Of a DNA stretch of 64,000 nucleotides, positions 1-64,000 are shown in pieces. The notes below the pieces were generated by a model. It was not told where the DNA came from. It ran no database searches and saw only the letters and a list, made by a program, of their open reading frames with translations. Origin of the DNA: an uncultured Gammaproteobacteria bacterium (GTDB lineage: Bacteria > Pseudomonadota > Gammaproteobacteria > Steroidobacterales > Woeseiaceae). Numbering within the stretch: position 1 is the stretch's first letter; each line of letters starts with the position of its first letter. The DNA is taken from NCBI GenBank assembly GCA_937899415.1, contig CALBPI010000062.1:62001-126000 (forward strand), in the 5' to 3' direction. The translations under genes were made by a program, and so were the position numbers.

Positions 1-105
1 AAGATCGATAGCACGCTCGGCGAGGGCAGCGCCTTCCGTTGTCTGTTTCCGACTTCTCGGCTTGCGGGCCCCGAGGCCCTGCAGGCGGTTGGTGGCGAGC
101 GCTAA
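1..105 (+). CDS. phoR: C-terminal end of sensor histidine kinase, probably PhoR (partial)
   Basis: Only the last 34 codons are inside the window; the gene begins upstream. The visible residues STLGEGSAFRCLFP match the G2 box and final beta strand of a histidine-kinase ATPase domain, which binds ATP for autophosphorylation. The identity as PhoR, the phosphate-sensing partner of PhoB, is inferred from phoU 114 nt downstream and the pst operon beyond. After the ATPase fold there is a short 17-residue tail. Another two-component kinase cannot be excluded from so little sequence. Confidence 0.6.
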   Translation, partial: KIDSTLGEGSAFRCLFPTSRLAGPEALQAVGGER

Positions 106-219
106 CGCTGCGCGTTGAACTGAGTCGGTCCCGCCGGGTCGAACTGCTAAACTTCCGATAGGCCCTCGCATGCGACGGGCGTCACGGCAATACCGCGAGT
201 TTGCGGCGAAGGTAACCGA

Positions 220-933
220 ATGCAGCCCGTCGATCTGACACATCACATTTCGAAGCGCTTCGAGAAGGATCTCGAGGAGTTGCGCGGCAACGTGCTCGCT
301 ATGGGCGGTCTAGTTGAATCACAGCTCACGAAGGCCATCGATGCCGTCGTGTCCGGCAACAGCGAGCTGGGCCTTCGCGTCGCGCACGACGACTACAAAG
401 TCAACCGGTTCGAGGTCACGATTGATGAAGCCTGCAGCCGCATCATTGCGACGCGTGCGCCGGCGGCATCGGATCTGCGCCTGATCATGGCCATCATCAA
501 GACGATCACGGATCTCGAGCGTATCGGCGATGAGGCCGAGAAGATCGGTTTTCTTGCTTCCCGGCTCGCCAACATGGATCGGCCCAGCGACTCCTACCGC
601 GAACTCAAGACGCTGGGCGCCCATGTGCGGCGTATGGTGGCCGCGGCCATGGACGCGTTTGCGCGCATGGACGTCGATGCGGCGCTGGCCACGGTGCGTG
701 AGGACGAGTACGTCGACGAGGAGTACGAAAAGATCCAGCGTCAATGCATCACGTTCATGATGGAAGACCCGCGCACGATCCGTCGTTTTATGGACGTGAC
801 CTGGGCTGCGCGGTCGCTGGAACGCATTGGCGACCACGCGAAGAACATCTGCGAGTACGTGATCTACATGGTGCGCGGCAAGGATATCCGCCACATCAAT
901 GTCGACGAGATTGATCTCGACGAACAGGACTGA
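220..933 (+). CDS. phoU: Phosphate-signalling regulator PhoU
   Basis: PhoU links the PstSCAB phosphate importer to the PhoR kinase and keeps the Pho regulon off when phosphate is plentiful. The 237-residue protein has the usual size and two tandem three-helix PhoU repeats. Each repeat carries the metal-binding signature: DLERIGDEAEKIG at residues 98-110 and SLERIGDHAKNICEY at 199-213. The ATG is preceded by GAAGG about 7 nt upstream. It follows the kinase gene rather than pstB, so it is split from the pst operon by dsbB and dapE. Family assignment is secure; the regulatory role is known from homologues. Confidence 0.95.
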   Translation: MQPVDLTHHISKRFEKDLEELRGNVLAMGGLVESQLTKAIDAVVSGNSELGLRVAHDDYKVNRFEVTIDEACSRIIATRAPAASDLRLIMAIIKTITDLERIGDEAEKIGFLASRLANMDRPSDSYRELKTLGAHVRRMVAAAMDAFARMDVDAALATVREDEYVDEEYEKIQRQCITFMMEDPRTIRRFMDVTWAARSLERIGDHAKNICEYVIYMVRGKDIRHINVDEIDLDEQD

Positions 934-936
934 CGG

Positions 937-1449
937 ATGCCGAGACTGACCCGAAGAACGGGCAATGCGCTGACCGCGCTCGCGTGTTTTGGTCTGCTGG
1001 CTTTTGCGCTGTACTCGCAGTACGTGCTCGAGCTCTACCCGTGCCCCCTGTGCATCTTTCAGCGCATTGCGGTTGCAGGTCTGGGGCTTGTGACGCTCAT
1101 CGCGGCGCTCCACAACCCCGCGCGCGTCGGCACTATCGTCTACACCGTGCTGGCACTCGCGACCGGCGGGCTGGGTGTTGGCATCGCCGCACGCCATGTC
1201 TGGCTGCAGAACCTGCCGCCTGACCAGGTGCCCGCCTGCGGTGCCGGCCTCGATTACATGCTCGACACCTTGCCGCTCACGAGTGTCGTTCGGCAGGTGC
1301 TGACGGCATCCGGTGAGTGTGCCGAAGTGTCCTGGCGCCTCCTTGGCCTGACCATGCCCACCTGGGTGGTAATCGCGGTTTCCGCGTTGCTGCTTTGGGT
1401 GCTCGTCGTCAACACGCGGCTGCCACGACGCACTGCCTCGGCTTTGTAG
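937..1449 (+). CDS. dsbB: Disulfide bond formation protein DsbB
   Basis: DsbB is the inner-membrane quinone reductase that reoxidises periplasmic DsbA. The 170-residue product has four hydrophobic segments. The first periplasmic loop carries the CPLC pair (Cys36, Cys39) followed by the conserved FQR, and the second loop carries Cys101 and Cys128, matching the two redox pairs of the E. coli enzyme. It starts 3 nt after phoU and is probably co-transcribed, although no functional link to phosphate signalling is known. Its stop lies 4 nt from the stop of convergent dapE. No dsbA is visible here. Confidence 0.95.
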   Translation: MPRLTRRTGNALTALACFGLLAFALYSQYVLELYPCPLCIFQRIAVAGLGLVTLIAALHNPARVGTIVYTVLALATGGLGVGIAARHVWLQNLPPDQVPACGAGLDYMLDTLPLTSVVRQVLTASGECAEVSWRLLGLTMPTWVVIAVSALLLWVLVVNTRLPRRTASAL

Positions 1450-1453
1450 GTCA

Positions 1454-2611
1454 TCAAGTCAGCAGGCGTTGCATGACGCCTTCGTACATTGTCGCCAGCC
1501 TGCCGATATCGCTGATCTTCACGTGCTCGTTGATCTTGTGAATGGAGGCATTCACGGGGCCGAGCTCCACGACGTCAACGCCCGCAGGCGCGATGAAGCG
1601 ACCATCCGACGTGCCGCCGCCCGTCGAAAGCTCGGTGGTGAGGCCCGACACGTCGCGGATCGCCTCGGTCACTGCGTCGGTCAGTGTGCCGGGCTCCGTG
1701 AGAAACGGTTCGCCCGACAGGTGCCAGTCGAGCGTGCAGTCGATACCGAATTCGCCGACGAGCGCCGCGACCTTTTGCTGGAGCTCCTTAAACGTCCATT
1801 CGGTCGAATAGCGGAAGTTGAAGCGTGCCGAGAGGCTGCCCGGTGTGACATTGGGCGCCCCCGTGTCCGAAACGACCTTGACCACCTGAAACGAGGTGGG
1901 CGGGAAGTGGGCGTTGCCGTCGTCGAGCGGCATTCGGACCAGTGCGTCGAGCACGGGCGCAAACGCATGGATGGGGTTGCGCGCGAGGTGCGGGTAGGCA
2001 ACGTGCCCCTGGATGCCGTGTACGGTCAGCATGCCCGACAGGGACCCGCGTCGACCAATGCGGATGCGGTCACCCAGGGCGTCCTCGCTTGAGGGCTCGC
2101 CGATCACGCACCAGTCGATGCGTTCGTCCCGGTCCACGAGTGCCTCCACGACCTTGAGCGTACCGTGCCGCGCCGGGCCTTCCTCGTCGCTCGTGATCAG
2201 GAAAGCCAGCGAGCCCTGGTGCTCGGGATGGCGCGCCACGAAGCGCTCGACGGCAACGACCATGGCGGCCAGGCTGGCTTTCATGTCTGCGGCGCCACGC
2301 CCGTACAGTAGCCCATCGCGTTGGGTGGGCACGAACGGGTCACTGTCCCACTTCTCGAGTGGCCCGGGCGGCACGACGTCAGTGTGACCGGCGAAGCAGA
2401 GCACAGGACCTTCGGTGCCGCGTCGCGACCAGAGGTTGTCGGTCGCAACGGCGCCTTCACCGAATGGCATGTGGGCGTTGGCGAAGCCCAGTGCCGCGAG
2501 ACGCTCGGCAATCAACGTTTGGCAGCCGGCATCTTCGGGTGTGATTGAGGGGCGTTGGATCAGCGCTTCCGTGAGTTCCAGCGCATCTTTGTTGAAGGTG
2601 TGTTCAGTCAT
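1454..2611 (-). CDS. dapE: Succinyl-diaminopimelate desuccinylase DapE
   Basis: DapE hydrolyses N-succinyl-LL-diaminopimelate to LL-diaminopimelate in the succinylase branch of lysine and peptidoglycan-precursor synthesis. The 385-residue M20-family protein shows the di-zinc ligands in order: His76 in AGHTDVV, Asp109 in GRGAADMK, and the catalytic/metal pair Glu143-Glu144 in SDEEGPA. A C-terminal histidine lies in [11 protein letters not shown]. The other dap genes (yffB-dapD-dapC) are on the same strand about 5 kb away, separated by the oppositely oriented pst operon, so this gene must have its own promoter in the 121-bp region shared with pstS. Confidence 0.96.
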
Positions 2612-2670
2612 CAGGGCTCAAAGCTAATCAGGGGGTTAAGAACGCCGCGGCGGCACAAACGGGGCGCGGA

Positions 2671-2688
2671 CTGCAACAAATCGGTAAC
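2671..2688 (+). promoter_or_regulatory. Candidate Pho box upstream of pstS
   Basis: CTGCAAC-AAAT-CGGTAAC resembles the PhoB box, two CTGTCA(T/C)-type heptamers separated by an AT-rich 4-mer. The half-sites match the consensus at 4/7 and 5/7 positions by my count. It sits 45 nt before the pstS start, in front of an AT-rich tract (2691-2720) that holds several possible -10 hexamers. Position and AT contrast support it; the sequence match alone is moderate. Confidence 0.5.
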
Positions 2689-2732
2689 GAAAGAGATTTA
2701 TCCTTGTAAATCATAAATTTGAGTGGCCGCGC

Positions 2733-3809
2733 GTGGCGTTGCTCCAGAACAACAAAAAAACCGGAATGACCTGCTGGCACGGCATCACCGCGGTGCTGTT
2801 TCTGCTCTGTAGTGCGTCGGCACAAGCACAGCAAGGCCGAAACTACATCGCTATCGTGGGCTCGTCGACCGTATACCCTTTTTCGACAGTGGTCGCGGAA
2901 CGGTTCGGGCGCGGGCAGGTGTTCCGCACGCCGAAAGTCGAGGCGACCGGTTCTGGTGGTGGCCTGAAAGCATTCTGCGCAGGGGTAGGCGCGCGCTTCC
3001 CAGATATCGCGAACGCCTCACGTCGCATTAAGGCCTCCGAGCTCGCGTTGTGCCAGGACAATGGCGTGGACGCGGTGCTTGAGGTCAAGGTGGGCTACGA
3101 CGGCATCGTGCTGGCTAATGCCACGGGCGCGCCGCGCGTGGCATTGACCCGCACGCAGCTCTGGTTGGCGCTGGCCAAGAACGTACCGGCGGCCGATGGC
3201 AGTGAGCGGCTCATCGCGAATCCGTACCGCCGTTGGATCGACATCGACCCCTCGTTGCCGGACACGGAGATTGAGGTGCTGGGTCCGCCGCCCACCTCGG
3301 GCACGCGCGATGCGTTTGTTGAGCTTGCGATGACGGGTGGCTGCCAGGGCATCGACTGGATTCGTGACCTGCAGGCAAGTAATGCGCCGCGATTTCGTGC
3401 GATCTGCCAGGCCGTTCGCGAAGACGGTCATTTCGTTGAGACGGGTGAGAACGACAACCTTACCGTGCAGAAGCTGCGCGCGAATCCGACGGCTCTTGGC
3501 ATCCTTGGTTTCAGTTTTGTCGATCAGAACACGGACAAGGTGCAGGGCTCGGTCATCGACGGCTTCGAACCCACATTCGAGAACATCGCGTCGGGGCGGT
3601 ACGCCGTGTCGCGTTCGCTCTACTTCTACGTCAAGCGCTCGCACATCGGCGTCATTCCCGGGCTCGACGAATTCGTTGCCGAGTTTACGAGCGAGCGCGC
3701 CTGGGGACGCGACGGCTACCTGGCCGCACGCGGCCTGATCCCGATGCCAATCGCCGAGCGCGCAGAGTATCTCGCAAGCGTCCTCGCGCTGAGCCCCCTT
3801 TACCTGTGA
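2733..3809 (+). CDS. pstS: Phosphate ABC transporter periplasmic binding protein PstS
   Basis: This is the substrate-binding component that captures inorganic phosphate in the periplasm. The GTG start gives a signal peptide with a KK-containing n-region, a hydrophobic core around residues 18-30 and an AQA-type cleavage site near residue 33. An internal ATG at 2766 is an alternative start that would still leave a signal. The mature protein begins with IVGSSTVYPF and contains a GSGGG loop near residue 73 and SGTRDAF near residue 190, typical phosphate-contacting elements of PstS-like proteins. Length is 358 aa. First gene of pstS-pstC-pstA-pstB, behind a candidate Pho box. Confidence 0.9.
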   Translation: MALLQNNKKTGMTCWHGITAVLFLLCSASAQAQQGRNYIAIVGSSTVYPFSTVVAERFGRGQVFRTPKVEATGSGGGLKAFCAGVGARFPDIANASRRIKASELALCQDNGVDAVLEVKVGYDGIVLANATGAPRVALTRTQLWLALAKNVPAADGSERLIANPYRRWIDIDPSLPDTEIEVLGPPPTSGTRDAFVELAMTGGCQGIDWIRDLQASNAPRFRAICQAVREDGHFVETGENDNLTVQKLRANPTALGILGFSFVDQNTDKVQGSVIDGFEPTFENIASGRYAVSRSLYFYVKRSHIGVIPGLDEFVAEFTSERAWGRDGYLAARGLIPMPIAERAEYLASVLALSPLYL

Positions 3810-3819
3810 GCCCTGCGGC

Positions 3820-5202
3820 ATGATCGCGATGCAACCCGGGACGTTGCTGCTGTTTGGCGCGTTCGCTGCCTTCTCAGTCTTTTTCCTGGGGCGACGGCGC
3901 GCGCTGTCACTGGGCACATCACAACAAGGGCTCAAGTCGTTGCCCGCGTATCACGGGGCCTACGCCGCGTTGTGGTTGTTTGTACCTCTGGCACTCGCGC
4001 TCCTCGTCTGGTGGTCATTCTCGGGACGCCTCGTTGAACTCAGCATGCTGCAGCGAATTCCTGATGGCGTCATTGCGGACACGGCCGGAAACGCGGGGCT
4101 CGTGCTCGACGAAATCCAGAACATCGCCAACGGGGCGATCCGGGTCGAAGATGAAGTGCTGAACGGGCTGGCGCGCGACTACGAGGCTTTGCAGGTCGAA
4201 TCGCGGCGCAGGCTGACGCTCGCGGCGCTCGCGCTCGCCATTGCGGGCGCGGCATTCGGCCTGATGCGCATTCGCCCGGATTTCAGCGCGAGGCAGCGGG
4301 TCGAGCGTTTCATCCGTGCCGTGTTGTTTCTGGCCTCGAGCGTGGCCGTACTGACCACTATCGGTATCGTCGCGACGATGTTGCTTGAGACGATTCGCTT
4401 CTTCGGGCAGGTGCCCGAAACCGAGTTTTTATTCGGACTGGAGTGGAGCCCGCAGACCGCGATTCGTAATGACCAGGTTGCCGCCGCCGGAAGTTTTGGG
4501 GCCGTGCCGCTTTTGGCGGGAACGCTGCTCGTCGCAACGCTCGCCATGCTGATCGCCGTGCCTGTGGGGCTCATGACGGCCATCTACCTGACGCAGTACG
4601 CAGGGCGCGGACTGCGTGCGGTGGTAAAGCCGTTGCTCGAGGTACTGGCCGGGATTCCCACAGTGGTCTATGGATTCTTCGCGGCGCTCACGGTCGCACC
4701 GATGGTACGCAGGTTTGGTGAAGGCCTGGGCCTGAACGTCGCTTCCGAGTCGGCGCTCGCAGCGGGGCTCGTGGTCGGCATCATGGTGATCCCCCAGATC
4801 TCGTCACTCTCGGACGATGCCTTAACCGCCGTGCCACGCTCGTTGCGCGACGGCGCTCTGGCCCTGGGCGCGACGCGTTCGGAGGCCACTCGCAATGTGC
4901 TGTTGCCCGCCGCAATGCCGGGCATCGTCGGCGGCGTCCTGCTCGCGCTGTCTCGCGCAATCGGTGAAACGATGATCGTCGTGATGGCCGCAGGCTTGGC
5001 GGCGAACCTCACGGCCAACCCTTTTGAAGCTGTTACCACGATGACGGTCCAGATCGTGTCGCTACTCACGGGCGATCAGGAATTCGCGAGCGCGCGGACG
5101 TTGGCGGCCTTTGCGCTGGGCTTGTTCCTGTTCATGGTCACGCTGGCGCTGAATGTGCTTGGGCAGCGCGTCGTGCGCCAGCAACAGGTTCACGAACGCT
5201 AG
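3820..5202 (+). CDS. pstC: Phosphate ABC transporter permease PstC (long form)
   Basis: PstC is one of the two membrane channel subunits of the phosphate importer. The permease domain occupies roughly residues 220-455 and contains the cytoplasmic coupling segment with GALALGATRSEATRNVLLP, the EAA-like loop that contacts PstB. At 460 aa it is about 140 residues longer than the E. coli protein. The extra N-terminal part holds additional hydrophobic segments (about 5-23, 46-64 and 132-150) and a soluble loop. It follows pstS by 10 nt. Long PstC variants occur in other gammaproteobacteria; the function of the extension is unknown. Confidence 0.93.
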   Translation: MIAMQPGTLLLFGAFAAFSVFFLGRRRALSLGTSQQGLKSLPAYHGAYAALWLFVPLALALLVWWSFSGRLVELSMLQRIPDGVIADTAGNAGLVLDEIQNIANGAIRVEDEVLNGLARDYEALQVESRRRLTLAALALAIAGAAFGLMRIRPDFSARQRVERFIRAVLFLASSVAVLTTIGIVATMLLETIRFFGQVPETEFLFGLEWSPQTAIRNDQVAAAGSFGAVPLLAGTLLVATLAMLIAVPVGLMTAIYLTQYAGRGLRAVVKPLLEVLAGIPTVVYGFFAALTVAPMVRRFGEGLGLNVASESALAAGLVVGIMVIPQISSLSDDALTAVPRSLRDGALALGATRSEATRNVLLPAAMPGIVGGVLLALSRAIGETMIVVMAAGLAANLTANPFEAVTTMTVQIVSLLTGDQEFASARTLAAFALGLFLFMVTLALNVLGQRVVRQQQVHER

Positions 5203-5205
5203 GCC

Positions 5206-6498
5206 ATGGCATGGGTACTCGAAGACGCGCGCAGTGCCGTTGCGGCGAGCCTGCGCCGCCGACACGCCCGCGAGCGCCGGTTCCGCTTGCTCGGTCTGGC
5301 CGCCGTGCTTGTCGGCATGCTGTTCTTGCTGTTGTTGTTTGTGACCGTGCTGTCGCAGGGTATTGGTGCCTTTCGTCAGACCGAACTCATGCTCCCCATG
5401 GACGTCACGGCGGCTCAGGTCGACCCGCTTGGCGACGGGAGCCGCGAATCGCTGGCCGCCGGGAATTACGACGCTGTCGTGCGGGAGGCCATTCACCGCT
5501 CGTTGCCGGGTACCGCGCCTCGCGCCGACCGGGCCGCGCTGGTTGCGCTGGTCAGTGTGGAGGCCGGTTTTAGGCTGCGCGACCGGGTCATCGCAGCACC
5601 GGAGCTAGTGGGGCAACGCGTGGAACTCTGGGTGCCCTCGAGCGATGACGTGGATCTCTATGTACAGGGCCGCGTGAATCGTGACACGCCTTTGGCTGCG
5701 CGTGAGCTCGAGGACCGGCAGTTTGATTGGGTTGATGCACTCGCCGCGGAGGGGCGGGTGGTACGTGTGTTCAACACGGCGCTCATCAAGAATGGTGATT
5801 CCCGAAATCCCGAACTCGCCGGCGTTCGTGCCGCCTTCCGCGGTTCGTTGTACATGCTGGCCGTGATGCTGGTGCTCGCGTTTCCCGTGGGCGTAGCTGC
5901 GGCGGTCTATCTCGAGGAGTTTGCGCCGCGCAACCGTTGGACGGACCTCATCGAGGTCAATATCAATAACCTCGCTGCCGTGCCTTCGATTGTGTACGGA
6001 CTGCTCGGTCTCGTGGTCTTTATCAACTGGCTGGCGCTCCCTCGATCTGCGCCGCTTGTCGGTGGCCTCGTGCTCGCGTTGTTAACGCTGCCCGTGATCA
6101 TTATCTCGGCGCGGGCCGCCATCAAGGCCGTACCCGCGACCCTGCGCGACGCCGCACTGGCACTGGGCGCTTCACGCGTGCAAACCGTGTTCGGGCATGT
6201 GCTGCCCCAGGCGCTGCCGGGTATCATTACGGGGACGGTCATTGGCATCGCACGCGCGCTGGGCGAGACGGCGCCCTTGCTCATGATTGGTATGGTCGCA
6301 TTCATCGCGGACATCCCCAGAAGCCCTCTCGATCCTTCCACGGCGCTCCCGGTCCAGGTGTACCAGTGGGCCGAGAGTCCGGACCCATCGTTTGTTGCGC
6401 GGACGGCGGCGGCCATCATGGTGCTGCTCGCTTTCCTGTTCGCGATGAACTTGCTGGCGCTCATGCTGCGGCGTAAGTTTGAGGGCCACGCGGGATGA
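5206..6498 (+). CDS. pstA: Phosphate ABC transporter permease PstA (long form)
   Basis: PstA pairs with PstC to form the phosphate channel. One membrane segment at about residues 28-50 is followed by an extracytoplasmic insertion of roughly 160 residues. The permease core starts near residue 213 and includes the EAA-like loop [20 protein letters not shown]. Total length is 430 aa against about 296 in E. coli, so the enlargement parallels that of PstC. The start is 3 nt after pstC. The insertions in both permeases probably face the periplasm, where they could contact PstS or a sensor, but that is inference. Confidence 0.93.
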
Positions 6499-6535
6499 CG
6501 AACGCCGGCACTCAAGTTCGCAATCGGAGACGACG

Positions 6536-7381
6536 GTGGCAGCCGTAACACCCCAGTCTGAAGACCACGATAAAGCCACGACGATGCCTTCGGAAACAGA
6601 GGTCGTTGGTACGCCGTTCGTCGATACGCCGTGCATGCGTGTGCGGGATGTGAGCGTGCGCTACGGCGGCACGGCCGTACTTCACAACGTCAGCCTCGAT
6701 ATTGCGCACCATGAAGCGCTTGCGCTGATTGGCGCATCGGGCAGCGGCAAATCGACGTTTCTGAGGTGTCTCAATCGTATGAATGACACGATTGACGATG
6801 CCCGCGTGTCGGGCGAGATCCGTATTGACGATGACGATATCCACGGGCGCGACATGGACGTTGTCGCACTGCGCGCGCGCGTGGGAATGGTGTTCCAGAA
6901 ACCGAACCCGTTCCCCAGGTCGATTTACGACAATGTCGCCTACGGTCCGCGCATTCATGGCCTCGCAGGAAACCGCGCGGAGCTCGATGACATCGTGCAC
7001 CAATGTCTCGACCGGGTCGGCTTATTGGCCGAAGTGAAAGACCGGCTCGATGCGAGCGGGACGAGCCTCTCCGACGGGCAGCAACAGCGATTATGTATCG
7101 CGAGGACGCTGGCCGTGGGGCCTGAAGTCATTCTCATGGACGAGCCATGCTCGGCGCTCGATCCCATTGCCACGGCGCGGATCGAAGATCTTATCGACGC
7201 ACTGCGCGAGCGCTACGCGATTGTGATCGTGACGCACTCGATGCAGCAGGCCGCGCGCGTGTCGCAGCGCACCGCTTATTTTCACAAGGGCCAACTGATC
7301 GAAGTCGATGAGACGGACCGGCTCTTCACCAATCCCGGTCACCGGCTGACTGAGGACTACATCACAGGCCGCCTGGGCTGA
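6536..7381 (+). CDS. pstB: Phosphate ABC transporter ATPase PstB
   Basis: PstB hydrolyses ATP to drive phosphate import. The ABC signatures are intact: Walker [11 protein letters not shown]-loop in VFQKPNPFP, signature LSDGQQQR, Walker [14 protein letters not shown] and the switch histidine in VTHSMQQA. The open frame extends upstream to a TTG at 6479 that would overlap pstA. I prefer the GTG at 6536 because GGAGA lies 5 nt before it, giving a 281-residue protein close to the family length; an ATG at 6584 is the next alternative. The signature loop reads LSDGQQQR rather than the usual LSGGQQQR. Its stop is 9 nt from convergent yffB. Confidence 0.93.
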
Positions 7382-7390
7382 GGTGATCCA

Positions 7391-7732
7391 CTAGTCGATC
7401 AGCGCCGCCCAGCGGTCCGCGTCGAAACCCACCGTGACTGCGGTTGCCGTCTCGAGAACGGGGCGCTTGATCAGCGTCGGGTGAGCGATCAGCTGCTTCG
7501 CCGGGTCGTCCAGAATCTCCCCACGAGTTGCGTCGTCAAGCCCACGCCAGGTCGTCGAGCGACGGTTGATGAGGGCGTCCGCGCCCACCGCATCAAGCCA
7601 GCGCGCGAGCATTGCGGAGTCGGGTGTCGACTCACGGACATCGACAAAGTCGTGCGCCGAGCCGCGCGCATCGAGCCAGCGCCGGGCTTTGCGACAGCTG
7701 TCGCAATTCTTGAGGCCGTGGACGGTGATCAT
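7391..7732 (-). CDS. yffB: ArsC/Spx-family thioredoxin-fold protein YffB
   Basis: A 113-residue protein of the arsenate-reductase-like family. It closely follows the E. coli YffB pattern: [16 protein letters not shown] at the N-terminus with Cys10 and Cys13, RRSTTWRGL in the middle, and IKRPVL near residue 87. In E. coli yffB is next to dapE, and here it overlaps dapD by 4 nt (ATGA), so it belongs to the dap operon. Its biochemical role is not settled; a glutathione-dependent thiol reductase activity has been proposed. Because of the genetic context, true arsenate reduction seems unlikely. Confidence 0.88.
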
Positions 7733-8553
7733 CCGTGCGACGCCGCCCGCAGCAGTTCATTGAGCCCGACACGCTTACGCGTCTTCTCGTCAACGCGCTT
7801 GACGATGATCGCGGCATAGAGCGAGTAGCGGCCGTCGTGGGAGGGCAGGCTGCCGGGTACCACGACGCTGCCCGCGGGCACGCGGCCGTAGTGCACCTCA
7901 TTGGTATCCCGGTCGAAGATGCGTGTGCTCTGCCCGATGTACACACCCATCGACAGCACGGCGCCTCGCTCGACGATGACGCCTTCGACGACCTCGGACC
8001 GGGCGCCGATGAAGCAGTCGTCCTCGATGATCGTGGGCGTCGCCTGCAGGGGCTCGAGCACACCGCCAATGCCGACACCGCCCGACAAGTGGACATTGCT
8101 GCCGATCTGGGCGCAGCTGCCAACCGTGGCCCAGGTGTCCACCATGGTGCCGCTGCCAATGTAGGCGCCGATGTTGGTGTAGGAAGGCATCAGGACAACA
8201 TCGGGCGCGACGTAGGCACCCTGACGAACCTGTGCGTCGGGTACCACGCGAACGCCATCGCGGGCAAAGTCCTCGGCCGTGTAGTCCGCGTACTTGAGCG
8301 GCACTTTGTCGTAGTAGGGGTTCGGCGCGTGCTCAATGCGCGCGTTGTCGCGCAGACGAAACGACAGCAGCACGGCTTTCTTCAGCCACTCGTTGACCTG
8401 CCAGTCGCCATCGACGGGCTCCGCAACCCGGGCCTCGCCGCGGTCGAGCAGCCCGATGGCCGCATCGACGGCGTCGCGCAATGCGGTATCCGCCCTGTCG
8501 ATGGAGTCGCGCGCCTCCCAGGCGGCCTCAATGGTGTCGATGATCGCCTGCAT
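7729..8553 (-). CDS. dapD: Tetrahydrodipicolinate N-succinyltransferase DapD
   Basis: DapD uses succinyl-CoA to acylate tetrahydrodipicolinate, the entry step of the succinylase lysine/DAP branch. The 274-residue product matches the E. coli length exactly. An N-terminal helical domain precedes a left-handed beta helix with hexapeptide repeats (for example [20 protein letters not shown] and VGIGGVLEP). The open frame continues far upstream through dapC, but this ATG is chosen because a perfect AAGGAGG lies 8 nt before it (minus strand, 8562-8568) and the product then has the conserved N-terminus. dapC ends 4 nt upstream; yffB overlaps downstream. Confidence 0.96.
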
Positions 8554-8557
8554 GGCG

Positions 8558-9760
8558 TCAGCCTCCTTGGCTTGATTCGAAGTCGGCCACGCGCTGGACG
8601 GCCTCGAGTGTTTGTTCGGGTGTCGCGACCAGTGACAGTCGCACGTAGCCTTCACCGGGGTTGCGGCCGTCGACTGTGCGCGCGAGGTAGCGCCCTGGCA
8701 CAACCGTGACGCCGGCACTCGCGTGAAGCTGTCGCGCCCATTCGGTTTCGTCCCCGCCGACGGGTAGCCACACGTAGAACGTCGCGGCCGGTGTGTCGAC
8801 CGCCCAATGTGTCGCGAGCACGGGCAGTGCTTGAGCGTACTTGTCATTGTATTGCGCGCGATTGTCGGCGACATGGGCGTCGTCGTTCCATGCCGCAATA
8901 CTGGCCGCCTGCACGGCCAGCGACATCGAGCAGCCATGGTAAGTGCGGTAGCGCCCGTAGTCGCTGATGAGGGCGGTGTCGCCGGCCACAAATCCCGAAC
9001 GCATACCGGGCAGATTGGAGCGCTTCGAGAGGCTGTGGAACACGAGTACCCGCTCGAACGCGTCGCTACCCAAAGCGGCGGCCGCATTGAGCATCGATAC
9101 GGGTGGTGTGTCGCGGTAGAGCTCGATATAGCACTCGTCTGTGAGCACGATGAAGTCATGTCGTTGCGCCAGTTCAACGAGGTGCTTCAGGTAATCGAGA
9201 TCCGCGACCGTGCCGCAGGGGTTCACAGGGTTGCAGAGGTAGAACAGGCGCGCGCGGTCGAAACGCTCGGGCGCGATTGCGTGGAGGTTGGGAAGGAAGT
9301 TATGGCCCGCTGTGACATTGAGATAGTCCGGCGCAGCCCCCGCAAGCAAGGCCGCGCCTTCATAGATCTGATAGAACGGGTTGGGCATCAGTACGGTTTG
9401 CCCGGCACCCGCGTGGCAGAACACCTGCGCCGCTGCAAACAGCGCTTCTCGGGTTCCCGTGACGGGCTGCACCATGCGCGTGGGGTCGACCGTGACGTCA
9501 AAGCGGCGCGCGAGCCAGTCGGCGCAGGCGCTGCGCAGTTCATCACTGCCGCGAATGGTCGGGTAGCGTGAGACGCCATCCACGAGGGCATCCCGATACG
9601 CGGCCAGCGCTACTTCGGGTGGCGTGTGTCGCGGTTCCCCAATGGATAGCGGAATCGGCGTGATCGACTTGGGTGGCGTGTTGTCGCGCAGCAACGCATC
9701 GAGCTTCTCGAACGGGTAGGGCGCAAGCGCGGCCATGCCCGGATTGGAGGCATCCGTCAT
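8558..9760 (-). CDS. dapC: Succinyldiaminopimelate aminotransferase DapC
   Basis: A class I/II PLP-dependent aminotransferase that converts N-succinyl-2-amino-6-ketopimelate to N-succinyl-LL-diaminopimelate, the step between DapD and DapE. The 400-residue sequence shows [10 protein letters not shown] (cofactor phosphate/substrate region), TDECYIELY (PLP-ring aspartate) and the Schiff-base lysine in SLSKRSN. Substrate specificity is inferred from its place between glnD and dapD, the arrangement in which DapC was defined, because the fold alone does not separate it from other aminotransferases. It overlaps glnD by 4 nt. Confidence 0.93.
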
Positions 9761-12444
9761 ACGCGAATCGTCTGGCTTACGACGAGGCTTTCGTCGACAC
9801 CCTGCAGTAGTGCCTCGCGCAACGCATCGCAGTCTGCATCGCTGAGCGGCTCGTCATTCTCGTCGGTCAGGTAGAACACGTCTTCGGCGCGCTCACCGAT
9901 GGTCACGATCTTGGCCATCACAATGTAGACCTTACAGTCGATGAGCGTCTCACCGACGCGCATGAGCAGGCCCGGGTGATCGGCGCAGGTGAGCTCCATG
10001 ACGGTGAAGCGACCCGTCGGATCGGGTCGGAACGTGATGCGTGTCAGCGTGTCGAACATACGCTGACGACGTGATGCCTTGCGGCTGACGCTTGGGATGA
10101 CGTCCTCGCGGCGCTCGGCAATAGGCAGCAAGCGCTCATAGACATCGGTGAGTTTTTCGTCGTTGATGTCCGCGCCGTCAAAGTCCACGACGATGTAGGT
10201 GTCGAGACTGTAGCCATTGTTGATGGGCTCGATGCGTGCGTCGAGCACCGAGAGTCCCAGCTCGTCGAGGCCAGCTGTGACGGCCGCGAATGTGTGCTGG
10301 GTGTGCGGTGTATAGAGCATGATCGCAAGCCCACTGGCATCGGTACGCGCGACCACATCGAGCTGCGACGTCTCGAGCCCGTCGCGCGCGAGCGCGCGTG
10401 TGTGCCAGGCGATTTCATCGGCGTCGTGGCGCAGGAAATAGTCACCGGGCAGGGCGCGCCACACCGTTTCAAGCTCGGCATCGTTCACGCTGACACCGAG
10501 GGTCGCCCGCGCGGCCTCGCGCGTCGCGTCGATAAGCGCTTGCCGCTCGAGCGGGTTCTCGAGGCCACGTTCGAGCGCCTGTCGCGTGGCCTCGTAGAGG
10601 TCGCGGAACAGCTTCGACTTCCAGGACGTCCACATGGCCGGGTTCGTGCCCCGTACGTCGGCCACGGTGAGCAGGTAGAGATGGTCGAGCCTGCGCTTGT
10701 CACCCACGAGGTTCGCGAACCGCGCAATTACGTCGGGATCACTCAGGTCTTTTTTCTGCGCCGTCATCGACAGCACCAGGTGGTGCTCGACGAGCCAGGA
10801 CACTAGTTGCGCGTCCTCTTCGGGCAGGCCGTGTTCACGGCAGAACGCAAGCGCGTCGATGGCGCCCAGTTCGGAATGGTCGCCGCCGCGTCCCTTGGCG
10901 ATGTCGTGGAACAGACCCGAGAGCACGATGAGTGCCTGGTCTTTGATGCTCTTCATGACCGCCGTGCAGTGCGGGAACTCCGACTCATGTCGCGGTGATG
11001 TAAAGCGGCGCATATTGCTGACGACAAACAGCGTGTGCTCGTCGACCGTGTAGGCGTGGAACAGGTCGTACTGCATGCGCCCGACGATGCGGCCGAACGC
11101 GGGGATGTAAAGACCGAGAACCCCGTAGCGGTTCATACGACGCAGCTCGCGCGTCACGCCACTCGGTGCGCGCAGCAGGTCGAGGAACAGGCGGTGGTTG
11201 CGCGGATGCTGGCGAAACTGCTCGTCAATCAGGTGCAGACTGCGTCGCACGAGTCCGAGCGTACGCGCGCTGACACCGCGCAGGTCGGGGTGGTCCTGCA
11301 TGCAGCGGAACAGCGCCAGTAGTGCCGAGGGGTTGCGCGCGAAGACGTCGTCGTGCACCACCTGCAGGTAACCGTTGTCCGAGACGAACTGATGGTCGAT
11401 GGGAACGGGCTCGGCGTCCTGCGGCAGCAAAATGTCTTCTTCAAAGCGCTGCAGCAGCATCTCGTTAAGTCGTGACAGCTCCATGACCGTGCGGTAGTAG
11501 CGCTGCATCATCTGCTCAACACCGAGCGTGAAGCGCGCGTCCTCGTAGCCCAGCAATTCGGCCAGGGACTTCTGGTGGTCGAACAGCAGGCGGTCCTCGC
11601 GCCGGCCGACAAGCGTGTGCAGGCCGTAGCGCACGGTCCAGAGAAAGTGCTGACACTCGACGAGCCGCTGGTGCTGGCCTTGCGTCAGGAAGCCGTGATC
11701 GACGAGCTCGCCAAAACTCTCTGCGCCGAAGTGGCGCTTGGCCACCCAGCCAATCATCTGGATGTCGCGCAAGCCGCCCGGGCTGCCCTTCACATTGGGC
11801 TCCAGCTTGTAACCTGTGTCGTCGTATCTCCGGTGCCGAGCAATCTGTTCGTCGCGCTTGGCGCGGAAAAATTCGGTCGAAGGCCAGATGGACGCCGGCC
11901 CAGTCGCCGCGCCCATGGCTTCGAACAGGGCGTCGGGACCCTCGAGCAAGCGTGCTTCCATGAGCGTGGTGGCCACCGTGACATCGTCAGCTGCCGCTTC
12001 GCGGCACTGTTCGACCGTCCGTACGCTGTGGCCAACCTCGAGGCCGCTGTCCCAGAGTGCCGTGACGAACTCGGCGGCCGGCCCCGTATCGCTGTGGTCG
12101 TCCGCGAGCAGCAGCATGACGTCGATGTCGGACCCCGGATGTAGTTCGCCGCGGCCGTCGCCGCCGCCGGCAAGGCGCGCTATCCCGCTGGCGCTGACGT
12201 GGCAGTGCCGCCAGAGGCGGCGCAGCAGGGCATCAATCAGTCCTGCGTGTGCGGCGACGAGAGCTTCGACCGTTTCGGCGGCATGAAACCGCGCCGCAAG
12301 CGCCTGCTTGGCTGCAGCAAGCGGCTCCCGGCAGGCGGAGGCCGTAAACGGCTCAAGCGCTTCGAGTATGGCTTCGAATTCGGCCACGGTGTCGTCGCCC
12401 AGGGCCTGGGGCCTGCGTTGACGCGTTTCGCCGCTGACGAGCAT
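9757..12444 (-). CDS. glnD: Bifunctional PII uridylyltransferase/uridylyl-removing enzyme GlnD
   Basis: GlnD is the nitrogen sensor that uridylylates PII proteins under nitrogen limitation and removes UMP under sufficiency. The 895 residues are full length. The nucleotidyltransferase motif GGGDGRGELHPGSDIDVMLL is near residues 73-92. The HD hydrolase motif HDIAKGRGGDHSELGA lies near residue 514. Two C-terminal ACT domains (starting near 705 and 815) bind glutamine. The ATG has GGAG 7 nt upstream, overlapping the stop region of map. It is the second gene of the map-glnD-dapC-dapD-yffB cluster. Confidence 0.96.
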   Translation of the reverse strand: MLVSGETRQRRPQALGDDTVAEFEAILEALEPFTASACREPLAAAKQALAARFHAAETVEALVAAHAGLIDALLRRLWRHCHVSASGIARLAGGGDGRGELHPGSDIDVMLLLADDHSDTGPAAEFVTALWDSGLEVGHSVRTVEQCREAAADDVTVATTLMEARLLEGPDALFEAMGAATGPASIWPSTEFFRAKRDEQIARHRRYDDTGYKLEPNVKGSPGGLRDIQMIGWVAKRHFGAESFGELVDHGFLTQGQHQRLVECQHFLWTVRYGLHTLVGRREDRLLFDHQKSLAELLGYEDARFTLGVEQMMQRYYRTVMELSRLNEMLLQRFEEDILLPQDAEPVPIDHQFVSDNGYLQVVHDDVFARNPSALLALFRCMQDHPDLRGVSARTLGLVRRSLHLIDEQFRQHPRNHRLFLDLLRAPSGVTRELRRMNRYGVLGLYIPAFGRIVGRMQYDLFHAYTVDEHTLFVVSNMRRFTSPRHESEFPHCTAVMKSIKDQALIVLSGLFHDIAKGRGGDHSELGAIDALAFCREHGLPEEDAQLVSWLVEHHLVLSMTAQKKDLSDPDVIARFANLVGDKRRLDHLYLLTVADVRGTNPAMWTSWKSKLFRDLYEATRQALERGLENPLERQALIDATREAARATLGVSVNDAELETVWRALPGDYFLRHDADEIAWHTRALARDGLETSQLDVVARTDASGLAIMLYTPHTQHTFAAVTAGLDELGLSVLDARIEPINNGYSLDTYIVVDFDGADINDEKLTDVYERLLPIAERREDVIPSVSRKASRRQRMFDTLTRITFRPDPTGRFTVMELTCADHPGLLMRVGETLIDCKVYIVMAKIVTIGERAEDVFYLTDENDEPLSDADCDALREALLQGVDESLVVSQTIRV

Positions 12445-12456
12445 CGACGGCTCCGG

Positions 12457-13254
12457 TCAGGCTGCGTTGGCCTGGTCGCGGTCGCTCGCGCCCAGGGTCA
12501 GGATCTCAAAGCCCGTTTCGGTGACGAGCACCGTGTGTTCCCACTGGGTGGACAGCGAATGGTCCTTGGTGACCACCGTCCAGCCATCAGGCAGCAGTTT
12601 TGGGTGGCGCTTGCCGGCGTTCACCATGGGCTCGACCGTGAAGATCATGCCCGGCTCGAGCATGAGGCCCGTGCCCGGCTTGCCGAAATGCACGACCTGC
12701 GGGTCTTCGTGGAAGCCCTGGCCGATGCCATGACCGCAGTATTCGCGGACGACCGAACAGCGGTTGGCTTCAACAAAAGTCTGGATGGCATGGCCAATAT
12801 CACCCAGGTGCTTGCCAGGCGCGATCTGGTTGATACCGCGCATCATCGCCTCGTAGCAGATCTTCGACAGGCGCTCGGCCTGTAGCTTGGGCTTGCCCAC
12901 AAGGAACATGCGGCTCGTATCGCCGTGCCAGCCGTCCTTGATGACCGTGATGTCAATATTCAGCGCATCGCCGTTGCGCAGCTTGCGATCTGAAGGGATG
13001 CCGTGGCAGATCACATGATTCAGTGAGGTGCAGATCGACTTCGGGAAGGGCACAGGGCCGCCACCGCGGTAATTGAGCGGCGCCGGAATCGCGTCCTGCA
13101 CCTCTGTAATGTAGCGGTGGCAGATGTCGTTGAGCTCGTCCGTCGTGATGCCGGGCTTAACATAATCAGAAATCATGTCGAGCACATCGGCCGCAAGACG
13201 GCCCGCAATCCGCATCTTGTCCTGCTGCTCGGCGTTTTTGATCGTGACCGGCAT
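12457..13254 (-). CDS. map: Type I methionine aminopeptidase Map
   Basis: Map removes the initiator methionine from nascent proteins. The 265-residue protein contains the pita-bread metal ligands: [16 protein letters not shown] supplies the two aspartates, [16 protein letters not shown] the histidine, and FTVEPM and WEHTVLVTE the two glutamates. The start has AGGAA about 7 nt upstream on the minus strand. It is divergent from rpsB, the same arrangement as in E. coli, and heads a minus-strand operon with glnD 12 nt downstream. Confidence 0.97.
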
Positions 13255-13331
13255 GCCTGTTCCTGTTATCTGCTGAGAAGATCAGGGGCGCTCCACGCCC
13301 TGGTAGCGGTGCTGCACCAGCCCGCCTGGCG

Positions 13332-13361
13332 CTGGCACACGCCCGGGCTCTGTGCTATAAA
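13332..13361 (+). promoter_or_regulatory. Probable rpsB-tsf promoter
   Basis: CTGGCA (13332-13337) and TATAAA (13356-13361) are separated by 18 nt, and the -10 is extended by TGC directly upstream. Transcription would start near 13368 and give a leader of about 160 nt before rpsB. It lies in the 275-bp divergent region shared with map, as expected for a highly expressed ribosomal protein gene. Confidence 0.6.
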
Positions 13362-13451
13362 GCGCGCGCCGAGAGGGGCATCGACGGCTGGCTCAAATGC
13401 CTGCTGTCCTGCACCCAGCTCGTAATTCTAACTATTCCACACCTATATCGA

Positions 13452-13490
13452 CACCCGGTGCTGGGTGCCCCGCCGAAAAAGGGGTTGCAC
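13452..13490 (+). promoter_or_regulatory. Structured 5' leader of rpsB
   Basis: Two adjacent hairpins precede the ribosome-binding site. CACCC (13452-13456) pairs with GGGTG (13463-13467) around a 6-nt loop. Alternatively, GTGC plus CCC (13465-13471) can pair with GGG and GCAC (13482-13490) across a 2-nt bulge. The two structures share bases and so are mutually exclusive. S2 represses its own mRNA through a conserved rpsB leader in gammaproteobacteria; whether this leader works the same way is inference. Confidence 0.45.
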
Positions 13491-13529
13491 TTGGGGGATA
13501 TGGGGAGGCTTAACCCTAAGGAGACTTCC

Positions 13530-14441
13530 ATGGCCGACGTTACCATGCGTCAGATGCTGGAAGCGGGCGTTCATTTCGGACATCAGACCCGCTACTGGAA
13601 CCCGAAAATGGCCCCGTTCATTTTCGGCGATCGAAACAAGATCCATATCGTCAACCTCGAACGCACGCTGCCCCTGTTCCGCGAAGCGCTGAACTACGTG
13701 AGCGGCCTGGCGGCCGACGGCGGCAACATCCTGTTCGTGGGCACCAAGCGGTCCGCCCGTGACACCATCGGCGAAGAAGCCCGCCGTAGCGGTATGCCGT
13801 TCGTTAACTACCGCTGGCTCGGCGGCATGCTGACCAACTTCAAGACCATCCGTCAGTCGATCAAGCGCCTCAAGGAGCTGGAGAGCCTGGGCGAGGGTGG
13901 CATGGTCGAGTCGCTGACGAAAAAAGAAGTCCTCAACCTGGAGCGCGAGCGCGAGAAGCTTGAGCGCAGCCTGGGCGGCATCAAGGACATGGGCGGTCTG
14001 CCGGACGCCATGTTCGTGGTTGACGTCGGTCACGAGAACATCGCCATCGACGAAGCGCGCAAGCTCGGTATTCCGATCGTGGCCGTGGTCGATACGAACT
14101 GCGCACCCGACGGCATCGACTACGTGATTCCGGGCAACGATGACGCCATGCGCGCCATCAAGCTCTACTCAACGGCAATCGCCGACGCCGTGCTGGACGG
14201 CCGCGCTACGGCGCCGCAGGCGGTGTTGGGTGATGATGACTTCGTCGAACTCGACGAGGAAGGCAACGTCCGCAAGGCCGGTGGCAAGGGTCGTGGTGGT
14301 CGTAAACCGGCTGCAAAGGCTGCAGAGCCTGCTGCGAAGGCCGCTGAGCCGGCTGCCGCAGAGGCACCTGAGCCGGTTGCTGAAGCCGTTGCCGAAGCCG
14401 AAGCGCCTGCCGCCGAAAGCGACGCCAGCGCCGACGCCTGA
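13530..14441 (+). CDS. rpsB: 30S ribosomal protein S2
   Basis: S2 is a late-assembling protein of the small ribosomal subunit. The start [20 protein letters not shown] is the conserved N-terminus and has AAGGAG 7 nt upstream, so the open frame back to 13458 is not used. The conserved core covers about residues 1-230. It is followed by an unusual tail of roughly 60 residues rich in Ala, Pro and Glu after a basic [10 protein letters not shown] stretch, with a repeated AAKAAEP unit. At 303 aa it is about 60 residues longer than E. coli S2 (241). It is the first gene of rpsB-tsf. Confidence 0.97.
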
Positions 14442-14467
14442 GGCACGGCCACAGGGCAATCTGACAC

Positions 14468-14493
14468 GCTGCCGGGACGCAAGTCCCGGCAGC
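14468..14493 (+). other. Very stable rpsB-tsf intercistronic hairpin with GCAA tetraloop
   Basis: GCTGCCGGGAC (14468-14478) pairs perfectly with GTCCCGGCAGC (14483-14493), leaving the GNRA-type loop GCAA. No T-run follows, so this is not a classic intrinsic terminator. It ends 27 nt before the tsf start. It is likely to affect mRNA stability, processing or attenuation between S2 and EF-Ts. Confidence 0.8.
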
Positions 14494-14520
14494 CCCAACA
14501 CCAATGACGAGGTAACACTC

Positions 14521-15408
14521 ATGGCTATCACCGCAGCAATGGTCAAAGAACTGCGTGAGCGTACAGGCGTCGGCATGATGGAGTGCAAGAAGGCACTCGT
14601 TAAGGCCGACGGCGACATGGAAGCGGCAGCACAGCTGCTGCGCGAGTCGGGCCAGGCCAAGGCCGACAAGAAGGCCGGCCGCGTGGCTGCCGAAGGTCGC
14701 ATCATCGTGCGCCATGGCGACACGGCCGCAATCATCATCGAAGTGAACTGCGAAACCGATTTCGTGGCGAATGACGACAACTTCATCGACTTCGCGGAAT
14801 CGGTTGCCGCGGTCGCTCTGGCACAGCGCCCGGCTGACGTCGACGCCCTCATGGCGGCCACCTTTGCCGACGGCGAGACGGTCGAAGCCACGCGCACGGC
14901 GCTCATCGCGAAGATCGGCGAGAACATCGGCGTCCGTCGGTTCGACATCGTTGAAGCCGGAGACGGCGCGCTGGCGAGTTACACGCATGGCGCCCGCATC
15001 GGTTCGCTCGTAGCGGTCTCAGGTGGTGACGACGCGCTGGGCAAGGACCTCGCGATGCACGTAGCGGCCTCGTCGCCCGTGTGCGTCGATGAAGCCGGCG
15101 TCCCGCAGGACACCATCGACAGCGAACGCGCCATTCTCCTGGAGCAGGCGAAAGGCAGCGGCAAGCCCGACGACATCATCGCGAAGATGGTCGACGGCCG
15201 CATGCGCAAGTTCCTGGGCGAGATCACGCTCGTGGGGCAGCCCTTCGTCAAGGACCCCGACCAGACGGTCGGCAAACTCCTCAAGCAGCACAGCGCGACG
15301 GTGTCGGGTTTCGTGCGTTACGAGGTGGGCGAGGGCGTTGAAAAGAAAGAAGACAATTTCGCAGAAGAAGTCATGGCCCAGGTCGCTGCTGCACAGGGCA
15401 AGTCCTGA
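14521..15408 (+). CDS. tsf: Elongation factor Ts
   Basis: EF-Ts recycles EF-Tu by exchanging GDP for GTP. The ATG at 14521 yields the conserved start MAITAAMVKELRERTGVGMM followed by ECKKAL, and a GAGGT ribosome site lies about 9 nt upstream. The motif IIEVNCETDFVA near residue 75, which contacts EF-Tu, is intact. The product is 295 aa, slightly longer than the E. coli 283. The frame is open further upstream into rpsB but that part has no similarity. It is co-transcribed with rpsB across a strong hairpin. Confidence 0.97.
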   Translation: MAITAAMVKELRERTGVGMMECKKALVKADGDMEAAAQLLRESGQAKADKKAGRVAAEGRIIVRHGDTAAIIIEVNCETDFVANDDNFIDFAESVAAVALAQRPADVDALMAATFADGETVEATRTALIAKIGENIGVRRFDIVEAGDGALASYTHGARIGSLVAVSGGDDALGKDLAMHVAASSPVCVDEAGVPQDTIDSERAILLEQAKGSGKPDDIIAKMVDGRMRKFLGEITLVGQPFVKDPDQTVGKLLKQHSATVSGFVRYEVGEGVEKKEDNFAEEVMAQVAAAQGKS

Positions 15409-15431
15409 AGCCCTTCGCGATGACCGTTGGT

Positions 15432-15461
15432 GGCGGGCGCTGGGTTACACTGTCGCCCGCC
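15432..15461 (+). other. Hairpin between tsf and pyrH
   Basis: GGCGGGCG (15432-15439) and CGCCCGCC (15454-15461) form a perfect 8-bp stem with a 14-nt loop that contains GGGTTACACT. There is no T-run after the 3' arm. It lies in the 90-nt tsf-pyrH gap and may separate expression of translation factors from the UMP kinase operon, or simply stabilise the tsf transcript 3' end. Confidence 0.6.
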
Positions 15462-15498
15462 GTCGCTGCGGCCATGACATCACGGAGGCCATCAACGC

Positions 15499-16224
15499 AT
15501 GAGTAAGAAGGCGGCACCGATCGCCAAGCGCGTCCTGCTGAAGCTCAGCGGCGAGGCGCTCATGGGGGATCTCAAGTACGGCATCGATCCGAACGTGATC
15601 GGCCGTATCGCGCGTGAAGTGGCCACGATCGTCAGCATGGGGGTCGAGGTCGCCATCGTCATTGGCGGCGGGAACATCTTCCGTGGCGCCGGCCTGGCCC
15701 GTGCGGGCATGGACCGCGTCACGGGCGACCACATGGGCATGCTGGCCACGGTGATGAACGCACTGGCGATCCAGGACGCGCTCGAGCGCCAGGAAGTCTA
15801 CGCGCGCGTGATGTCCGCGCTGGCCATCAATGATGTCTGTGAAGACTACATTCGGCGACGCGCCGTTCGGCACCTCGAGAAGGGCCGCGTCGTGGTGCTG
15901 GCCGCAGGTACGGGGAACCCCTTCTTCACGACCGATACTGCTGCGAGCCTGCGCGCTATCGAGATCAGCGCCGACCTCATGCTCAAGGCCACCAAAGTCA
16001 ACGGGGTGTACGACAGTGACCCGGCAACGAATCCCGATGCCGAGCAGCTGCCTGAAGTCAGTTTCGATCGCGTGCTTGCGGACCGGCTCAACGTCATGGA
16101 TGCGACGGCGATTGTAATGTGCCGCGACAACTCGGTGCCGCTGCGCGTATTCGACATGACCGAACCCGACGCGCTGGTGCGTGTCATCGAGGGCGAGCCC
16201 CTCGGTACTCTCGTTACGGCCTGA
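15499..16224 (+). CDS. pyrH: UMP kinase PyrH
   Basis: PyrH phosphorylates UMP to UDP, the step committing uridylate to nucleotide and cell-wall sugar synthesis. The 241-residue product matches the amino-acid-kinase family: [15 protein letters not shown] at the N-terminus, the glycine-rich [10 protein letters not shown] near residue 54, and [15 protein letters not shown] in the nucleotide-binding region near residue 134. The ATG has a purine-rich site (CACGGAGG) about 9 nt upstream. The order pyrH-frr-uppS-cdsA is conserved in gammaproteobacteria. Confidence 0.97.
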
Positions 16225-16249
16225 AGCCGGGACTGCCTGGGACACCGAT

Positions 16250-16807
16250 ATGATTGAAGACATCAAGAAAGACGCCGCAGAGCGTATGGGCAAGAGCGTC
16301 GAGTCGCTTCGCGTCGAGCTGCAGAAGATTCGTACGGGTCGTGCTCACACGAGTCTCCTCGATCACATCATGGTCGAGTACTACGGCAGCGACGTGCCGC
16401 TGAACCAGGTCGCCAACCTGGGCGTCGAGGATGCCCGCACGCTCACGGTTACGCCTTGGGAGAAGGACATGGTGGCCAAGGTTGAGAAGGCCATTATGAA
16501 TTCGGACCTCGGACTCAACCCGGCGTCCGCCGGCACCGTGATTCGCGTGCCGCTGCCGCCACTGACCGAAGAACGTCGAAAGGACCTGATCCGCCTCGTG
16601 CGTAACGAGGCAGAAGGCGGTCGCGTCGCGATCCGCAACATCCGCCGCGACGCGCTTAACGACTTCAAGGACCTGCTCAAGGAAAAGGAAATCGGCGAAG
16701 ACGACGAGCGACGCGCCGCAGACGACGTGCAGACTCTGACCGATACCTACGTCGGCCAGGTAGACACGTTGCTGTCCGAGAAAGAAACCGAGCTCATGGA
16801 AATCTGA
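16250..16807 (+). CDS. frr: Ribosome recycling factor
   Basis: RRF, with EF-G, splits post-termination ribosomes. Translation from the ATG at 16250 gives 185 residues, identical in length to the E. coli protein, beginning [20 protein letters not shown]. The [19 protein letters not shown] segment and the C-terminal helix ending KETELMEI are typical of the three-helix bundle. An upstream in-frame start at 16181 would overlap pyrH and add no conserved sequence, so it is not used. uppS follows after 13 nt. Confidence 0.97.
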
Positions 16808-16820
16808 GTTAGCCGGGGTC

Positions 16821-17576
16821 ATGTCGGATCGCGATACGCCAAGCCATCTGGTGCGCCTGCCACAACACGTGGCCGTCATCATGGACGGCAACGGTCGCTG
16901 GGCGCGACGGCGTGGTCTGCCCCGTCACCTGGGTCACCGCGCCGGCGTCAAGGCGGTGCGCGCGACGGTGCGCCATTGCGGCGAGCTCGGCGTCGATTAC
17001 CTGACGCTGTTCGCGTTCTCGAGCGAAAACTGGTCGAGGCCGCGCGACGAAGTCGTCGGCCTCATGAAGCTGTTTCTCGACGCGCTGCAGCGCGAAGTCG
17101 CTGAGTTACACGAGAACAATGTCCGCCTGCGGTTCATTGGCGACCTGTCACGATTGTCTGAACGCCTGCGACGCGGGATGCGGGACGCCGAGCGGCTCAC
17201 CCGTGAGAATAGCGGTTTGTCGCTGCAGATCGCCGTCGGCTTTGGCGGACGGTGGGATATCGTCGAGGCCGCACGCGAGCTGGCCGAACGCGCCCGCTCG
17301 GGCACGCTCGATCCGGCGGAGCTCGACGAGCAGCACCTGAGCGACAGCCTGTCGCTTGCGGGCTGCCCCGACCCCGACCTCATGATCCGCACGGGCGGCG
17401 AGCAACGCATCAGCAACTTCCTGCTCTGGCACGCGGCTTACGCCGAGCTGTTTTTCTGCGACACGCTCTGGCCCGATTTCGACACGGACGCGCTTGAACA
17501 GGCCCTGACCTGGTTCGGCAGTCGCGAACGTCGCTTCGGCCGTGTGGAGACGCTTCCGAAAGAAGAGGCCAGCTGA
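16821..17576 (+). CDS. uppS: Undecaprenyl diphosphate synthase (cis-prenyltransferase)
   Basis: UppS adds eight isopentenyl units to farnesyl diphosphate to make the C55 lipid carrier for peptidoglycan and LPS O-units. The 251-residue protein shows the hallmark HVAVIMDGNGRWARRRG with the catalytic aspartate, followed by GHRAGVKAVR, TLFAFSSENW and the C-terminal DLMIRTGGEQRISNFLLW. It is an obligate consumer of isoprenoid precursors, which matters because dxr, ispD and ispF are missing from their usual places in this window. cdsA begins directly after its stop. Confidence 0.97.
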   Translation: MSDRDTPSHLVRLPQHVAVIMDGNGRWARRRGLPRHLGHRAGVKAVRATVRHCGELGVDYLTLFAFSSENWSRPRDEVVGLMKLFLDALQREVAELHENNVRLRFIGDLSRLSERLRRGMRDAERLTRENSGLSLQIAVGFGGRWDIVEAARELAERARSGTLDPAELDEQHLSDSLSLAGCPDPDLMIRTGGEQRISNFLLWHAAYAELFFCDTLWPDFDTDALEQALTWFGSRERRFGRVETLPKEEAS

Positions 17577-17577
17577 C

Positions 17578-18390
17578 GTGCTGCGCGCTCGAATCATCAC
17601 CGCCATTTGCGCACTGGCGGCCATTTTCCTGGTGCTCTTCGTGCTGCCACCCGTGGTGGTCTCTCCGGTCATTCTTCTTGTAATCACGGGCGCGGCCTGG
17701 GAGTGGTCGCGGCTTGCGGGGCTTGAGGCTGCGCTGCCGCGTGCCGCCTACATCCTCGGCATCGCGGCGATGACGGCTGCGGCATCGATCACCTGGCCCA
17801 ATGCGATCTTCGGGCCGCTGCTTGTGGCCGCTGGCATCTGGTGGCTCATCGCATTCGTGCTGGTGGTGCGCTATCCCGTCAAGGTGCCGCGCGAGCTGGT
17901 CCTGCTTGGCGGGCCACTCACCCTGGTGCCCGCAGGTTTCGCGCTTGTCGCGTTGACCCGCAACGAGATGCTGACGACGCTTAACGGCGCGGGCCTGTTG
18001 TTGTTTGTGCTCGTGACGATCTGGGGTGCCGACGTGGGTGCTTACTTCGCCGGCCGCGCGCTGGGCAAACGCAAGCTCGCGCCGCATGTCAGCCCCAACA
18101 AGACCTGGGAGGGCGTGTTCGGCGGGCTCGCGCTCGTGGCGCTCATCGGCCTTGCCGGTGCGTGGATCACCGGGCTCGCCTGGTTTCGTCTCGTGCCGCT
18201 GTGTATCGCCGTGGCAGCCATTTCCATCGTCGGTGACCTGACCGTGAGCCTCTTCAAGCGTGAGGCCGGGATCAAGGATTCGGGCACTCTGTTTCCCGGG
18301 CACGGCGGGATTCTCGACCGCATCGACAGCATCGCGGCGGGTACGCCGTTGTTCGTGGCGGGCATCTACCTCGGGCATGGACCGTGGTAG
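17578..18390 (+). CDS. cdsA: Phosphatidate cytidylyltransferase CdsA
   Basis: CdsA makes CDP-diacylglycerol, the precursor of all bacterial phospholipids. I place the start at GTG 17578, just after the uppS stop, with AGAAGAGG upstream; an in-frame GTG at 17542 would overlap uppS. The 270-residue product is a multi-spanning membrane protein with the family signature in the C-terminal half: SPNKTWEGVFGG, then GDLTVSLFKREAGIKDSGTL and LFPGHGGILDRID. In most gammaproteobacteria dxr comes next. Here a 139-bp gap leads straight to rseP. Confidence 0.95.
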   Translation: MLRARIITAICALAAIFLVLFVLPPVVVSPVILLVITGAAWEWSRLAGLEAALPRAAYILGIAAMTAAASITWPNAIFGPLLVAAGIWWLIAFVLVVRYPVKVPRELVLLGGPLTLVPAGFALVALTRNEMLTTLNGAGLLLFVLVTIWGADVGAYFAGRALGKRKLAPHVSPNKTWEGVFGGLALVALIGLAGAWITGLAWFRLVPLCIAVAAISIVGDLTVSLFKREAGIKDSGTLFPGHGGILDRIDSIAAGTPLFVAGIYLGHGPW

Positions 18391-18464
18391 TCGCGGGTGC
18401 TGACTTAAGCCTACGGGGCCCCTCGTGTATCGTTTCGGACAGCGTTTCGATGCCAGCGGCCCGG

Positions 18465-18491
18465 GAACGATGGCTGCCGGGTATGGTCTGT
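18465..18491 (+). promoter_or_regulatory. Candidate sigma-E promoter for rseP-bamA operon
   Basis: GAACGA (18465-18470), a 16-nt spacer and TCTGT (18487-18491, within GGTCTGTAA) resemble the RpoE consensus GGAACTT-N15/17-TCTAA/TCTGA. The first residues of the -35 are strict (GGGAAC), while the last two differ. The spacing is identical to the candidate rpoE promoter at 52707-52733. The rseP-bamA region is a known sigma-E target in E. coli. Confidence 0.5.
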
Positions 18492-18529
18492 AACGACGGT
18501 GACGTGCCGAGCGCGCGGAGGGGCCACGA

Positions 18530-19903
18530 ATGACAGTACTGGGCTATGTGTTTGCGCTGATCCTGACGACCAGCCGGCTCGTCGCCGAGCACGAGTTCGG
18601 GCACTTCATCGTGGCTCGCTGGTGCGGCATCAAGGTGCTGCGATTCTCGATCGGTTTCGGCAAGCCCATCTGGCGCTACCAGCGTCACCGCGACGACACC
18701 GAGTTCTGCATCAGTTCACTGCCGCTGGGTGGTTACGTCAAAATGCTCGACGAGCGCGAGGGCAATGTCTCAGCGCGTGATGCCGGCCGGAGTTTCAACG
18801 CCCAGCCCGTCTGGCAACGTATTGCCGTGCTGCTTGCGGGGCCTGCGTTCAATTTCCTGTTTACGATCGCTGCCTACTGGTTGATCTTTGTGCTCGGCAC
18901 GACAGTGACGCGGCCTGTGGTGGGCGAGGTGGCGCCGGGATCACCCGCCGACGTAGCGGGTCTCGAATACGGCGATGTCATCGTGTCGGTGGGCGACCGT
19001 TCGATCAAGGGTTGGCAGAGTGGCTTGCTGGTGCTCGTGGACGAGCTTGTCGACGACGCGCAAATCCCGCTGACGATCGACCGCAAGGGCGAGGGCAGCT
19101 TCAAGACCGTGCTCGTGGCCAGTGCCGAGACAGCGCGCTTGAGCGAGCCCGGCAAGCTGTTTGAAGGTCTGGGTTTCGGCGTCTGGTCGCCACCACCCGT
19201 CATCGGCGAGGTCAACCCGGATACACCTGCAGCGAACGCGGGTATCCAATCCGGCGACCGCATCCTCACCCTGAACGGCGAGGTGGTTGCGACGTGGACC
19301 CAGGTTGTGGAACGTATCCGCGCGTCGGGTGAGCAACCGATTCAGCTGACACTGGAACGTGGCGATCAGGTCGTCGATCTGTCCGTGACACCGCGCATGG
19401 AAAAGACGAAAGCAGGCCCCATACCTCAAATCGGGGCCACCAATTATGTTGACGAAGAGACGAAGCCCAAGAATCTGAACGTCGAGCTCAAACTGGGCGT
19501 CATCGAAGCCTTGCCCGCTGCGGTTGTGAAGACGGGTGAACTGACGACGTTCACACTCGAAATGTTTGGCCGCATGATCACGGGCTCCGTGTCGACTAAG
19601 AATATCTCGGGCCCGATCAACATCGCCGAGTATGCGGGTTTCACCCTGAGCCGCGGCTTCGTCGAGTTTCTGGATTTTCTGGCGCTCGTCAGCGTCAGCC
19701 TCGGTGTCCTCAACTTGTTGCCCGTGCCCATGCTCGACGGTGGCCAGATTGTCTACCAGTCCGTCGAGGGCATTACAGGCCGCCCGCTCTCCGAGCGTCT
19801 GCAATTGCTCGGCCACCAGGTCGGCCTGTTTCTGCTTGTCGGGGTCATGAGCCTCGCCTTCTACAACGATATCGCCCGCGTCGTCGAACGTTTTCTGAGC
19901 TGA
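18530..19903 (+). CDS. rseP: Site-2 intramembrane zinc protease RseP
   Basis: RseP performs the second cleavage of the anti-sigma factor RseA, releasing sigma-E, and also clears signal peptides. The 457-residue protein has the zinc motif HEFGH (His21, Glu22, His25) in its first membrane segment, two PDZ domains (about 105-195 and 210-295), and the third zinc ligand Asp403 in MLDGGQ. The target anti-sigma RseA is encoded at 53395. Around the active site the sequence reads SRLVAEHEFGH, with Arg and Glu where most homologues are hydrophobic. It lies directly where dxr would normally precede it. Confidence 0.95.
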   Translation: MTVLGYVFALILTTSRLVAEHEFGHFIVARWCGIKVLRFSIGFGKPIWRYQRHRDDTEFCISSLPLGGYVKMLDEREGNVSARDAGRSFNAQPVWQRIAVLLAGPAFNFLFTIAAYWLIFVLGTTVTRPVVGEVAPGSPADVAGLEYGDVIVSVGDRSIKGWQSGLLVLVDELVDDAQIPLTIDRKGEGSFKTVLVASAETARLSEPGKLFEGLGFGVWSPPPVIGEVNPDTPAANAGIQSGDRILTLNGEVVATWTQVVERIRASGEQPIQLTLERGDQVVDLSVTPRMEKTKAGPIPQIGATNYVDEETKPKNLNVELKLGVIEALPAAVVKTGELTTFTLEMFGRMITGSVSTKNISGPINIAEYAGFTLSRGFVEFLDFLALVSVSLGVLNLLPVPMLDGGQIVYQSVEGITGRPLSERLQLLGHQVGLFLLVGVMSLAFYNDIARVVERFLS

Positions 19904-19914
19904 TCGCCATTACC

Positions 19915-22383
19915 ATGCACACCGAATCCCGAGCCGTTGTTCCGGCCTATCGTTTCGCTGGCCTGCGCCACCGCCTGACCTGGCTCGTGGCGCCCGTCCT
20001 GATGCTTGCAGCCGCCACAGCGAATGCCTTCGACGCGTTTGAGGTTCGCAATTTTCGTGTGGAAGGGCTGCAGCGCATCGCCGAAGGTACGGTGTACAAC
20101 TACCTACCCGTGAACATTGGCGATGTGGTCGATGAGGTCCGGGCCCGCGAGGCCATACGCGCTTTGTACAGCGGCGGCGACGGTCTCTTCGATAGCGTGG
20201 AATTGCGCCGCGATGGCAACACACTCGTCATTGTCGTCACGGAGCGCCCCTCGATTGAGAGCTTCTCGATTGAGGGTAACAAGGACATCAAGACCGAAGA
20301 CCTCACGGACTCACTGCGCTCCGTGGGACTGGCGCGCGGTAAGACTTTTGACCGGTCCGTGCTCGATGAAGTCACGCAGTTCCTCGTCGATCAATACTAC
20401 AGCCGCGGCAAGTACGGCGTGGCCGTCGAGGCTGATGTCGAGGAGCGCCCGAATAACGCGGTGGCCATTAACGTTACCGTGAAGGAAGGTGAACGCGCCC
20501 GCATCCGTCAGATCAACGTGATTGGCAACGACATCTTTAACGACGAAGAGCTCGTCGGTCAGTTTGAGCTCAAGACGCCCAACTGGCTGTCCTGGCTGCG
20601 CCAGGACGACCGTTACTCGCGTGAGGCGCTGACCGGTGACCTGGAGACGCTGTCGAGCTACTACCTCGACCGCGGCTACGCCGACTTCCGCGTGACTTCG
20701 ACGCAGGTCGCAATCTCGCCGGACCGCAAGGACGTATTCATTACCGTCAACGTGTCCGAGGGTGACGTCTACAAGATCGATGACATCAAGATCGCGGGCA
20801 AGCTCGTCGTCGAGGAAGAGTTGCTGAAGCAGCTGGTGCTCACCAAGCCGGGCGACATTTTCAACCAGCGCATGCTGACGCAGACGACAGAGCTCATGAC
20901 CCTGCGGCTCGGGGCCGACGGCTACGCGGATGCCGAAATCAATTTTGCGCCCGAGCTGGACCGTGATGGCAAGACCGTTGATGTCACGATTTTCGTCGAG
21001 CCCAACAACCGTATTTACGTACGCAACATCAACTTCGACGGTATCGACCAGGTCAACGACGAAGTCCTGCGCCGCGAGGTGCGCCAAATGGAAGGCGCCT
21101 ACCTCTCGAACCAGTTGCTCGACCGCTCAAAGATCCGCCTGCAACGCCTGCCTTACCTCGAAACCGTCGATTTCGAGACCGTGCCGGTGCCGGGCGTCAA
21201 CGACCAGGTCGATGTTGTGTTCGATATCGAGTACGGCCTGCCGGGGCAGTTCGGCGGGGGCCTCGGTTACTCCGAGACCCAGAAGCTGCTGCTCAACGGT
21301 AACTTCACGCACACCAACTTCATGGGCACCGGCAACCGCGTCAGTGCGGACATCAACTCGAGCCGGTTCCAGAATCTTTACAGCCTGTCCTACACCGATC
21401 CTTACGTGACGATGGACGGCGTGCGCCGCACCGTGTCGCTGTCGTACCGGGATTTCGAGCAGTTCAATGATTCGTCGTCGGATCTTTCGACGGAGACCCT
21501 GACAGCGGCGCTGGAGTACAGCTATCCGCTGTCGGAATTTCAGAGCATCAGCCTGGGTGTAGCATTGCAGCGTGCGAGACTCGTTGCTTCTGAGAGCGAA
21601 CAAGGCCAATTCTCGACGCAACAGGCCATCGACTGGATTACGCAAAATGGTGACGCGAACATCACGGAGATCGATGATCCGTTCTTCGGTGACCTGACCG
21701 TCTACACGAGTGAGTTTGATACCTACGAGCTCATCGCGGGCTGGGGTTTTGACAGCCGCAACCGGGCGCTCTTCGCAGACCGCGGCTCGCGCCACCGCCT
21801 CTCCTTTGCCTACGCGGTCCCGGGCTCAGATGTCGAGTACTGGACCTTCCGCTATGACGGCGTCAAGCTCGTGCCGCTCTGGGGCCAGTGGACGCTGTCC
21901 TTCTCCGCGGATCTCGCGTTTGGTGAAGGTCTCGGGGCGCCGACGGCACTGCCGCCCTACAAGCTGTTTCGTACGGGCGGACCGGGATCTGTGCGCGGCT
22001 TCCGCGAATTCGACCTGGGCCCGCGTGACAGTTTTGGCCGTCCTTACGGCGGCAACGTGCTCGTGACAGGCCAGGCCGAGCTGTTCCTGCCCATGCCTGA
22101 GCGCTTCCGGGGCCGCGGCCGTGCCGCCCTGTTTTACGACATCGGCAATGTGTTCAGTAACGGGGAAATTCAGTTTACGGACCGACTCGGTGCCGACTTG
22201 ATCGACTACAGCTTTGATGCGGATCAGCTCAAGCAATCCGTCGGCCTGGCCGTCGAATGGCTCGCGCCACTCGGTCTGTTCCGTTTCAGCTACGCGTACC
22301 CGCTCAACGAATTTGGCGGCAACGACCGTATTTTCGGCGACGACGTGGAGCGCTTTCAGTTTACAATTGGACAAGCTTTCTGA
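19915..22383 (+). CDS. bamA: Outer-membrane protein assembly factor BamA
   Basis: BamA is the Omp85 insertase that folds beta-barrel proteins into the outer membrane. The 822-residue precursor has a rather long signal peptide with an ANA cleavage site near residue 38. Five POTRA repeats cover about residues 40-430, beginning FEVRNFRVEGLQRI, and a 16-strand barrel follows. The barrel lid-lock motif is visible as GGPGSVRGFREFDLGPRD near residue 690, and the protein ends in Phe (FTIGQAF), the usual barrel C-terminal signature. It starts 11 nt after rseP and heads the skp-lpxD-fabZ-lpxA group. Confidence 0.97.
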   Translation: MHTESRAVVPAYRFAGLRHRLTWLVAPVLMLAAATANAFDAFEVRNFRVEGLQRIAEGTVYNYLPVNIGDVVDEVRAREAIRALYSGGDGLFDSVELRRDGNTLVIVVTERPSIESFSIEGNKDIKTEDLTDSLRSVGLARGKTFDRSVLDEVTQFLVDQYYSRGKYGVAVEADVEERPNNAVAINVTVKEGERARIRQINVIGNDIFNDEELVGQFELKTPNWLSWLRQDDRYSREALTGDLETLSSYYLDRGYADFRVTSTQVAISPDRKDVFITVNVSEGDVYKIDDIKIAGKLVVEEELLKQLVLTKPGDIFNQRMLTQTTELMTLRLGADGYADAEINFAPELDRDGKTVDVTIFVEPNNRIYVRNINFDGIDQVNDEVLRREVRQMEGAYLSNQLLDRSKIRLQRLPYLETVDFETVPVPGVNDQVDVVFDIEYGLPGQFGGGLGYSETQKLLLNGNFTHTNFMGTGNRVSADINSSRFQNLYSLSYTDPYVTMDGVRRTVSLSYRDFEQFNDSSSDLSTETLTAALEYSYPLSEFQSISLGVALQRARLVASESEQGQFSTQQAIDWITQNGDANITEIDDPFFGDLTVYTSEFDTYELIAGWGFDSRNRALFADRGSRHRLSFAYAVPGSDVEYWTFRYDGVKLVPLWGQWTLSFSADLAFGEGLGAPTALPPYKLFRTGGPGSVRGFREFDLGPRDSFGRPYGGNVLVTGQAELFLPMPERFRGRGRAALFYDIGNVFSNGEIQFTDRLGADLIDYSFDADQLKQSVGLAVEWLAPLGLFRFSYAYPLNEFGGNDRIFGDDVERFQFTIGQAF

Positions 22384-22396
22384 GGGAAATCACACC

Positions 22397-22942
22397 ATGT
22401 TCGACCTGACTCATCGCACCCGGATTCTGTTTGCAGCGGTGCTGCTCGCAGCGCTGGGTGCATCGCCCGTGGCGTCGGCGCAGGAACTCAAGATTGGCGT
22501 CGTCAACGTACAGGCGTTGTTGCAACAGGCGCCGCAGACCAAGGCCTCGCTTGAAGCACTGCAGGAAGAGTTCGCACCGCGAGAGCGCACGGTCCTTGCC
22601 AAGCAGAAAGAGCTCGAAGAGCTCAGCGAAAAAGCGCAGCGCGATCTCGCCGTTATGGGTGAAGAAGAACGCCGCAGCATGGAGCGTCAGCTGCGCGACG
22701 GCCGCCGCGACCTGGAGCGCCTGCAGGCGGAGTTCGTTGAGGAGAGCAATCTGCGCCGCAACGAAGAGCTGGCCAAGCTCCAGCGCGTCCTGTTGCAGCA
22801 GGTGGATACCTACGCACGTGATAATGGCTACGACATCATCTTTGGCGACGGCGTGATCTTCGCGAGCGGGCGCACCAACATCACGCGCGCTGTACTCGAC
22901 AAGCTCACGGCGGACTTCGAGAGCGCGGCTGGCGGCGACTGA
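22397..22942 (+). CDS. skp: Periplasmic chaperone Skp (OmpH family)
   Basis: Skp is a trimeric jellyfish-shaped chaperone that holds unfolded outer-membrane proteins on their way to BamA. From the ATG at 22397 the 181-residue precursor has a signal peptide cut after ASA at residue 28. The mature start is ELKIGVVNVQALLQQAP, followed by long charged coiled-coil helices (about 50-140) that form the tentacles and a return to the body domain with IIFGDGVIFAS. Its place between bamA and lpxD is conserved. It has a higher acidic content than E. coli Skp, so the charge of the cavity may differ. Confidence 0.93.
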   Translation: MFDLTHRTRILFAAVLLAALGASPVASAQELKIGVVNVQALLQQAPQTKASLEALQEEFAPRERTVLAKQKELEELSEKAQRDLAVMGEEERRSMERQLRDGRRDLERLQAEFVEESNLRRNEELAKLQRVLLQQVDTYARDNGYDIIFGDGVIFASGRTNITRAVLDKLTADFESAAGGD

Positions 22943-22955
22943 TTCCGGCCCCGCC

Positions 22956-23990
22956 GTGACCGAGCGCTGTGTCGGTGATCTCGCGGTCCAGTTTGGCTGC
23001 GAGGTTCAGGGTGACCCGGAGACCCGGGTCTCCCGCGTTGCCACGCTTGCGAACGCCGATGGGGCATCGCTCGCGTTTCTCGCCAATCCGAGTTACCGGG
23101 TGCAGCTCGAGGCGACGGCAGCTGGCGCCGTCGTCGTCGCCGAAGCGGACGCCGATGCGGTGCCATCTACGGCGATCGTGGCGGCCGACCCCTACCTAAC
23201 CTATGCCCGCATGGCCGGGGTGTTGTACCCGTCCCCGGCGGCGCAGCCCGGTATTGGCCCTGGCGCGCAGGTCGACCCCACGGCGAGTGTCGACCCCAGC
23301 GCCGAGATCGGGCCCAACGCCGTCATTGGCGCAGGGTCAGTGATCGCCGCGCATGTGGTGATTGGGGCAGGGACCGTTGTCGGGCGTCACTCGACGATTG
23401 GCGAGGCCTCGCGGCTGGCGCCCAACGTCACGATCATGGACGACGTCGTCATGGGGGTGCGCTGTGTCGTGCACTCTGGCGCGGTCATCGGCAGCGATGG
23501 CTTCGGTATTGCCCGCGGCCCCGCAGGTTGGGAGCGCGTCCCGCAGGTCGGTGGCGTGATCATTGGTGATGACGTCGACGTGGGCGCGTCGACGAGTATT
23601 GACCGGGGCGCCATCGAGCCGACGCGCATCGGCAACGGCGTTAAGCTCGATAACCAGATCCAGATCGGCCACAACACGGTTATCGGTGAGCACACGGTCA
23701 TGGCCGGCATGGTGGGCATCGCCGGCTCCACAACCATTGGCGCCAATTGCGCGTTCGGCGGCAATAGCGGCACCACGGGGCACCTCAGCATCGCGGATGG
23801 CGTTATCATTACGGCGCGCTGTACGGTCACGGGCGACATCGATGCGCCCGGCACCTTCGGCGGGGTATTCCCGCACGAGGACATCCGCTCGCACCAGCGC
23901 AACGTGGCCCGCTACCGCCAGCTCGACAAGCTTGCGCGGCGTTTGTCGGCGCTCGAGAAGCGCCTGAAGGACAACGAGAACACAGAATGA
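22956..23990 (+). CDS. lpxD: UDP-3-O-acyl-glucosamine N-acyltransferase LpxD
   Basis: LpxD adds the second hydroxyacyl chain in lipid A synthesis, using acyl-ACP. The GTG start gives 344 residues: an N-terminal uridine-binding domain (about 1-100) and then a left-handed beta helix of hexapeptide repeats starting near [20 protein letters not shown]. The catalytic histidine is in [20 protein letters not shown] near residue 238, followed by a C-terminal helix. It follows skp by 13 nt and overlaps fabZ by 4 nt. Confidence 0.96.
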
Positions 23991-24448
23991 GCGAGATCAA
24001 TTTCGCCGACCAGCTCGACATTCGAAAGATCATGTCGCTGATCCCGCACCGCTATCCGTTTTTGCTCATCGACCGTGTGTTGTCGTGCGAGCCCGGCGAG
24101 TCGGTGGTGGCCCTCAAGAACGTCACATTCAACGAGCCTTTCTTCCAGGGGCACTTCCCGGGCCGTCCTGTCATGCCCGGTGTTCTCATCATCGAGGCGC
24201 TGGCGCAGGCGACAGGCATCCTGGCCTTCGCGACGGTTGGCGAGGGGCCTGGCGAGGGGCGCCTCTATTACTTCGTCGGTATCGACAAGGCGCGCTTCCG
24301 ACAGCCCGTCGAGCCCGGTGACCAGCTTCGCCTGGAGGCGAAGCTGATTCGGCGCATTCGCAGCGTCTGGCGGTTCGAGGCCACAGCCTGGGTCGGCGAC
24401 ACCAAGGTCGCTTCGGCCGAGCTCATGTGCGCCCCAGGCGAGGCCTGA
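23987..24448 (+). CDS. fabZ: 3-hydroxyacyl-ACP dehydratase FabZ
   Basis: FabZ dehydrates 3-hydroxyacyl-ACP in fatty-acid elongation and competes with the Lpx acyltransferases for the same substrate, which explains its conserved place among lpx genes. The 153-residue hot-dog-fold protein shows [14 protein letters not shown] with the catalytic His, then [20 protein letters not shown] containing the catalytic Glu on the long helix. The ATG overlaps the lpxD stop by 4 nt (ATGA), and lpxA begins 3 nt after its stop, implying translational coupling. Confidence 0.97.
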
Positions 24449-24451
24449 TCC

Positions 24452-25228
24452 ATGGCGGGTATTCACCCGACGGCGATCGTCGACGACGGCGCCAGCATTG
24501 CCAGCGACGCCACGGTCGGGCCTTACGCAATCATCGGGCCTGACGTCACAATTGGTTCGGGCACGCTGATCGATGCCCACGTCGTCGCGCGTGGCCCCAC
24601 AGAGATCGGTCGTGACAACCGCTTCTACCCATTCTCTTCGATCGGCGACGACCCGCAGGACAAGAAATACGCCAACGAGCCCACGAAGCTCGTCATTGGC
24701 GACCGCAACACCTTTCGCGAGTACTGCACGGTCAACCGCGGCACGGTCCAGGACCAAGGCGTTACGCGTATCGGCAGTGACAACTGGATCATGTCCTACG
24801 TGCACATCGCCCATGACTGTGTGGTTGGTGACCACTGCATCCTGGCCAACAACGCCACGCTGGCCGGCCACGTCAAAGTCGGCGACTGGGCCATCATGGG
24901 CGGCTACGCCGGCATCCATCAGTTCTGCCAGATCGGTGCGCATGCCTTCCTCGGGATGTTTGCTGCGATCGGCAAGGACGTGCCCGCGTACGTCATGGTC
25001 ATGGGCAGCCCTGCGGCCGCCCGGGGCATCAACGCCGAGGGTCTCAAGCGGCGCGATTTCACGCCTGAGCAGGTCCGTAACATCAAGGCCGCTTACAAGG
25101 TCGTGTACCGCGAAGGCCTGCGTCTCGAAGAGGCACTGGAGAAACTTCGTAGGTTGGCTCCCGGGCAGCCCGAGATCGTGCCCATGCTTGAGTCTATCGA
25201 GCGTTCGGAGCGCAGCATTGTTCGCTGA
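24452..25228 (+). CDS. lpxA: UDP-N-acetylglucosamine O-acyltransferase LpxA
   Basis: LpxA catalyses the first step of lipid A synthesis, transferring a 3-hydroxyacyl chain to UDP-GlcNAc. The 258-residue protein starts MAGIHPTAIVDDGASI and is built from left-handed beta-helix repeats. The catalytic histidine is in MSYVHIAHDCVVGDH near residue 121, and the helical C-terminal domain begins near EGLKRRDFTPEQV. Its length is close to E. coli LpxA (262). It is followed after 39 nt by lpxB, so the whole early lipid A branch except lpxC is here. Confidence 0.97.
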   Translation: MAGIHPTAIVDDGASIASDATVGPYAIIGPDVTIGSGTLIDAHVVARGPTEIGRDNRFYPFSSIGDDPQDKKYANEPTKLVIGDRNTFREYCTVNRGTVQDQGVTRIGSDNWIMSYVHIAHDCVVGDHCILANNATLAGHVKVGDWAIMGGYAGIHQFCQIGAHAFLGMFAAIGKDVPAYVMVMGSPAAARGINAEGLKRRDFTPEQVRNIKAAYKVVYREGLRLEEALEKLRRLAPGQPEIVPMLESIERSERSIVR

Positions 25229-25267
25229 GGTCGGCGGGACCGGGATGCCTGTCACGGCGCGCTGACT

Positions 25268-26410
25268 GTGCGCGTCGGTCTCGTCGCGGGCGAAGTGTCG
25301 GGCGATCTGCTCGGCGGCGGCCTGATTGAAGCCATCCGCGCACGCCACCCTGATGCACAGTTTGAAGGGGTCGGTGGCAATACGATGCGCGCGGCCGGCA
25401 TGGACTGTTGGTACGACGCCGAGGCGCTGGCCGTCATGGGGCTGACCGAGGTGTTGGCGCACTTGCCGCGTCTGCTGCGGCTGCGCCGCGATCTCGTTCG
25501 CCGCTGGACCGCACAGCCGCCCGATGTCCTGGTCGGCATCGACGCGCCCGATTTCAATCTGGGGCTCGAGCTCAAGTTACGGCGCCGCGGCGTTCGCACC
25601 GTGCACTACGTGAGCCCGTCGGTCTGGGCCTGGCGCCAGCGTCGCGTGCGCAAGGTGCGGCGTGCCTGTGACCGGGTCCTGTGTCTGTTGCCCTTTGAAC
25701 CCGCGTTCTACGCTGATCATGGCGTGCCGGCCGACTTTGTCGGTCACCCGCTGGCCCAGCGCATTTCGCCCGAGTCCGACATCGCTGCGGCCAGGGCCGC
25801 ACTTTCGATCGCCGGGGACGGGCCGGTCCTGGCCGTCCTGCCAGGCAGCCGGCTCGGTGAGATTGGTCGCCTCGGTGCGGATTTCGCGGCCGCGGCCCAG
25901 CAGTTCAGTGCTGCACACCCGGGCGCTACGGTGCTGGTACCGCTGGCGACGCCCGCCGGTGCGGACGCCTTCCGCGCTATTGTCGCCGAGCTGGGCGTTG
26001 GTGATAAATTCAGGGTCAGCGTGGGCGATGCGCGGGCCTGCATGGCAGCCTGCGACCTGTTGCTGATGGCCTCGGGTACCGCGACGCTCGAAGGCCTGCT
26101 GCACGGTCGTCCCATGGTGGTGGCGTATCGGCTTGCCACCTCGACCTACCGAATCCTGAGGGCCTTCAACCTCGTGAAGCTCAAGCACTTCTCACTGCCG
26201 AACCTGCTCACACCCGAGCCGCTCGTCACCGAGGTATTGCAAGACGACGTCACGCCCGAGCGCCTCGCCCGTGAGTTGAGCGCACTGGTGTCGTCGCCCG
26301 AACGCGCATCGGCGATGCGCAGTGCGTTTCGTGAGGCGCACACGCTGCTCGCGCGCAACGCCGATGAGCGGGCCGCCGAGCTCGTGCTGGCCACGGCGAC
26401 TGCGACATGA
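25268..26410 (+). CDS. lpxB: Lipid A disaccharide synthase LpxB
   Basis: LpxB joins UDP-2,3-diacylglucosamine and lipid X to form the lipid A disaccharide. The GTG start gives 380 residues, beginning with the GT19 signature VRVGLVAGEVSGDLLGG. It also contains GVGGNTMRAAGMDCWYD, VGIDAPDFNLGLE, HYVSPSVWAWRQ and the nucleotide-binding segment VLPGSRLGEIGRL near residue 195. It overlaps rnhB by 4 nt (ATGA). Confidence 0.97.
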   Translation: MRVGLVAGEVSGDLLGGGLIEAIRARHPDAQFEGVGGNTMRAAGMDCWYDAEALAVMGLTEVLAHLPRLLRLRRDLVRRWTAQPPDVLVGIDAPDFNLGLELKLRRRGVRTVHYVSPSVWAWRQRRVRKVRRACDRVLCLLPFEPAFYADHGVPADFVGHPLAQRISPESDIAAARAALSIAGDGPVLAVLPGSRLGEIGRLGADFAAAAQQFSAAHPGATVLVPLATPAGADAFRAIVAELGVGDKFRVSVGDARACMAACDLLLMASGTATLEGLLHGRPMVVAYRLATSTYRILRAFNLVKLKHFSLPNLLTPEPLVTEVLQDDVTPERLARELSALVSSPERASAMRSAFREAHTLLARNADERAAELVLATATAT

Positions 26411-27033
26411 CGGGCCAGCGCGCGCTGCCGCTGCCGCCTGTGCCCGAACTCGGGCCTGTCGCCGGGATCGACGAAGCGGGCCGCGGGCCACTGGCCGGTC
26501 CCGTAGTCGCTGCTGCTGTAGTGCTCGATCCGGCGAACACGCCCGAGGGCATCGATGATTCCAAGCGCCTCAAGCAACGCGCCCGTGAGTCGGTTGCGGC
26601 GGCCATCCGCGCGTCGGCTTTGCACTATCACGTCGCCATCGTGTCTTCGGACGACGTGGATCGGCTCAACATCCTCCAGGCAACGATGCGGGCGATGGCG
26701 CTCGCAGTGGATGGAATTGACGCGACGCTCGCTGAAATCCGCATTGACGGGAATCGTGCGCCAACCTTGACAGCGCGGCACGAGCGCGTGCCCGTAACAA
26801 CCTGGGTGGGTGGTGACGGGCGTTGTGCTGCGATTGCCGCTGCGTCGATTCTGGCCAAGACGACACGCGATGCACTCATGTGCGACTACGACGCACGCTG
26901 GCCCGAGTACGGGTTTGCGAAACACAAGGGCTACGGCACAGCAGCTCACCTGGCGGCGCTGCGTGAACACGGCCCCTGCGACATCCACCGCATCAGTTTC
27001 GCGCCCGTGCGTGCGGCGCGGGAGGGCGCCTGA
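26407..27033 (+). CDS. rnhB: Ribonuclease HII
   Basis: RNase HII cleaves the RNA strand of RNA-DNA hybrids and initiates removal of misincorporated ribonucleotides. The 208-residue protein carries the GIDEAGRGPLAGPVVAAAV motif with the catalytic Asp-Glu pair near residues 21-22, the second-domain aspartate near DDSKRLKQRAR, and AAASILAKTTRD near residue 145. It is translationally coupled to lpxB upstream and shares one base of its stop with the start of dnaE. Confidence 0.96.
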   Translation: MTGQRALPLPPVPELGPVAGIDEAGRGPLAGPVVAAAVVLDPANTPEGIDDSKRLKQRARESVAAAIRASALHYHVAIVSSDDVDRLNILQATMRAMALAVDGIDATLAEIRIDGNRAPTLTARHERVPVTTWVGGDGRCAAIAAASILAKTTRDALMCDYDARWPEYGFAKHKGYGTAAHLAALREHGPCDIHRISFAPVRAAREGA

Positions 27034-30000
27034 TGGCGGCCCAGGCCAGCGCTGTCGCCGAGACTATGGGCGGCACCGAGGCGCAGACTTCGGGCGGATT
27101 CGTGCACTTGCACGTGCACACCCAGTACTCACTGGTCGATGGCCTGGTGCGTGTGCCCGAGCTGGTGCGCCAGGCTCGGGAGGCGGGCATGCCCGCTGTG
27201 GCGCTGACGGACGCGGGCAACCTGTTTGCCATGGTCAAGTTTTACCGCCAGGCGCTTGCGCAAGGCGTGAAGCCCATCGTGGGTGTCGAGCTGGCGCTCG
27301 TCGATGACGACGATGCCAGGACGGACGATGTCCTGGTGGTGCTGTGTCAGGACGCGGCGGGCTACCGCAACCTGACGCGACTTGTGACGCAGAGCTTCCT
27401 CGATGGCCAGCTGCGCGGTCGGCCAAGGGTGCGCCGTGACTGGCTGACCGCCGAGACGACGTCCGGCCTGATCGCATTGTCGGGCGGCTTCGCGGGCGAC
27501 GTGGCGCGGCTTGCGTTGTCGCGCGGTCACGAGGCTGCCGGCGAACGGCTCGAAGCCTGGCGCGGGCTGTTTGGCGATCGCTATTACCTGCAGGTGTCGC
27601 GCACGGGCCGGGAGGTCGAAGAGCGCTGGTTGCAGCACGCCGTGAGCCTGTCCGCCGCGCACGGTGTCCCTCTTGTGGCCACCAACGATGTCCGCTTCCT
27701 GGCGGCCGGTGACTTCGAAGCCCACGAGGCGCGCGTGTGCATTCATCAGGGCCGCACGCTTGCCGATGCCGGTCGCCCGCGCGTCTACACGCGCGAGCAG
27801 TTCCTGCGCTCGCCCGAAGACATGTACGCGCTGTTCGGCGACGTGCCTGTGGCTGTGGCCAATACCGTGACGGTGGCCGCGCGCTGCAGCCTCGACCTAG
27901 AACTTGGCAAGAGCTATCTACCCGAGTTCCCGACCCCTGACGAACACACCACGGATTCGTGGCTGCGCCACGTGGCCGCCCTCGGGCTCGAGGAACGGCT
28001 CGCCGCGGGCGCACGACACGACGACGGTGAGGAGACTTATGAGGCACGGCTCGCTCGCGAGCTCGACGTGATCTGCGACATGGGCTTTCCGGGTTACTTC
28101 CTCATCGTCGCCGACTTCATCCGCTGGGCGCGTGAAAACGGCGTGCCCGTGGGCCCGGGTCGTGGCTCGGGCGCCGGTTCGCTGGTGGCCTGGACGCTGG
28201 GCATCACAGACATCGATCCGCTCGAGCATGATCTGCTGTTCGAGCGCTTCCTGAATCCCGAGCGCGTCTCCATGCCTGACTTCGATGTCGACTTTTGCAT
28301 GGAAGGCCGTGACCGTGTGATTGCCTACGTGGCGGACCACTACGGCCGCAAACGCGTTTCACAGATCATCACCTACGGCACGATGGCCGCGAAAGCGGTG
28401 GTTCGTGATGCGGGTCGGGTCCTCGAGTTTCCTTACGGGTTCGTCGACCGCATCGCCAAGCTCATTCCGTTTGAAGTGGGCATGACGCTCGACAAGGCCT
28501 TGTCCGAAGAAGCCGAACTCGGGCGGCTCTACGGAGAGGACGAAGAGGTGCGCAGCATCCTCGACCTGGCGCGCTCGCTCGAAGGCTGTGTGCGCAACGC
28601 CGGCAAGCACGCGGGCGGCGTTGTCATCGCGCCCACCGAACTTACGGACTTCACACCGCTCTACTGCGAAGAGGGTGGCAACAACCTCGTGACGCAGTTC
28701 GACAAGGACGACGTCGAGGCCGCCGGTCTCGTCAAGTTCGACTTCCTGGGCCTGCGCACGCTGACGATCATCGACTGGGCGCTCGACGCCGTGAATGCGC
28801 GCCGCGTTGCGGCCGGGGATGCGGCGCTCGACCTCGCCAGCCTGCCTATGGATGACGAGAAGACCTTCGCGCTGCTGCAGCGGTGTCAGACCACGGCTGT
28901 GTTCCAGCTGGAATCGCGTGGCATGAAGGACCTCATCAAGCGCCTGCAGCCCGACAGCTTTGCCGACCTGGTGGCGCTCGTGGCGCTGTTTCGACCTGGC
29001 CCGCTACAGTCGGGCATGGTCGATGACTTCATCAACCGCAAGCACGGCCGGGGCGGCGAGATCGATTATCTGCATCCCGATCTGCAGCCCGTGCTCGAGT
29101 CGACCTACGGCGTCATCCTCTACCAGGAACAGGTGATGCAGATTGCGCAGGTGCTCGCCGGCTACACGCTGGGCGGCGCGGACCTGCTGCGCCGGGCCAT
29201 GGGCAAAAAGAAGCCCGAGGAGATGGCCAAGCAGCGCGAAATCTTTGTCGTGGGCGCCACGGAGCGCGGCGTCGACAAGGCGCAGGCCGAGTACATCTTC
29301 GACCTCATGGAGAAGTTCGCGGGCTACGGTTTCAACAAGTCGCACTCGGCGGCCTACGCCGTGTTGTCCTATCAGACGGCCTGGCTCAAGGCGCATTACC
29401 CGGCCGAGTTCATGGCTGCCGTGATGTCGTCGGACATGGACGCCACGGACAAACTCGTGGGCCTCAAGGACGACTGTCGGGCACTGGGTCTTGAGCTGCT
29501 GGCGCCCGACATCAACTCGTCGGTGTGGGCGTTCTCAGCGACTGAGGACGGCCGCATCCGTTACGGGCTGGGGGCCGTAAAAGGGGTGGGTCGCGCGGCC
29601 ATCGATGCGACGATCGAGGCCCGCGAAGCCGACGGGCGGTTCACGGACCTGTCTGACCTGTGTCGGCGCGTCGACGCTGAACGCATCAATCGCCGCATGT
29701 TCGAGGCGCTCATCAAGTCGGGTGCGCTCGACGCGCTTGGTCACAACCGGCGCACGCTGTTTGAGGCGCTGCCGCTGGCCCTTGCCCAGGCCGAGCAGGA
29801 TGCACGCGCCCGCGATGCCGGACAGACCGATCTGTTCGCCCTGGATGATTCCTCGACGCCCGCGGCACCACCCCTGACAATCGCTGAGCATCCCGAGTGG
29901 CAGCACGGCGACCGGCTGCGGGCCGAGAAGGAGGCGCTGGGACTCTACCTGAGCGGCCACCCCTTCGAGGCTTACCGCGACATGGCGCAGCACCTCACGA

Positions 30001-30590
30001 GTGGCTCACTGGCCGACGTGACCTCAATCAAACCACCGCCCGAGGCCGGTAATGGCGGCAGTTTTGCGCAGCCGCGCCGCAACGCCACGGTAGCGGGACT
30101 GATTTTTGATATCCGACGGCGCGGCAACCGCACGACGCTGACGCTCGACGACGATACGGGCCGTATCGAAATCCAGCTCTACGCCGAGATGGTCGACGCC
30201 GTGCGCCACCTGCTCGTGAAAGACGCGGTGGTCATCGCCAGCGGTCAGCTGCGCTGGGACAACTTCCTGAACGGCTGGTCGTTGTCCACGCGCAGCCTCC
30301 GCGACATCGATCATGTCATCGAGGAGCAGGCGCGGCGACTCGTACTCACGCTTGAAAAGTCGGACGACGACGCTGAGGCCATGTTGCAGTTGCGCGCGCT
30401 TAAGGAGGCGCTTCAGCCGCACCTCGGCGGCGCCTGTGAGGTGGCCGTCGAGTACTGCGTGGGCGGCAAGACGGCTCAGCTCGCATTCGGTGAGCGCTGG
30501 CGCGTGCGGGCCAGCCGTGACCTGCGCCAGGCGCTCGCGGCGTTGCCGGGCGCTGCAGCACTCCGGCTCGCCTTCACGACGGAACACTGA
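27033..30590 (+). CDS. dnaE: DNA polymerase III alpha subunit DnaE
   Basis: DnaE is the replicative polymerase catalytic subunit. The 1185-residue protein begins with a PHP domain (FVHLHVHTQYSLVDGLV from about residue 23). The polymerase palm has the catalytic acidic pair in MPDFDVDFCMEGRDRVIAYV near residue 414, and the fingers have the GRGSGAGSLVAW segment near residue 374. The C-terminal part has the helix-hairpin-helix region, an OB-fold near residues 1015-1090 (TVAGLIFDIRRRGNRTTLTL) and a tail domain. Its start overlaps the rnhB stop by one base. The size matches DnaE1-type polymerases (E. coli 1160). Confidence 0.97.
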   Translation: MAAQASAVAETMGGTEAQTSGGFVHLHVHTQYSLVDGLVRVPELVRQAREAGMPAVALTDAGNLFAMVKFYRQALAQGVKPIVGVELALVDDDDARTDDVLVVLCQDAAGYRNLTRLVTQSFLDGQLRGRPRVRRDWLTAETTSGLIALSGGFAGDVARLALSRGHEAAGERLEAWRGLFGDRYYLQVSRTGREVEERWLQHAVSLSAAHGVPLVATNDVRFLAAGDFEAHEARVCIHQGRTLADAGRPRVYTREQFLRSPEDMYALFGDVPVAVANTVTVAARCSLDLELGKSYLPEFPTPDEHTTDSWLRHVAALGLEERLAAGARHDDGEETYEARLARELDVICDMGFPGYFLIVADFIRWARENGVPVGPGRGSGAGSLVAWTLGITDIDPLEHDLLFERFLNPERVSMPDFDVDFCMEGRDRVIAYVADHYGRKRVSQIITYGTMAAKAVVRDAGRVLEFPYGFVDRIAKLIPFEVGMTLDKALSEEAELGRLYGEDEEVRSILDLARSLEGCVRNAGKHAGGVVIAPTELTDFTPLYCEEGGNNLVTQFDKDDVEAAGLVKFDFLGLRTLTIIDWALDAVNARRVAAGDAALDLASLPMDDEKTFALLQRCQTTAVFQLESRGMKDLIKRLQPDSFADLVALVALFRPGPLQSGMVDDFINRKHGRGGEIDYLHPDLQPVLESTYGVILYQEQVMQIAQVLAGYTLGGADLLRRAMGKKKPEEMAKQREIFVVGATERGVDKAQAEYIFDLMEKFAGYGFNKSHSAAYAVLSYQTAWLKAHYPAEFMAAVMSSDMDATDKLVGLKDDCRALGLELLAPDINSSVWAFSATEDGRIRYGLGAVKGVGRAAIDATIEAREADGRFTDLSDLCRRVDAERINRRMFEALIKSGALDALGHNRRTLFEALPLALAQAEQDARARDAGQTDLFALDDSSTPAAPPLTIAEHPEWQHGDRLRAEKEALGLYLSGHPFEAYRDMAQHLTSGSLADVTSIKPPPEAGNGGSFAQPRRNATVAGLIFDIRRRGNRTTLTLDDDTGRIEIQLYAEMVDAVRHLLVKDAVVIASGQLRWDNFLNGWSLSTRSLRDIDHVIEEQARRLVLTLEKSDDDAEAMLQLRALKEALQPHLGGACEVAVEYCVGGKTAQLAFGERWRVRASRDLRQALAALPGAAALRLAFTTEH

Positions 30591-30613
30591 TCGTGCGACC
30601 ACAACGGGCGCTG

Positions 30614-30622
30614 TGCTAAATT
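30614..30622 (+). promoter_or_regulatory. Possible extended -10 promoter element before accA
   Basis: TGC-TAAATT lies in the 61-bp dnaE-accA gap, about 30 nt before the accA start. It resembles the TGC-TATAAA element proposed for rpsB. No convincing -35 hexamer is visible. Confidence 0.35.
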
Positions 30623-30651
30623 TGCCGGATTGATCTGGCCGGAAGTCTCGG

Positions 30652-31611
30652 ATGGACCTCAAGTTTCTCGATTTCGAACAACCCATCGCTGAGCTCGAAG
30701 CGAAAATCGATGGGTTGCGTTACGTCGGCGACGACTCGGGCGTCAACATCGCTGAAGAAATCGACCGGCTGCAGGTCAAGAGTGCTTCGCTGACCAAGCA
30801 GATCTTCTCGAGCCTGTCGGCCTGGCAGGTTGCGCAGGTGGCGCGCCACCCGATGCGTCCCTACACCATGGATTATGTGGCCGCGATCTTCGACGACTTC
30901 CAGGAGTTGCACGGCGACCGCATGTACGCCGACGACGACGCCATTATCGGTGGCATGGCGCGGCTCGAGGGCACGCCGGTCATGGTGATTGGCCACCAGA
31001 AGGGGCGCGACACCAAGGAGCGCGTACGCCGCAACTACGGTATGCCGCGACCCGAGGGTTACCGCAAGGCGCAGCGGCTCATGCAGATGGCCGAGAAGTT
31101 TGGTCTACCGATCATTACGCTTATCGACACCCCGGGCGCCTATCCAGGCATCGGCGCCGAAGAGCGCGGCCAGTCAGAAGCCATCGCGCGCAGCCTGTTC
31201 GTCATGTCACGACTCAAGACGCCCGTGGTCGGCGTCGTGATCGGCGAGGGTGGTTCGGGCGGCGCACTCGCCATTGGTGTTGCCGACCGCCTGCTCATGC
31301 TGCAGTACGCCGTGTACTCGGTCATTTCACCTGAGGGTTGTGCGTCGATTCTCTGGAAGAGCGCCGACAAGGCCGCTGACGCAGCAGATGCCATGCGCAT
31401 CACGGCCAATGAGCTTGAGCAGTTCGGGCTCATCGATGGTGTGCTCGACGAGCCGCTGGGCGGTGCCCACCGTGACGCCGAGTCCATGGCGGCCGGCCTC
31501 AAGAACGCACTCATCGCCCAGGTCGAGGAGCTCAAGGCCTTGCCGACGGAAACGCTGCTCGAACAGCGTGCGGCCAAGCTCGCCGCCTACGGCGAATTCC
31601 GCGAAGGCTGA
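30652..31611 (+). CDS. accA: Acetyl-CoA carboxylase carboxyltransferase subunit alpha
   Basis: AccA with AccD transfers carboxyl from biotin to acetyl-CoA, giving malonyl-CoA for fatty-acid synthesis. The 319-residue protein (same as E. coli) starts [20 protein letters not shown]. It contains [20 protein letters not shown], the CoA-binding [20 protein letters not shown] and the oxyanion-loop region [15 protein letters not shown]. Its stop shares a base with the start of tilS, so the two are coupled. The dnaE-accA-tilS order is conserved. Confidence 0.97.
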
Positions 31612-32909
31612 TGCCGCTCGATCCCGTCGCGCTGTGTGACGGCATAGACCGCACGGCTGCGACGCTCGGCAAGCGCAGGTTGGCCGTTGCCTACAGCGGC
31701 GGTCTCGACTCCACCGTGTTACTGACGCTCGTCGTCTCGGGTAGTGCGCTGCCCGTGCGCGCGCTTCATGTGGATCACGGGCTGCAGGGCGAACAGCCCG
31801 ACTGGCGCGCCCATGTGGTGGCTGCTTGCGAGCAACGTGACATTGCGCTGCAGGTACTCGATGTGCAGGTCACGCCGGCGCCCGGGGAGAGCGTCGAGGC
31901 CGCGGCGCGCACGGCGCGCTACGCGGCGTTCAGCGCGGCACTCGGTGACGATGAGCTGCTGCTCCTGGCGCAACACCGCGATGACCAGGCGGAGACGTTG
32001 CTGCTGCAGTTGCTCCGTGGCGCAGGTCCTGCGGGGCTTGCGGCAATGCCGGCCGCAGCCGAGCTGGGCGAGAGCCACCTGCTGCGGCCTTTGCTGGGAT
32101 GCGACCGCGCCGTTTTGCAGGACTACGCAAGCGCGCATTCACTGCGCTGGTTTGACGACCCGAGCAATGCCGACGACCGCTTTGATCGCAACTACCTGCG
32201 CCGTGAGGTGATGCCGCGGCTGCGCGAGCGCTGGCCCGGCCTCGTGACCACGTTGTCCCGGGCTTCGGACTGGCAGGGTGAAGCCGATCGTCTCGCGAGC
32301 ACACTGGCAGCGGCCGATGCGCGGCGGTTCGCGTCGCGGCCCGCCCGTGTCGACGTCTCTGGCTGGTCAGCGCTGACGCCGGAACGACAACGCAACCTGC
32401 TGCGTTTTCTCTGCCGCGCGCAGTCGCTGACAACGCCACCGGCGCGTCGCCTCGAGTCGCTGCAGGCGCTGGCCCTGGGCGACACGCCGCGCGGCGAGGT
32501 CCGCTGGCCGGGCGGTGAGGCGCGCCGCTACCGGCACTGGCTGCACCTTACACCGCCGCTGCCGGCGCCACCCGAGGACGCCTGGGCCGCTGCGCCTGAT
32601 GACACCGGGACACTGGATCTGCCGCAACCCTATGGCCAGTTGCACTACGACCGCGCGGCGCTCGAGGGTGTGGTCGTGCAATGCCGATTCCGGCAGGGCG
32701 GTGAGCGCGTGCGCCGGGACCCCGACGCGCACAGCACGTCGTTCGCCGCCTGGTGCCAGCGCGAGGGCATCGCGCCCTGGTTACGACTCCGCGTGCCATT
32801 GACGTTTGTGGGCGACGCGCTCGCGGTCATCGGCACACGGGCCGTTTCACCCGATTTCGCGGCCTGGGTGCCGCGCTGGTCCGGGGCGCCCCGGGGTCTC
32901 GAACCCTGA
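31611..32909 (+). CDS. tilS: tRNA(Ile)-lysidine synthetase TilS
   Basis: TilS modifies C34 of the AUA-reading tRNA(Ile) to lysidine, converting its identity from Met to Ile. The 432-residue protein contains the PP-loop AVAYSGGLDSTVLLTL near residues 25-40, the HVDHGLQ motif, and LLAQHRDDQAETLLLQLLRG near residue 117. The substrate-binding and C-terminal domains after about residue 225 are less conserved but intact in length. The start overlaps the accA stop by one base. It is followed by the 290-bp leader region of pyrG. Confidence 0.95.
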   Translation: MPLDPVALCDGIDRTAATLGKRRLAVAYSGGLDSTVLLTLVVSGSALPVRALHVDHGLQGEQPDWRAHVVAACEQRDIALQVLDVQVTPAPGESVEAAARTARYAAFSAALGDDELLLLAQHRDDQAETLLLQLLRGAGPAGLAAMPAAAELGESHLLRPLLGCDRAVLQDYASAHSLRWFDDPSNADDRFDRNYLRREVMPRLRERWPGLVTTLSRASDWQGEADRLASTLAAADARRFASRPARVDVSGWSALTPERQRNLLRFLCRAQSLTTPPARRLESLQALALGDTPRGEVRWPGGEARRYRHWLHLTPPLPAPPEDAWAAAPDDTGTLDLPQPYGQLHYDRAALEGVVVQCRFRQGGERVRRDPDAHSTSFAAWCQREGIAPWLRLRVPLTFVGDALAVIGTRAVSPDFAAWVPRWSGAPRGLEP

Positions 32910-32927
32910 GTCCAGGCCCCGTTCAAA

Positions 32928-32956
32928 TTGTCTGTCGGGGGCCCATCTGATAACCT
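32928..32956 (+). promoter_or_regulatory. Candidate promoter of the pyrG leader
   Basis: TTGTCT (32928-32933) and TAACCT (32951-32956) are 17 nt apart, and TGA directly before the latter gives an extended -10. Transcription would begin near 32963, before the structured element at 33004-33120. The match to consensus is partial. Confidence 0.4.
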
Positions 32957-33003
32957 GCTTTTCCGTCTCCAATCACTGGGCAACGGCACGTGCGACAGTG
33001 ACC

Positions 33004-33120
33004 GAGAGCCGGAGTGAAGGCTTGCGCCTGGCCCCAACGAGCGATGCTCGAGCGGCCGGGCGAGCTGCGCAAATCCGAGCAGGATTGCGCCGCGACCGCG
33101 CCCTTTGCTCCGGCTTTTTT
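33004..33120 (+). ncRNA. Structured RNA element with terminator-like end in the pyrG leader
   Basis: AGCCGGAG (33007-33014) is perfectly complementary to CTCCGGCT (33108-33115), and the latter runs into six T (33115-33120). G-U/A-U pairs can extend the stem to about 11 bp. Inside it lie a 7-bp stem 33027-33033/33054-33060 carrying a nested 5-bp hairpin 33038-33042/33046-33050, and a 9-bp stem with one bulge, 33067-33076/33082-33090. A further inverted repeat TCACTG/CAGTGA (32973-32978/32996-33001) precedes it. It could be a pyrG attenuator or an independent small RNA. It does not match SRP RNA, 6S or a tRNA as far as I can tell. Confidence 0.5.
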
Positions 33121-33151
33121 CGTGCCGCAACGACGCGCATCAGTCATTTGA

Positions 33152-37004
<3,853 letters not shown>

Positions 37005-37005
<1 letters not shown>

Positions 37006-37325
37006 TGCGTGACGTCGTCCGAACAGGCCGTGCACTGCGTGCCAGCACCGTGTGCCTCCTGGTCGCGGGGGCCTTCTTTGCCTGGACGATGACCCAATTG
37101 CTCTTGTCGCCCGATGGTTTGCGCAAGACGCGGGAGCTGCGCGCGGCCGTGGCGACGACGCGCGTGGAGATTGCGTCGCTTGAGCGGCGACATGCGTCGC
37201 TGGCTGCCGAGGTCAACAACCTCAAGCGTGGTCTCGAAGCCGCCGAGGAACGCGCGCGCGCTGACCTCGGCATGATCGGCATCAACGAGTCGTTCTACCA
37301 GATCATCGTCACGGACGCCGAGTGA
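37005..37325 (+). CDS. ftsB: Cell division protein FtsB
   Basis: FtsB is a bitopic membrane protein of the FtsQLB divisome complex that activates septal peptidoglycan synthesis. The 106-residue product has a short cytoplasmic N-terminus, one membrane segment (about 11-31), a periplasmic coiled coil (about 37-85) and the conserved ERARADLGMIGINESFYQII near the end. In most relatives ispD and ispF come next, but here the stop overlaps the truD start by 4 nt. Confidence 0.93.
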
Positions 37326-38359
37326 CCGCCACGGCCGGCGGCTGGCCGCAACCCGCGGCCCATGGCCCGAGCCTGGCAACCGCGCAGCTGCGCACTCAGC
37401 CCGAGCACTTCTCGGTCGACGAGATTCCAAACTGGACCCCGACCGGTGACGGCGAGCACGATGTGGTTTACGTGGAGAAGCGCGGCGCCAATACCCGCTG
37501 GGTGGCGGGCGCGCTGGCGCGCCACGCGGGCTGCCATGCCCGCGACGTCGGTCATGCCGGGCTTAAGGATCGACATGCGGTGACGCGGCAGTGGTTCAGC
37601 GTGCAGCGCGGTGGTCGCCGGATTGACTGGAACGCGCTCGAGGTCGACGGTGTGCGTGTGCTCGAGGTTCATGCGCACCGGCGCAAGCTGCGACCGGGTG
37701 CGCTTGTGGGCAATCGCTTTCGCATCGTTGCAATCCTGGGTGACCGCGGGGCCATCGACAGCGAGGCGCTCGAATCCCGTATCGCCGCGGTCAAAGCGCA
37801 GGGCGTCCCCAACTATTTCGGTCCGCAGCGGTTTGGGCGCGACGGGGGCAACCTCGTGCTCGCCGGCCGACTGGCCGCGGGTGAACGCCTTGGGCGTGGC
37901 GACCGGAGTTTCGCGGTATCCGCTGCTCGCGCCGCGCTATTCAATGCGGTGCTCGCGAGGCGCGTGACCGATGCGAGCTGGTGCGTTCCACAGTCAGGTG
38001 ATGCGCTCATGTTGTCGGGCTCGAACAGCTTCTTTTTGGCCGGACCCGATGAGTCGCTCGAGGCACTCCGAGCGCGCGCGGACCGCGGCGATCTGCAACC
38101 CACGGGCCCACTTTGGGGTGAGGGCGCGTCGGCCGTCGCAGGCGAGGTTGCGGCGCTCGAGTCCCGGGTGGCCCAGGCGCACCCTGAATGGGTTGCGGCC
38201 ACGCACCGCGCGCGAGCCGAGGGCGCGCGTCGCGCGTTGCGGGTCTTTGCGTCGGAATTCGAGATGGCGCCTGTTGACGCGGGTTACGCGCTGAGTTTCA
38301 CATTGCCGGCCGGCAGCTTTGCTACGACCGTCGTCAACGAGTTCTTCTCGGTCGACTAA
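37322..38359 (+). CDS. truD: tRNA pseudouridine(13) synthase TruD
   Basis: TruD converts U13 of tRNA(Glu) to pseudouridine. The GTG start overlaps the ftsB stop by 4 nt. The 345-residue product has the family hallmark GHAGLKDRHAVTRQWFSV with the catalytic aspartate near residue 84, and NYFGPQRFGRDGGN near residue 165. The TRUD insertion domain follows. The stop interlocks with that of the convergent Smr gene (4-nt overlap). The tight junction with ftsB leaves no trace of ispD-ispF. Confidence 0.95.
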   Translation: MTATAGGWPQPAAHGPSLATAQLRTQPEHFSVDEIPNWTPTGDGEHDVVYVEKRGANTRWVAGALARHAGCHARDVGHAGLKDRHAVTRQWFSVQRGGRRIDWNALEVDGVRVLEVHAHRRKLRPGALVGNRFRIVAILGDRGAIDSEALESRIAAVKAQGVPNYFGPQRFGRDGGNLVLAGRLAAGERLGRGDRSFAVSAARAALFNAVLARRVTDASWCVPQSGDALMLSGSNSFFLAGPDESLEALRARADRGDLQPTGPLWGEGASAVAGEVAALESRVAQAHPEWVAATHRARAEGARRALRVFASEFEMAPVDAGYALSFTLPAGSFATTVVNEFFSVD

Positions 38360-38883
38360 TAACGCAGCAGCACGTACACGGCGCCGCTGCCGCCGTCGAC
38401 TTGTCGCGCCGAAACGAAGGCGGACACGACATCCAACCTGCGCAGCCAGCCGTCGACACTGCCTTTGAGCCGCGGACCGCGGTGACCCGAACCCAGGCCC
38501 TTGCCGTGGATGATGCGCACGCAGCGCCAGCCGAAGTGCTCGCAGTCAGCGAGGAACTCGCGCAGCACCTCTTTGGCTTCACGCACCGTGTAGCCGTGCA
38601 AATCGAGTTCGGCCTCGACGCGGTAGCCGCCGCGGGCGAGCTTGCGCAGGGTGCGCTCGCCAACCTCAGGGCGGCGAAACCGGAGTGCATCACCATTGCG
38701 CCATTCCATCTGCTCGATGTCCGCCTGCAGGCTTTCCTCGAGCACCTGGCGCTCGTCCTCGCGCCGCATGCGGGCGCGTGGCTCGGGTTTGCGGCGGGGT
38801 GTCTCGACGCGGTCGTGGTCCAGAGGACGTGCGCCGGAAACCGCGTCGCGGAACAGCGAGTTGTCGTCGTCGTGTTCGGCCAT
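38356..38883 (-). CDS. Smr-domain protein (putative endonuclease)
   Basis: The 175-residue protein has a charged N-terminal region (about 1-85), then a C-terminal Smr domain with the signatures AELDLHGYTVREAKEVLREF and VRIIHGKGLGSGHRGPRLKG (His-Gly-Lys-Gly core). Smr domains nick DNA or cleave RNA; SmrB cleaves mRNA at collided ribosomes in E. coli. Which activity applies here is unknown. The start was set at 38883 because the longer open frame adds unconserved residues. It lies on the opposite strand between truD and surE. Confidence 0.88.
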   Translation of the reverse strand: MAEHDDDNSLFRDAVSGARPLDHDRVETPRRKPEPRARMRREDERQVLEESLQADIEQMEWRNGDALRFRRPEVGERTLRKLARGGYRVEAELDLHGYTVREAKEVLREFLADCEHFGWRCVRIIHGKGLGSGHRGPRLKGSVDGWLRRLDVVSAFVSARQVDGGSGAVYVLLRY

Positions 38884-38944
38884 GGCAGGAGTCACCGGGT
38901 GAGCTATGAGGATAACCGGGCAGACGGCATGCCGAAAGCGGCGC

Positions 38945-38973
38945 TTAAGCTCGCCTCCGGGATTGCGTATCAT
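38945..38973 (+). promoter_or_regulatory. Candidate surE promoter
   Basis: TTAAGC (38945-38950) and TATCAT (38968-38973) are 17 nt apart; the -10 matches consensus at 5 of 6 positions. Transcription would start near 38980, after the ATG at 38975, which supports a downstream surE start codon. Confidence 0.4.
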
Positions 38974-39004
38974 CATGGTTTGCCATGTGCGGGTTCTCGC
39001 CCAG

Positions 39005-39754
39005 TTGAAGATCCTTCTCAGTAACGACGACGGCTACCGCGCCCGGGGCCTCGCGGTGCTTCATGAGCGTCTCAAGCAGCTCGGCTCGGTCGAGGTGGTG
39101 GCGCCCGACCGCAACCAGAGTGGCGCCTCGAGTTCCCTGCCCCTGCATGCGCCCTTGCGCGTCACCGAGGCCGCTACCGACATCTACAGCGTCAATGGCA
39201 CCCCGTCGGACTGCGTGCACCTCGCGCTGGCGGGGTTTCTCGACAGTGATCCCGACATGGTGGTATCCGGCATCAATCACGGCGCCAATCTCGGCGACGA
39301 CGTCATCTACTCCGGCACCGTGGCAGCGGCCATCGAAGGACGTTACTGCGGGTTGCCTGCCATCGCGGTGTCGCTCGTTGGCGATACGCACACCCATTTC
39401 GAGACGGCGGCGGCTGTGACCGGTACGGTCATCGAACGCATGACCCGCGAGCCCTTGCCCGCGGACCTGATCCTGAACATCAACGTCCCCGACGTGCCGC
39501 TCGAGTCGCTACAAGGGATTCGCGCCACGCGACTGGGTTTTCGCCACCGCGCAGAACCGCTCATCCGGCAACGTGACCCCCGCGGGCGTGAGATTTACTG
39601 GATCGGTCCTGCGGGGCCTGGCGAGGACGCGGGGCCAGGCACGGACTTTCATGCGGTTGAGCACGGCTTTGCCTCCGTGACGCCGCTGCAGATCGACCTC
39701 ACGCGGCACCAGCAGCTCGAGCAGCTGCGTGGCTGGCTCGGAGCGCTCTCGTGA
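39005..39754 (+). CDS. surE: 5'/3'-nucleotidase SurE
   Basis: SurE is a metal-dependent nucleoside monophosphatase and exopolyphosphatase linked to stationary-phase survival. The family almost always begins M(K/R)ILLSNDDG. Here that sequence starts with TTG at 39005, giving 249 residues (E. coli 253). Upstream in-frame starts at ATG 38975 and GTG 38987 would add 10 or 6 residues, and the ATG lies almost inside a candidate -10. Metal ligands are visible in NDDGYRARG, the SGASSSLPL loop and VSGINHGANLGDDVIYSGTV. It overlaps pcm by 4 nt. Confidence 0.92.
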   Translation: MKILLSNDDGYRARGLAVLHERLKQLGSVEVVAPDRNQSGASSSLPLHAPLRVTEAATDIYSVNGTPSDCVHLALAGFLDSDPDMVVSGINHGANLGDDVIYSGTVAAAIEGRYCGLPAIAVSLVGDTHTHFETAAAVTGTVIERMTREPLPADLILNINVPDVPLESLQGIRATRLGFRHRAEPLIRQRDPRGREIYWIGPAGPGEDAGPGTDFHAVEHGFASVTPLQIDLTRHQQLEQLRGWLGALS

Positions 39755-40404
39755 GCTCCCGGGAAGGTATCGGCATGACGTCGATGCGCACGCGCGAACG
39801 ATTGGTGCGGCGGCTACAGGAGCAGGGCATTCGTGCGCCGGCTGTGTTGGGTCGCATCCGTGATGTGCCGCGCCACCTGTTCATGGACGAGGCACTTGCA
39901 AGCCGCGCTTACGAGGATACGGCGTTGCCCATCGGGCTCGGACAGACGATCAGCCAGCCCTACGTCGTGGCGCGCATGACCGAGGCGCTCATCGAGGCGG
40001 GCGCACCCGAAAAGGTGCTCGAGGTCGGCACCGGTTGTGGTTACCAGACAGCGGTGCTCGCGCCGCTGGTGGGCAAGGTATTCTCGGTGGAATACCTGAA
40101 GCCCCTGTTGCGCAAGGCGCGCCAGAACGTGGCGGCGCTCAGTCTCTACAACGTCCGCTACCGACAAGGCGATGGCTGGCAGGGCTGGTCCAAGTACGCG
40201 CCCTACGATGGCATCATCGTGGCGGCGGCGCCGGAACTCATTCCAACGGCGCTACTCGAACAGCTGGCAGATGGCGGGCGCATGGTCCTGCCCGTGGGCC
40301 CGCCGCGTAACCAGCGCCTGATGCGCATCACGCGGACGGACAACGACTATCGACAGGAAGACCTGGGCGGCGTGAGTTTCGTCCCGCTGGTCCGATCAAC
40401 CTGA
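39751..40404 (+). CDS. pcm: Protein-L-isoaspartate O-methyltransferase
   Basis: Pcm repairs isoaspartyl residues in aged proteins using S-adenosylmethionine. The 217-residue GTG-started product has the SAM motif VLEVGTGCGYQTAVLAPLVG near residue 90, VPRHLFMDE in the N-terminal substrate region, and TISQPYVVARM. A nearby ATG at 39775 is an alternative start. It overlaps surE by 4 nt, the usual surE-pcm pair; the standard continuation nlpD-rpoS is only partly kept here (nlpD is present, rpoS is not). Confidence 0.95.
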   Translation: MSSREGIGMTSMRTRERLVRRLQEQGIRAPAVLGRIRDVPRHLFMDEALASRAYEDTALPIGLGQTISQPYVVARMTEALIEAGAPEKVLEVGTGCGYQTAVLAPLVGKVFSVEYLKPLLRKARQNVAALSLYNVRYRQGDGWQGWSKYAPYDGIIVAAAPELIPTALLEQLADGGRMVLPVGPPRNQRLMRITRTDNDYRQEDLGGVSFVPLVRST

Positions 40405-40414
40405 GGCAGGCACC

Positions 40415-40996
40415 GTGAAACTGTTCACGCCACTCTACGACTGGGTGCTCCAACGCGCACGTCACCGACACGCCGTGTACTGGCTGGGTGCGCTCAGCTT
40501 TGCGGAGTCCTCGTTTTTCCCGATTCCCCCCGATGTCATGCTCGCCCCCATGGCGCTGGCCGAGCGGGCGCGCGCGTTTTTCTACGCGGCCGTGACCACC
40601 GTGACCTCGGTGCTGGGCGGGATCCTCGGTTTCGCGATCGGCTGGTTCCTGCTGGCCTCGATCGAGCCCTGGTTGCTCGAGAGTCACTACGCGGAGGCCT
40701 ATCTCACGGCGCAGCGCTGGTTTGAGGATTACGGCATATGGATCGTCTTCGTCGCCGGCTTCTCGCCTATTCCCTACAAGGTCTTCACGATCGGGGCGGG
40801 CGCGGCGGCCATGAACTTCCCCGCGTTCGTCGCGGCGTCGCTGATCGGTCGCGGTGCGCGCTTCTTCCTGGTCGCTGGGCTCATGTACGCGGGGGGACCC
40901 GAAGCGGCCAATCACCTGCGTCGCTACGTCGATCTCATCGGCTGGATTGTTGTGGCTGCGGTCGTTGCGGTGCTGGCGTGGATCGCCGTCACCTGA
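40415..40996 (+). CDS. yqaA: YqaA/DedA-type membrane protein
   Basis: A 193-residue VTT-domain membrane protein starting from GTG. It has about four hydrophobic segments (roughly 20-45, 50-75, 105-130 and 170-192), with the family loops FAESSFFPIPPDVMLAPMAL and FVAGFSPIPYKVFTIGAGAA. DedA-superfamily proteins act in lipid flipping and membrane homeostasis; the specific role of the YqaA branch is not established. It lies between pcm and nlpD, overlapping nlpD by 19 nt, an arrangement known from related gammaproteobacteria. Confidence 0.88.
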   Translation: MKLFTPLYDWVLQRARHRHAVYWLGALSFAESSFFPIPPDVMLAPMALAERARAFFYAAVTTVTSVLGGILGFAIGWFLLASIEPWLLESHYAEAYLTAQRWFEDYGIWIVFVAGFSPIPYKVFTIGAGAAAMNFPAFVAASLIGRGARFFLVAGLMYAGGPEAANHLRRYVDLIGWIVVAAVVAVLAWIAVT

Positions 40997-41667
40997 TCAC
41001 GGCTCTTGCGGGCGTTGTGCTCGCAGGCTGCGGTGGCAAGGCGTTCAACTGGGAGGCGCCGCCGCAGACCGAGCGTGTGCCGGCAAAGGGCACCTACACC
41101 GTGCGGTCCGGCGACACGCTTTACAGCATTGCGTTTCGCTACGGGCTCGACCACCGGCAATTGGCGCGCTGGAACGGGCTTAACAATGCGACCTTGATTT
41201 ACCCCGGGCAGCGCCTTCGGCTCACACAGCCGCCCGCCGCGGCGAATCAGCCACGGCCCAAGCCGCCCGCACGCCAGCCGGCACCCGCGTCAAACCTGAA
41301 CTGGGCGTGGCCCACGGCCGGGCGCATCGTGGCGCAATTCGACATGGATGCGAAGGTGCCGCGCACGGGCATTCTCATCGGTGGGCAACGCGGGCAACCC
41401 GTGCGTGCCGCGGCGCCCGGGCAGGTCGTCTACTCGGGCAGCGGCCTAAAGGGCTACGGCAAGCTCGTCATCGTGCAGCACGACACCGTGTTTCTGAGTG
41501 CCTATGGTCATAACGCTGCGTTACTGGTGGCCGAAGGCGAACGGGTCAATGCCGGTCAGCGCATCGCGACAATGGGGGAAACGGGCGCCCAGCGACCGCG
41601 GCTGCATTTCGAGATTCGGCGTAACGGCCAGCCTGTTGACCCGATGCCATTGCTGGGTTCGCGCTAG
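40978..41667 (+). CDS. nlpD: LysM/M23-like lipoprotein NlpD (amidase activator)
   Basis: NlpD activates the amidase AmiC for septal peptidoglycan splitting. I place the start at GTG 40978, giving a short lipoprotein signal with lipobox LAGC (Cys18), rather than at 40738, which lacks one. A LysM domain (YTVRSGDTLYSIAFRYGL, about residues 40-83) is followed by a proline-rich linker and an M23-like domain. The usual metal ligands are absent (GILIGGQRG where active enzymes have HxGxD, and LHFEIR without the second His), so it is catalytically inactive, as expected for NlpD. No rpoS follows. Confidence 0.9.
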   Translation: MDRRHLITALAGVVLAGCGGKAFNWEAPPQTERVPAKGTYTVRSGDTLYSIAFRYGLDHRQLARWNGLNNATLIYPGQRLRLTQPPAAANQPRPKPPARQPAPASNLNWAWPTAGRIVAQFDMDAKVPRTGILIGGQRGQPVRAAAPGQVVYSGSGLKGYGKLVIVQHDTVFLSAYGHNAALLVAEGERVNAGQRIATMGETGAQRPRLHFEIRRNGQPVDPMPLLGSR

Positions 41668-42039
41668 TCAGTCACCGCGCACCAGCGCCAGTATCACGCG
41701 ACGACCTTCTGCCAGCATCACGTTGAAGGTGCGCACGGCCGCGCCGTCATTCATGACCTCGATACCGATTCCGGCGCGCATCACGGTGCGCATCGCGGCG
41801 GCGTCGGGAAACTGCACGCGTTCGCCCGCGGCGAGCAGGATGGTCTCGGGCTCCAGCGCAACGAGCCTTGCCAGGAGGGCCTCGTCGAGGGCGCTGACGT
41901 CGCCGCACTGCCAGTCGGTCAGGATGCTGTCGGCCGTGATGGCCAGGCTGCCGCGGTAGTCGCTGCCGGCGATACGAACGCTGTCGGGCGCGTAACGCGT
42001 GATGGCATGACGCGGCGTGTCTTCGCGCGAAAACTGCAT
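41668..42039 (-). CDS. Mth938-like (DUF498) domain protein
   Basis: A 123-residue protein with the DUF498 pattern: TRYAPDSVRIAGSDYRGSLA at the start, ILTDWQCGDVSALD, then LEPETILLAAGERVQFP, and a C-terminal EVMNDGAAVRTFNVMLAEGR segment. The mitochondrial homologue NDUFAF3 is a complex I assembly factor; no function is known for the bacterial form. The longer open frame to 42660 contains unconserved residues, and the ATG at 42039 has GAGGA upstream. Its stop abuts the nlpD stop with no gap. It is divergent from the rpfE-like gene. Confidence 0.8.
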   Translation of the reverse strand: MQFSREDTPRHAITRYAPDSVRIAGSDYRGSLAITADSILTDWQCGDVSALDEALLARLVALEPETILLAAGERVQFPDAAAMRTVMRAGIGIEVMNDGAAVRTFNVMLAEGRRVILALVRGD

Positions 42040-42086
42040 GGTGTCCTCGGTATTCGGTACGACGCGCGCGACGCGGTGTGCACCGT

Positions 42087-42092
42087 TACAAT
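42087..42092 (+). promoter_or_regulatory. Possible -10 box for the rpfE-recJ operon
   Basis: TACAAT lies 28 nt before the rpfE-like start in the 81-bp divergent region. No good -35 is seen at the expected distance. Confidence 0.35.
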
Positions 42093-42120
42093 GCGCTGCC
42101 GTGATGCTCTCGATTATGCC

Positions 42121-42990
42121 ATGAAGCTGCCTGCGAGCCTGCCGCGCCGAGCGGCCGCCGTTGCCGCGCCCGCGCTGCGCGCGGCCGACCTCGATGACCT
42201 GGCCCGGGACGCCTGGCACGCTGCTCGCAACCCGCACGGCATGCGTGACCTCGGTGCCGCGCGCGCCTATTACTCGGCGGTTCGCGCGAAGGCCGATGGC
42301 ATCGAGAAACCCTGGGTGTGCGCGATCGATCCCGTGCGCTTTTCGGCCGACATGCGCGACGTGCGGCTCAGCGCCTGGCCGCTCGACGATTTCGACGCCA
42401 CCGCCGCCGACGCGCTGCACGCCTCGGTCGCCGAGTTGCTCGCAAGCGACGGTGACCCGCGATTGCGCCGGCTCGAGCTGGTTATGGCCTCGCCGGCACG
42501 TTGGTATCTTGTGGGCGAGCACGACGATGCGCTCGTGTTTCACGTAGCGCCCGCAGACAGCCTGTTGGGACACGCGCTGCGTTCGCACAAGCCCGTGGGC
42601 GATGACGGGCGGCTCGTGCAACGGCTGACCACGGAGCTGCAGATGCTGTGTCATGCGCAAGGCGCCGCGGTGTCAGGGTTCTGGTTGTCCGCGCCCGGTG
42701 GATTGCCAGAGTTAAAGCCGCAATCGCTGCCAGCGCTTGCGAGCGACGATCCGTTCTGGCGCGGGTGCTGGTCGCTGCTGGCGCCGGACGCCGTTGTCGC
42801 GAACGGGCCACTCGACGAGGTAGTCCCCGTCGGGCACGTGGTGGCTGCCGATCCGGGTTCGACCCTGCGCATCATTCATAGCGCGCTGTCCAATCCCGAA
42901 TTGCGAAGACTGACCGTCATTGCCGGCGACGCCACGGTGACGCTGGTGCGCAGTGGCTGGCGTCGCCTGTTCGGGGGGCGTGGCTCATGA
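42121..42990 (+). CDS. rpfE: RpfE-like protein (COG4255-type), function unclear
   Basis: A 289-residue soluble protein related to Xanthomonas RpfE, encoded next to recJ in the rpf cluster. Visible features are an arginine-rich N-terminus, a WCAIDPVRFSADMRDVRL-like core (here WVCAIDPVRFSADMRDVRL), a middle ARWYLVGEH segment, and a C-terminal LSNPELRRLTVIAGDATVTL. Homologues are sometimes labelled phosphoglycerate-mutase-like, but I see no diagnostic active site. The true start is taken as ATG 42121 because the longer frame runs under the divergent gene. It overlaps recJ by 4 nt, suggesting a role related to recJ-prfB-lysS or mere co-expression. Confidence 0.7.
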   Translation: MKLPASLPRRAAAVAAPALRAADLDDLARDAWHAARNPHGMRDLGAARAYYSAVRAKADGIEKPWVCAIDPVRFSADMRDVRLSAWPLDDFDATAADALHASVAELLASDGDPRLRRLELVMASPARWYLVGEHDDALVFHVAPADSLLGHALRSHKPVGDDGRLVQRLTTELQMLCHAQGAAVSGFWLSAPGGLPELKPQSLPALASDDPFWRGCWSLLAPDAVVANGPLDEVVPVGHVVAADPGSTLRIIHSALSNPELRRLTVIAGDATVTLVRSGWRRLFGGRGS

Positions 42991-44726
42991 GCGGGCGCAC
43001 GGATCCCTTACCGCTGGCCGTTCGGCCCGTCGCCGAGCACACGCTCGAAGGCATTGATCCAGTGATTGCGCGCGTGCTTGCAGCGCGCGGCATGACCCGG
43101 CCCGAAGACATCGAGCTCAGCCTCGCCCGGCTGGCGCCGGTTGGAACACTCGGCGACGTCGACGCGGCTGCTGACTTGCTGCTCGAGCACCGCAAAGGTC
43201 GCATTGTCGTCGTCGGCGACTTTGATGCGGACGGCGCCACGAGCACGGCACTGGTATTGCGCTGCCTGCGCGCCTTCGGCTTTTCCAACACCGATTTCCT
43301 GGTGCCCAATCGATTCGACTACGGCTACGGGCTGAGCCCTGAGATCGTCGATGTCGCGGCGCAGTCTGCGCCGGAGCTTATCGTAACGGTCGATAACGGC
43401 ATCTCGAGCGTCGCCGGCGTTGCGCGCGCGCGCGAGCTCGGCATTCGTGTCCTGGTCACCGATCACCACCTGCCGCCCGAGGTGTTGCCCGCGGCCGATG
43501 TCATCGTCAACCCCAATGCGCAGGACGATGAGTACCCGAGCAAGTTCCTGGCGGGCGTTGGTGTGGCGTTCTGCGTCATGGTGGCGCTTGCGCGTCGGGT
43601 CGCGGGCGACAATCCGGAGCTGGCGCGCTTGCCCGCACGGTTCCTCGATCTCGTGGCGCTTGGCACCGTGGCCGATGTCGTGCCGCTGGATCACAACAAC
43701 CGGATTCTCGTGCACGCGGGCTTGCAGCGCATTCGATCGGGGGCGTCGGTGCCCGGCATCCGCGCGCTCATCGATGTGGCGGGGCGTCGTCACGGGGATT
43801 GTGTCGCGAGCGATCTTGGATACGCCGTGGGGCCGCGCCTCAATGCTGCGGGTCGGCTCGAGGACATGGCGATTGGGATTCGCTGTCTGCTCACCGATGA
43901 CCCCGATGAGGCCGCGCGACTCGCGCTAGAGCTCGATACGATCAACCGGGCGCGGCGTGAGGTCGAGGCCGACATGCAGGACTCGGCGCTTGCGGCTGTT
44001 GCCGCCATCGAAGACGACGCGGGTTTGCCCGCTTGCGTGTGCCTGCACCAGGCCGATTGGCACCAGGGCATTGTGGGTCTCGTGGCGTCGCGCGTGCGCG
44101 AGCGTGTGCACCGGCCCGTGTTTGCCTTTGCCGACGAGGGCAAGGGTCGGCTAAAGGGCTCGGGTCGCTCGATCCCGGGCGTGCATTTACGCGATGTACT
44201 CGCGGCCGTGGACAGTCAGGCGCCTGGCCTCATCGACAAGTTTGGTGGTCACGCCATGGCCGCAGGTTTGAGTCTGTCGGCCGACGAACTGCCTGAATTT
44301 GAAGCGCGTGTCGGCGAGGCCGTTGCGGCGGTGCACCCCGAAGTCGGTCGCGCACCCAACCGGCTCACAGACGGAACGCTCGCGGCCCATGAACTCACGC
44401 TTGCACTCGCAGAACAGCTGCGCACCATCACACCCTGGGGGCAGGGTTGTCCTGAGCCTGTGTTTCAGGGTTGCTTCGCGGTTGCCTCGAGCCGCGTCGT
44501 CGGCGAACGCCATCTCAAGCTGGCGCTTGCGGGTGGTATAGAGGCGATTGCGTTCAACCAGGCTGACGACCCATTGCCCACTACGGGGGAGTGGCTCGAG
44601 CTGGCCTACCGGCTCGACGTCAACACCTGGCGCGATAGCCGCAGGCTGCAGCTTGTGGTGGAACAATGGCAACCTGAGAGGAGGCCCGCGGACGGGCCCG
44701 CGCGTGGTACGCTACGCGGCTTTTGA
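42987..44726 (+). CDS. recJ: Single-stranded-DNA 5'-3' exonuclease RecJ
   Basis: RecJ degrades single-stranded DNA 5' to 3' in recombination, mismatch and base-excision repair. The 579-residue protein (E. coli 577) contains the DHH-family motifs: [15 protein letters not shown] with the metal aspartates near 78-82, VTVDNGIS near 135, and VTDHHLP with Asp159-His160-His161. The DHHA1 and OB-like C-terminal regions follow, including [12 protein letters not shown] near residue 415. It overlaps the rpfE-like gene by 4 nt and is followed by prfB after 22 nt. Confidence 0.96.
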
Positions 44727-44748
44727 ATCTGCCGAGGCTCCCCCGGAC

Positions 44749-45844
44749 ATGGAAACCAACGCCATCCGCCAGACGATTGAAGACCTTCGCGACCGTTCGG
44801 AGTCGCTCAGGGGGTATCTTTGACTACGCGGGCCGCAAAGAGCGACTCGACGAAGTCTTAAGAGAACTCGAAGACCCGGCGGTCTGGAACGAGCCCGATC
44901 GTGCGCAGGCGCTGGGCCAGGAGCGCAGTGAACTCGAGGCCGTGGTGACCTCGCTGGACACTGTGACGTCGCGGCTCGAAGACAGCGACGGCTTACTTGA
45001 GCTCGCCATCGAAGAAAATGATGAAGCGACGGTCGAGGAAATCGTCGCCGATCTTGGCGCGATTGAAACTGCGGTTGCCGCGCTCGAATTTCGACGCATG
45101 TTTTCCGGCGAGCAGGATGCCTCGCCCGCGTTTGTGGACATTCAATCGGGTGCCGGCGGCACCGAGGCGCAGGACTGGGCGGACATGCTGTTGCGCATGT
45201 ACCTGAAGTGGGCCGAAGGCCATGGCTTCAAGGCGGAACTCGTCGAAGCCTCTGATGGCGAAGTGGCGGGCATCAAGAGTGCGACGATTCGCGTGGAAGG
45301 CGACCACGCCTACGGCTGGCTGCGCACCGAAACGGGCGTGCACCGGCTCGTGCGCAAGTCACCGTTCGATTCGGGCAACCGCAGGCACACGTCGTTTGCC
45401 TCTGTGTTCGTGTCGCCGGAGATCGATGACAGCATTGAGATCGACATTGACCCGTCCGATCTTCGTATCGACGTCTACCGCGCCAGTGGGGCCGGTGGCC
45501 AGCACGTGAACCGCACGGAGTCAGCTGTGCGCATCACGCACCTGCCGACGAACACGGTGGTTCAGTGCCAGAACGACCGATCGCAGCACAAGAACAAGGC
45601 GACCGCCATGAAGCAGCTGCAGTCGAAGCTGTTCGAGCTCGAATTGCAGAAGCGACGCAGCGAAACGCAGGCACTCGAGGACAGCAAGGCCGATGTGGGC
45701 TGGGGCAGTCAGATCCGAAGCTACGTACTCGACCAGTCGCGCATCAAGGATTTGCGCACCAACGTCGAGGCGGGCAACACGCAGGCTGTACTCGACGGCG
45801 GCCTGGACCCCTTCATCGAAGCCAGTCTCAAACAGGGTTTGTAA
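44749..45844 (+). CDS. prfB: Peptide chain release factor 2, programmed +1 frameshift
   Basis: RF2 terminates translation at UGA and UAA. The gene is read in two frames. Codons 1-24 run from ATG 44749 to CTT at 44818-44820, and an in-frame TGA follows at 44821-44823. A +1 shift resumes at GAC 44822 and continues to 45844. The total is 364 aa, against 365 in E. coli. The shift site has the internal Shine-Dalgarno AGGGGG 3 nt before CTT-TGA-C. The stop-codon-recognition SPF tripeptide ([11 protein letters not shown]) and the catalytic GGQ ([14 protein letters not shown]) are intact. It is followed by lysS after 2 nt. Confidence 0.96.
44809..44823 (+). promoter_or_regulatory. prfB programmed +1 frameshift site
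   Basis: AGGGGG-TAT-CTT-TGA is the classic autoregulatory signal. When RF2 is scarce, termination at TGA is slow and the ribosome slips +1 from CTT to TTT, helped by the upstream anti-SD pairing. The 3-nt spacing equals that of E. coli. Confidence 0.95.
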
Positions 45845-45846
45845 GC

Positions 45847-47361
45847 ATGGCCGATCAGAAAGACGACACCGCCCGAGACGAAAACAAGCTCATCGCCGAG
45901 CGTCGCCGCAAACTCGACGCACTACGTGAGACGGGCAACGCCTACCCGAACGATTTTCGCCGCGACGTGCTCGCGGGTGACGTGCATGCGCGTTACGGCG
46001 AGCTCGACGGCGATGCGCTCGAGGCCACACCGATCACCGTCAGTGTGGCAGGCCGTATGTTGACCAAGCGCGTCATGGGTAAGGCGAGCTTTGTGAAGAT
46101 CGCCGACCGCAGTGGCGAGATCCAGCTGTTCCTGCAGCGAGACAAACTGCCCGAAGGCGTCTACGCGGCGTTCAAGACCTGGGATCTTGGCGACATCGTT
46201 GCGGCAACAGGTACGCTGTTTCGCACACGCACGGGTGAGCTGACGGTGGCGGTCGATGAACTGCGGCTCTTGACCAAGTCGCTGCGCCCGTTGCCAGAGA
46301 AGTGGCACGGTCTGACGGACACCGAGACGCGTTATCGGCAGCGCTACGTGGACCTCATCATCAACGGTGAGTCGCGCGACGTGTTCCGCAAGCGCGCGCG
46401 CATCATCGGTTTCATCCGGAGCTTTCTTGAGGCGCGCGACTTCATGGAAGTGGAAACGCCCATGATGCAGACCACGCCCGGCGGCGCGATTGCGCGCCCG
46501 TTCGTGACGCACCACAACGCGCTCGACATGTCGCTGTTCCTGCGCATTGCTCCTGAGCTCAATCTGAAACGGCTTGTCGTCGGCGGCTTCGAGCGTGTCT
46601 ACGAGATCAACCGCAACTTCAGAAACGAAGGCTTGTCGACGCAGCACAATCCCGAGTTCACGATGCTCGAGCTCTACCAGGCTTATGCCGATTACAAGGA
46701 CCTCATCGATCTGCTCGAGGCCATGATTCGCGGCCTGGCCGAAGCGATTTGCGGTGGCACGACCGTGACCTGGCAGGGCGAGACCTACGACCTTGGCAAG
46801 CCGTTCGCACAGATCACGATCGAGGACTCGATTGTGGATGCTGTTCCGGCGCTCGCCCGCGATCGGCTGCGTGACATTGCGCATTTGCGCGAGGTGGCGG
46901 AGTCGCTTCAGATTCCCGTCAAAGACAGCTACGGCGCGGGTAAACTGCAGATTGAGATCTTCGAGAAGGTCGTCGAGCCGAAGCTCCGCGAGCCGACCTT
47001 TATGCTCCGTTACCCGGCCGAGGTTTCGCCGTTGTCACGGGCCAATGACGACGATCCGTTTGTCACGGATCGCTTCGAGTTGTTTATTGGCGGTCGCGAG
47101 ATTGCGAATGGCTTCTCGGAGCTCAATGACCCGGAAGACCAGGCCGCGCGTTTTCGCGCCCAGGTTGAGCAGCGGGGCGAGGGCGACGACGAAGCCATGC
47201 ATTACGACGCGGACTACATCCGGGCGCTCGAGTACGGGCTGCCGCCCACAGCGGGTCTTGGCGTCGGCATCGACCGCTTGGCGATGCTGCTAACAGACCA
47301 GGGCTCGATTCGCGACGTACTTCTGTTTCCGCACATGCGGCCCGAGGGCGGGAACGACTAG
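45847..47361 (+). CDS. lysS: Lysyl-tRNA synthetase (class II)
   Basis: LysS charges tRNA(Lys). The 504-residue protein starts at ATG 45847 just after prfB. It has an N-terminal anticodon-binding OB domain (about 60-150; [19 protein letters not shown]) and a class II catalytic core: motif 1 around [21 protein letters not shown], motif 2 [15 protein letters not shown], and motif 3 [15 protein letters not shown]. Its stop interlocks with that of ygfZ in the sequence CTAG (TAG on both strands). The recJ-prfB-lysS order is conserved in gammaproteobacteria. Confidence 0.97.
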
Positions 47362-48164
47362 GCGGCGCGCGTCACCGCGCGATCGTCCGTCAGCGACAGC
47401 GCGGCATCACCGGCTTCAGCGAGTACCGCGAGGCCGGCGTTGCCGGATGCGACGGCGACTCGTGACGCTGCGCGTCCGTCCAGCATGAGCTCGGCGCCTT
47501 CCTCGAGCGAGCCACTGGCTACCTTGATGTGCTGGACGCGACGTTTGACCTTGCCCAGGTGCTCAGTGCGCGCCACTACCTCCTGCCCGGTGTAGCAGCC
47601 CTTGCTGAAACTGATGGCGCCAATGCGATCGAGACTCAGCATGTGCGGCGTGTAGCTCCCCGCTGCTGCAGGTCCGACGTCGGCGATACCCGCAGCGATG
47701 CGTGCCTGGCGCCACTGTGCATCGGCAACGAGCCCCTTCGGATCTGGCGCATCGATCGGCAGGATCGTTTCGCCAAGATCACCGATCTGCCAGCTGATTG
47801 CCTCGGGCGATCCCGGGTAGGGCGCGTCGGACAGCGGCCCCCAAGCCGGTGCGGGTCGGGTGGCCACCACGCGGTGGCTGCTACTTCGGGTGAGGTCGAC
47901 GCGGGCGCGTAGTCGGAATCGCAGGACATGCTCCAGCCACGGCTCGACCCGATCGTCACGCAGCGCGATGTACAGGGTCGAGTCCTGTCGGATCAGGGTC
48001 AAAACGGCCAGTACGCGACCTTTGGCGTCACAGCTTGCCGCGAACAGGACTGGCGCGTCGGGCGTCAGCCGCCTGAGATCCTGAGTGAGTTGTCCCTGCA
48101 GAAAGCTTTCGGCGTCTTCGCCGGTCACCTCTAACAGAGCAAGCCAGTTTGCGCGCGTTTCCAT
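47358..48164 (-). CDS. ygfZ: Folate-binding Fe-S cluster maintenance protein YgfZ
   Basis: YgfZ is a GcvT-like, tetrahydrofolate-binding protein that supports the maturation or repair of some iron-sulfur enzymes. The 268-residue product carries the defining motif [12 protein letters not shown] near residue 193, with the reactive cysteine. The ATG at 48164 is only 6 nt after a perfect TATAAT, so the mRNA may be leaderless. It is divergent from the SdhAF4-sdhCDAB operon, whose SdhB has three Fe-S clusters; in E. coli ygfZ lies beside sdhE-ygfX. Confidence 0.92.
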
Positions 48165-48170
48165 ACCTGC

Positions 48171-48176
48171 ATTATA
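48171..48176 (-). promoter_or_regulatory. -10 box of ygfZ, 6 nt before its start codon
   Basis: ATTATA on the plus strand is TATAAT on the minus strand, ending 6 nt before the ygfZ ATG. Transcription starting 7 nt after the hexamer would begin at the A of ATG. No clear -35 was found. Confidence 0.5.
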
Positions 48177-48244
48177 GGCCGCCTGATGCGAATCGGGCGG
48201 GCTTTTGACGACGCCTTGTCCATGGTTTTGGCGCAGCGCGGAGG

Positions 48245-48273
48245 CTGTAACACCCTGGGGGTTCTGGCATAAT
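48245..48273 (+). promoter_or_regulatory. Candidate promoter of the sdhAF4-sdh operon
   Basis: CTGTAA (48245-48250) and CATAAT (48268-48273) are 17 nt apart; TGG before the latter makes an extended -10. The hexamer ends 7 nt before the ATG at 48281, so the transcript may be leaderless or nearly so. GAGG lies only 2 nt before the ATG, too close for a normal ribosome site. Confidence 0.5.
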
Positions 48274-48280
48274 TGAGGCG

Positions 48281-48511
48281 ATGACAAACGAAGTCGAAAA
48301 CGCATCGAAAGCACCCGCGTCCGGGGACACGAGCGGGCGCCAGCCCGACACTGAGACGCCGCTTGCCGAGCCCGTAATCCACGGCCGCGAGTCAAAGCCG
48401 GAGGCCACCGACGATACAACGTCGGGTCCGGTCGAGATTGGCGGACGAAAAGGCCCGGAACCGACGCGTTACGGGGACTGGGAAAAGAATGGTCGCTGCA
48501 TCGATTTCTGA
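48281..48511 (+). CDS. DUF1674 protein, SdhAF4-type succinate dehydrogenase assembly factor
   Basis: A 76-residue protein with a low-complexity acidic N-terminal half and the conserved DUF1674 C-terminus GGRKGPEPTRYGDWEKNGRC followed by IDF. The mitochondrial homologue SDHAF4 binds the flavinylated SdhA subunit and promotes its assembly with SdhB. Direct placement 50 nt before sdhC supports the same role here. It is best known from alphaproteobacteria and mitochondria. Its start is close to a candidate -10, so the mRNA may be leaderless. Confidence 0.85.
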   Translation: MTNEVENASKAPASGDTSGRQPDTETPLAEPVIHGRESKPEATDDTTSGPVEIGGRKGPEPTRYGDWEKNGRCIDF

Positions 48512-48537
48512 GGCAACCTCAACGTGATCACCCACTT

Positions 48538-48554
48538 CGGGTCCCTTGGGCCCG
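48538..48554 (+). other. Small hairpin before sdhC
   Basis: CGGGTCC (48538-48544) pairs with GGGCCCG (48548-48554) including one G-U pair, around a CTT loop. It ends 7 nt before the first possible sdhC start and could occlude the ribosome site, or favour the second ATG at 48583. Confidence 0.4.
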
Positions 48555-48561
48555 TCGCACA

Positions 48562-48963
48562 ATGACTGCACTCGGTACCACAATGACCGCCAAGCCAAGG
48601 CCCTTATCGCCGCATCTATCGGTATACAAATTTCGAATTACCTCGACATTGTCGATTCTTCACCGAATGACCGGCGTCGTGATGAGCATCGGCGCTGTAG
48701 CTCTGGTGTGGTGGCTGTTCGCAGTCGCGAGTGGCCCCGAGGCTTACGCCACCTTCCTCTGGGTGGCCGGCTCGATCATCGGGAAAATCGCCATCGCGGG
48801 TTGGCTGTTCACCTTTTACTACCACCTGTGCAATGGCATTCGGCACTTGTTCTGGGACGCAGGTCGCGGCTTCGAGCTGACTCAAGCGCGTCGTTCTGGC
48901 TGGACGGTGGTCGGCGTCAGCAGTATTGCGACGGTGCCCTCCTGGCTGGTGGCATTCCTGTGA
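48562..48963 (+). CDS. sdhC: Succinate dehydrogenase cytochrome b556 subunit SdhC
   Basis: SdhC is a membrane anchor that binds heme b and ubiquinone. The 133-residue product contains the family start RPLSPHLSVYKFRITSTLSI and LHRMTGVV, and three membrane segments. The conserved heme-ligand His is in YYHLCNGIRHLFWD near residues 92-99. A second ATG at 48583, closer to the conserved RPLSPHL, is equally possible as start; neither has a good Shine-Dalgarno site. It is the first subunit gene of sdhCDAB, 50 nt after the assembly-factor gene. Confidence 0.95.
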   Translation: MTALGTTMTAKPRPLSPHLSVYKFRITSTLSILHRMTGVVMSIGAVALVWWLFAVASGPEAYATFLWVAGSIIGKIAIAGWLFTFYYHLCNGIRHLFWDAGRGFELTQARRSGWTVVGVSSIATVPSWLVAFL

Positions 48964-49018
48964 GCGCGACGACGTGTGTCCTGGCCACCTTGTGCCCGGA
49001 TCGAACGGGAGTCGCCCC

Positions 49019-49396
49019 ATGTCGATGAAATCGCCGCTCGGAAAAGTCCTTGGACTGGGTTCTGCCAAAGAGGGTACAGAACACTGGTGGACGCAACGTG
49101 TGACCGCCGTCGCGATGGTGCCGCTCATGCTTTGGTTCGTCATTTCAACACTGACGATGCCGAGCTATGACTTTGCGGCCGTCAGTGCCTGGATCGCCAC
49201 ACCCTTGAACGCCGTGTTGTTGTTGCTGACCAGTGGAACCCTGCTGTATCACTCTGCGCTGGGCACCCAGGTCGTCATCGAGGATTACGTAAAGGGCTTT
49301 GCGAAAGTCGTCACCCTGATTCTGGCCCGTTTCGCCTATTTCGCTCTGGGCGCGGCCGCGGCCTTCGCCATTTTGCGCGTCTCGCTGGGAAGCTGA
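49019..49396 (+). CDS. sdhD: Succinate dehydrogenase membrane anchor subunit SdhD
   Basis: SdhD is the second membrane anchor of complex II. Starting at ATG 49019, with GGGAG about 8 nt upstream, the 125-residue product begins MSMKSPLGKVLGLGSAKEG and has three membrane segments (about 30-48, 58-78 and 98-118). The heme-region histidine lies in LLYHSALGTQVVIEDYV near residue 76. The open frame upstream overlaps sdhC and is not used. sdhA starts 3 nt after its stop. Confidence 0.93.
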   Translation: MSMKSPLGKVLGLGSAKEGTEHWWTQRVTAVAMVPLMLWFVISTLTMPSYDFAAVSAWIATPLNAVLLLLTSGTLLYHSALGTQVVIEDYVKGFAKVVTLILARFAYFALGAAAAFAILRVSLGS

Positions 49397-49399
49397 TTG

Positions 49400-51187
49400 A
49401 TGAGTTCGGACTACGAATGTACTGACCACACCTACGACGTCGTTGTTATCGGCGCCGGTGGCGCCGGGCTGCGGGCCACGTTCGGCCTCGCCGAGGCCGG
49501 CTTCGCCACCGCCTGCGTCACCAAGGTGTTCCCGACCCGCAGCCACACTGTGGCAGCGCAGGGCGGCATTAGCGCCGCACTGGGCAACATGGGTGAGGAC
49601 GACTGGCGCTGGCACATGTACGACACCGTCAAGGGCGCCGACTGGCTCGGTGACCAGGACGCCATCGAATACATGTGCAAGGAAGCCCCGAAGGCGGTGG
49701 TTGAGCTTGAGCACTACGGTGTGCCGTTCTCACGCACTGAAGACGGCAAGATCTATCAGCGTCCGTTCGGCGGCATGACCACGCACTACGGAGAAGGCAC
49801 GGCCCAGCGCACCTGCGCCGCTGCGGACCGCACCGGGCACGCGATGCTGCACACGCTCTACCAACAGTCGCTCAAGCATGATGCAGAGTTCTTCATCGAG
49901 TACTTCGCGATCGATCTCATCATGGTCGATGGCGAGTGCCGTGGTGTCATCGCGCTCAACCTGGCCGATGGCCGTCTACACCGGTTCCGCGCTGCCAAGG
50001 TGATTCTGGCCACGGGGGGTTACGGTCGGGCCTGGTTCTCATGCACATCGGCGCACACCTGTACCGGCGACGGCGGCGGCATGGTCGCGCGTGCCGGCCT
50101 GCCACTGCAGGACATGGAATTTGTGCAGTTCCACCCGACGGGCATCTACGGTGCTGGCTGCCTCATCACCGAGGGCTCGCGCGGGGAGGGTGGCTACCTG
50201 ACGAATTCAGACGGCGAACGTTTCATGGAGCGCTACGCGCCCAACGCCAAGGACCTCGCCTCGCGTGATGTGGTGTCGCGCGCGATGACGGTCGAGATTC
50301 AGGAAGGCCGCGGCGTAGGACCTGAGAGCGATCATATTTTCCTGCATCTGGAGCACCTGGGCCCCGAGGTTATCGACGAGCGCTTGCCAGGCATCGCAGA
50401 GACCGCACGCATCTTCGCCGGTGTCGACGTCAACAAGGCGCCGATTCCCGTGTTGCCCACCGTTCACTACAACATGGGCGGTATTCCGACGGATTACCGC
50501 GGCCAGGTCCTGACGCTTCGTGATGGTGATCCGGACTCCGTCGTGCCGGGGCTCATGGCGATCGGTGAAGCGGGCTGTGTGTCTGTGCATGGCGCCAATC
50601 GCCTGGGCTCGAATTCGCTGCTCGACCTGGTGGTATTCGGTCGGGGTTCCGCCAAACACTGCGCCGAGAGCATGACGCCCGGGGCAGCGCAGCCCGAGCT
50701 GCCCGAGAATGCCGGTGAGGCCACCATTGAGCGTCTCGATCGCATGCGTCACGCCAATGGCTCGCGAAACACGGCCGAGATTCGGCTCGAGATGCAGAAG
50801 ACGATGCAACAGCACGCCGCTGTATTCCGCACGGAATCGCTGCTGCAGGACGGTGTCGAGAAATTGCAGGCGACAGCCGCCAGCATGGCCGACATCAAAC
50901 TCGCGGATCGCTCTCTGATCTGGAACACCGATCTGGTCGAGGCGCTTGAGTTGGAAAACCTTATGGCCAATGCGATGGGCACCATCGTCTCGGCCGAAAA
51001 CCGCCACGAGAGTCGTGGCGCACAGGCGCGTGAGGACTATCCGGATCGTGATGACGAAAACTGGATGAAGCACACGCTCATCTGGGTGAATGAAAAAGCT
51101 GAGACCTCCATCGACTATCGTCCTGTGCATTCGCATACACTGACGGACGAGGTTGAGGCCATCCCGCCCAAGGCGAGAACCTACTAG
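49400..51187 (+). CDS. sdhA: Succinate dehydrogenase flavoprotein subunit SdhA
   Basis: SdhA oxidises succinate to fumarate through covalently bound FAD. From ATG 49400 the 595-residue protein has the Rossmann motif [20 protein letters not shown]. The flavinylated His is in [17 protein letters not shown] near residue 46, and the active-site region [20 protein letters not shown] is near residue 257. SHT at the flavin site is canonical. The operon also encodes SdhE, the factor that attaches FAD. A TTG one codon upstream extends the open frame but is not favoured. Confidence 0.97.
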
Positions 51188-51205
51188 GTTCCAGAGGAGT
51201 CCCCC

Positions 51206-51988
51206 GTGGCTGAATTCAGGCTGCCGAAAAATTCGCGACCGACAGAGGGCAAGCACTATCCGGCGCCGGAAGGTGCCACTAACGTGCGCCGCTTCGTGGT
51301 GTACCGGTATGACCCCGACGCCGAGCAGCCACCGCGCATGGACACTTATGACATCGACGCCGACAACTGCGGCCCGATGGTTCTCGACGCACTGATCAAG
51401 ATCAAGAATGAGATTGACCCGAGCCTGACTTTCCGCCGCTCGTGCCGTGAGGGCATCTGTGGCTCCTGCGCCATGAATATCGGCGGCGGCAATACGCTGG
51501 CCTGCATCAAGTCGGCCGAAGATATTGGTGACACGGTCGCGATCTACCCGTTACCGCACATGCCGGTCATCAAAGATCTCGTACCCGATCTCACCAACTT
51601 CTACGCGCAGTACGCCTCGATCAAACCCTGGCTGCAATCAAAGACGCCGCCGCCGCCGACCACAGAGCGACTGCAGACCAAGGAAGAACAGGAACGCATC
51701 GACGAGCCGTCGGCCTGCATCCTCTGCGCCTGTTGCTCGACGAGTTGTCCGAGCTATTGGTGGAACAGCGACCGCTATCTGGGCCCGGCAGCCCTGATGG
51801 CGGCCTATCGCTGGCTCGTCGACAGCCGCGACGATGCCACGGGCGAGCGACTCGATGAGCTCGAAGATCCGTTCAAGCTCTACCGCTGCCACACGATCAT
51901 GAACTGCACGCAGACCTGCCCGAAGGGGCTGAATCCGGCGAAGGCCATTGCCGAGACCAAGAAGCTCATGGCCAAGCGCCGTCACTAG
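51206..51988 (+). CDS. sdhB: Succinate dehydrogenase iron-sulfur subunit SdhB
   Basis: SdhB passes electrons from FAD to ubiquinone via three clusters. The GTG start has AGAGGAG 8 nt upstream. The 260-residue protein contains the [2Fe-2S] site [20 protein letters not shown] plus AC, the [4Fe-4S] site [12 protein letters not shown], and the third cluster ligands [20 protein letters not shown]. The N-terminal extension [20 protein letters not shown] is longer than in E. coli SdhB and resembles that of alphaproteobacterial enzymes. sdhE follows after 7 nt. Confidence 0.97.
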
Positions 51989-51995
51989 GACGCCT

Positions 51996-52286
51996 GTGAC
52001 GGATGCATCGACAGCGGGCGCCGACGCCAGCGCCCACCTGCGTGCCCTGGCCTGGCGCTGCCGTCGCGGTATGCGCGAGCTCGACCAGCTCCTGGTGGGC
52101 TTCCTTAAGGACCACTATCCGGGCGCAGATGCGGGGCTTCAGCACCAGTTTGAGCGGCTGCTGGAGCTGCAGGACCCCGTTATCTTTGGCTATCTGGTCC
52201 GCGGTGAGCAGCCCGAAGATGCCGGGATTCGCGAAATCGTCCGCGCCGTGCTCGGCGCTGCTGAAACCGTCACGGTTCGAACCTGA
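51996..52286 (+). CDS. sdhE: FAD assembly factor SdhE
   Basis: SdhE promotes covalent flavinylation of SdhA. The GTG at 51996, with AGGA just after the sdhB stop, gives 96 residues with the signature WRCRRGMRELDQLLVGF near residues 17-33, containing the essential RGxxE, followed by FERLLELQDPVIFGYLVRG. The upstream open frame from 51948 overlaps sdhB and is not conserved. Having sdhE directly after sdhB, and an SdhAF4 gene before sdhC, places two assembly factors in one operon. Confidence 0.93.
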   Translation: MTDASTAGADASAHLRALAWRCRRGMRELDQLLVGFLKDHYPGADAGLQHQFERLLELQDPVIFGYLVRGEQPEDAGIREIVRAVLGAAETVTVRT

Positions 52287-52800
52287 GTGGCGGGTCGGTT
52301 TCGTCACGCTCTGCCTGAGTGTGTCGGGTGTTTTGACCACAATACTCGTGCCCTGGCCGTCACGTGCCGGGCCCCTGGCGCTGACCGTGGCCACGGCCGC
52401 GCTCGAGTTCTTTCGTGTCTGGCGCCTGCCGCCTCCGCCCGACGCCCTGAGGCTCAGGTCGGACGGCAGCTTCTGGGTGCGGCGGGCCGGCATCGAGCGG
52501 CCCGCGCGGCTGCACGCGTCCAGCCTGTTTGGCCGCGATTGGGCGCTGTTGGCCTGGCGCGAGCAAGGATTTCCGGGTCGTTTGTGCCAGGTGGCCTGCG
52601 TGCGCAGCGACAACGCGGCGGTCTGGTCCAGGGCCCTTCTGATCTGGCGCTGGGCGCCCCGGCGGGACCGGCGTCACATTCGTGTAGACTTGGCGGGATT
52701 TTTGCAGAACTTTCCCCGAATCCGCAGGTCTATGGTGGTGACCGCGGGCGGGCCGGTGACGAGTAAAGGGGCACGCCCGCATGGGCTCGACATCCGATGA
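52219..52800 (+). CDS. ygfX: YgfX-like membrane protein
   Basis: A small membrane protein of the YgfX type, the usual partner of SdhE. From the conserved EWRVGFVTLCLSVSGVLTTI and its PWP turn, through the second membrane segment ending LEFFRVWR, it follows the E. coli pattern of two adjacent helices and a C-terminal soluble part. The start is uncertain. ATG 52219 overlaps sdhE by 68 nt; CTG 52258 or 52261 would fit the family length better, and GTG 52321 would cut into the first helix. The frame runs on to 52800, overlapping rpoE by 20 nt and covering its candidate sigma-E promoter, so the last 40 residues may be unimportant. Confidence 0.6.
   Translation: MPGFAKSSAPCSALLKPSRFEPEWRVGFVTLCLSVSGVLTTILVPWPSRAGPLALTVATAALEFFRVWRLPPPPDALRLRSDGSFWVRRAGIERPARLHASSLFGRDWALLAWREQGFPGRLCQVACVRSDNAAVWSRALLIWRWAPRRDRRHIRVDLAGFLQNFPRIRRSMVVTAGGPVTSKGARPHGLDIR
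52707..52733 (+). promoter_or_regulatory. Candidate autoregulatory sigma-E promoter of rpoE
   Basis: GAACTT (52707-52712), a 16-nt spacer and TCTAT (52729-52733, within GGTCTAT) match the RpoE consensus well, including all six -35 bases. The predicted start near 52738 leaves a leader of about 43 nt before rpoE. Positive autoregulation of rpoE by sigma-E is established in E. coli. The site lies inside the 3' part of the ygfX-like frame. Confidence 0.7.
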
Positions 52801-53365
52801 CGCGCTGCTAGTTAAGCGCGTCCAGAAAGGGGACAAGAGTGCTTTCGACCTGTTGGTTCTCAAGTACCAGCACAAGATCGTCAATCTGGTGTCCCGTTAT
52901 GTGCGCGATGCCGACGAAGCGCTGGACGTCGCCCAGGAGGCCTTTATCAAGGCCTACCGGGCATTGCCACGCTTTCGAGGCGACAGCGCCTTTTACACCT
53001 GGCTTTACCGTATCGCCGTGAACACCGCCAAGAACCATCTTGTGGCCGCCAAACGCCGGCCCATGGACTACGACCTGGACCTGCAGGACCCGGACCAGTA
53101 CGAGATGCACGCGCGGCTCAAGACGACGGATACGCCGGAGGCGGTCGCGCTCAAGGACGAGACACAGCAACAGATCAATCGCTCCATCAACGAGCTGCCG
53201 TCCGATCTGCGCACAGCGATCATTCTGCGCGAGATCGATGGCATGAGTTACGAGGAGATCGCACAGACGATGGAGTGCCCCGTGGGCACCGTGCGATCGC
53301 GAATTTTCAGGGCGCGCGAAGCCATATCCAAAGGCATCGCATCGCTGGCCGACAAGAACAATTAG
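52781..53365 (+). CDS. rpoE: RNA polymerase sigma factor RpoE (sigma-E/AlgU)
   Basis: Sigma-E directs transcription of envelope-stress genes when RseA is degraded. The 194-residue ECF sigma factor has region 2 (about 20-90; FDLLVLKYQHKIVNLVSRYV, DVAQEAFIKAYRALPRFRGD) and region 4 (about 130-185; LPSDLRTAIILREIDGMSYE, then EIAQTMECPVGTVRSRIFRA). ATG 52781 has AAAGGGG 9 nt upstream. It is preceded by a promoter of its own type and followed by rseA, rseB and rseC. RseP, which completes RseA proteolysis, is encoded at 18530. Confidence 0.97.
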   Translation: MGSTSDDALLVKRVQKGDKSAFDLLVLKYQHKIVNLVSRYVRDADEALDVAQEAFIKAYRALPRFRGDSAFYTWLYRIAVNTAKNHLVAAKRRPMDYDLDLQDPDQYEMHARLKTTDTPEAVALKDETQQQINRSINELPSDLRTAIILREIDGMSYEEIAQTMECPVGTVRSRIFRAREAISKGIASLADKNN

Positions 53366-53394
53366 AGCCACGGGGGCTGGCAGGAACACAGGTC

Positions 53395-54030
53395 ATGACT
53401 GAGGAAATCCAGGAACAAATTTCGGCGTTCATCGATGGTGAATTGCCTGAAGCGGAGGCCGAACTGCTGGTACGGCGTCTGGCGACGGACGCGACCTTGC
53501 GCGCCGAAGCCGAACGTCAGATGCGGTTGAGCCAGGTGATTCGTGGCGAGGCCAGCGTGGCTGACGCCGGTTTCTCCGCGCGCGTGCTCGCGGCTATCCA
53601 CGACGAGCCGACGCTCGACGAGGCGGCCGAGGTGACCACAGCCCCGGTGCAGCGTGGGGGCTGGATACGTTTGGCGGCTGGCGGCGGTATTGTTGCCGGT
53701 GTCGCGGCGGTTGCCCTGCTGGCGCTGCCCGACGCGGTGCAGTCGCCGACCATCGAGGCGCAGACGGCCGATACCGTGACAGAACCCACGGCGGGCCTGC
53801 CCGATACGGCCGAGTCCTTCGAGTACACCGTGCCCGAGCAAATCAACGACTCGGGTCTCGTCAGCGCTAACCCCGAGCTTGCTGCCTACTACTTAAGCCA
53901 CAGCGTCAACTCGCCCTCGATCGCCCCGGGCAGCGGCCGCGTGCGCATCCTGTCGACGGAGAGCGGTGCTGAGGCAACCGAGGTAGCCGTGGACGATGCT
54001 GCCGATGCCGCGCAGGAGGCATCACGCTAA
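53395..54030 (+). CDS. rseA: Anti-sigma-E factor RseA
   Basis: RseA is the membrane-anchored inhibitor of sigma-E. From ATG 53395 the 211-residue product has the N-terminal anti-sigma domain (MTEEIQEQISAFIDGELPEA through about residue 75), a basic tryptophan-containing linker, one membrane helix (about 92-111; LAAGGGIVAGVAAVALLAL), and a periplasmic region that binds RseB. DegS and RseP cut it in the periplasm and membrane in E. coli. It shares one base with the rseB start, so the two are coupled. Confidence 0.93.
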   Translation: MTEEIQEQISAFIDGELPEAEAELLVRRLATDATLRAEAERQMRLSQVIRGEASVADAGFSARVLAAIHDEPTLDEAAEVTTAPVQRGGWIRLAAGGGIVAGVAAVALLALPDAVQSPTIEAQTADTVTEPTAGLPDTAESFEYTVPEQINDSGLVSANPELAAYYLSHSVNSPSIAPGSGRVRILSTESGAEATEVAVDDAADAAQEASR

Positions 54031-55067
54031 TGCGGGCGCGGGCCTTGCCGTCGCGCCACGTGATGGGGCTCCTGTTGTCTGCCGTGTCCGGCATGGCGCT
54101 GGCTCAGCAGACCCCGGACGCGTTGCTCGAGCGCATCAGTTCTGCGGTTAGCGACATCACCTACAGCGGCACCATGATCCGTTCGGTAGACAACAACATC
54201 AGCACGCTGCGTGTGATGCACAGCAACCGGGACGGTGTCATTCGCGAGAAGCTCGTCGCCCAGGACGGCGAAGGCCGGGAAGTGATCCGCAATGGCGATC
54301 AGCTGATCTGCCTGTTTCCCGAACAACGGATCAAGCTCATCGAGTCGGACAACAGACCTGCCAGCTCGCTGGTCAGGTTGCCACTGGCCGCCAGCGATCT
54401 GCAGCGCTACTACGTGCTCGAGGACCACGGTCCTGCGCGCGTCGCGGGCCGCAAGGTGCAGCGCTATTTCATCAAGCCGCGAGATGGCCTACGTTATGGC
54501 CACCGGCTTTGGATCGATAGCGAGACCATGTTGCCGCTGCGTATGCAGATGATCGGGCGCAGTAACGTGGTCGAGGAAATCCGGTTTACGAACATCGATA
54601 TCGGGATCGACATTCCCGATACCGAATTTGAAAGTGATATCGACAGCACGGACTTCAAAGTGATTCGTGCGAGTACGGGCCCAATCCTGCAGGCCACGAG
54701 CACAAGCGTTGCTGCAGACACGGTGGCGCGTTCCGAAGGCTGGCCGGCCGAGGCGTCGCCGGGCTTCCGGTTCCGGGCGACGATGACGCAGACTGTTAGC
54801 GTCAACGGACAGGTCGCGCAGCGCGTCGTCTTCTCTGATGGGCTGGCCACCGTGTCGGTCTTCATTGCGGCACGCCGTGCCGATGCCAAGGCGAGCAAGC
54901 CGCAGTCCCAGATGGCCCGAATTGGCGCCGTGCACAGCTACCAGCGCGACATGGGTGACAAGACGGTCACGCTGATGGGTGAAGTGCCCGAAGCCACGTT
55001 GCGCCAGGTTGCCGATCTCGCCGAGAAGCAACTCATGGGCGTCTCAGCGCCCGTCGCCGAGGACTGA
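54030..55067 (+). CDS. rseB: Sigma-E regulatory protein RseB (MucB)
   Basis: RseB is a periplasmic protein that binds RseA and shields it from DegS until LPS or other signals displace it. The 345-residue precursor has a signal peptide cut after ALA near residue 25. A large LolA-like beta domain follows (about 30-220; DALLERISSAVSDITYSGTM, then ERIKLIESDN), and a smaller C-terminal domain with GFRFRATMTQTVSVNGQVAQ. It is translationally coupled to rseA; rseC begins 2 nt after its stop. Confidence 0.94.
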   Translation: MRARALPSRHVMGLLLSAVSGMALAQQTPDALLERISSAVSDITYSGTMIRSVDNNISTLRVMHSNRDGVIREKLVAQDGEGREVIRNGDQLICLFPEQRIKLIESDNRPASSLVRLPLAASDLQRYYVLEDHGPARVAGRKVQRYFIKPRDGLRYGHRLWIDSETMLPLRMQMIGRSNVVEEIRFTNIDIGIDIPDTEFESDIDSTDFKVIRASTGPILQATSTSVAADTVARSEGWPAEASPGFRFRATMTQTVSVNGQVAQRVVFSDGLATVSVFIAARRADAKASKPQSQMARIGAVHSYQRDMGDKTVTLMGEVPEATLRQVADLAEKQLMGVSAPVAED

Positions 55068-55069
55068 TT

Positions 55070-55453
55070 TTGATCAAGGCCCGCGTGACGGGGTATCGCG
55101 ATGACCAGCTCATCGCGACCGTGCCGCGCCGGGTGGCCTGCCGTCGCTGTCTCGACGGCAAAGGCTGTGGCATGGGGCTCATCGGCAGCCGTCCTTCCGA
55201 CAGAGTCACTGTCGCGCTGCCGGCGCCGCGCACGCGTCCCGAACCCGGCAGTGACATCACGTTATTCGGTGCGCCCGGTGTTGTCGGGGCGGCGATGCTC
55301 GGCTACGGGTTGCCGCTCGCGGGTGTCCTTGCGGGCGCCGCTCTCGGGCCCGCCGCCGCGTTGGCAGGCTTGCTCGGGGGTGTTGCCGTGTCGCGCGCGG
55401 TGCTCCAGGGCCGCGTCGGCTGGCGTATCGTCGACGAGTGTGGTGCGCGTTGA
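55070..55453 (+). CDS. rseC: RseC/MucC family membrane protein
   Basis: RseC is a small inner-membrane protein encoded in sigma-E operons, with proposed links to reducing SoxR and to redox-related functions. The 127-residue product starts from TTG with GAGGAC 8 nt upstream. It carries the cysteine-rich N-terminal cluster CRRCLDGKGCG (about residues 25-35) and two membrane segments (about 68-87 and 90-110). It overlaps the glutaredoxin-like gene. In Pseudomonas mucD would follow; here no protease gene is present. Confidence 0.88.
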   Translation: MIKARVTGYRDDQLIATVPRRVACRRCLDGKGCGMGLIGSRPSDRVTVALPAPRTRPEPGSDITLFGAPGVVGAAMLGYGLPLAGVLAGAALGPAAALAGLLGGVAVSRAVLQGRVGWRIVDECGAR

Positions 55454-55689
55454 GGGCACTGACGCTGTATTCGCGCCAGGGCTGCCACCTCTGCGAAGAC
55501 TTTCTTGAGGCACTGTCGCCGTTGATTCGCGGTCGCGCGCGCGTCGACGTGACCGATATCGATACCGACCCAGGGCTCGTAGCCGCTTATGGTGTCCGTG
55601 TGCCCGTACTCTGTGACGGCGAAACGCTTATCTGTGAAGCCTTTGTCGATGACCGTGCCGTGCGGGAACACCTGGATGCGACCGACTAG
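55438..55689 (+). CDS. Glutaredoxin-like (DUF836) thiol protein
   Basis: A small thioredoxin-fold protein of up to 83 residues with the motif LTLYSRQGCHLCEDF (Cys pair in GCHLC), a central VDVTDIDTDPGLVAAYGVRV, the cis-proline in VPVLCDGE, and a helical end. Such CxxC proteins may reduce disulfides or handle other thiol substrates. The start is ambiguous: GTG 55438 (used here, overlapping rseC by 16 nt) or TTG 55450 just before the conserved region. Its position between rseC, a redox-linked protein, and lepA suggests co-regulation. Confidence 0.82.
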   Translation: MWCALRALTLYSRQGCHLCEDFLEALSPLIRGRARVDVTDIDTDPGLVAAYGVRVPVLCDGETLICEAFVDDRAVREHLDATD

Positions 55690-55713
55690 GCGGTTCTTGG
55701 CGACTGCACCGTC

Positions 55714-55719
55714 TATAAT
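55714..55719 (+). promoter_or_regulatory. Perfect -10 box upstream of lepA
   Basis: TATAAT lies 20 nt before the lepA start codon at 55740, and a start near 55726 would give a leader of about 14 nt. No good -35 is visible 15-18 nt upstream. It separates the lepA-lepB-rnc-era operon from the rpoE operon. Confidence 0.5.
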
Positions 55720-55739
55720 GGCCGTTTGCCGCGCCGGCA

Positions 55740-57542
55740 ATGAATCCCCCCATGCAGAACATCCGCAACTTCTCGATCATCGCGCACATCGATCATGGCA
55801 AGTCGACCCTTGCCGATCGGTTCATTCAGCTATGTGGGGGCTTAAGCGAACGCGAGATGGCCGAGCAGGTTCTCGACTCGATGGACATCGAGCGTGAACG
55901 TGGCATCACGATAAAGGCGCAGAGTGTGACGCTGCATTACGACGCTGACGATGGTGAGCGTTACCAGCTCAATCTGATCGACACGCCTGGGCACGTCGAC
56001 TTCTCCTACGAGGTGTCGCGCTCGCTGTCGGCGTGCGAGGGGGCGCTGCTCGTTGTCGATGCCGCGCAGGGTGTTGAGGCGCAGAGTGTGGCCAATTGCT
56101 ACACCGCCATCGACCAGGGCCTCGAAGTGCTGCCCGTGCTCAACAAGCTCGATTTGCCCGCGGCCGACCCGGATCGCGTCTGCCAGGAGATCGAAGAGAT
56201 CATCGGAATCGATGCGACGGACGCCTCTCGGGTGAGCGCCAAGACCGGCGAGGGCGTGAAGGACTTGCTCGAGCGTATCGTGCGCGACATCCCGCCGCCC
56301 AAGGGCGGTGCCGATGAGCCGTTGCAAGCGCTCATCATCGACAGTTGGTTCGATAACTACGTCGGCGTGGTGTCGCTCGTGCGTATCGTCAACGGTACGC
56401 TGCGCAAGGGCGAGAAGGTGCGGATCATGTCGACGGCGTCCGCGCACATCGTGGACCGTTTGGGTTGCTTCACACCGAAGATGCTCGACCAGGACGCCCT
56501 GCACACGGGCGAAGTTGGTTTCGTGATCACAGGCATCAAGGAGATCGAGGGCGCGCCGGTAGGTGACACGATCACCCACGAGCAGCGTCAGGCACCCGAG
56601 CCGCTGGCAGGCTTCAAACAGCTGCAGCCAAAAGTATTTGCGGGCATGTTCCCGATCAGCTCCGACGACTACGAGTCGTTCCGCGAGGCGCTTCAGAAGC
56701 TGCGCCTCAACGACGCCGCACTCCATTTCGAGCCCGAGACGTCGGCGGCGCTGGGTTTTGGTTTCCGTTGCGGCTTCCTGGGGATGCTGCACATGGAAAT
56801 CGTGCAGGAACGGCTGGAGCGCGAGTACGAGCTGGAACTCATCACCACGGCACCGACCGTGATTTACGAGATCCTGACGACGCGCGGCGAAACCGAGTAC
56901 GTCGACAATCCGGCCAACCTGCCGGCCGTGAATCTTATCGATGAGTTTCGCGAGCCCATCATCAGCGCGTCGATTCTCGTGCCCGAGGCGCACGTGGGCG
57001 CGGTCATCAAGCTGTGTATCGAGAAGCGCGGCGTGCAGACCCGCATGCAGTACCTGGGTGGCCAGGTGTCCATCGAATACGACCTGCCGCTGGCCGAAGT
57101 GGTGCTCGACTTTTTTGACCGGCTCAAGTCGGTGAGCCGCGGATTTGCCTCGTTCGACTACCACTTCGCGCGTTACGAGGCCGCAAAGCTCGTTCGGCTC
57201 GACTTGCTGATCAACGGTGATCGCGTCGACGCGCTGTCGGTCATCGTGCACCGCGACCGCGCTCAGGCGCGTGGCCGTGAACTCGCAGACCGCATGCGTG
57301 AGCTCATTCCACGGCAGATGTTCGATGTGGCCATTCAGGCCGCCATCGGCAACCAGATTATTTCGCGCACGACTGTCAAGGCGCTGCGCAAGAACGTCAC
57401 CGCAAAGTGCTATGGCGGTGACGTGTCCCGAAAACGCAAACTGCTCGAGAAGCAGAAGGCCGGGAAGCGGCGAATGAAGCAGGTGGGTTCCGTCGAAATT
57501 CCGCAGGAAGCCTTCCTCGCCGTGCTCAAGGTCGACAGCTGA
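55740..57542 (+). CDS. lepA: Elongation factor 4 (LepA)
   Basis: LepA is a ribosome-associated GTPase linked to ribosome biogenesis and back-translocation. The 600-residue protein has the G1 motif [14 protein letters not shown], the switch II motif [15 protein letters not shown] and the G4 NKLD. It also has the EF-G-like domains and the LepA-specific C-terminal domain ([20 protein letters not shown] near residue 560). A second ATG at 55752 is close to the conserved [14 protein letters not shown] and could be the real start. lepB follows after 10 nt. Confidence 0.97.
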
Positions 57543-57552
57543 GGATTACGCC

Positions 57553-58326
57553 ATGGTGCCGGACTGGGTCAATCTGCCATTAGTGTTCGTCATCATCACG
57601 GCCGCAACGGGCGCCGTGGTGTTGCTCGATCGATTCTACCTGCGGCCGCAGCGGGAGGCGGGCAACGTTACGGAGGTGCCGGCCTACGTCGATTTCTCGC
57701 GTGGCTTTTTCCCCATCTTCGCGGTGATCCTCGTGTTGCGTTCGTTCGTCTTCGAGCCCTACCGCATCCCGTCCGAGTCGATGGTGCCGACGCTGCTGAT
57801 CGGCGACTTTGTCGTCGTCAACAAATACTCCTACGGCTTGCGACTGCCGGTCACCAATACGCTGATCTGGGAGACGGGCGCACCCAAGCGGGGCGACGTG
57901 GCGGTGTTTCGCAAGCCGGAGGAGCCCAACGTCAACTTCATCAAGCGTGTTGTTGGCTTGCCGGGTGACCGGCTCGACTACGGCTCCGACCACGTTCTCC
58001 GTGTTAACGGTGAGCCCGTGGCCATCGTGCGGACCGGGACCTTTAGAAACGCCGACAACGAAGGCCTCTTGTTCGATGAAACACTGGGCGATGTCGTTCA
58101 CCCGATTCTGATCCAGACCACGTGGACCAAACCGTTCACGCGCATCGTCGGTCCTGACTGCTATTTCATGATGGGCGACAATCGGGATCGCAGTCACGAC
58201 AGCCGGTACAACGATATCGGCTGCGTGCCCAGCGAGAATCTGGTGGGCCGTGCGACCCGGATCTGGTTGAGTTGGCAATTATGGGACATGCCTCGCTGGG
58301 GCCGGATCGGCAATAAGATACAATAG
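57553..58326 (+). CDS. lepB: Signal peptidase I (LepB)
   Basis: LepB removes signal peptides from secreted proteins. The 257-residue protein has an N-terminal membrane segment (about 6-25) and a second hydrophobic region (about 53-65). The catalytic Ser76 is in SESMVPTLLIGDFVVVNKYS, and the general-base Lys131 is in NFIKRVVGLPGDR. The family box E sequence GDNRDRSHDSR is near residue 213. The overall length is shorter than in E. coli (324), which is usual outside enterobacteria. The lepA-lepB pair is conserved. Confidence 0.96.
   Translation: MVPDWVNLPLVFVIITAATGAVVLLDRFYLRPQREAGNVTEVPAYVDFSRGFFPIFAVILVLRSFVFEPYRIPSESMVPTLLIGDFVVVNKYSYGLRLPVTNTLIWETGAPKRGDVAVFRKPEEPNVNFIKRVVGLPGDRLDYGSDHVLRVNGEPVAIVRTGTFRNADNEGLLFDETLGDVVHPILIQTTWTKPFTRIVGPDCYFMMGDNRDRSHDSRYNDIGCVPSENLVGRATRIWLSWQLWDMPRWGRIGNKIQ
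58319..58324 (+). promoter_or_regulatory. Possible -10 box at the end of lepB
   Basis: TACAAT overlaps the last codons of lepB and lies 33 nt before the DUF4845 gene. The nearest -35-like sequence, CTGGGG, is weak, so an internal promoter is only possible. Confidence 0.25.
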
Positions 58327-58357
58327 CGCCGTTTTCGAGCTTGCGAGGCGAATCACT

Positions 58358-58741
58358 ATGACGCGCATGCAGACCAATCCGACCCGTCAAACGGGGATGA
58401 CGACGCTGGGTCTTCTGATCCTGCTCGTGTTCATCGGCATCTTCCTGTACGCGGGGGTACGGCTTGTGCCGGTCTATCTCGAAGATCTCAAGATCGCGGG
58501 TACCTTCAAAAGCCTCGAGCAGGAGTTCTCGGGCGGCGCCAGCAGCAAGACGGCGATTCAAAAGTCGATCGGCAAGCGATTCGACGTCGAAAGCGTCAAT
58601 GTCGTCGCGTCAAAGGACATCAAGATCCGCAAGACCAGCCGTGGCTACGACGTGAGCATCGACTACACGAACAAGCAGCCGTTCCTGTTCAACATCTACC
58701 TTGCGGTCGATTTCTCACACCGGGTCTCGCTAGAGCGATGA
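58358..58741 (+). CDS. DUF4845 membrane protein
   Basis: A 127-residue protein with a type-II-like N-terminal hydrophobic segment (MTTLGLLILLVFIGIFLYAG, about residues 14-33) after a short basic leader, then a soluble domain ending FLFNIYLAVDFSHRVSLER. This is the DUF4845 family, regularly encoded between lepB and rnc in gammaproteobacteria. The GMTTLGLL start recalls a prepilin signal, but no prepilin role is established. It is followed by rnc after 3 nt. Its function is unknown. Confidence 0.82.
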   Translation: MTRMQTNPTRQTGMTTLGLLILLVFIGIFLYAGVRLVPVYLEDLKIAGTFKSLEQEFSGGASSKTAIQKSIGKRFDVESVNVVASKDIKIRKTSRGYDVSIDYTNKQPFLFNIYLAVDFSHRVSLER

Positions 58742-58744
58742 GCC

Positions 58745-59449
58745 GTGTCGGCTGAAGCCCGGGAAGGCCGGCTCGCCGGGTTTCTCGACGCCATCGATTA
58801 CCGGCCTGAAGACCCCGAGCTCATCGAGCGCGCACTGCGCCACCGCAGTGCTCAGGGGCGAAACAACGAACGACTGGAGTTTCTAGGCGACGCTGTGCTC
58901 GACACGGTCGTATCGCGCGTCCTCTTTAATCGCTTCCCCCACGCCACCGAAGGCGTGCTCAGCCGATTGCGCGCGTCGGTCGTCAAGGACGAATCACTGG
59001 CCGAGTTGAGCGCGGGCCTCGGGCTTGGCGACCTCGTGGCACTGGGGCCCGGCGAGCTCAAATCGGGCGGCGCACGCCGCGACTCGATCATGGCTGACGC
59101 ACTCGAGGCAGTCTTTGGCGCCGTGTTCATCGATGGCGGCTACGACGCTGCTGAGCACGTTATCCTCGCCGTGATGCGCGACCGGCTCGAAACCCTCGAG
59201 CTCGATGCGGCGCGTAAGGACGCAAAGACAGAACTGCAGGAACGCCTGCAGCGAGATGGCCTGGCATTACCGGAGTATGCGTTGACAGATACGAGCGGAC
59301 CGGCACATCGGCAGCGCTTTCGCGCGAGTTGCCGTGTTGTCGCAATCGACGCGATCACGGAGGGCGAGGGCTCAAGCCGTCGCCGTGCCGAGCAACGCGC
59401 TGCGCAGGCGATGCTGTCCCGACTCACAGGTGTGCCGGCCGATGCCTGA
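58745..59449 (+). CDS. rnc: Ribonuclease III
   Basis: RNase III cleaves double-stranded RNA and processes rRNA precursors. The GTG start gives 234 residues with the catalytic signature NNERLEFLGDAVLDTVVSRV near residue 40, the second acidic site in SIMADALEAVFGAVFIDGGY, and a C-terminal double-stranded RNA-binding domain (about 160-230; DAKTELQERLQRDGLALPEY). It overlaps era by 8 nt. The rnc-era-recO-pdxJ-acpS order is conserved. Confidence 0.96.
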   Translation: MSAEAREGRLAGFLDAIDYRPEDPELIERALRHRSAQGRNNERLEFLGDAVLDTVVSRVLFNRFPHATEGVLSRLRASVVKDESLAELSAGLGLGDLVALGPGELKSGGARRDSIMADALEAVFGAVFIDGGYDAAEHVILAVMRDRLETLELDAARKDAKTELQERLQRDGLALPEYALTDTSGPAHRQRFRASCRVVAIDAITEGEGSSRRRAEQRAAQAMLSRLTGVPADA

Positions 59450-60356
59450 GGGGTTTCGCAACGACGCCGACTACCGCTGTGGCTTCGTCGCCGTGGTGGG
59501 TCGGCCCAATGTCGGTAAATCGACGTTGATCAATCACTACGTCGGAAGCAAGGTCTCGATCGTAAGCCCGCGCCCGCAAACTACGCGTCACCGCATTCTT
59601 GGTGTGGCCACAGCGGACGATGCGCAGCTCGTGTTCATCGATACGCCGGGATTGCATGTCGGGCAAAAGAAAGCCATCAACAGAATGATGAACCGGGCGG
59701 CGCTTAGCGCGCTCGGTGATGCCGACGCCATTCTCTGGCTCGTCGAGGCTGGGCAATGGACGGCGTCCGATGAGAATGTGCTCGCACGGCTCAAAGATTG
59801 CAACGTGCCGGTGCTGTGCGCCATCAACAAGGTCGACCTCATGGCTGACAAGCAACAGCTACTGCCATTCATCGAGTCGATGGGTAAGCGGCGCGAGCTG
59901 CACGCCATTGTGCCGGTGTCGGCCCGAACGGGTGCCCAGACCGGTGAACTGCGCGAATCGCTCGTCGCACTCATGCCGCTGTCGCCGGCCATGTTCCCCG
60001 ACGAGATGCTAACGGACCGCGGCGAGGGTTTCCGCTTCGCAGAGATCGTTCGGGAGAAACTTACGCTCCGGCTGCGCCAGGAGCTGCCCTACGGTCTGAC
60101 CGTGCAAACGGAACGCATCGAGCGCGACGGTGAGCGGCTCGTCGTGCACTGCACGATTTTTGTCGAGCGCGACTCGCAGAAGGGCATTGTCGTCGGCAAG
60201 GGCGGCCACCAGCTGCGCGATGTTGGCACGGCGGCGCGTCGCGACATGATCCGCGTCGTCGACCGTCCCGTGCACCTCGAGCTCTGGGTCAAGGTGCGCG
60301 ACAACTGGGCCGACAGCGAGCAGGAGCTGCAGCGACTCGGCTACGGCGACGAGTAG
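59442..60356 (+). CDS. era: GTPase Era
   Basis: Era binds 16S rRNA and helps 30S maturation. From ATG 59442 the 304-residue protein has G1 VVGRPNVGKSTLINHYVG, G2 in PQTTRHRILGV, G3 DTPGLH, G4 NKVDLM and a C-terminal KH domain (about 220-300; EIVREKLTLRLRQELPYGLT, then IVVGKGGHQLRDVGTAARRD). The start overlaps rnc by 8 nt; the much longer open frame from 59334 is not conserved. recO follows after 3 nt. Confidence 0.97.
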   Translation: MPEGFRNDADYRCGFVAVVGRPNVGKSTLINHYVGSKVSIVSPRPQTTRHRILGVATADDAQLVFIDTPGLHVGQKKAINRMMNRAALSALGDADAILWLVEAGQWTASDENVLARLKDCNVPVLCAINKVDLMADKQQLLPFIESMGKRRELHAIVPVSARTGAQTGELRESLVALMPLSPAMFPDEMLTDRGEGFRFAEIVREKLTLRLRQELPYGLTVQTERIERDGERLVVHCTIFVERDSQKGIVVGKGGHQLRDVGTAARRDMIRVVDRPVHLELWVKVRDNWADSEQELQRLGYGDE

Positions 60357-60359
60357 CCC

Positions 60360-61103
60360 GTGGACGCGGGGCAACGCATTCAACTGCAGCCCTGCTGGGT
60401 GCTGCACCGTCGCGATTTTCGCGACTCCAGCCAGATCATCGAGGTACTGAGCCGAGAGCACGGGCGACTGGGCCTTGTGGCCCGCGGCATCAAACGTCCC
60501 AAGAGCCGCTTGCGCGGCATCCTGCAGCCGTTCGCACCGCTGTTGCTCTCGTGGGTTGCGGGTCGTGAGCTTGCTACAATGAGCGGCGCAGAACCCGGGC
60601 AGGGTGCGCCGCACCACCTGCGGGACACGCGGCTCATGTCGGGGTTCTACATCAACGAACTGATCTTGAGACTGACGCACCGTTTCGACCCGCAGCCCGA
60701 TGTGTTTGATCGGTATGCGCACTGCCTGCAACGCCTGTCCGGAGACGACCCGGTTGCGGCAACCCTGCGCGACTTTGAGCTCGATCTGCTCGACGCGCTG
60801 GGCTTCGCACCAAACCTCACGAACGACGTTGTGAGTGGCGCACCCGTTGAGGCGGGCCGTGCCTATGACTTTGTGGTCGATGAGGGACCGCACGCGACAC
60901 AAACGGGCGCGGGCGTGGAAGCTGTCGACGGGGCCGTGTTGCTGGCCATGGCGGCCCGCGATTGGCGCGAGCCCGAGGTGTTGCGCACGGCCCGGCGGCT
61001 GCTGGGGCGCGCGATCGACCTGCAGCTCGATGGCAAACCGTTGCACACGCGGCGGGTGCTCAGAGACTTGCGTCAGCGTGACTATGGGACGGGAGCCCAG
61101 TAA
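60360..61103 (+). CDS. recO: DNA repair protein RecO
   Basis: RecO works with RecR and RecF in loading RecA onto SSB-coated gaps. The 247-residue GTG-started protein has the N-terminal OB fold ([20 protein letters not shown], then [20 protein letters not shown]) and a helical C-terminal domain. The zinc-finger cysteines found in some RecO proteins are absent, as in other gammaproteobacteria. The stop shares a base with the pdxJ start. Confidence 0.95.
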
Positions 61104-61828
61104 TGCACAGCCCAATCTTCCTCGGCGTCAACGTCGACCACGTGGCCACACTTCGGCAGGCGCGCGGCGAGCGCTACCCGGACCCGGTGGCCGCAGCGCT
61201 CGTGGCCGAGCGCTCGGGCGCAGACTCGATTACGGTCCACCTGCGTGAAGACCGCCGGCATATTCAGGACCACGACGTTGTGCGATTGCAGGCGAGCACG
61301 CAGACGCGGGTGAACCTCGAAATGGCGGTCACCGATGCCATGCTCGAATTTGCGCGCGAGGTGGGGCCAGCCGATTGCTGCCTGGTGCCGGAGAAACGCG
61401 AAGAGCTGACCACCGAAGGCGGGCTCGACGTGGCCGGCGCCCAGGCGCGCATCAAGGATGCCGTTGATGCCTTGCCCGGGATTCGGGTGTCGCTGTTTAT
61501 CGATGCCGATCGCGCGCAGATCGATGCGGCGGCGGCGACCGGCGCGCCCGTCATCGAATTGCACACGGGACACTACGCGCTCGCACGCGGTGGCGACGTT
61601 GGCAACGAGCTGGCGCGTATCCGCGAGGCCTCGCGCTACGCGTCGTCGCTGGGTCTGACCGTTCACGCGGGCCACGGCTTGACGCGGCACAACGTGCAGC
61701 CGATCGCGGCCATTGCCGAGATCGTCGAGCTCAACATCGGCCACGCGCTGATCGCCGACAGCGTATTTGAGGGCGTGCCCGCTGCGGTTGCCGAGATGAA
61801 GCGTCTCATGGTGGAGGCGCGAACATGA
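61103..61828 (+). CDS. pdxJ: Pyridoxine 5'-phosphate synthase PdxJ
   Basis: PdxJ condenses 1-deoxy-D-xylulose 5-phosphate (DXP) with 3-amino-2-oxopropyl phosphate to form pyridoxine phosphate, the precursor of PLP. The 241-residue TIM barrel shows [50 protein letters not shown] and [11 protein letters not shown] near residue 191, all typical of the family. Its need for DXP implies a DXP synthase somewhere, which is noteworthy because other MEP-pathway genes are missing from this window. It overlaps acpS by 4 nt. Confidence 0.97.
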
Positions 61829-62208
61829 TCTACGGTGTCGGCACCGACGTCGTGGAGGTCAGCCGCATCGCGGCCACCTTTGAACGCTTCGGGGACCACT
61901 TTGTGAACCGGCTGCTGCTCGACGAGGAACGTGCGTTATTCGACCGCTACAAGCGCAAGGTGCGGTTTCTGGCCATGCGTTTCGCCGCCAAGGAGGCCTG
62001 TGTCAAAGCCATGGGTACGGGTTTCTCCAATGGTATGTGGATTCGCGATGTCGGTGTGGTCAGCGACCCGCTCGGTAAGCCGCTGGTCGTCTTCAGCGAG
62101 CGCGGCCGCGCCAAGTGTGAGGCGCTGGGCATCGGTGAGGCACATGTGAGCCTGACGGATGAAGCCGGGCTCGTCGTGGCCATGGCCATCATGGAACGCA
62201 GGACCTGA
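61825..62208 (+). CDS. acpS: Holo-[acyl-carrier-protein] synthase AcpS
   Basis: AcpS attaches the phosphopantetheine arm to acyl carrier protein. The 127-residue product contains the family signatures [12 protein letters not shown] at the start (metal-binding Asp8) and [16 protein letters not shown] near residue 52. The ATG overlaps the pdxJ stop by 4 nt. It supports fatty-acid and lipid A synthesis, which depend on ACP thioesters and are encoded at 22956-26410 and 30652. Confidence 0.96.
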
Positions 62209-62213
62209 CGGCC

Positions 62214-62996
62214 ATGCACTACATGACCTTTGACATCGAGACCGTGCCTGACCTTGAGTCGGGGCGCCGACTGTACGGGCTCGAATCGCTCGACGACGAG
62301 GGCGCCCACGCGGCGATGGTGGCACTGCGCGAGCAGAAGGCCGGGACCGACTTCATGCCCCTGCACCTGCACCGCGTCGTGGCCATCTCGGTGGCGCTGC
62401 GCAGCGGCGCTGACTTCAAGGTCTGGTCGCTGGGCGACAGCGACGCCGATGAGGCCGAGATCGTGCGCCGCTTCTTCGATGGCATCGAGCGCTTCGCGCC
62501 GGATCTTGTGACCTGGAACGGCTCGGGCTTTGATTTACCCGTCCTGCACTACCGCGCGCTGCGGCACGGCATCGATGCCTCGCGCTACTGGGAGGTAGGC
62601 GAGGGCGAACGAGAGTGGCGCTTCAACAATTACCTGGGTCGTTTCCACTGGCGTCACATTGACCTCATGGACGTGCTGGCCGGCTACCAGGCGCGCGGGC
62701 GCGCACCACTCGACGAGATTGCCGTCATGCTCGGGTTCCCCGGCAAGCTCGGTATGAGCGGCGACAAGGTCTGGTCGGCCTTCAATGCGGGCGAGATCGA
62801 GCGGATTCGTAATTACTGCGAGACGGATGTCGTCAACACCTGGCTTGTGTTCCTGCGCTTCGAGCACATGCGGGGTCACATTGATGCGGCCGGGCTCGAG
62901 CGCGAGCTGGCGCTGGTTCGGGGCGCACTCCAGGAGTCAGGTGGACCGCACTTTGAGGAATACCTGGCTGCCTGGTCCGAGGCCGGTCATGGGTAG
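62214..62996 (+). CDS. PolB-type 3'-5' exonuclease (DNA_pol_B_exo2 family)
   Basis: A stand-alone exonuclease domain related to the proofreading domain of family B polymerases. The 260-residue protein has Exo I TFDIETVPD near residues 5-13, Exo II LVTWNGSGFDLPVL near residue 98, and an Exo III-like RNYCETDVVNTWLVFLRFEH near residue 200, each with the acidic residue expected to bind metal. The substrate and role are unknown; similar genes are scattered in proteobacteria. It follows acpS by 5 nt and overlaps rlmD by 8 nt, suggesting co-expression with RNA modification or repair genes. Confidence 0.85.
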   Translation: MHYMTFDIETVPDLESGRRLYGLESLDDEGAHAAMVALREQKAGTDFMPLHLHRVVAISVALRSGADFKVWSLGDSDADEAEIVRRFFDGIERFAPDLVTWNGSGFDLPVLHYRALRHGIDASRYWEVGEGEREWRFNNYLGRFHWRHIDLMDVLAGYQARGRAPLDEIAVMLGFPGKLGMSGDKVWSAFNAGEIERIRNYCETDVVNTWLVFLRFEHMRGHIDAAGLERELALVRGALQESGGPHFEEYLAAWSEAGHG

Positions 62997-64000
62997 AAGA
63001 GCCAGCAAGTTTTCGCGAGAGCCGGTGACGAGTGGTATCCGGGCGCTGACGCATGACGGTCGGGGCATTGCCGACACAGAGGGCAAGACGGTGTTTGTGG
63101 ACGGTGCGCTGCCCGGTGAGACTGTCGAGTGGGTGCGCACGCGGCGCAAGCGGAATTTCGACGAGGCACGGTGCGAGCAAGTGCTCGTGGCCTCTGAGAA
63201 CCGCGTCGAACCGGCCTGTCCCGTCTTCGGGCAGTGCGGCGGCTGCGTCATGCAGCACATGAGTAATAGACAGCAAGTCACTGCAAAGAATGATGTTTTA
63301 ATCGACAATCTGCGCAAGATCGGCCAGGTATCACCCGAGCGCTGGCTCGAGCCGCTGGCCGCGGATCCCTGGCACTACCGACGCCGCGCGCGGCTCGGTG
63401 TGCGTTACGTTGACGCCAAGGAGCGGGTCCTCGTCGGCTTCCGCGAACGCTTCAAACCCTACATCACCGACATGCGACGTTGCCCCGTACTCGTTGCGAG
63501 CGTCGATGCCCTGCTCGAGCCGCTGGCTGAGTGCATTGCCGGGCTGTCGATTGTGCGCCGCCTGCCGCAGGTTGAGGTCGCCGTAGGCGACGGCGACAAG
63601 GGGCCCGTCACCACGCTCACAATGCGGGTGCTCGATCCGCCGTCGGCCGCGGACCGCGAACAGCTGGCCGCGTTCAGTGCGGCGCACGATTGCTGGGTCA
63701 CGCTGCAGCACGGCGGGCCTGACGCACTCGAACCCCTGGCGCGTCCTGACGGGGCGCCGCCACCCGCACTCGAGTACCGTCTGCCGGAGCACGACCTGAC
63801 GATTGGTTTCGGGCCGACAGACTTCATCCAGGTCAACGCCGCTATGAATGCGCTGATGATCGATCAGGCGCTTGAGCTGTTGGCACCCGAATCGTCCGAT
63901 CGGGTACTCGACCTGTTTTGCGGCATCGGCAATTTCAGTTTGCCTATCGCGCGGCGCGTGGCGCACGTGCTGGGTGTCGAAGTGGCGGTTGGCCAGGTCG
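62989..64000 (+). CDS. rlmD: 23S rRNA (uracil-1939-C5)-methyltransferase RlmD (partial, 3' end beyond window)
   Basis: RlmD makes m5U1939 in 23S rRNA. The visible 337 codons from ATG 62989 include an N-terminal TRAM domain (GIRALTHDGRGIADTEGKTV, then VEWVRTRRKRNFDEARCEQV). The Fe-S ligands are Cys77, Cys83 and Cys86 (CPVFGQCGGC) plus Cys165. The Rossmann SAM motif VLDLFCGIGNFSLPIARRV follows DFIQVNAAMN. The catalytic cysteine and the end lie beyond the window. A 51-bp AT-rich patch with rare codons (63259-63309) follows the first Fe-S segment. It overlaps the exonuclease gene by 8 nt. Confidence 0.9.
   Translation, partial: MGRRASKFSREPVTSGIRALTHDGRGIADTEGKTVFVDGALPGETVEWVRTRRKRNFDEARCEQVLVASENRVEPACPVFGQCGGCVMQHMSNRQQVTAKNDVLIDNLRKIGQVSPERWLEPLAADPWHYRRRARLGVRYVDAKERVLVGFRERFKPYITDMRRCPVLVASVDALLEPLAECIAGLSIVRRLPQVEVAVGDGDKGPVTTLTMRVLDPPSAADREQLAAFSAAHDCWVTLQHGGPDALEPLARPDGAPPPALEYRLPEHDLTIGFGPTDFIQVNAAMNALMIDQALELLAPESSDRVLDLFCGIGNFSLPIARRVAHVLGVEVAVGQV

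Follow-up and report, generated by a model that had tools for sequence, protein, structure and literature searches.

The bacterial family Woeseiaceae, or a family that includes it, very probably descends from an ancestor that exchanged the MEP pathway for the mevalonate pathway. In the genome from which the present window was taken, a draft of 3.94 Mb in 102 contigs that is 98.4% complete, none of the seven MEP steps (dxs, dxr, ispD, ispE, ispF, ispG and ispH) gave a match above its family cut-off, with positive controls. Two of the places from which MEP genes are missing lie in the window, by which we mean the whole stretch of 64,000 nucleotides analysed, and a cluster of mevalonate pathway genes lies on another contig of the same genome.

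The site of the missing dxr is the spacer between cdsA and rseP (18391..18529, no strand assigned), which is 139 bp long and without Dxr similarity. Its upstream neighbour, cdsA (17542..18390, plus strand), occupies a conserved position and encodes a phosphatidate cytidylyltransferase whose best NCBIfam match was PRK11624 (E = 8e-58, below the cut-off of that model). The downstream neighbour, rseP (18530..19903, plus strand), encodes a site-2 protease that matched TIGR00054 above cut-off (346.6 bits). When six Dxr proteins of relatives were used as tblastn queries against the window, the best match had an E-value of 0.018, the same six queries giving 4e-136 or lower against a dxr-positive locus. 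The Dxr profile TIGR00243 had zero matches in a profile search of all contigs of the genome; as a control, it matched E. coli and eight other genomes (9 of 14 controls). Also in this region is uppS (16821..17576, plus strand), named as undecaprenyl diphosphate synthase by sequence and by position, the latter matching that of uppS in relatives. UppS uses IPP, and the cell therefore requires an IPP source.

Reading of the same locus in related genomes, as the sequence-only reading had proposed, gave a consistent picture. Measured from stop to start, cdsA and rseP were 99–227 bp apart (median 154) in all 30 family loci read and 1174–1226 bp apart, with dxr exactly in the gap, in 12 of 12 dxr-positive loci of the same order, these 12 having been picked because Dxr had been found there. 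The earlier description of a 139 bp interval without dxr between intact neighbours in their usual order was thus upheld by the coordinates, the tblastn search and the TIGR00243 profile, and the comparison with relatives shows a clean excision of dxr. That reading had offered either precise loss or relocation; the first stood and the second did not, as no MEP gene was found above cut-off anywhere in the 98.4% complete draft.

A second scar is present between ftsB (37005..37325, plus strand; PRK00888, 61.8 bits, below cut-off, with a conserved position after eno) and truD (37322..38359, plus strand; identified by TruD models). The two genes overlap by 4 bp (37322..37325), and ispD and ispF are gone from their usual place, in agreement with the earlier remark that the window lacks both. 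The ftsB gene adjoins truD directly in 10 family genomes as well. In dxr-positive relatives the gene order is ftsB-ispD-ispF-truD, and all of the genes tested there, ispD in three relatives and ispF in two, scored above their cut-offs.

The six MEP families other than dxr were also searched for in 60 relatives of the same family, and none was found above cut-off in any of these genomes. The profiles for ispG, ispH and ispF had no match whatsoever in the genome examined here or in the 60 relatives, and those for ispD, ispE and dxs had only matches below cut-off in the same set. The weak dxs-like matches in our genome were to transketolase and pyruvate dehydrogenase E1 subunits, not to Dxs, and the weak ispE-like match was homoserine kinase. 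Its ispD-like matches are confined to roughly the first 130 profile positions, and the profile also matched 14 of 14 controls; such partial matches are expected from nucleotidyltransferases of other pathways. For dxr, no convincing match was found among the 40 family genomes within a sample of the order. Together, these searches indicate that the genome and the sampled relatives have lost the entire MEP pathway, and that the loss of dxr is family-wide and accompanied by that of dxs. The best dxs-like score of the family came from a split transketolase-like pair in one relative (L231, G050:C27 3166-5111), the C-terminal half of which reached 173 bits, below cut-off; another relative (G032) also gave a weak dxs-like match below cut-off.

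The sequence-only reading had suggested a search for mevalonate pathway genes, and this was positive, with the steps from HMG-CoA synthase through IPP isomerase in one cluster on contig C61 (locus L013, G000:C61), outside the window. An FPP synthase gene (6424..about 7308, minus strand) lies beside the cluster. It is followed by a gene for diphosphomevalonate decarboxylase (7384..8385; TIGR01240, 250 bits against a cut-off of 171), one for a probable phosphomevalonate kinase (8396..9406; best match TIGR01220, 67 bits against a cut-off of 166, with a weak match to 3k17), a gene for a fusion protein of 936 residues (9403..12213) and a gene for a divergent HMG-CoA synthase (12230..13702, minus strand; best match TIGR01835, 169 bits against a cut-off of 360, with the HMG-CoA synthase structure 5hwo matched at 4e-30). 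The phosphomevalonate kinase and HMG-CoA synthase assignments are probable ones, based on weaker similarity and on gene order. The fusion protein matched three curated profiles above cut-off, namely those for HMG-CoA reductase (TIGR00532, 363 bits against 260), mevalonate kinase (TIGR00549, 226 bits against 163) and type I IPP isomerase (TIGR02150, 152 bits against 106), the last in the kinase's own frame. The reductase stretches EEPS, THNKG, GNDWR and GHMALH are intact by comparison with 6dio, and the isomerase stretch NSCCSHP is intact too. The order of the cluster is kept across the family loci read.

Of the 61 family genomes, 58 have an HMG-CoA reductase (PF00368), among them every one of the 37 with at least 90% completeness and at most 5% contamination. 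Among 196 genomes of the order, Dxr was found in 59 (58 above cut-off plus one truncated gene, a match of 18.6 bits in G017 being left out) and HMG-CoA reductase in 139. The two are nearly exclusive of each other in this sample: eight genomes have both and six have neither, and in each of the eight the reductase frame is of stand-alone length (391–578 residues). Both states occur in another family of the order, f4, in which one genome (G063) has Dxr and a reductase of stand-alone length and three (G077, G090 and G101) have a reductase of fusion length and no Dxr; this family might capture the pathway switch. In a genome of family f7 (G066, 82% complete) neither Dxr nor HMG-CoA reductase was found, which reflects either incompleteness or a different isoprenoid source. 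Several Woeseiaceae genomes (G057, G054, G016, G009, G053 and G023) also carry a second, stand-alone HMG-CoA reductase (L001-L006). These score higher with PF00368, resemble the reductase of our genome little or not at all by tblastn and possibly belong to the other reductase class.

Reductase-kinase fusions, mostly with an adjoining isomerase gene, were present in Woeseiaceae, Nevskia, Rhodanobacter, Dyella, Salinisphaera and several MAGs. A tree of 98 reductases placed 68 of the 69 fusion-type rows in a single group (support 100/99); the one outside it has a long branch and comes from a Zixibacteria MAG. The reductase-kinase fusion of our genome is thus shared with a monophyletic group of gammaproteobacterial reductases. 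The reductase of our genome forms the first, long branch of the Woeseiaceae group, a placement that is not certain. The isomerase start overlaps the reductase-kinase stop in several Woeseiaceae (e.g., L016 and L047), so a triple fusion needs just an in-frame junction. Among the loci in which an isomerase was found, only our genome has it in the reductase-kinase frame, and the triple fusion is thus known from one draft assembly, whose genus has a single member in the sample. Long open frames next to the reductase in GC-rich relatives had suggested further triple fusions; in every relative in which an isomerase was found, it is in a different frame. Five MAGs labelled Planctomycetota also carry a reductase-kinase fusion (L032, L033, L065, L073 and L074). 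Their reductases group with Salinisphaera in the tree, indicating either gene transfer or mislabelled bins.

Based on these observations, we propose that the family ancestor would have carried a mevalonate cluster in which HMG-CoA reductase and mevalonate kinase were already fused, and that clean deletions would then have removed all seven MEP genes, leaving the neighbouring operons intact. IPP would be made from acetyl-CoA via HMG-CoA, mevalonate, phosphomevalonate and diphosphomevalonate, DMAPP would come from the type I isomerase, which in our genome is joined to the reductase-kinase, and the products would be consumed by UppS and by the FPP synthase encoded beside the cluster. The missing MEP genes, the cluster with its gene order, the fusions, the two scars and the distribution among genomes are direct observations; the enzyme activities, the gain of the cluster before the loss of the MEP genes and the running of the pathway in the cell are what we infer.

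Other explanations for the short cdsA-rseP interval fare poorly against these data. A draft in 102 contigs with 98.4% completeness leaves some room for dxr having been relocated, or simply being absent from the assembly, but this would require that the seven MEP genes be absent together. Furthermore, dxs and ispD-H are also absent from the 60 relatives, one of which (G006) is a one-contig genome, the order sample includes 40 family genomes without a convincing dxr, and the assembly runs across both the cdsA-rseP and the ftsB-truD junctions. We consider relocation or an assembly gap extremely improbable. The same holds for retention of the MEP pathway with Dxr replaced by a DXR-like reductase (DRL), a substitution described for some bacteria (PMC3847144). 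With dxs, ispD, ispE, ispF, ispG and ispH missing too, a DRL would be left without a substrate, or a use for its product, and could not complete the pathway.

Import of isoprenoid precursors from a host, with the mevalonate cluster serving another purpose, would have a parallel in host-bound bacteria without a full pathway that take up IPP, such as Rickettsiales (PMC13001223). The genomes in question are mostly 2.5–5.4 Mb in size, and the cluster appears to have every step to IPP and DMAPP, adjoins the FPP synthase gene and keeps its order in the family loci read, all of which argue against import. It is a very unlikely explanation, and replacement of the MEP pathway by the mevalonate pathway is the reading that we favor.

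Simple pathway replacement does not predict the retention of pdxJ without a known source of DXP, which is the product of Dxs. The gene for pyridoxine 5'-phosphate synthase in the window (61103..61828, plus strand) is intact, matches TIGR00559 above cut-off (294 bits) and has the gene order rnc-era-recO-pdxJ-acpS; its product matches E. coli PdxJ (1m5w) over nearly the full length (E = 2e-87). In relatives pdxJ was not near mucD and was located by synteny downstream of lepA, where it was present in 7 of 7 family genomes in which the region was read, the proteins being 59–65% identical with the same conserved blocks. ThiG is the other user of DXP. Across the 61 family genomes thiG gave short partial matches only, two of them just above the Pfam cut-off, and thiazole synthesis therefore appears to have been lost in the family. 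PdxJ joins DXP to 3-phosphohydroxy-1-aminoacetone (PMC9997740).

The family thus seems, from its gene content, to have retained the B6 branch without a known source of its precursor DXP. A supply of DXP by other enzymes is possible, since E. coli can obtain enough DXP to replace Dxs through mutations in aceE or ribB (PMC3424233). We tentatively suggest, as a possibility somewhat short of an even chance, that PdxJ works on DXP from a source other than Dxs or on another substrate. Candidate sources may include pyruvate dehydrogenase, transketolase or RibB acting in a side reaction, or a shunt that starts from methylthioadenosine. Either a non-Dxs source or another PdxJ substrate, if real, would amount to a branch of vitamin B6 synthesis that has not been described. 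The passages of a survey of B6 pathway holes that bear on the subject (PMC9997740) contain no discussion of pdxJ without dxs, a combination that poses a sharp and testable question as to the origin of DXP or the identity of the other substrate.

Events in which one pathway takes the place of another are known, and patchy use of the MEP and mevalonate pathways among bacteria has been described (PMC13001223). The importance of the present case lies in an essential pathway having been exchanged, apparently completely, throughout a marine gammaproteobacterial family, with deletion scars that can be read against relatives of the same order. Fosmidomycin targets Dxr, and these bacteria, in which that target is absent, should therefore be indifferent to it. 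The reductase-kinase(-isomerase) fusion is in addition a natural candidate for channelling that could be useful for isoprenoid engineering. As a weak negative, a search of the open-access literature returned no relevant account of mevalonate use in Woeseia, Nevskia or Rhodanobacter and no report of a reductase-kinase fusion.

The cluster appears to cover the same steps, from a probable HMG-CoA synthase, through a probable phosphomevalonate kinase, to the isomerase, as the classical bacterial mevalonate pathway of Gram-positive cocci and others. It differs from that pathway in that reductase and kinase are one protein, which in our genome includes the type I isomerase, and in its divergent phosphomevalonate kinase and HMG-CoA synthase. 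When gammaproteobacteria that use mevalonate are cited, the examples are usually Legionella and Coxiella, which are likewise credited with having it replace the MEP pathway. According to PMC13001223, the Legionella species analysed there have no phosphomevalonate kinase, and most have no HMG-CoA synthase. By comparison with that published description, all steps appear to be covered by the Woeseiaceae cluster, and its carriers are not known as intracellular organisms. Myxococcaceae (Corallococcus and relatives) also have neighboring genes for reductase, mevalonate kinase and decarboxylase, with 35–51% identity to those of our genome, but their reductase and kinase are encoded by separate genes and their reductases belong to another clade. 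MvaE of enterococci, a fusion of acetyl-CoA acetyltransferase and HMG-CoA reductase, is likewise a natural fusion that includes the reductase; in MvaE the thiolase is ahead of the reductase, whereas in the fusions described here it is the mevalonate kinase, and in our genome also the isomerase, that follows behind it.
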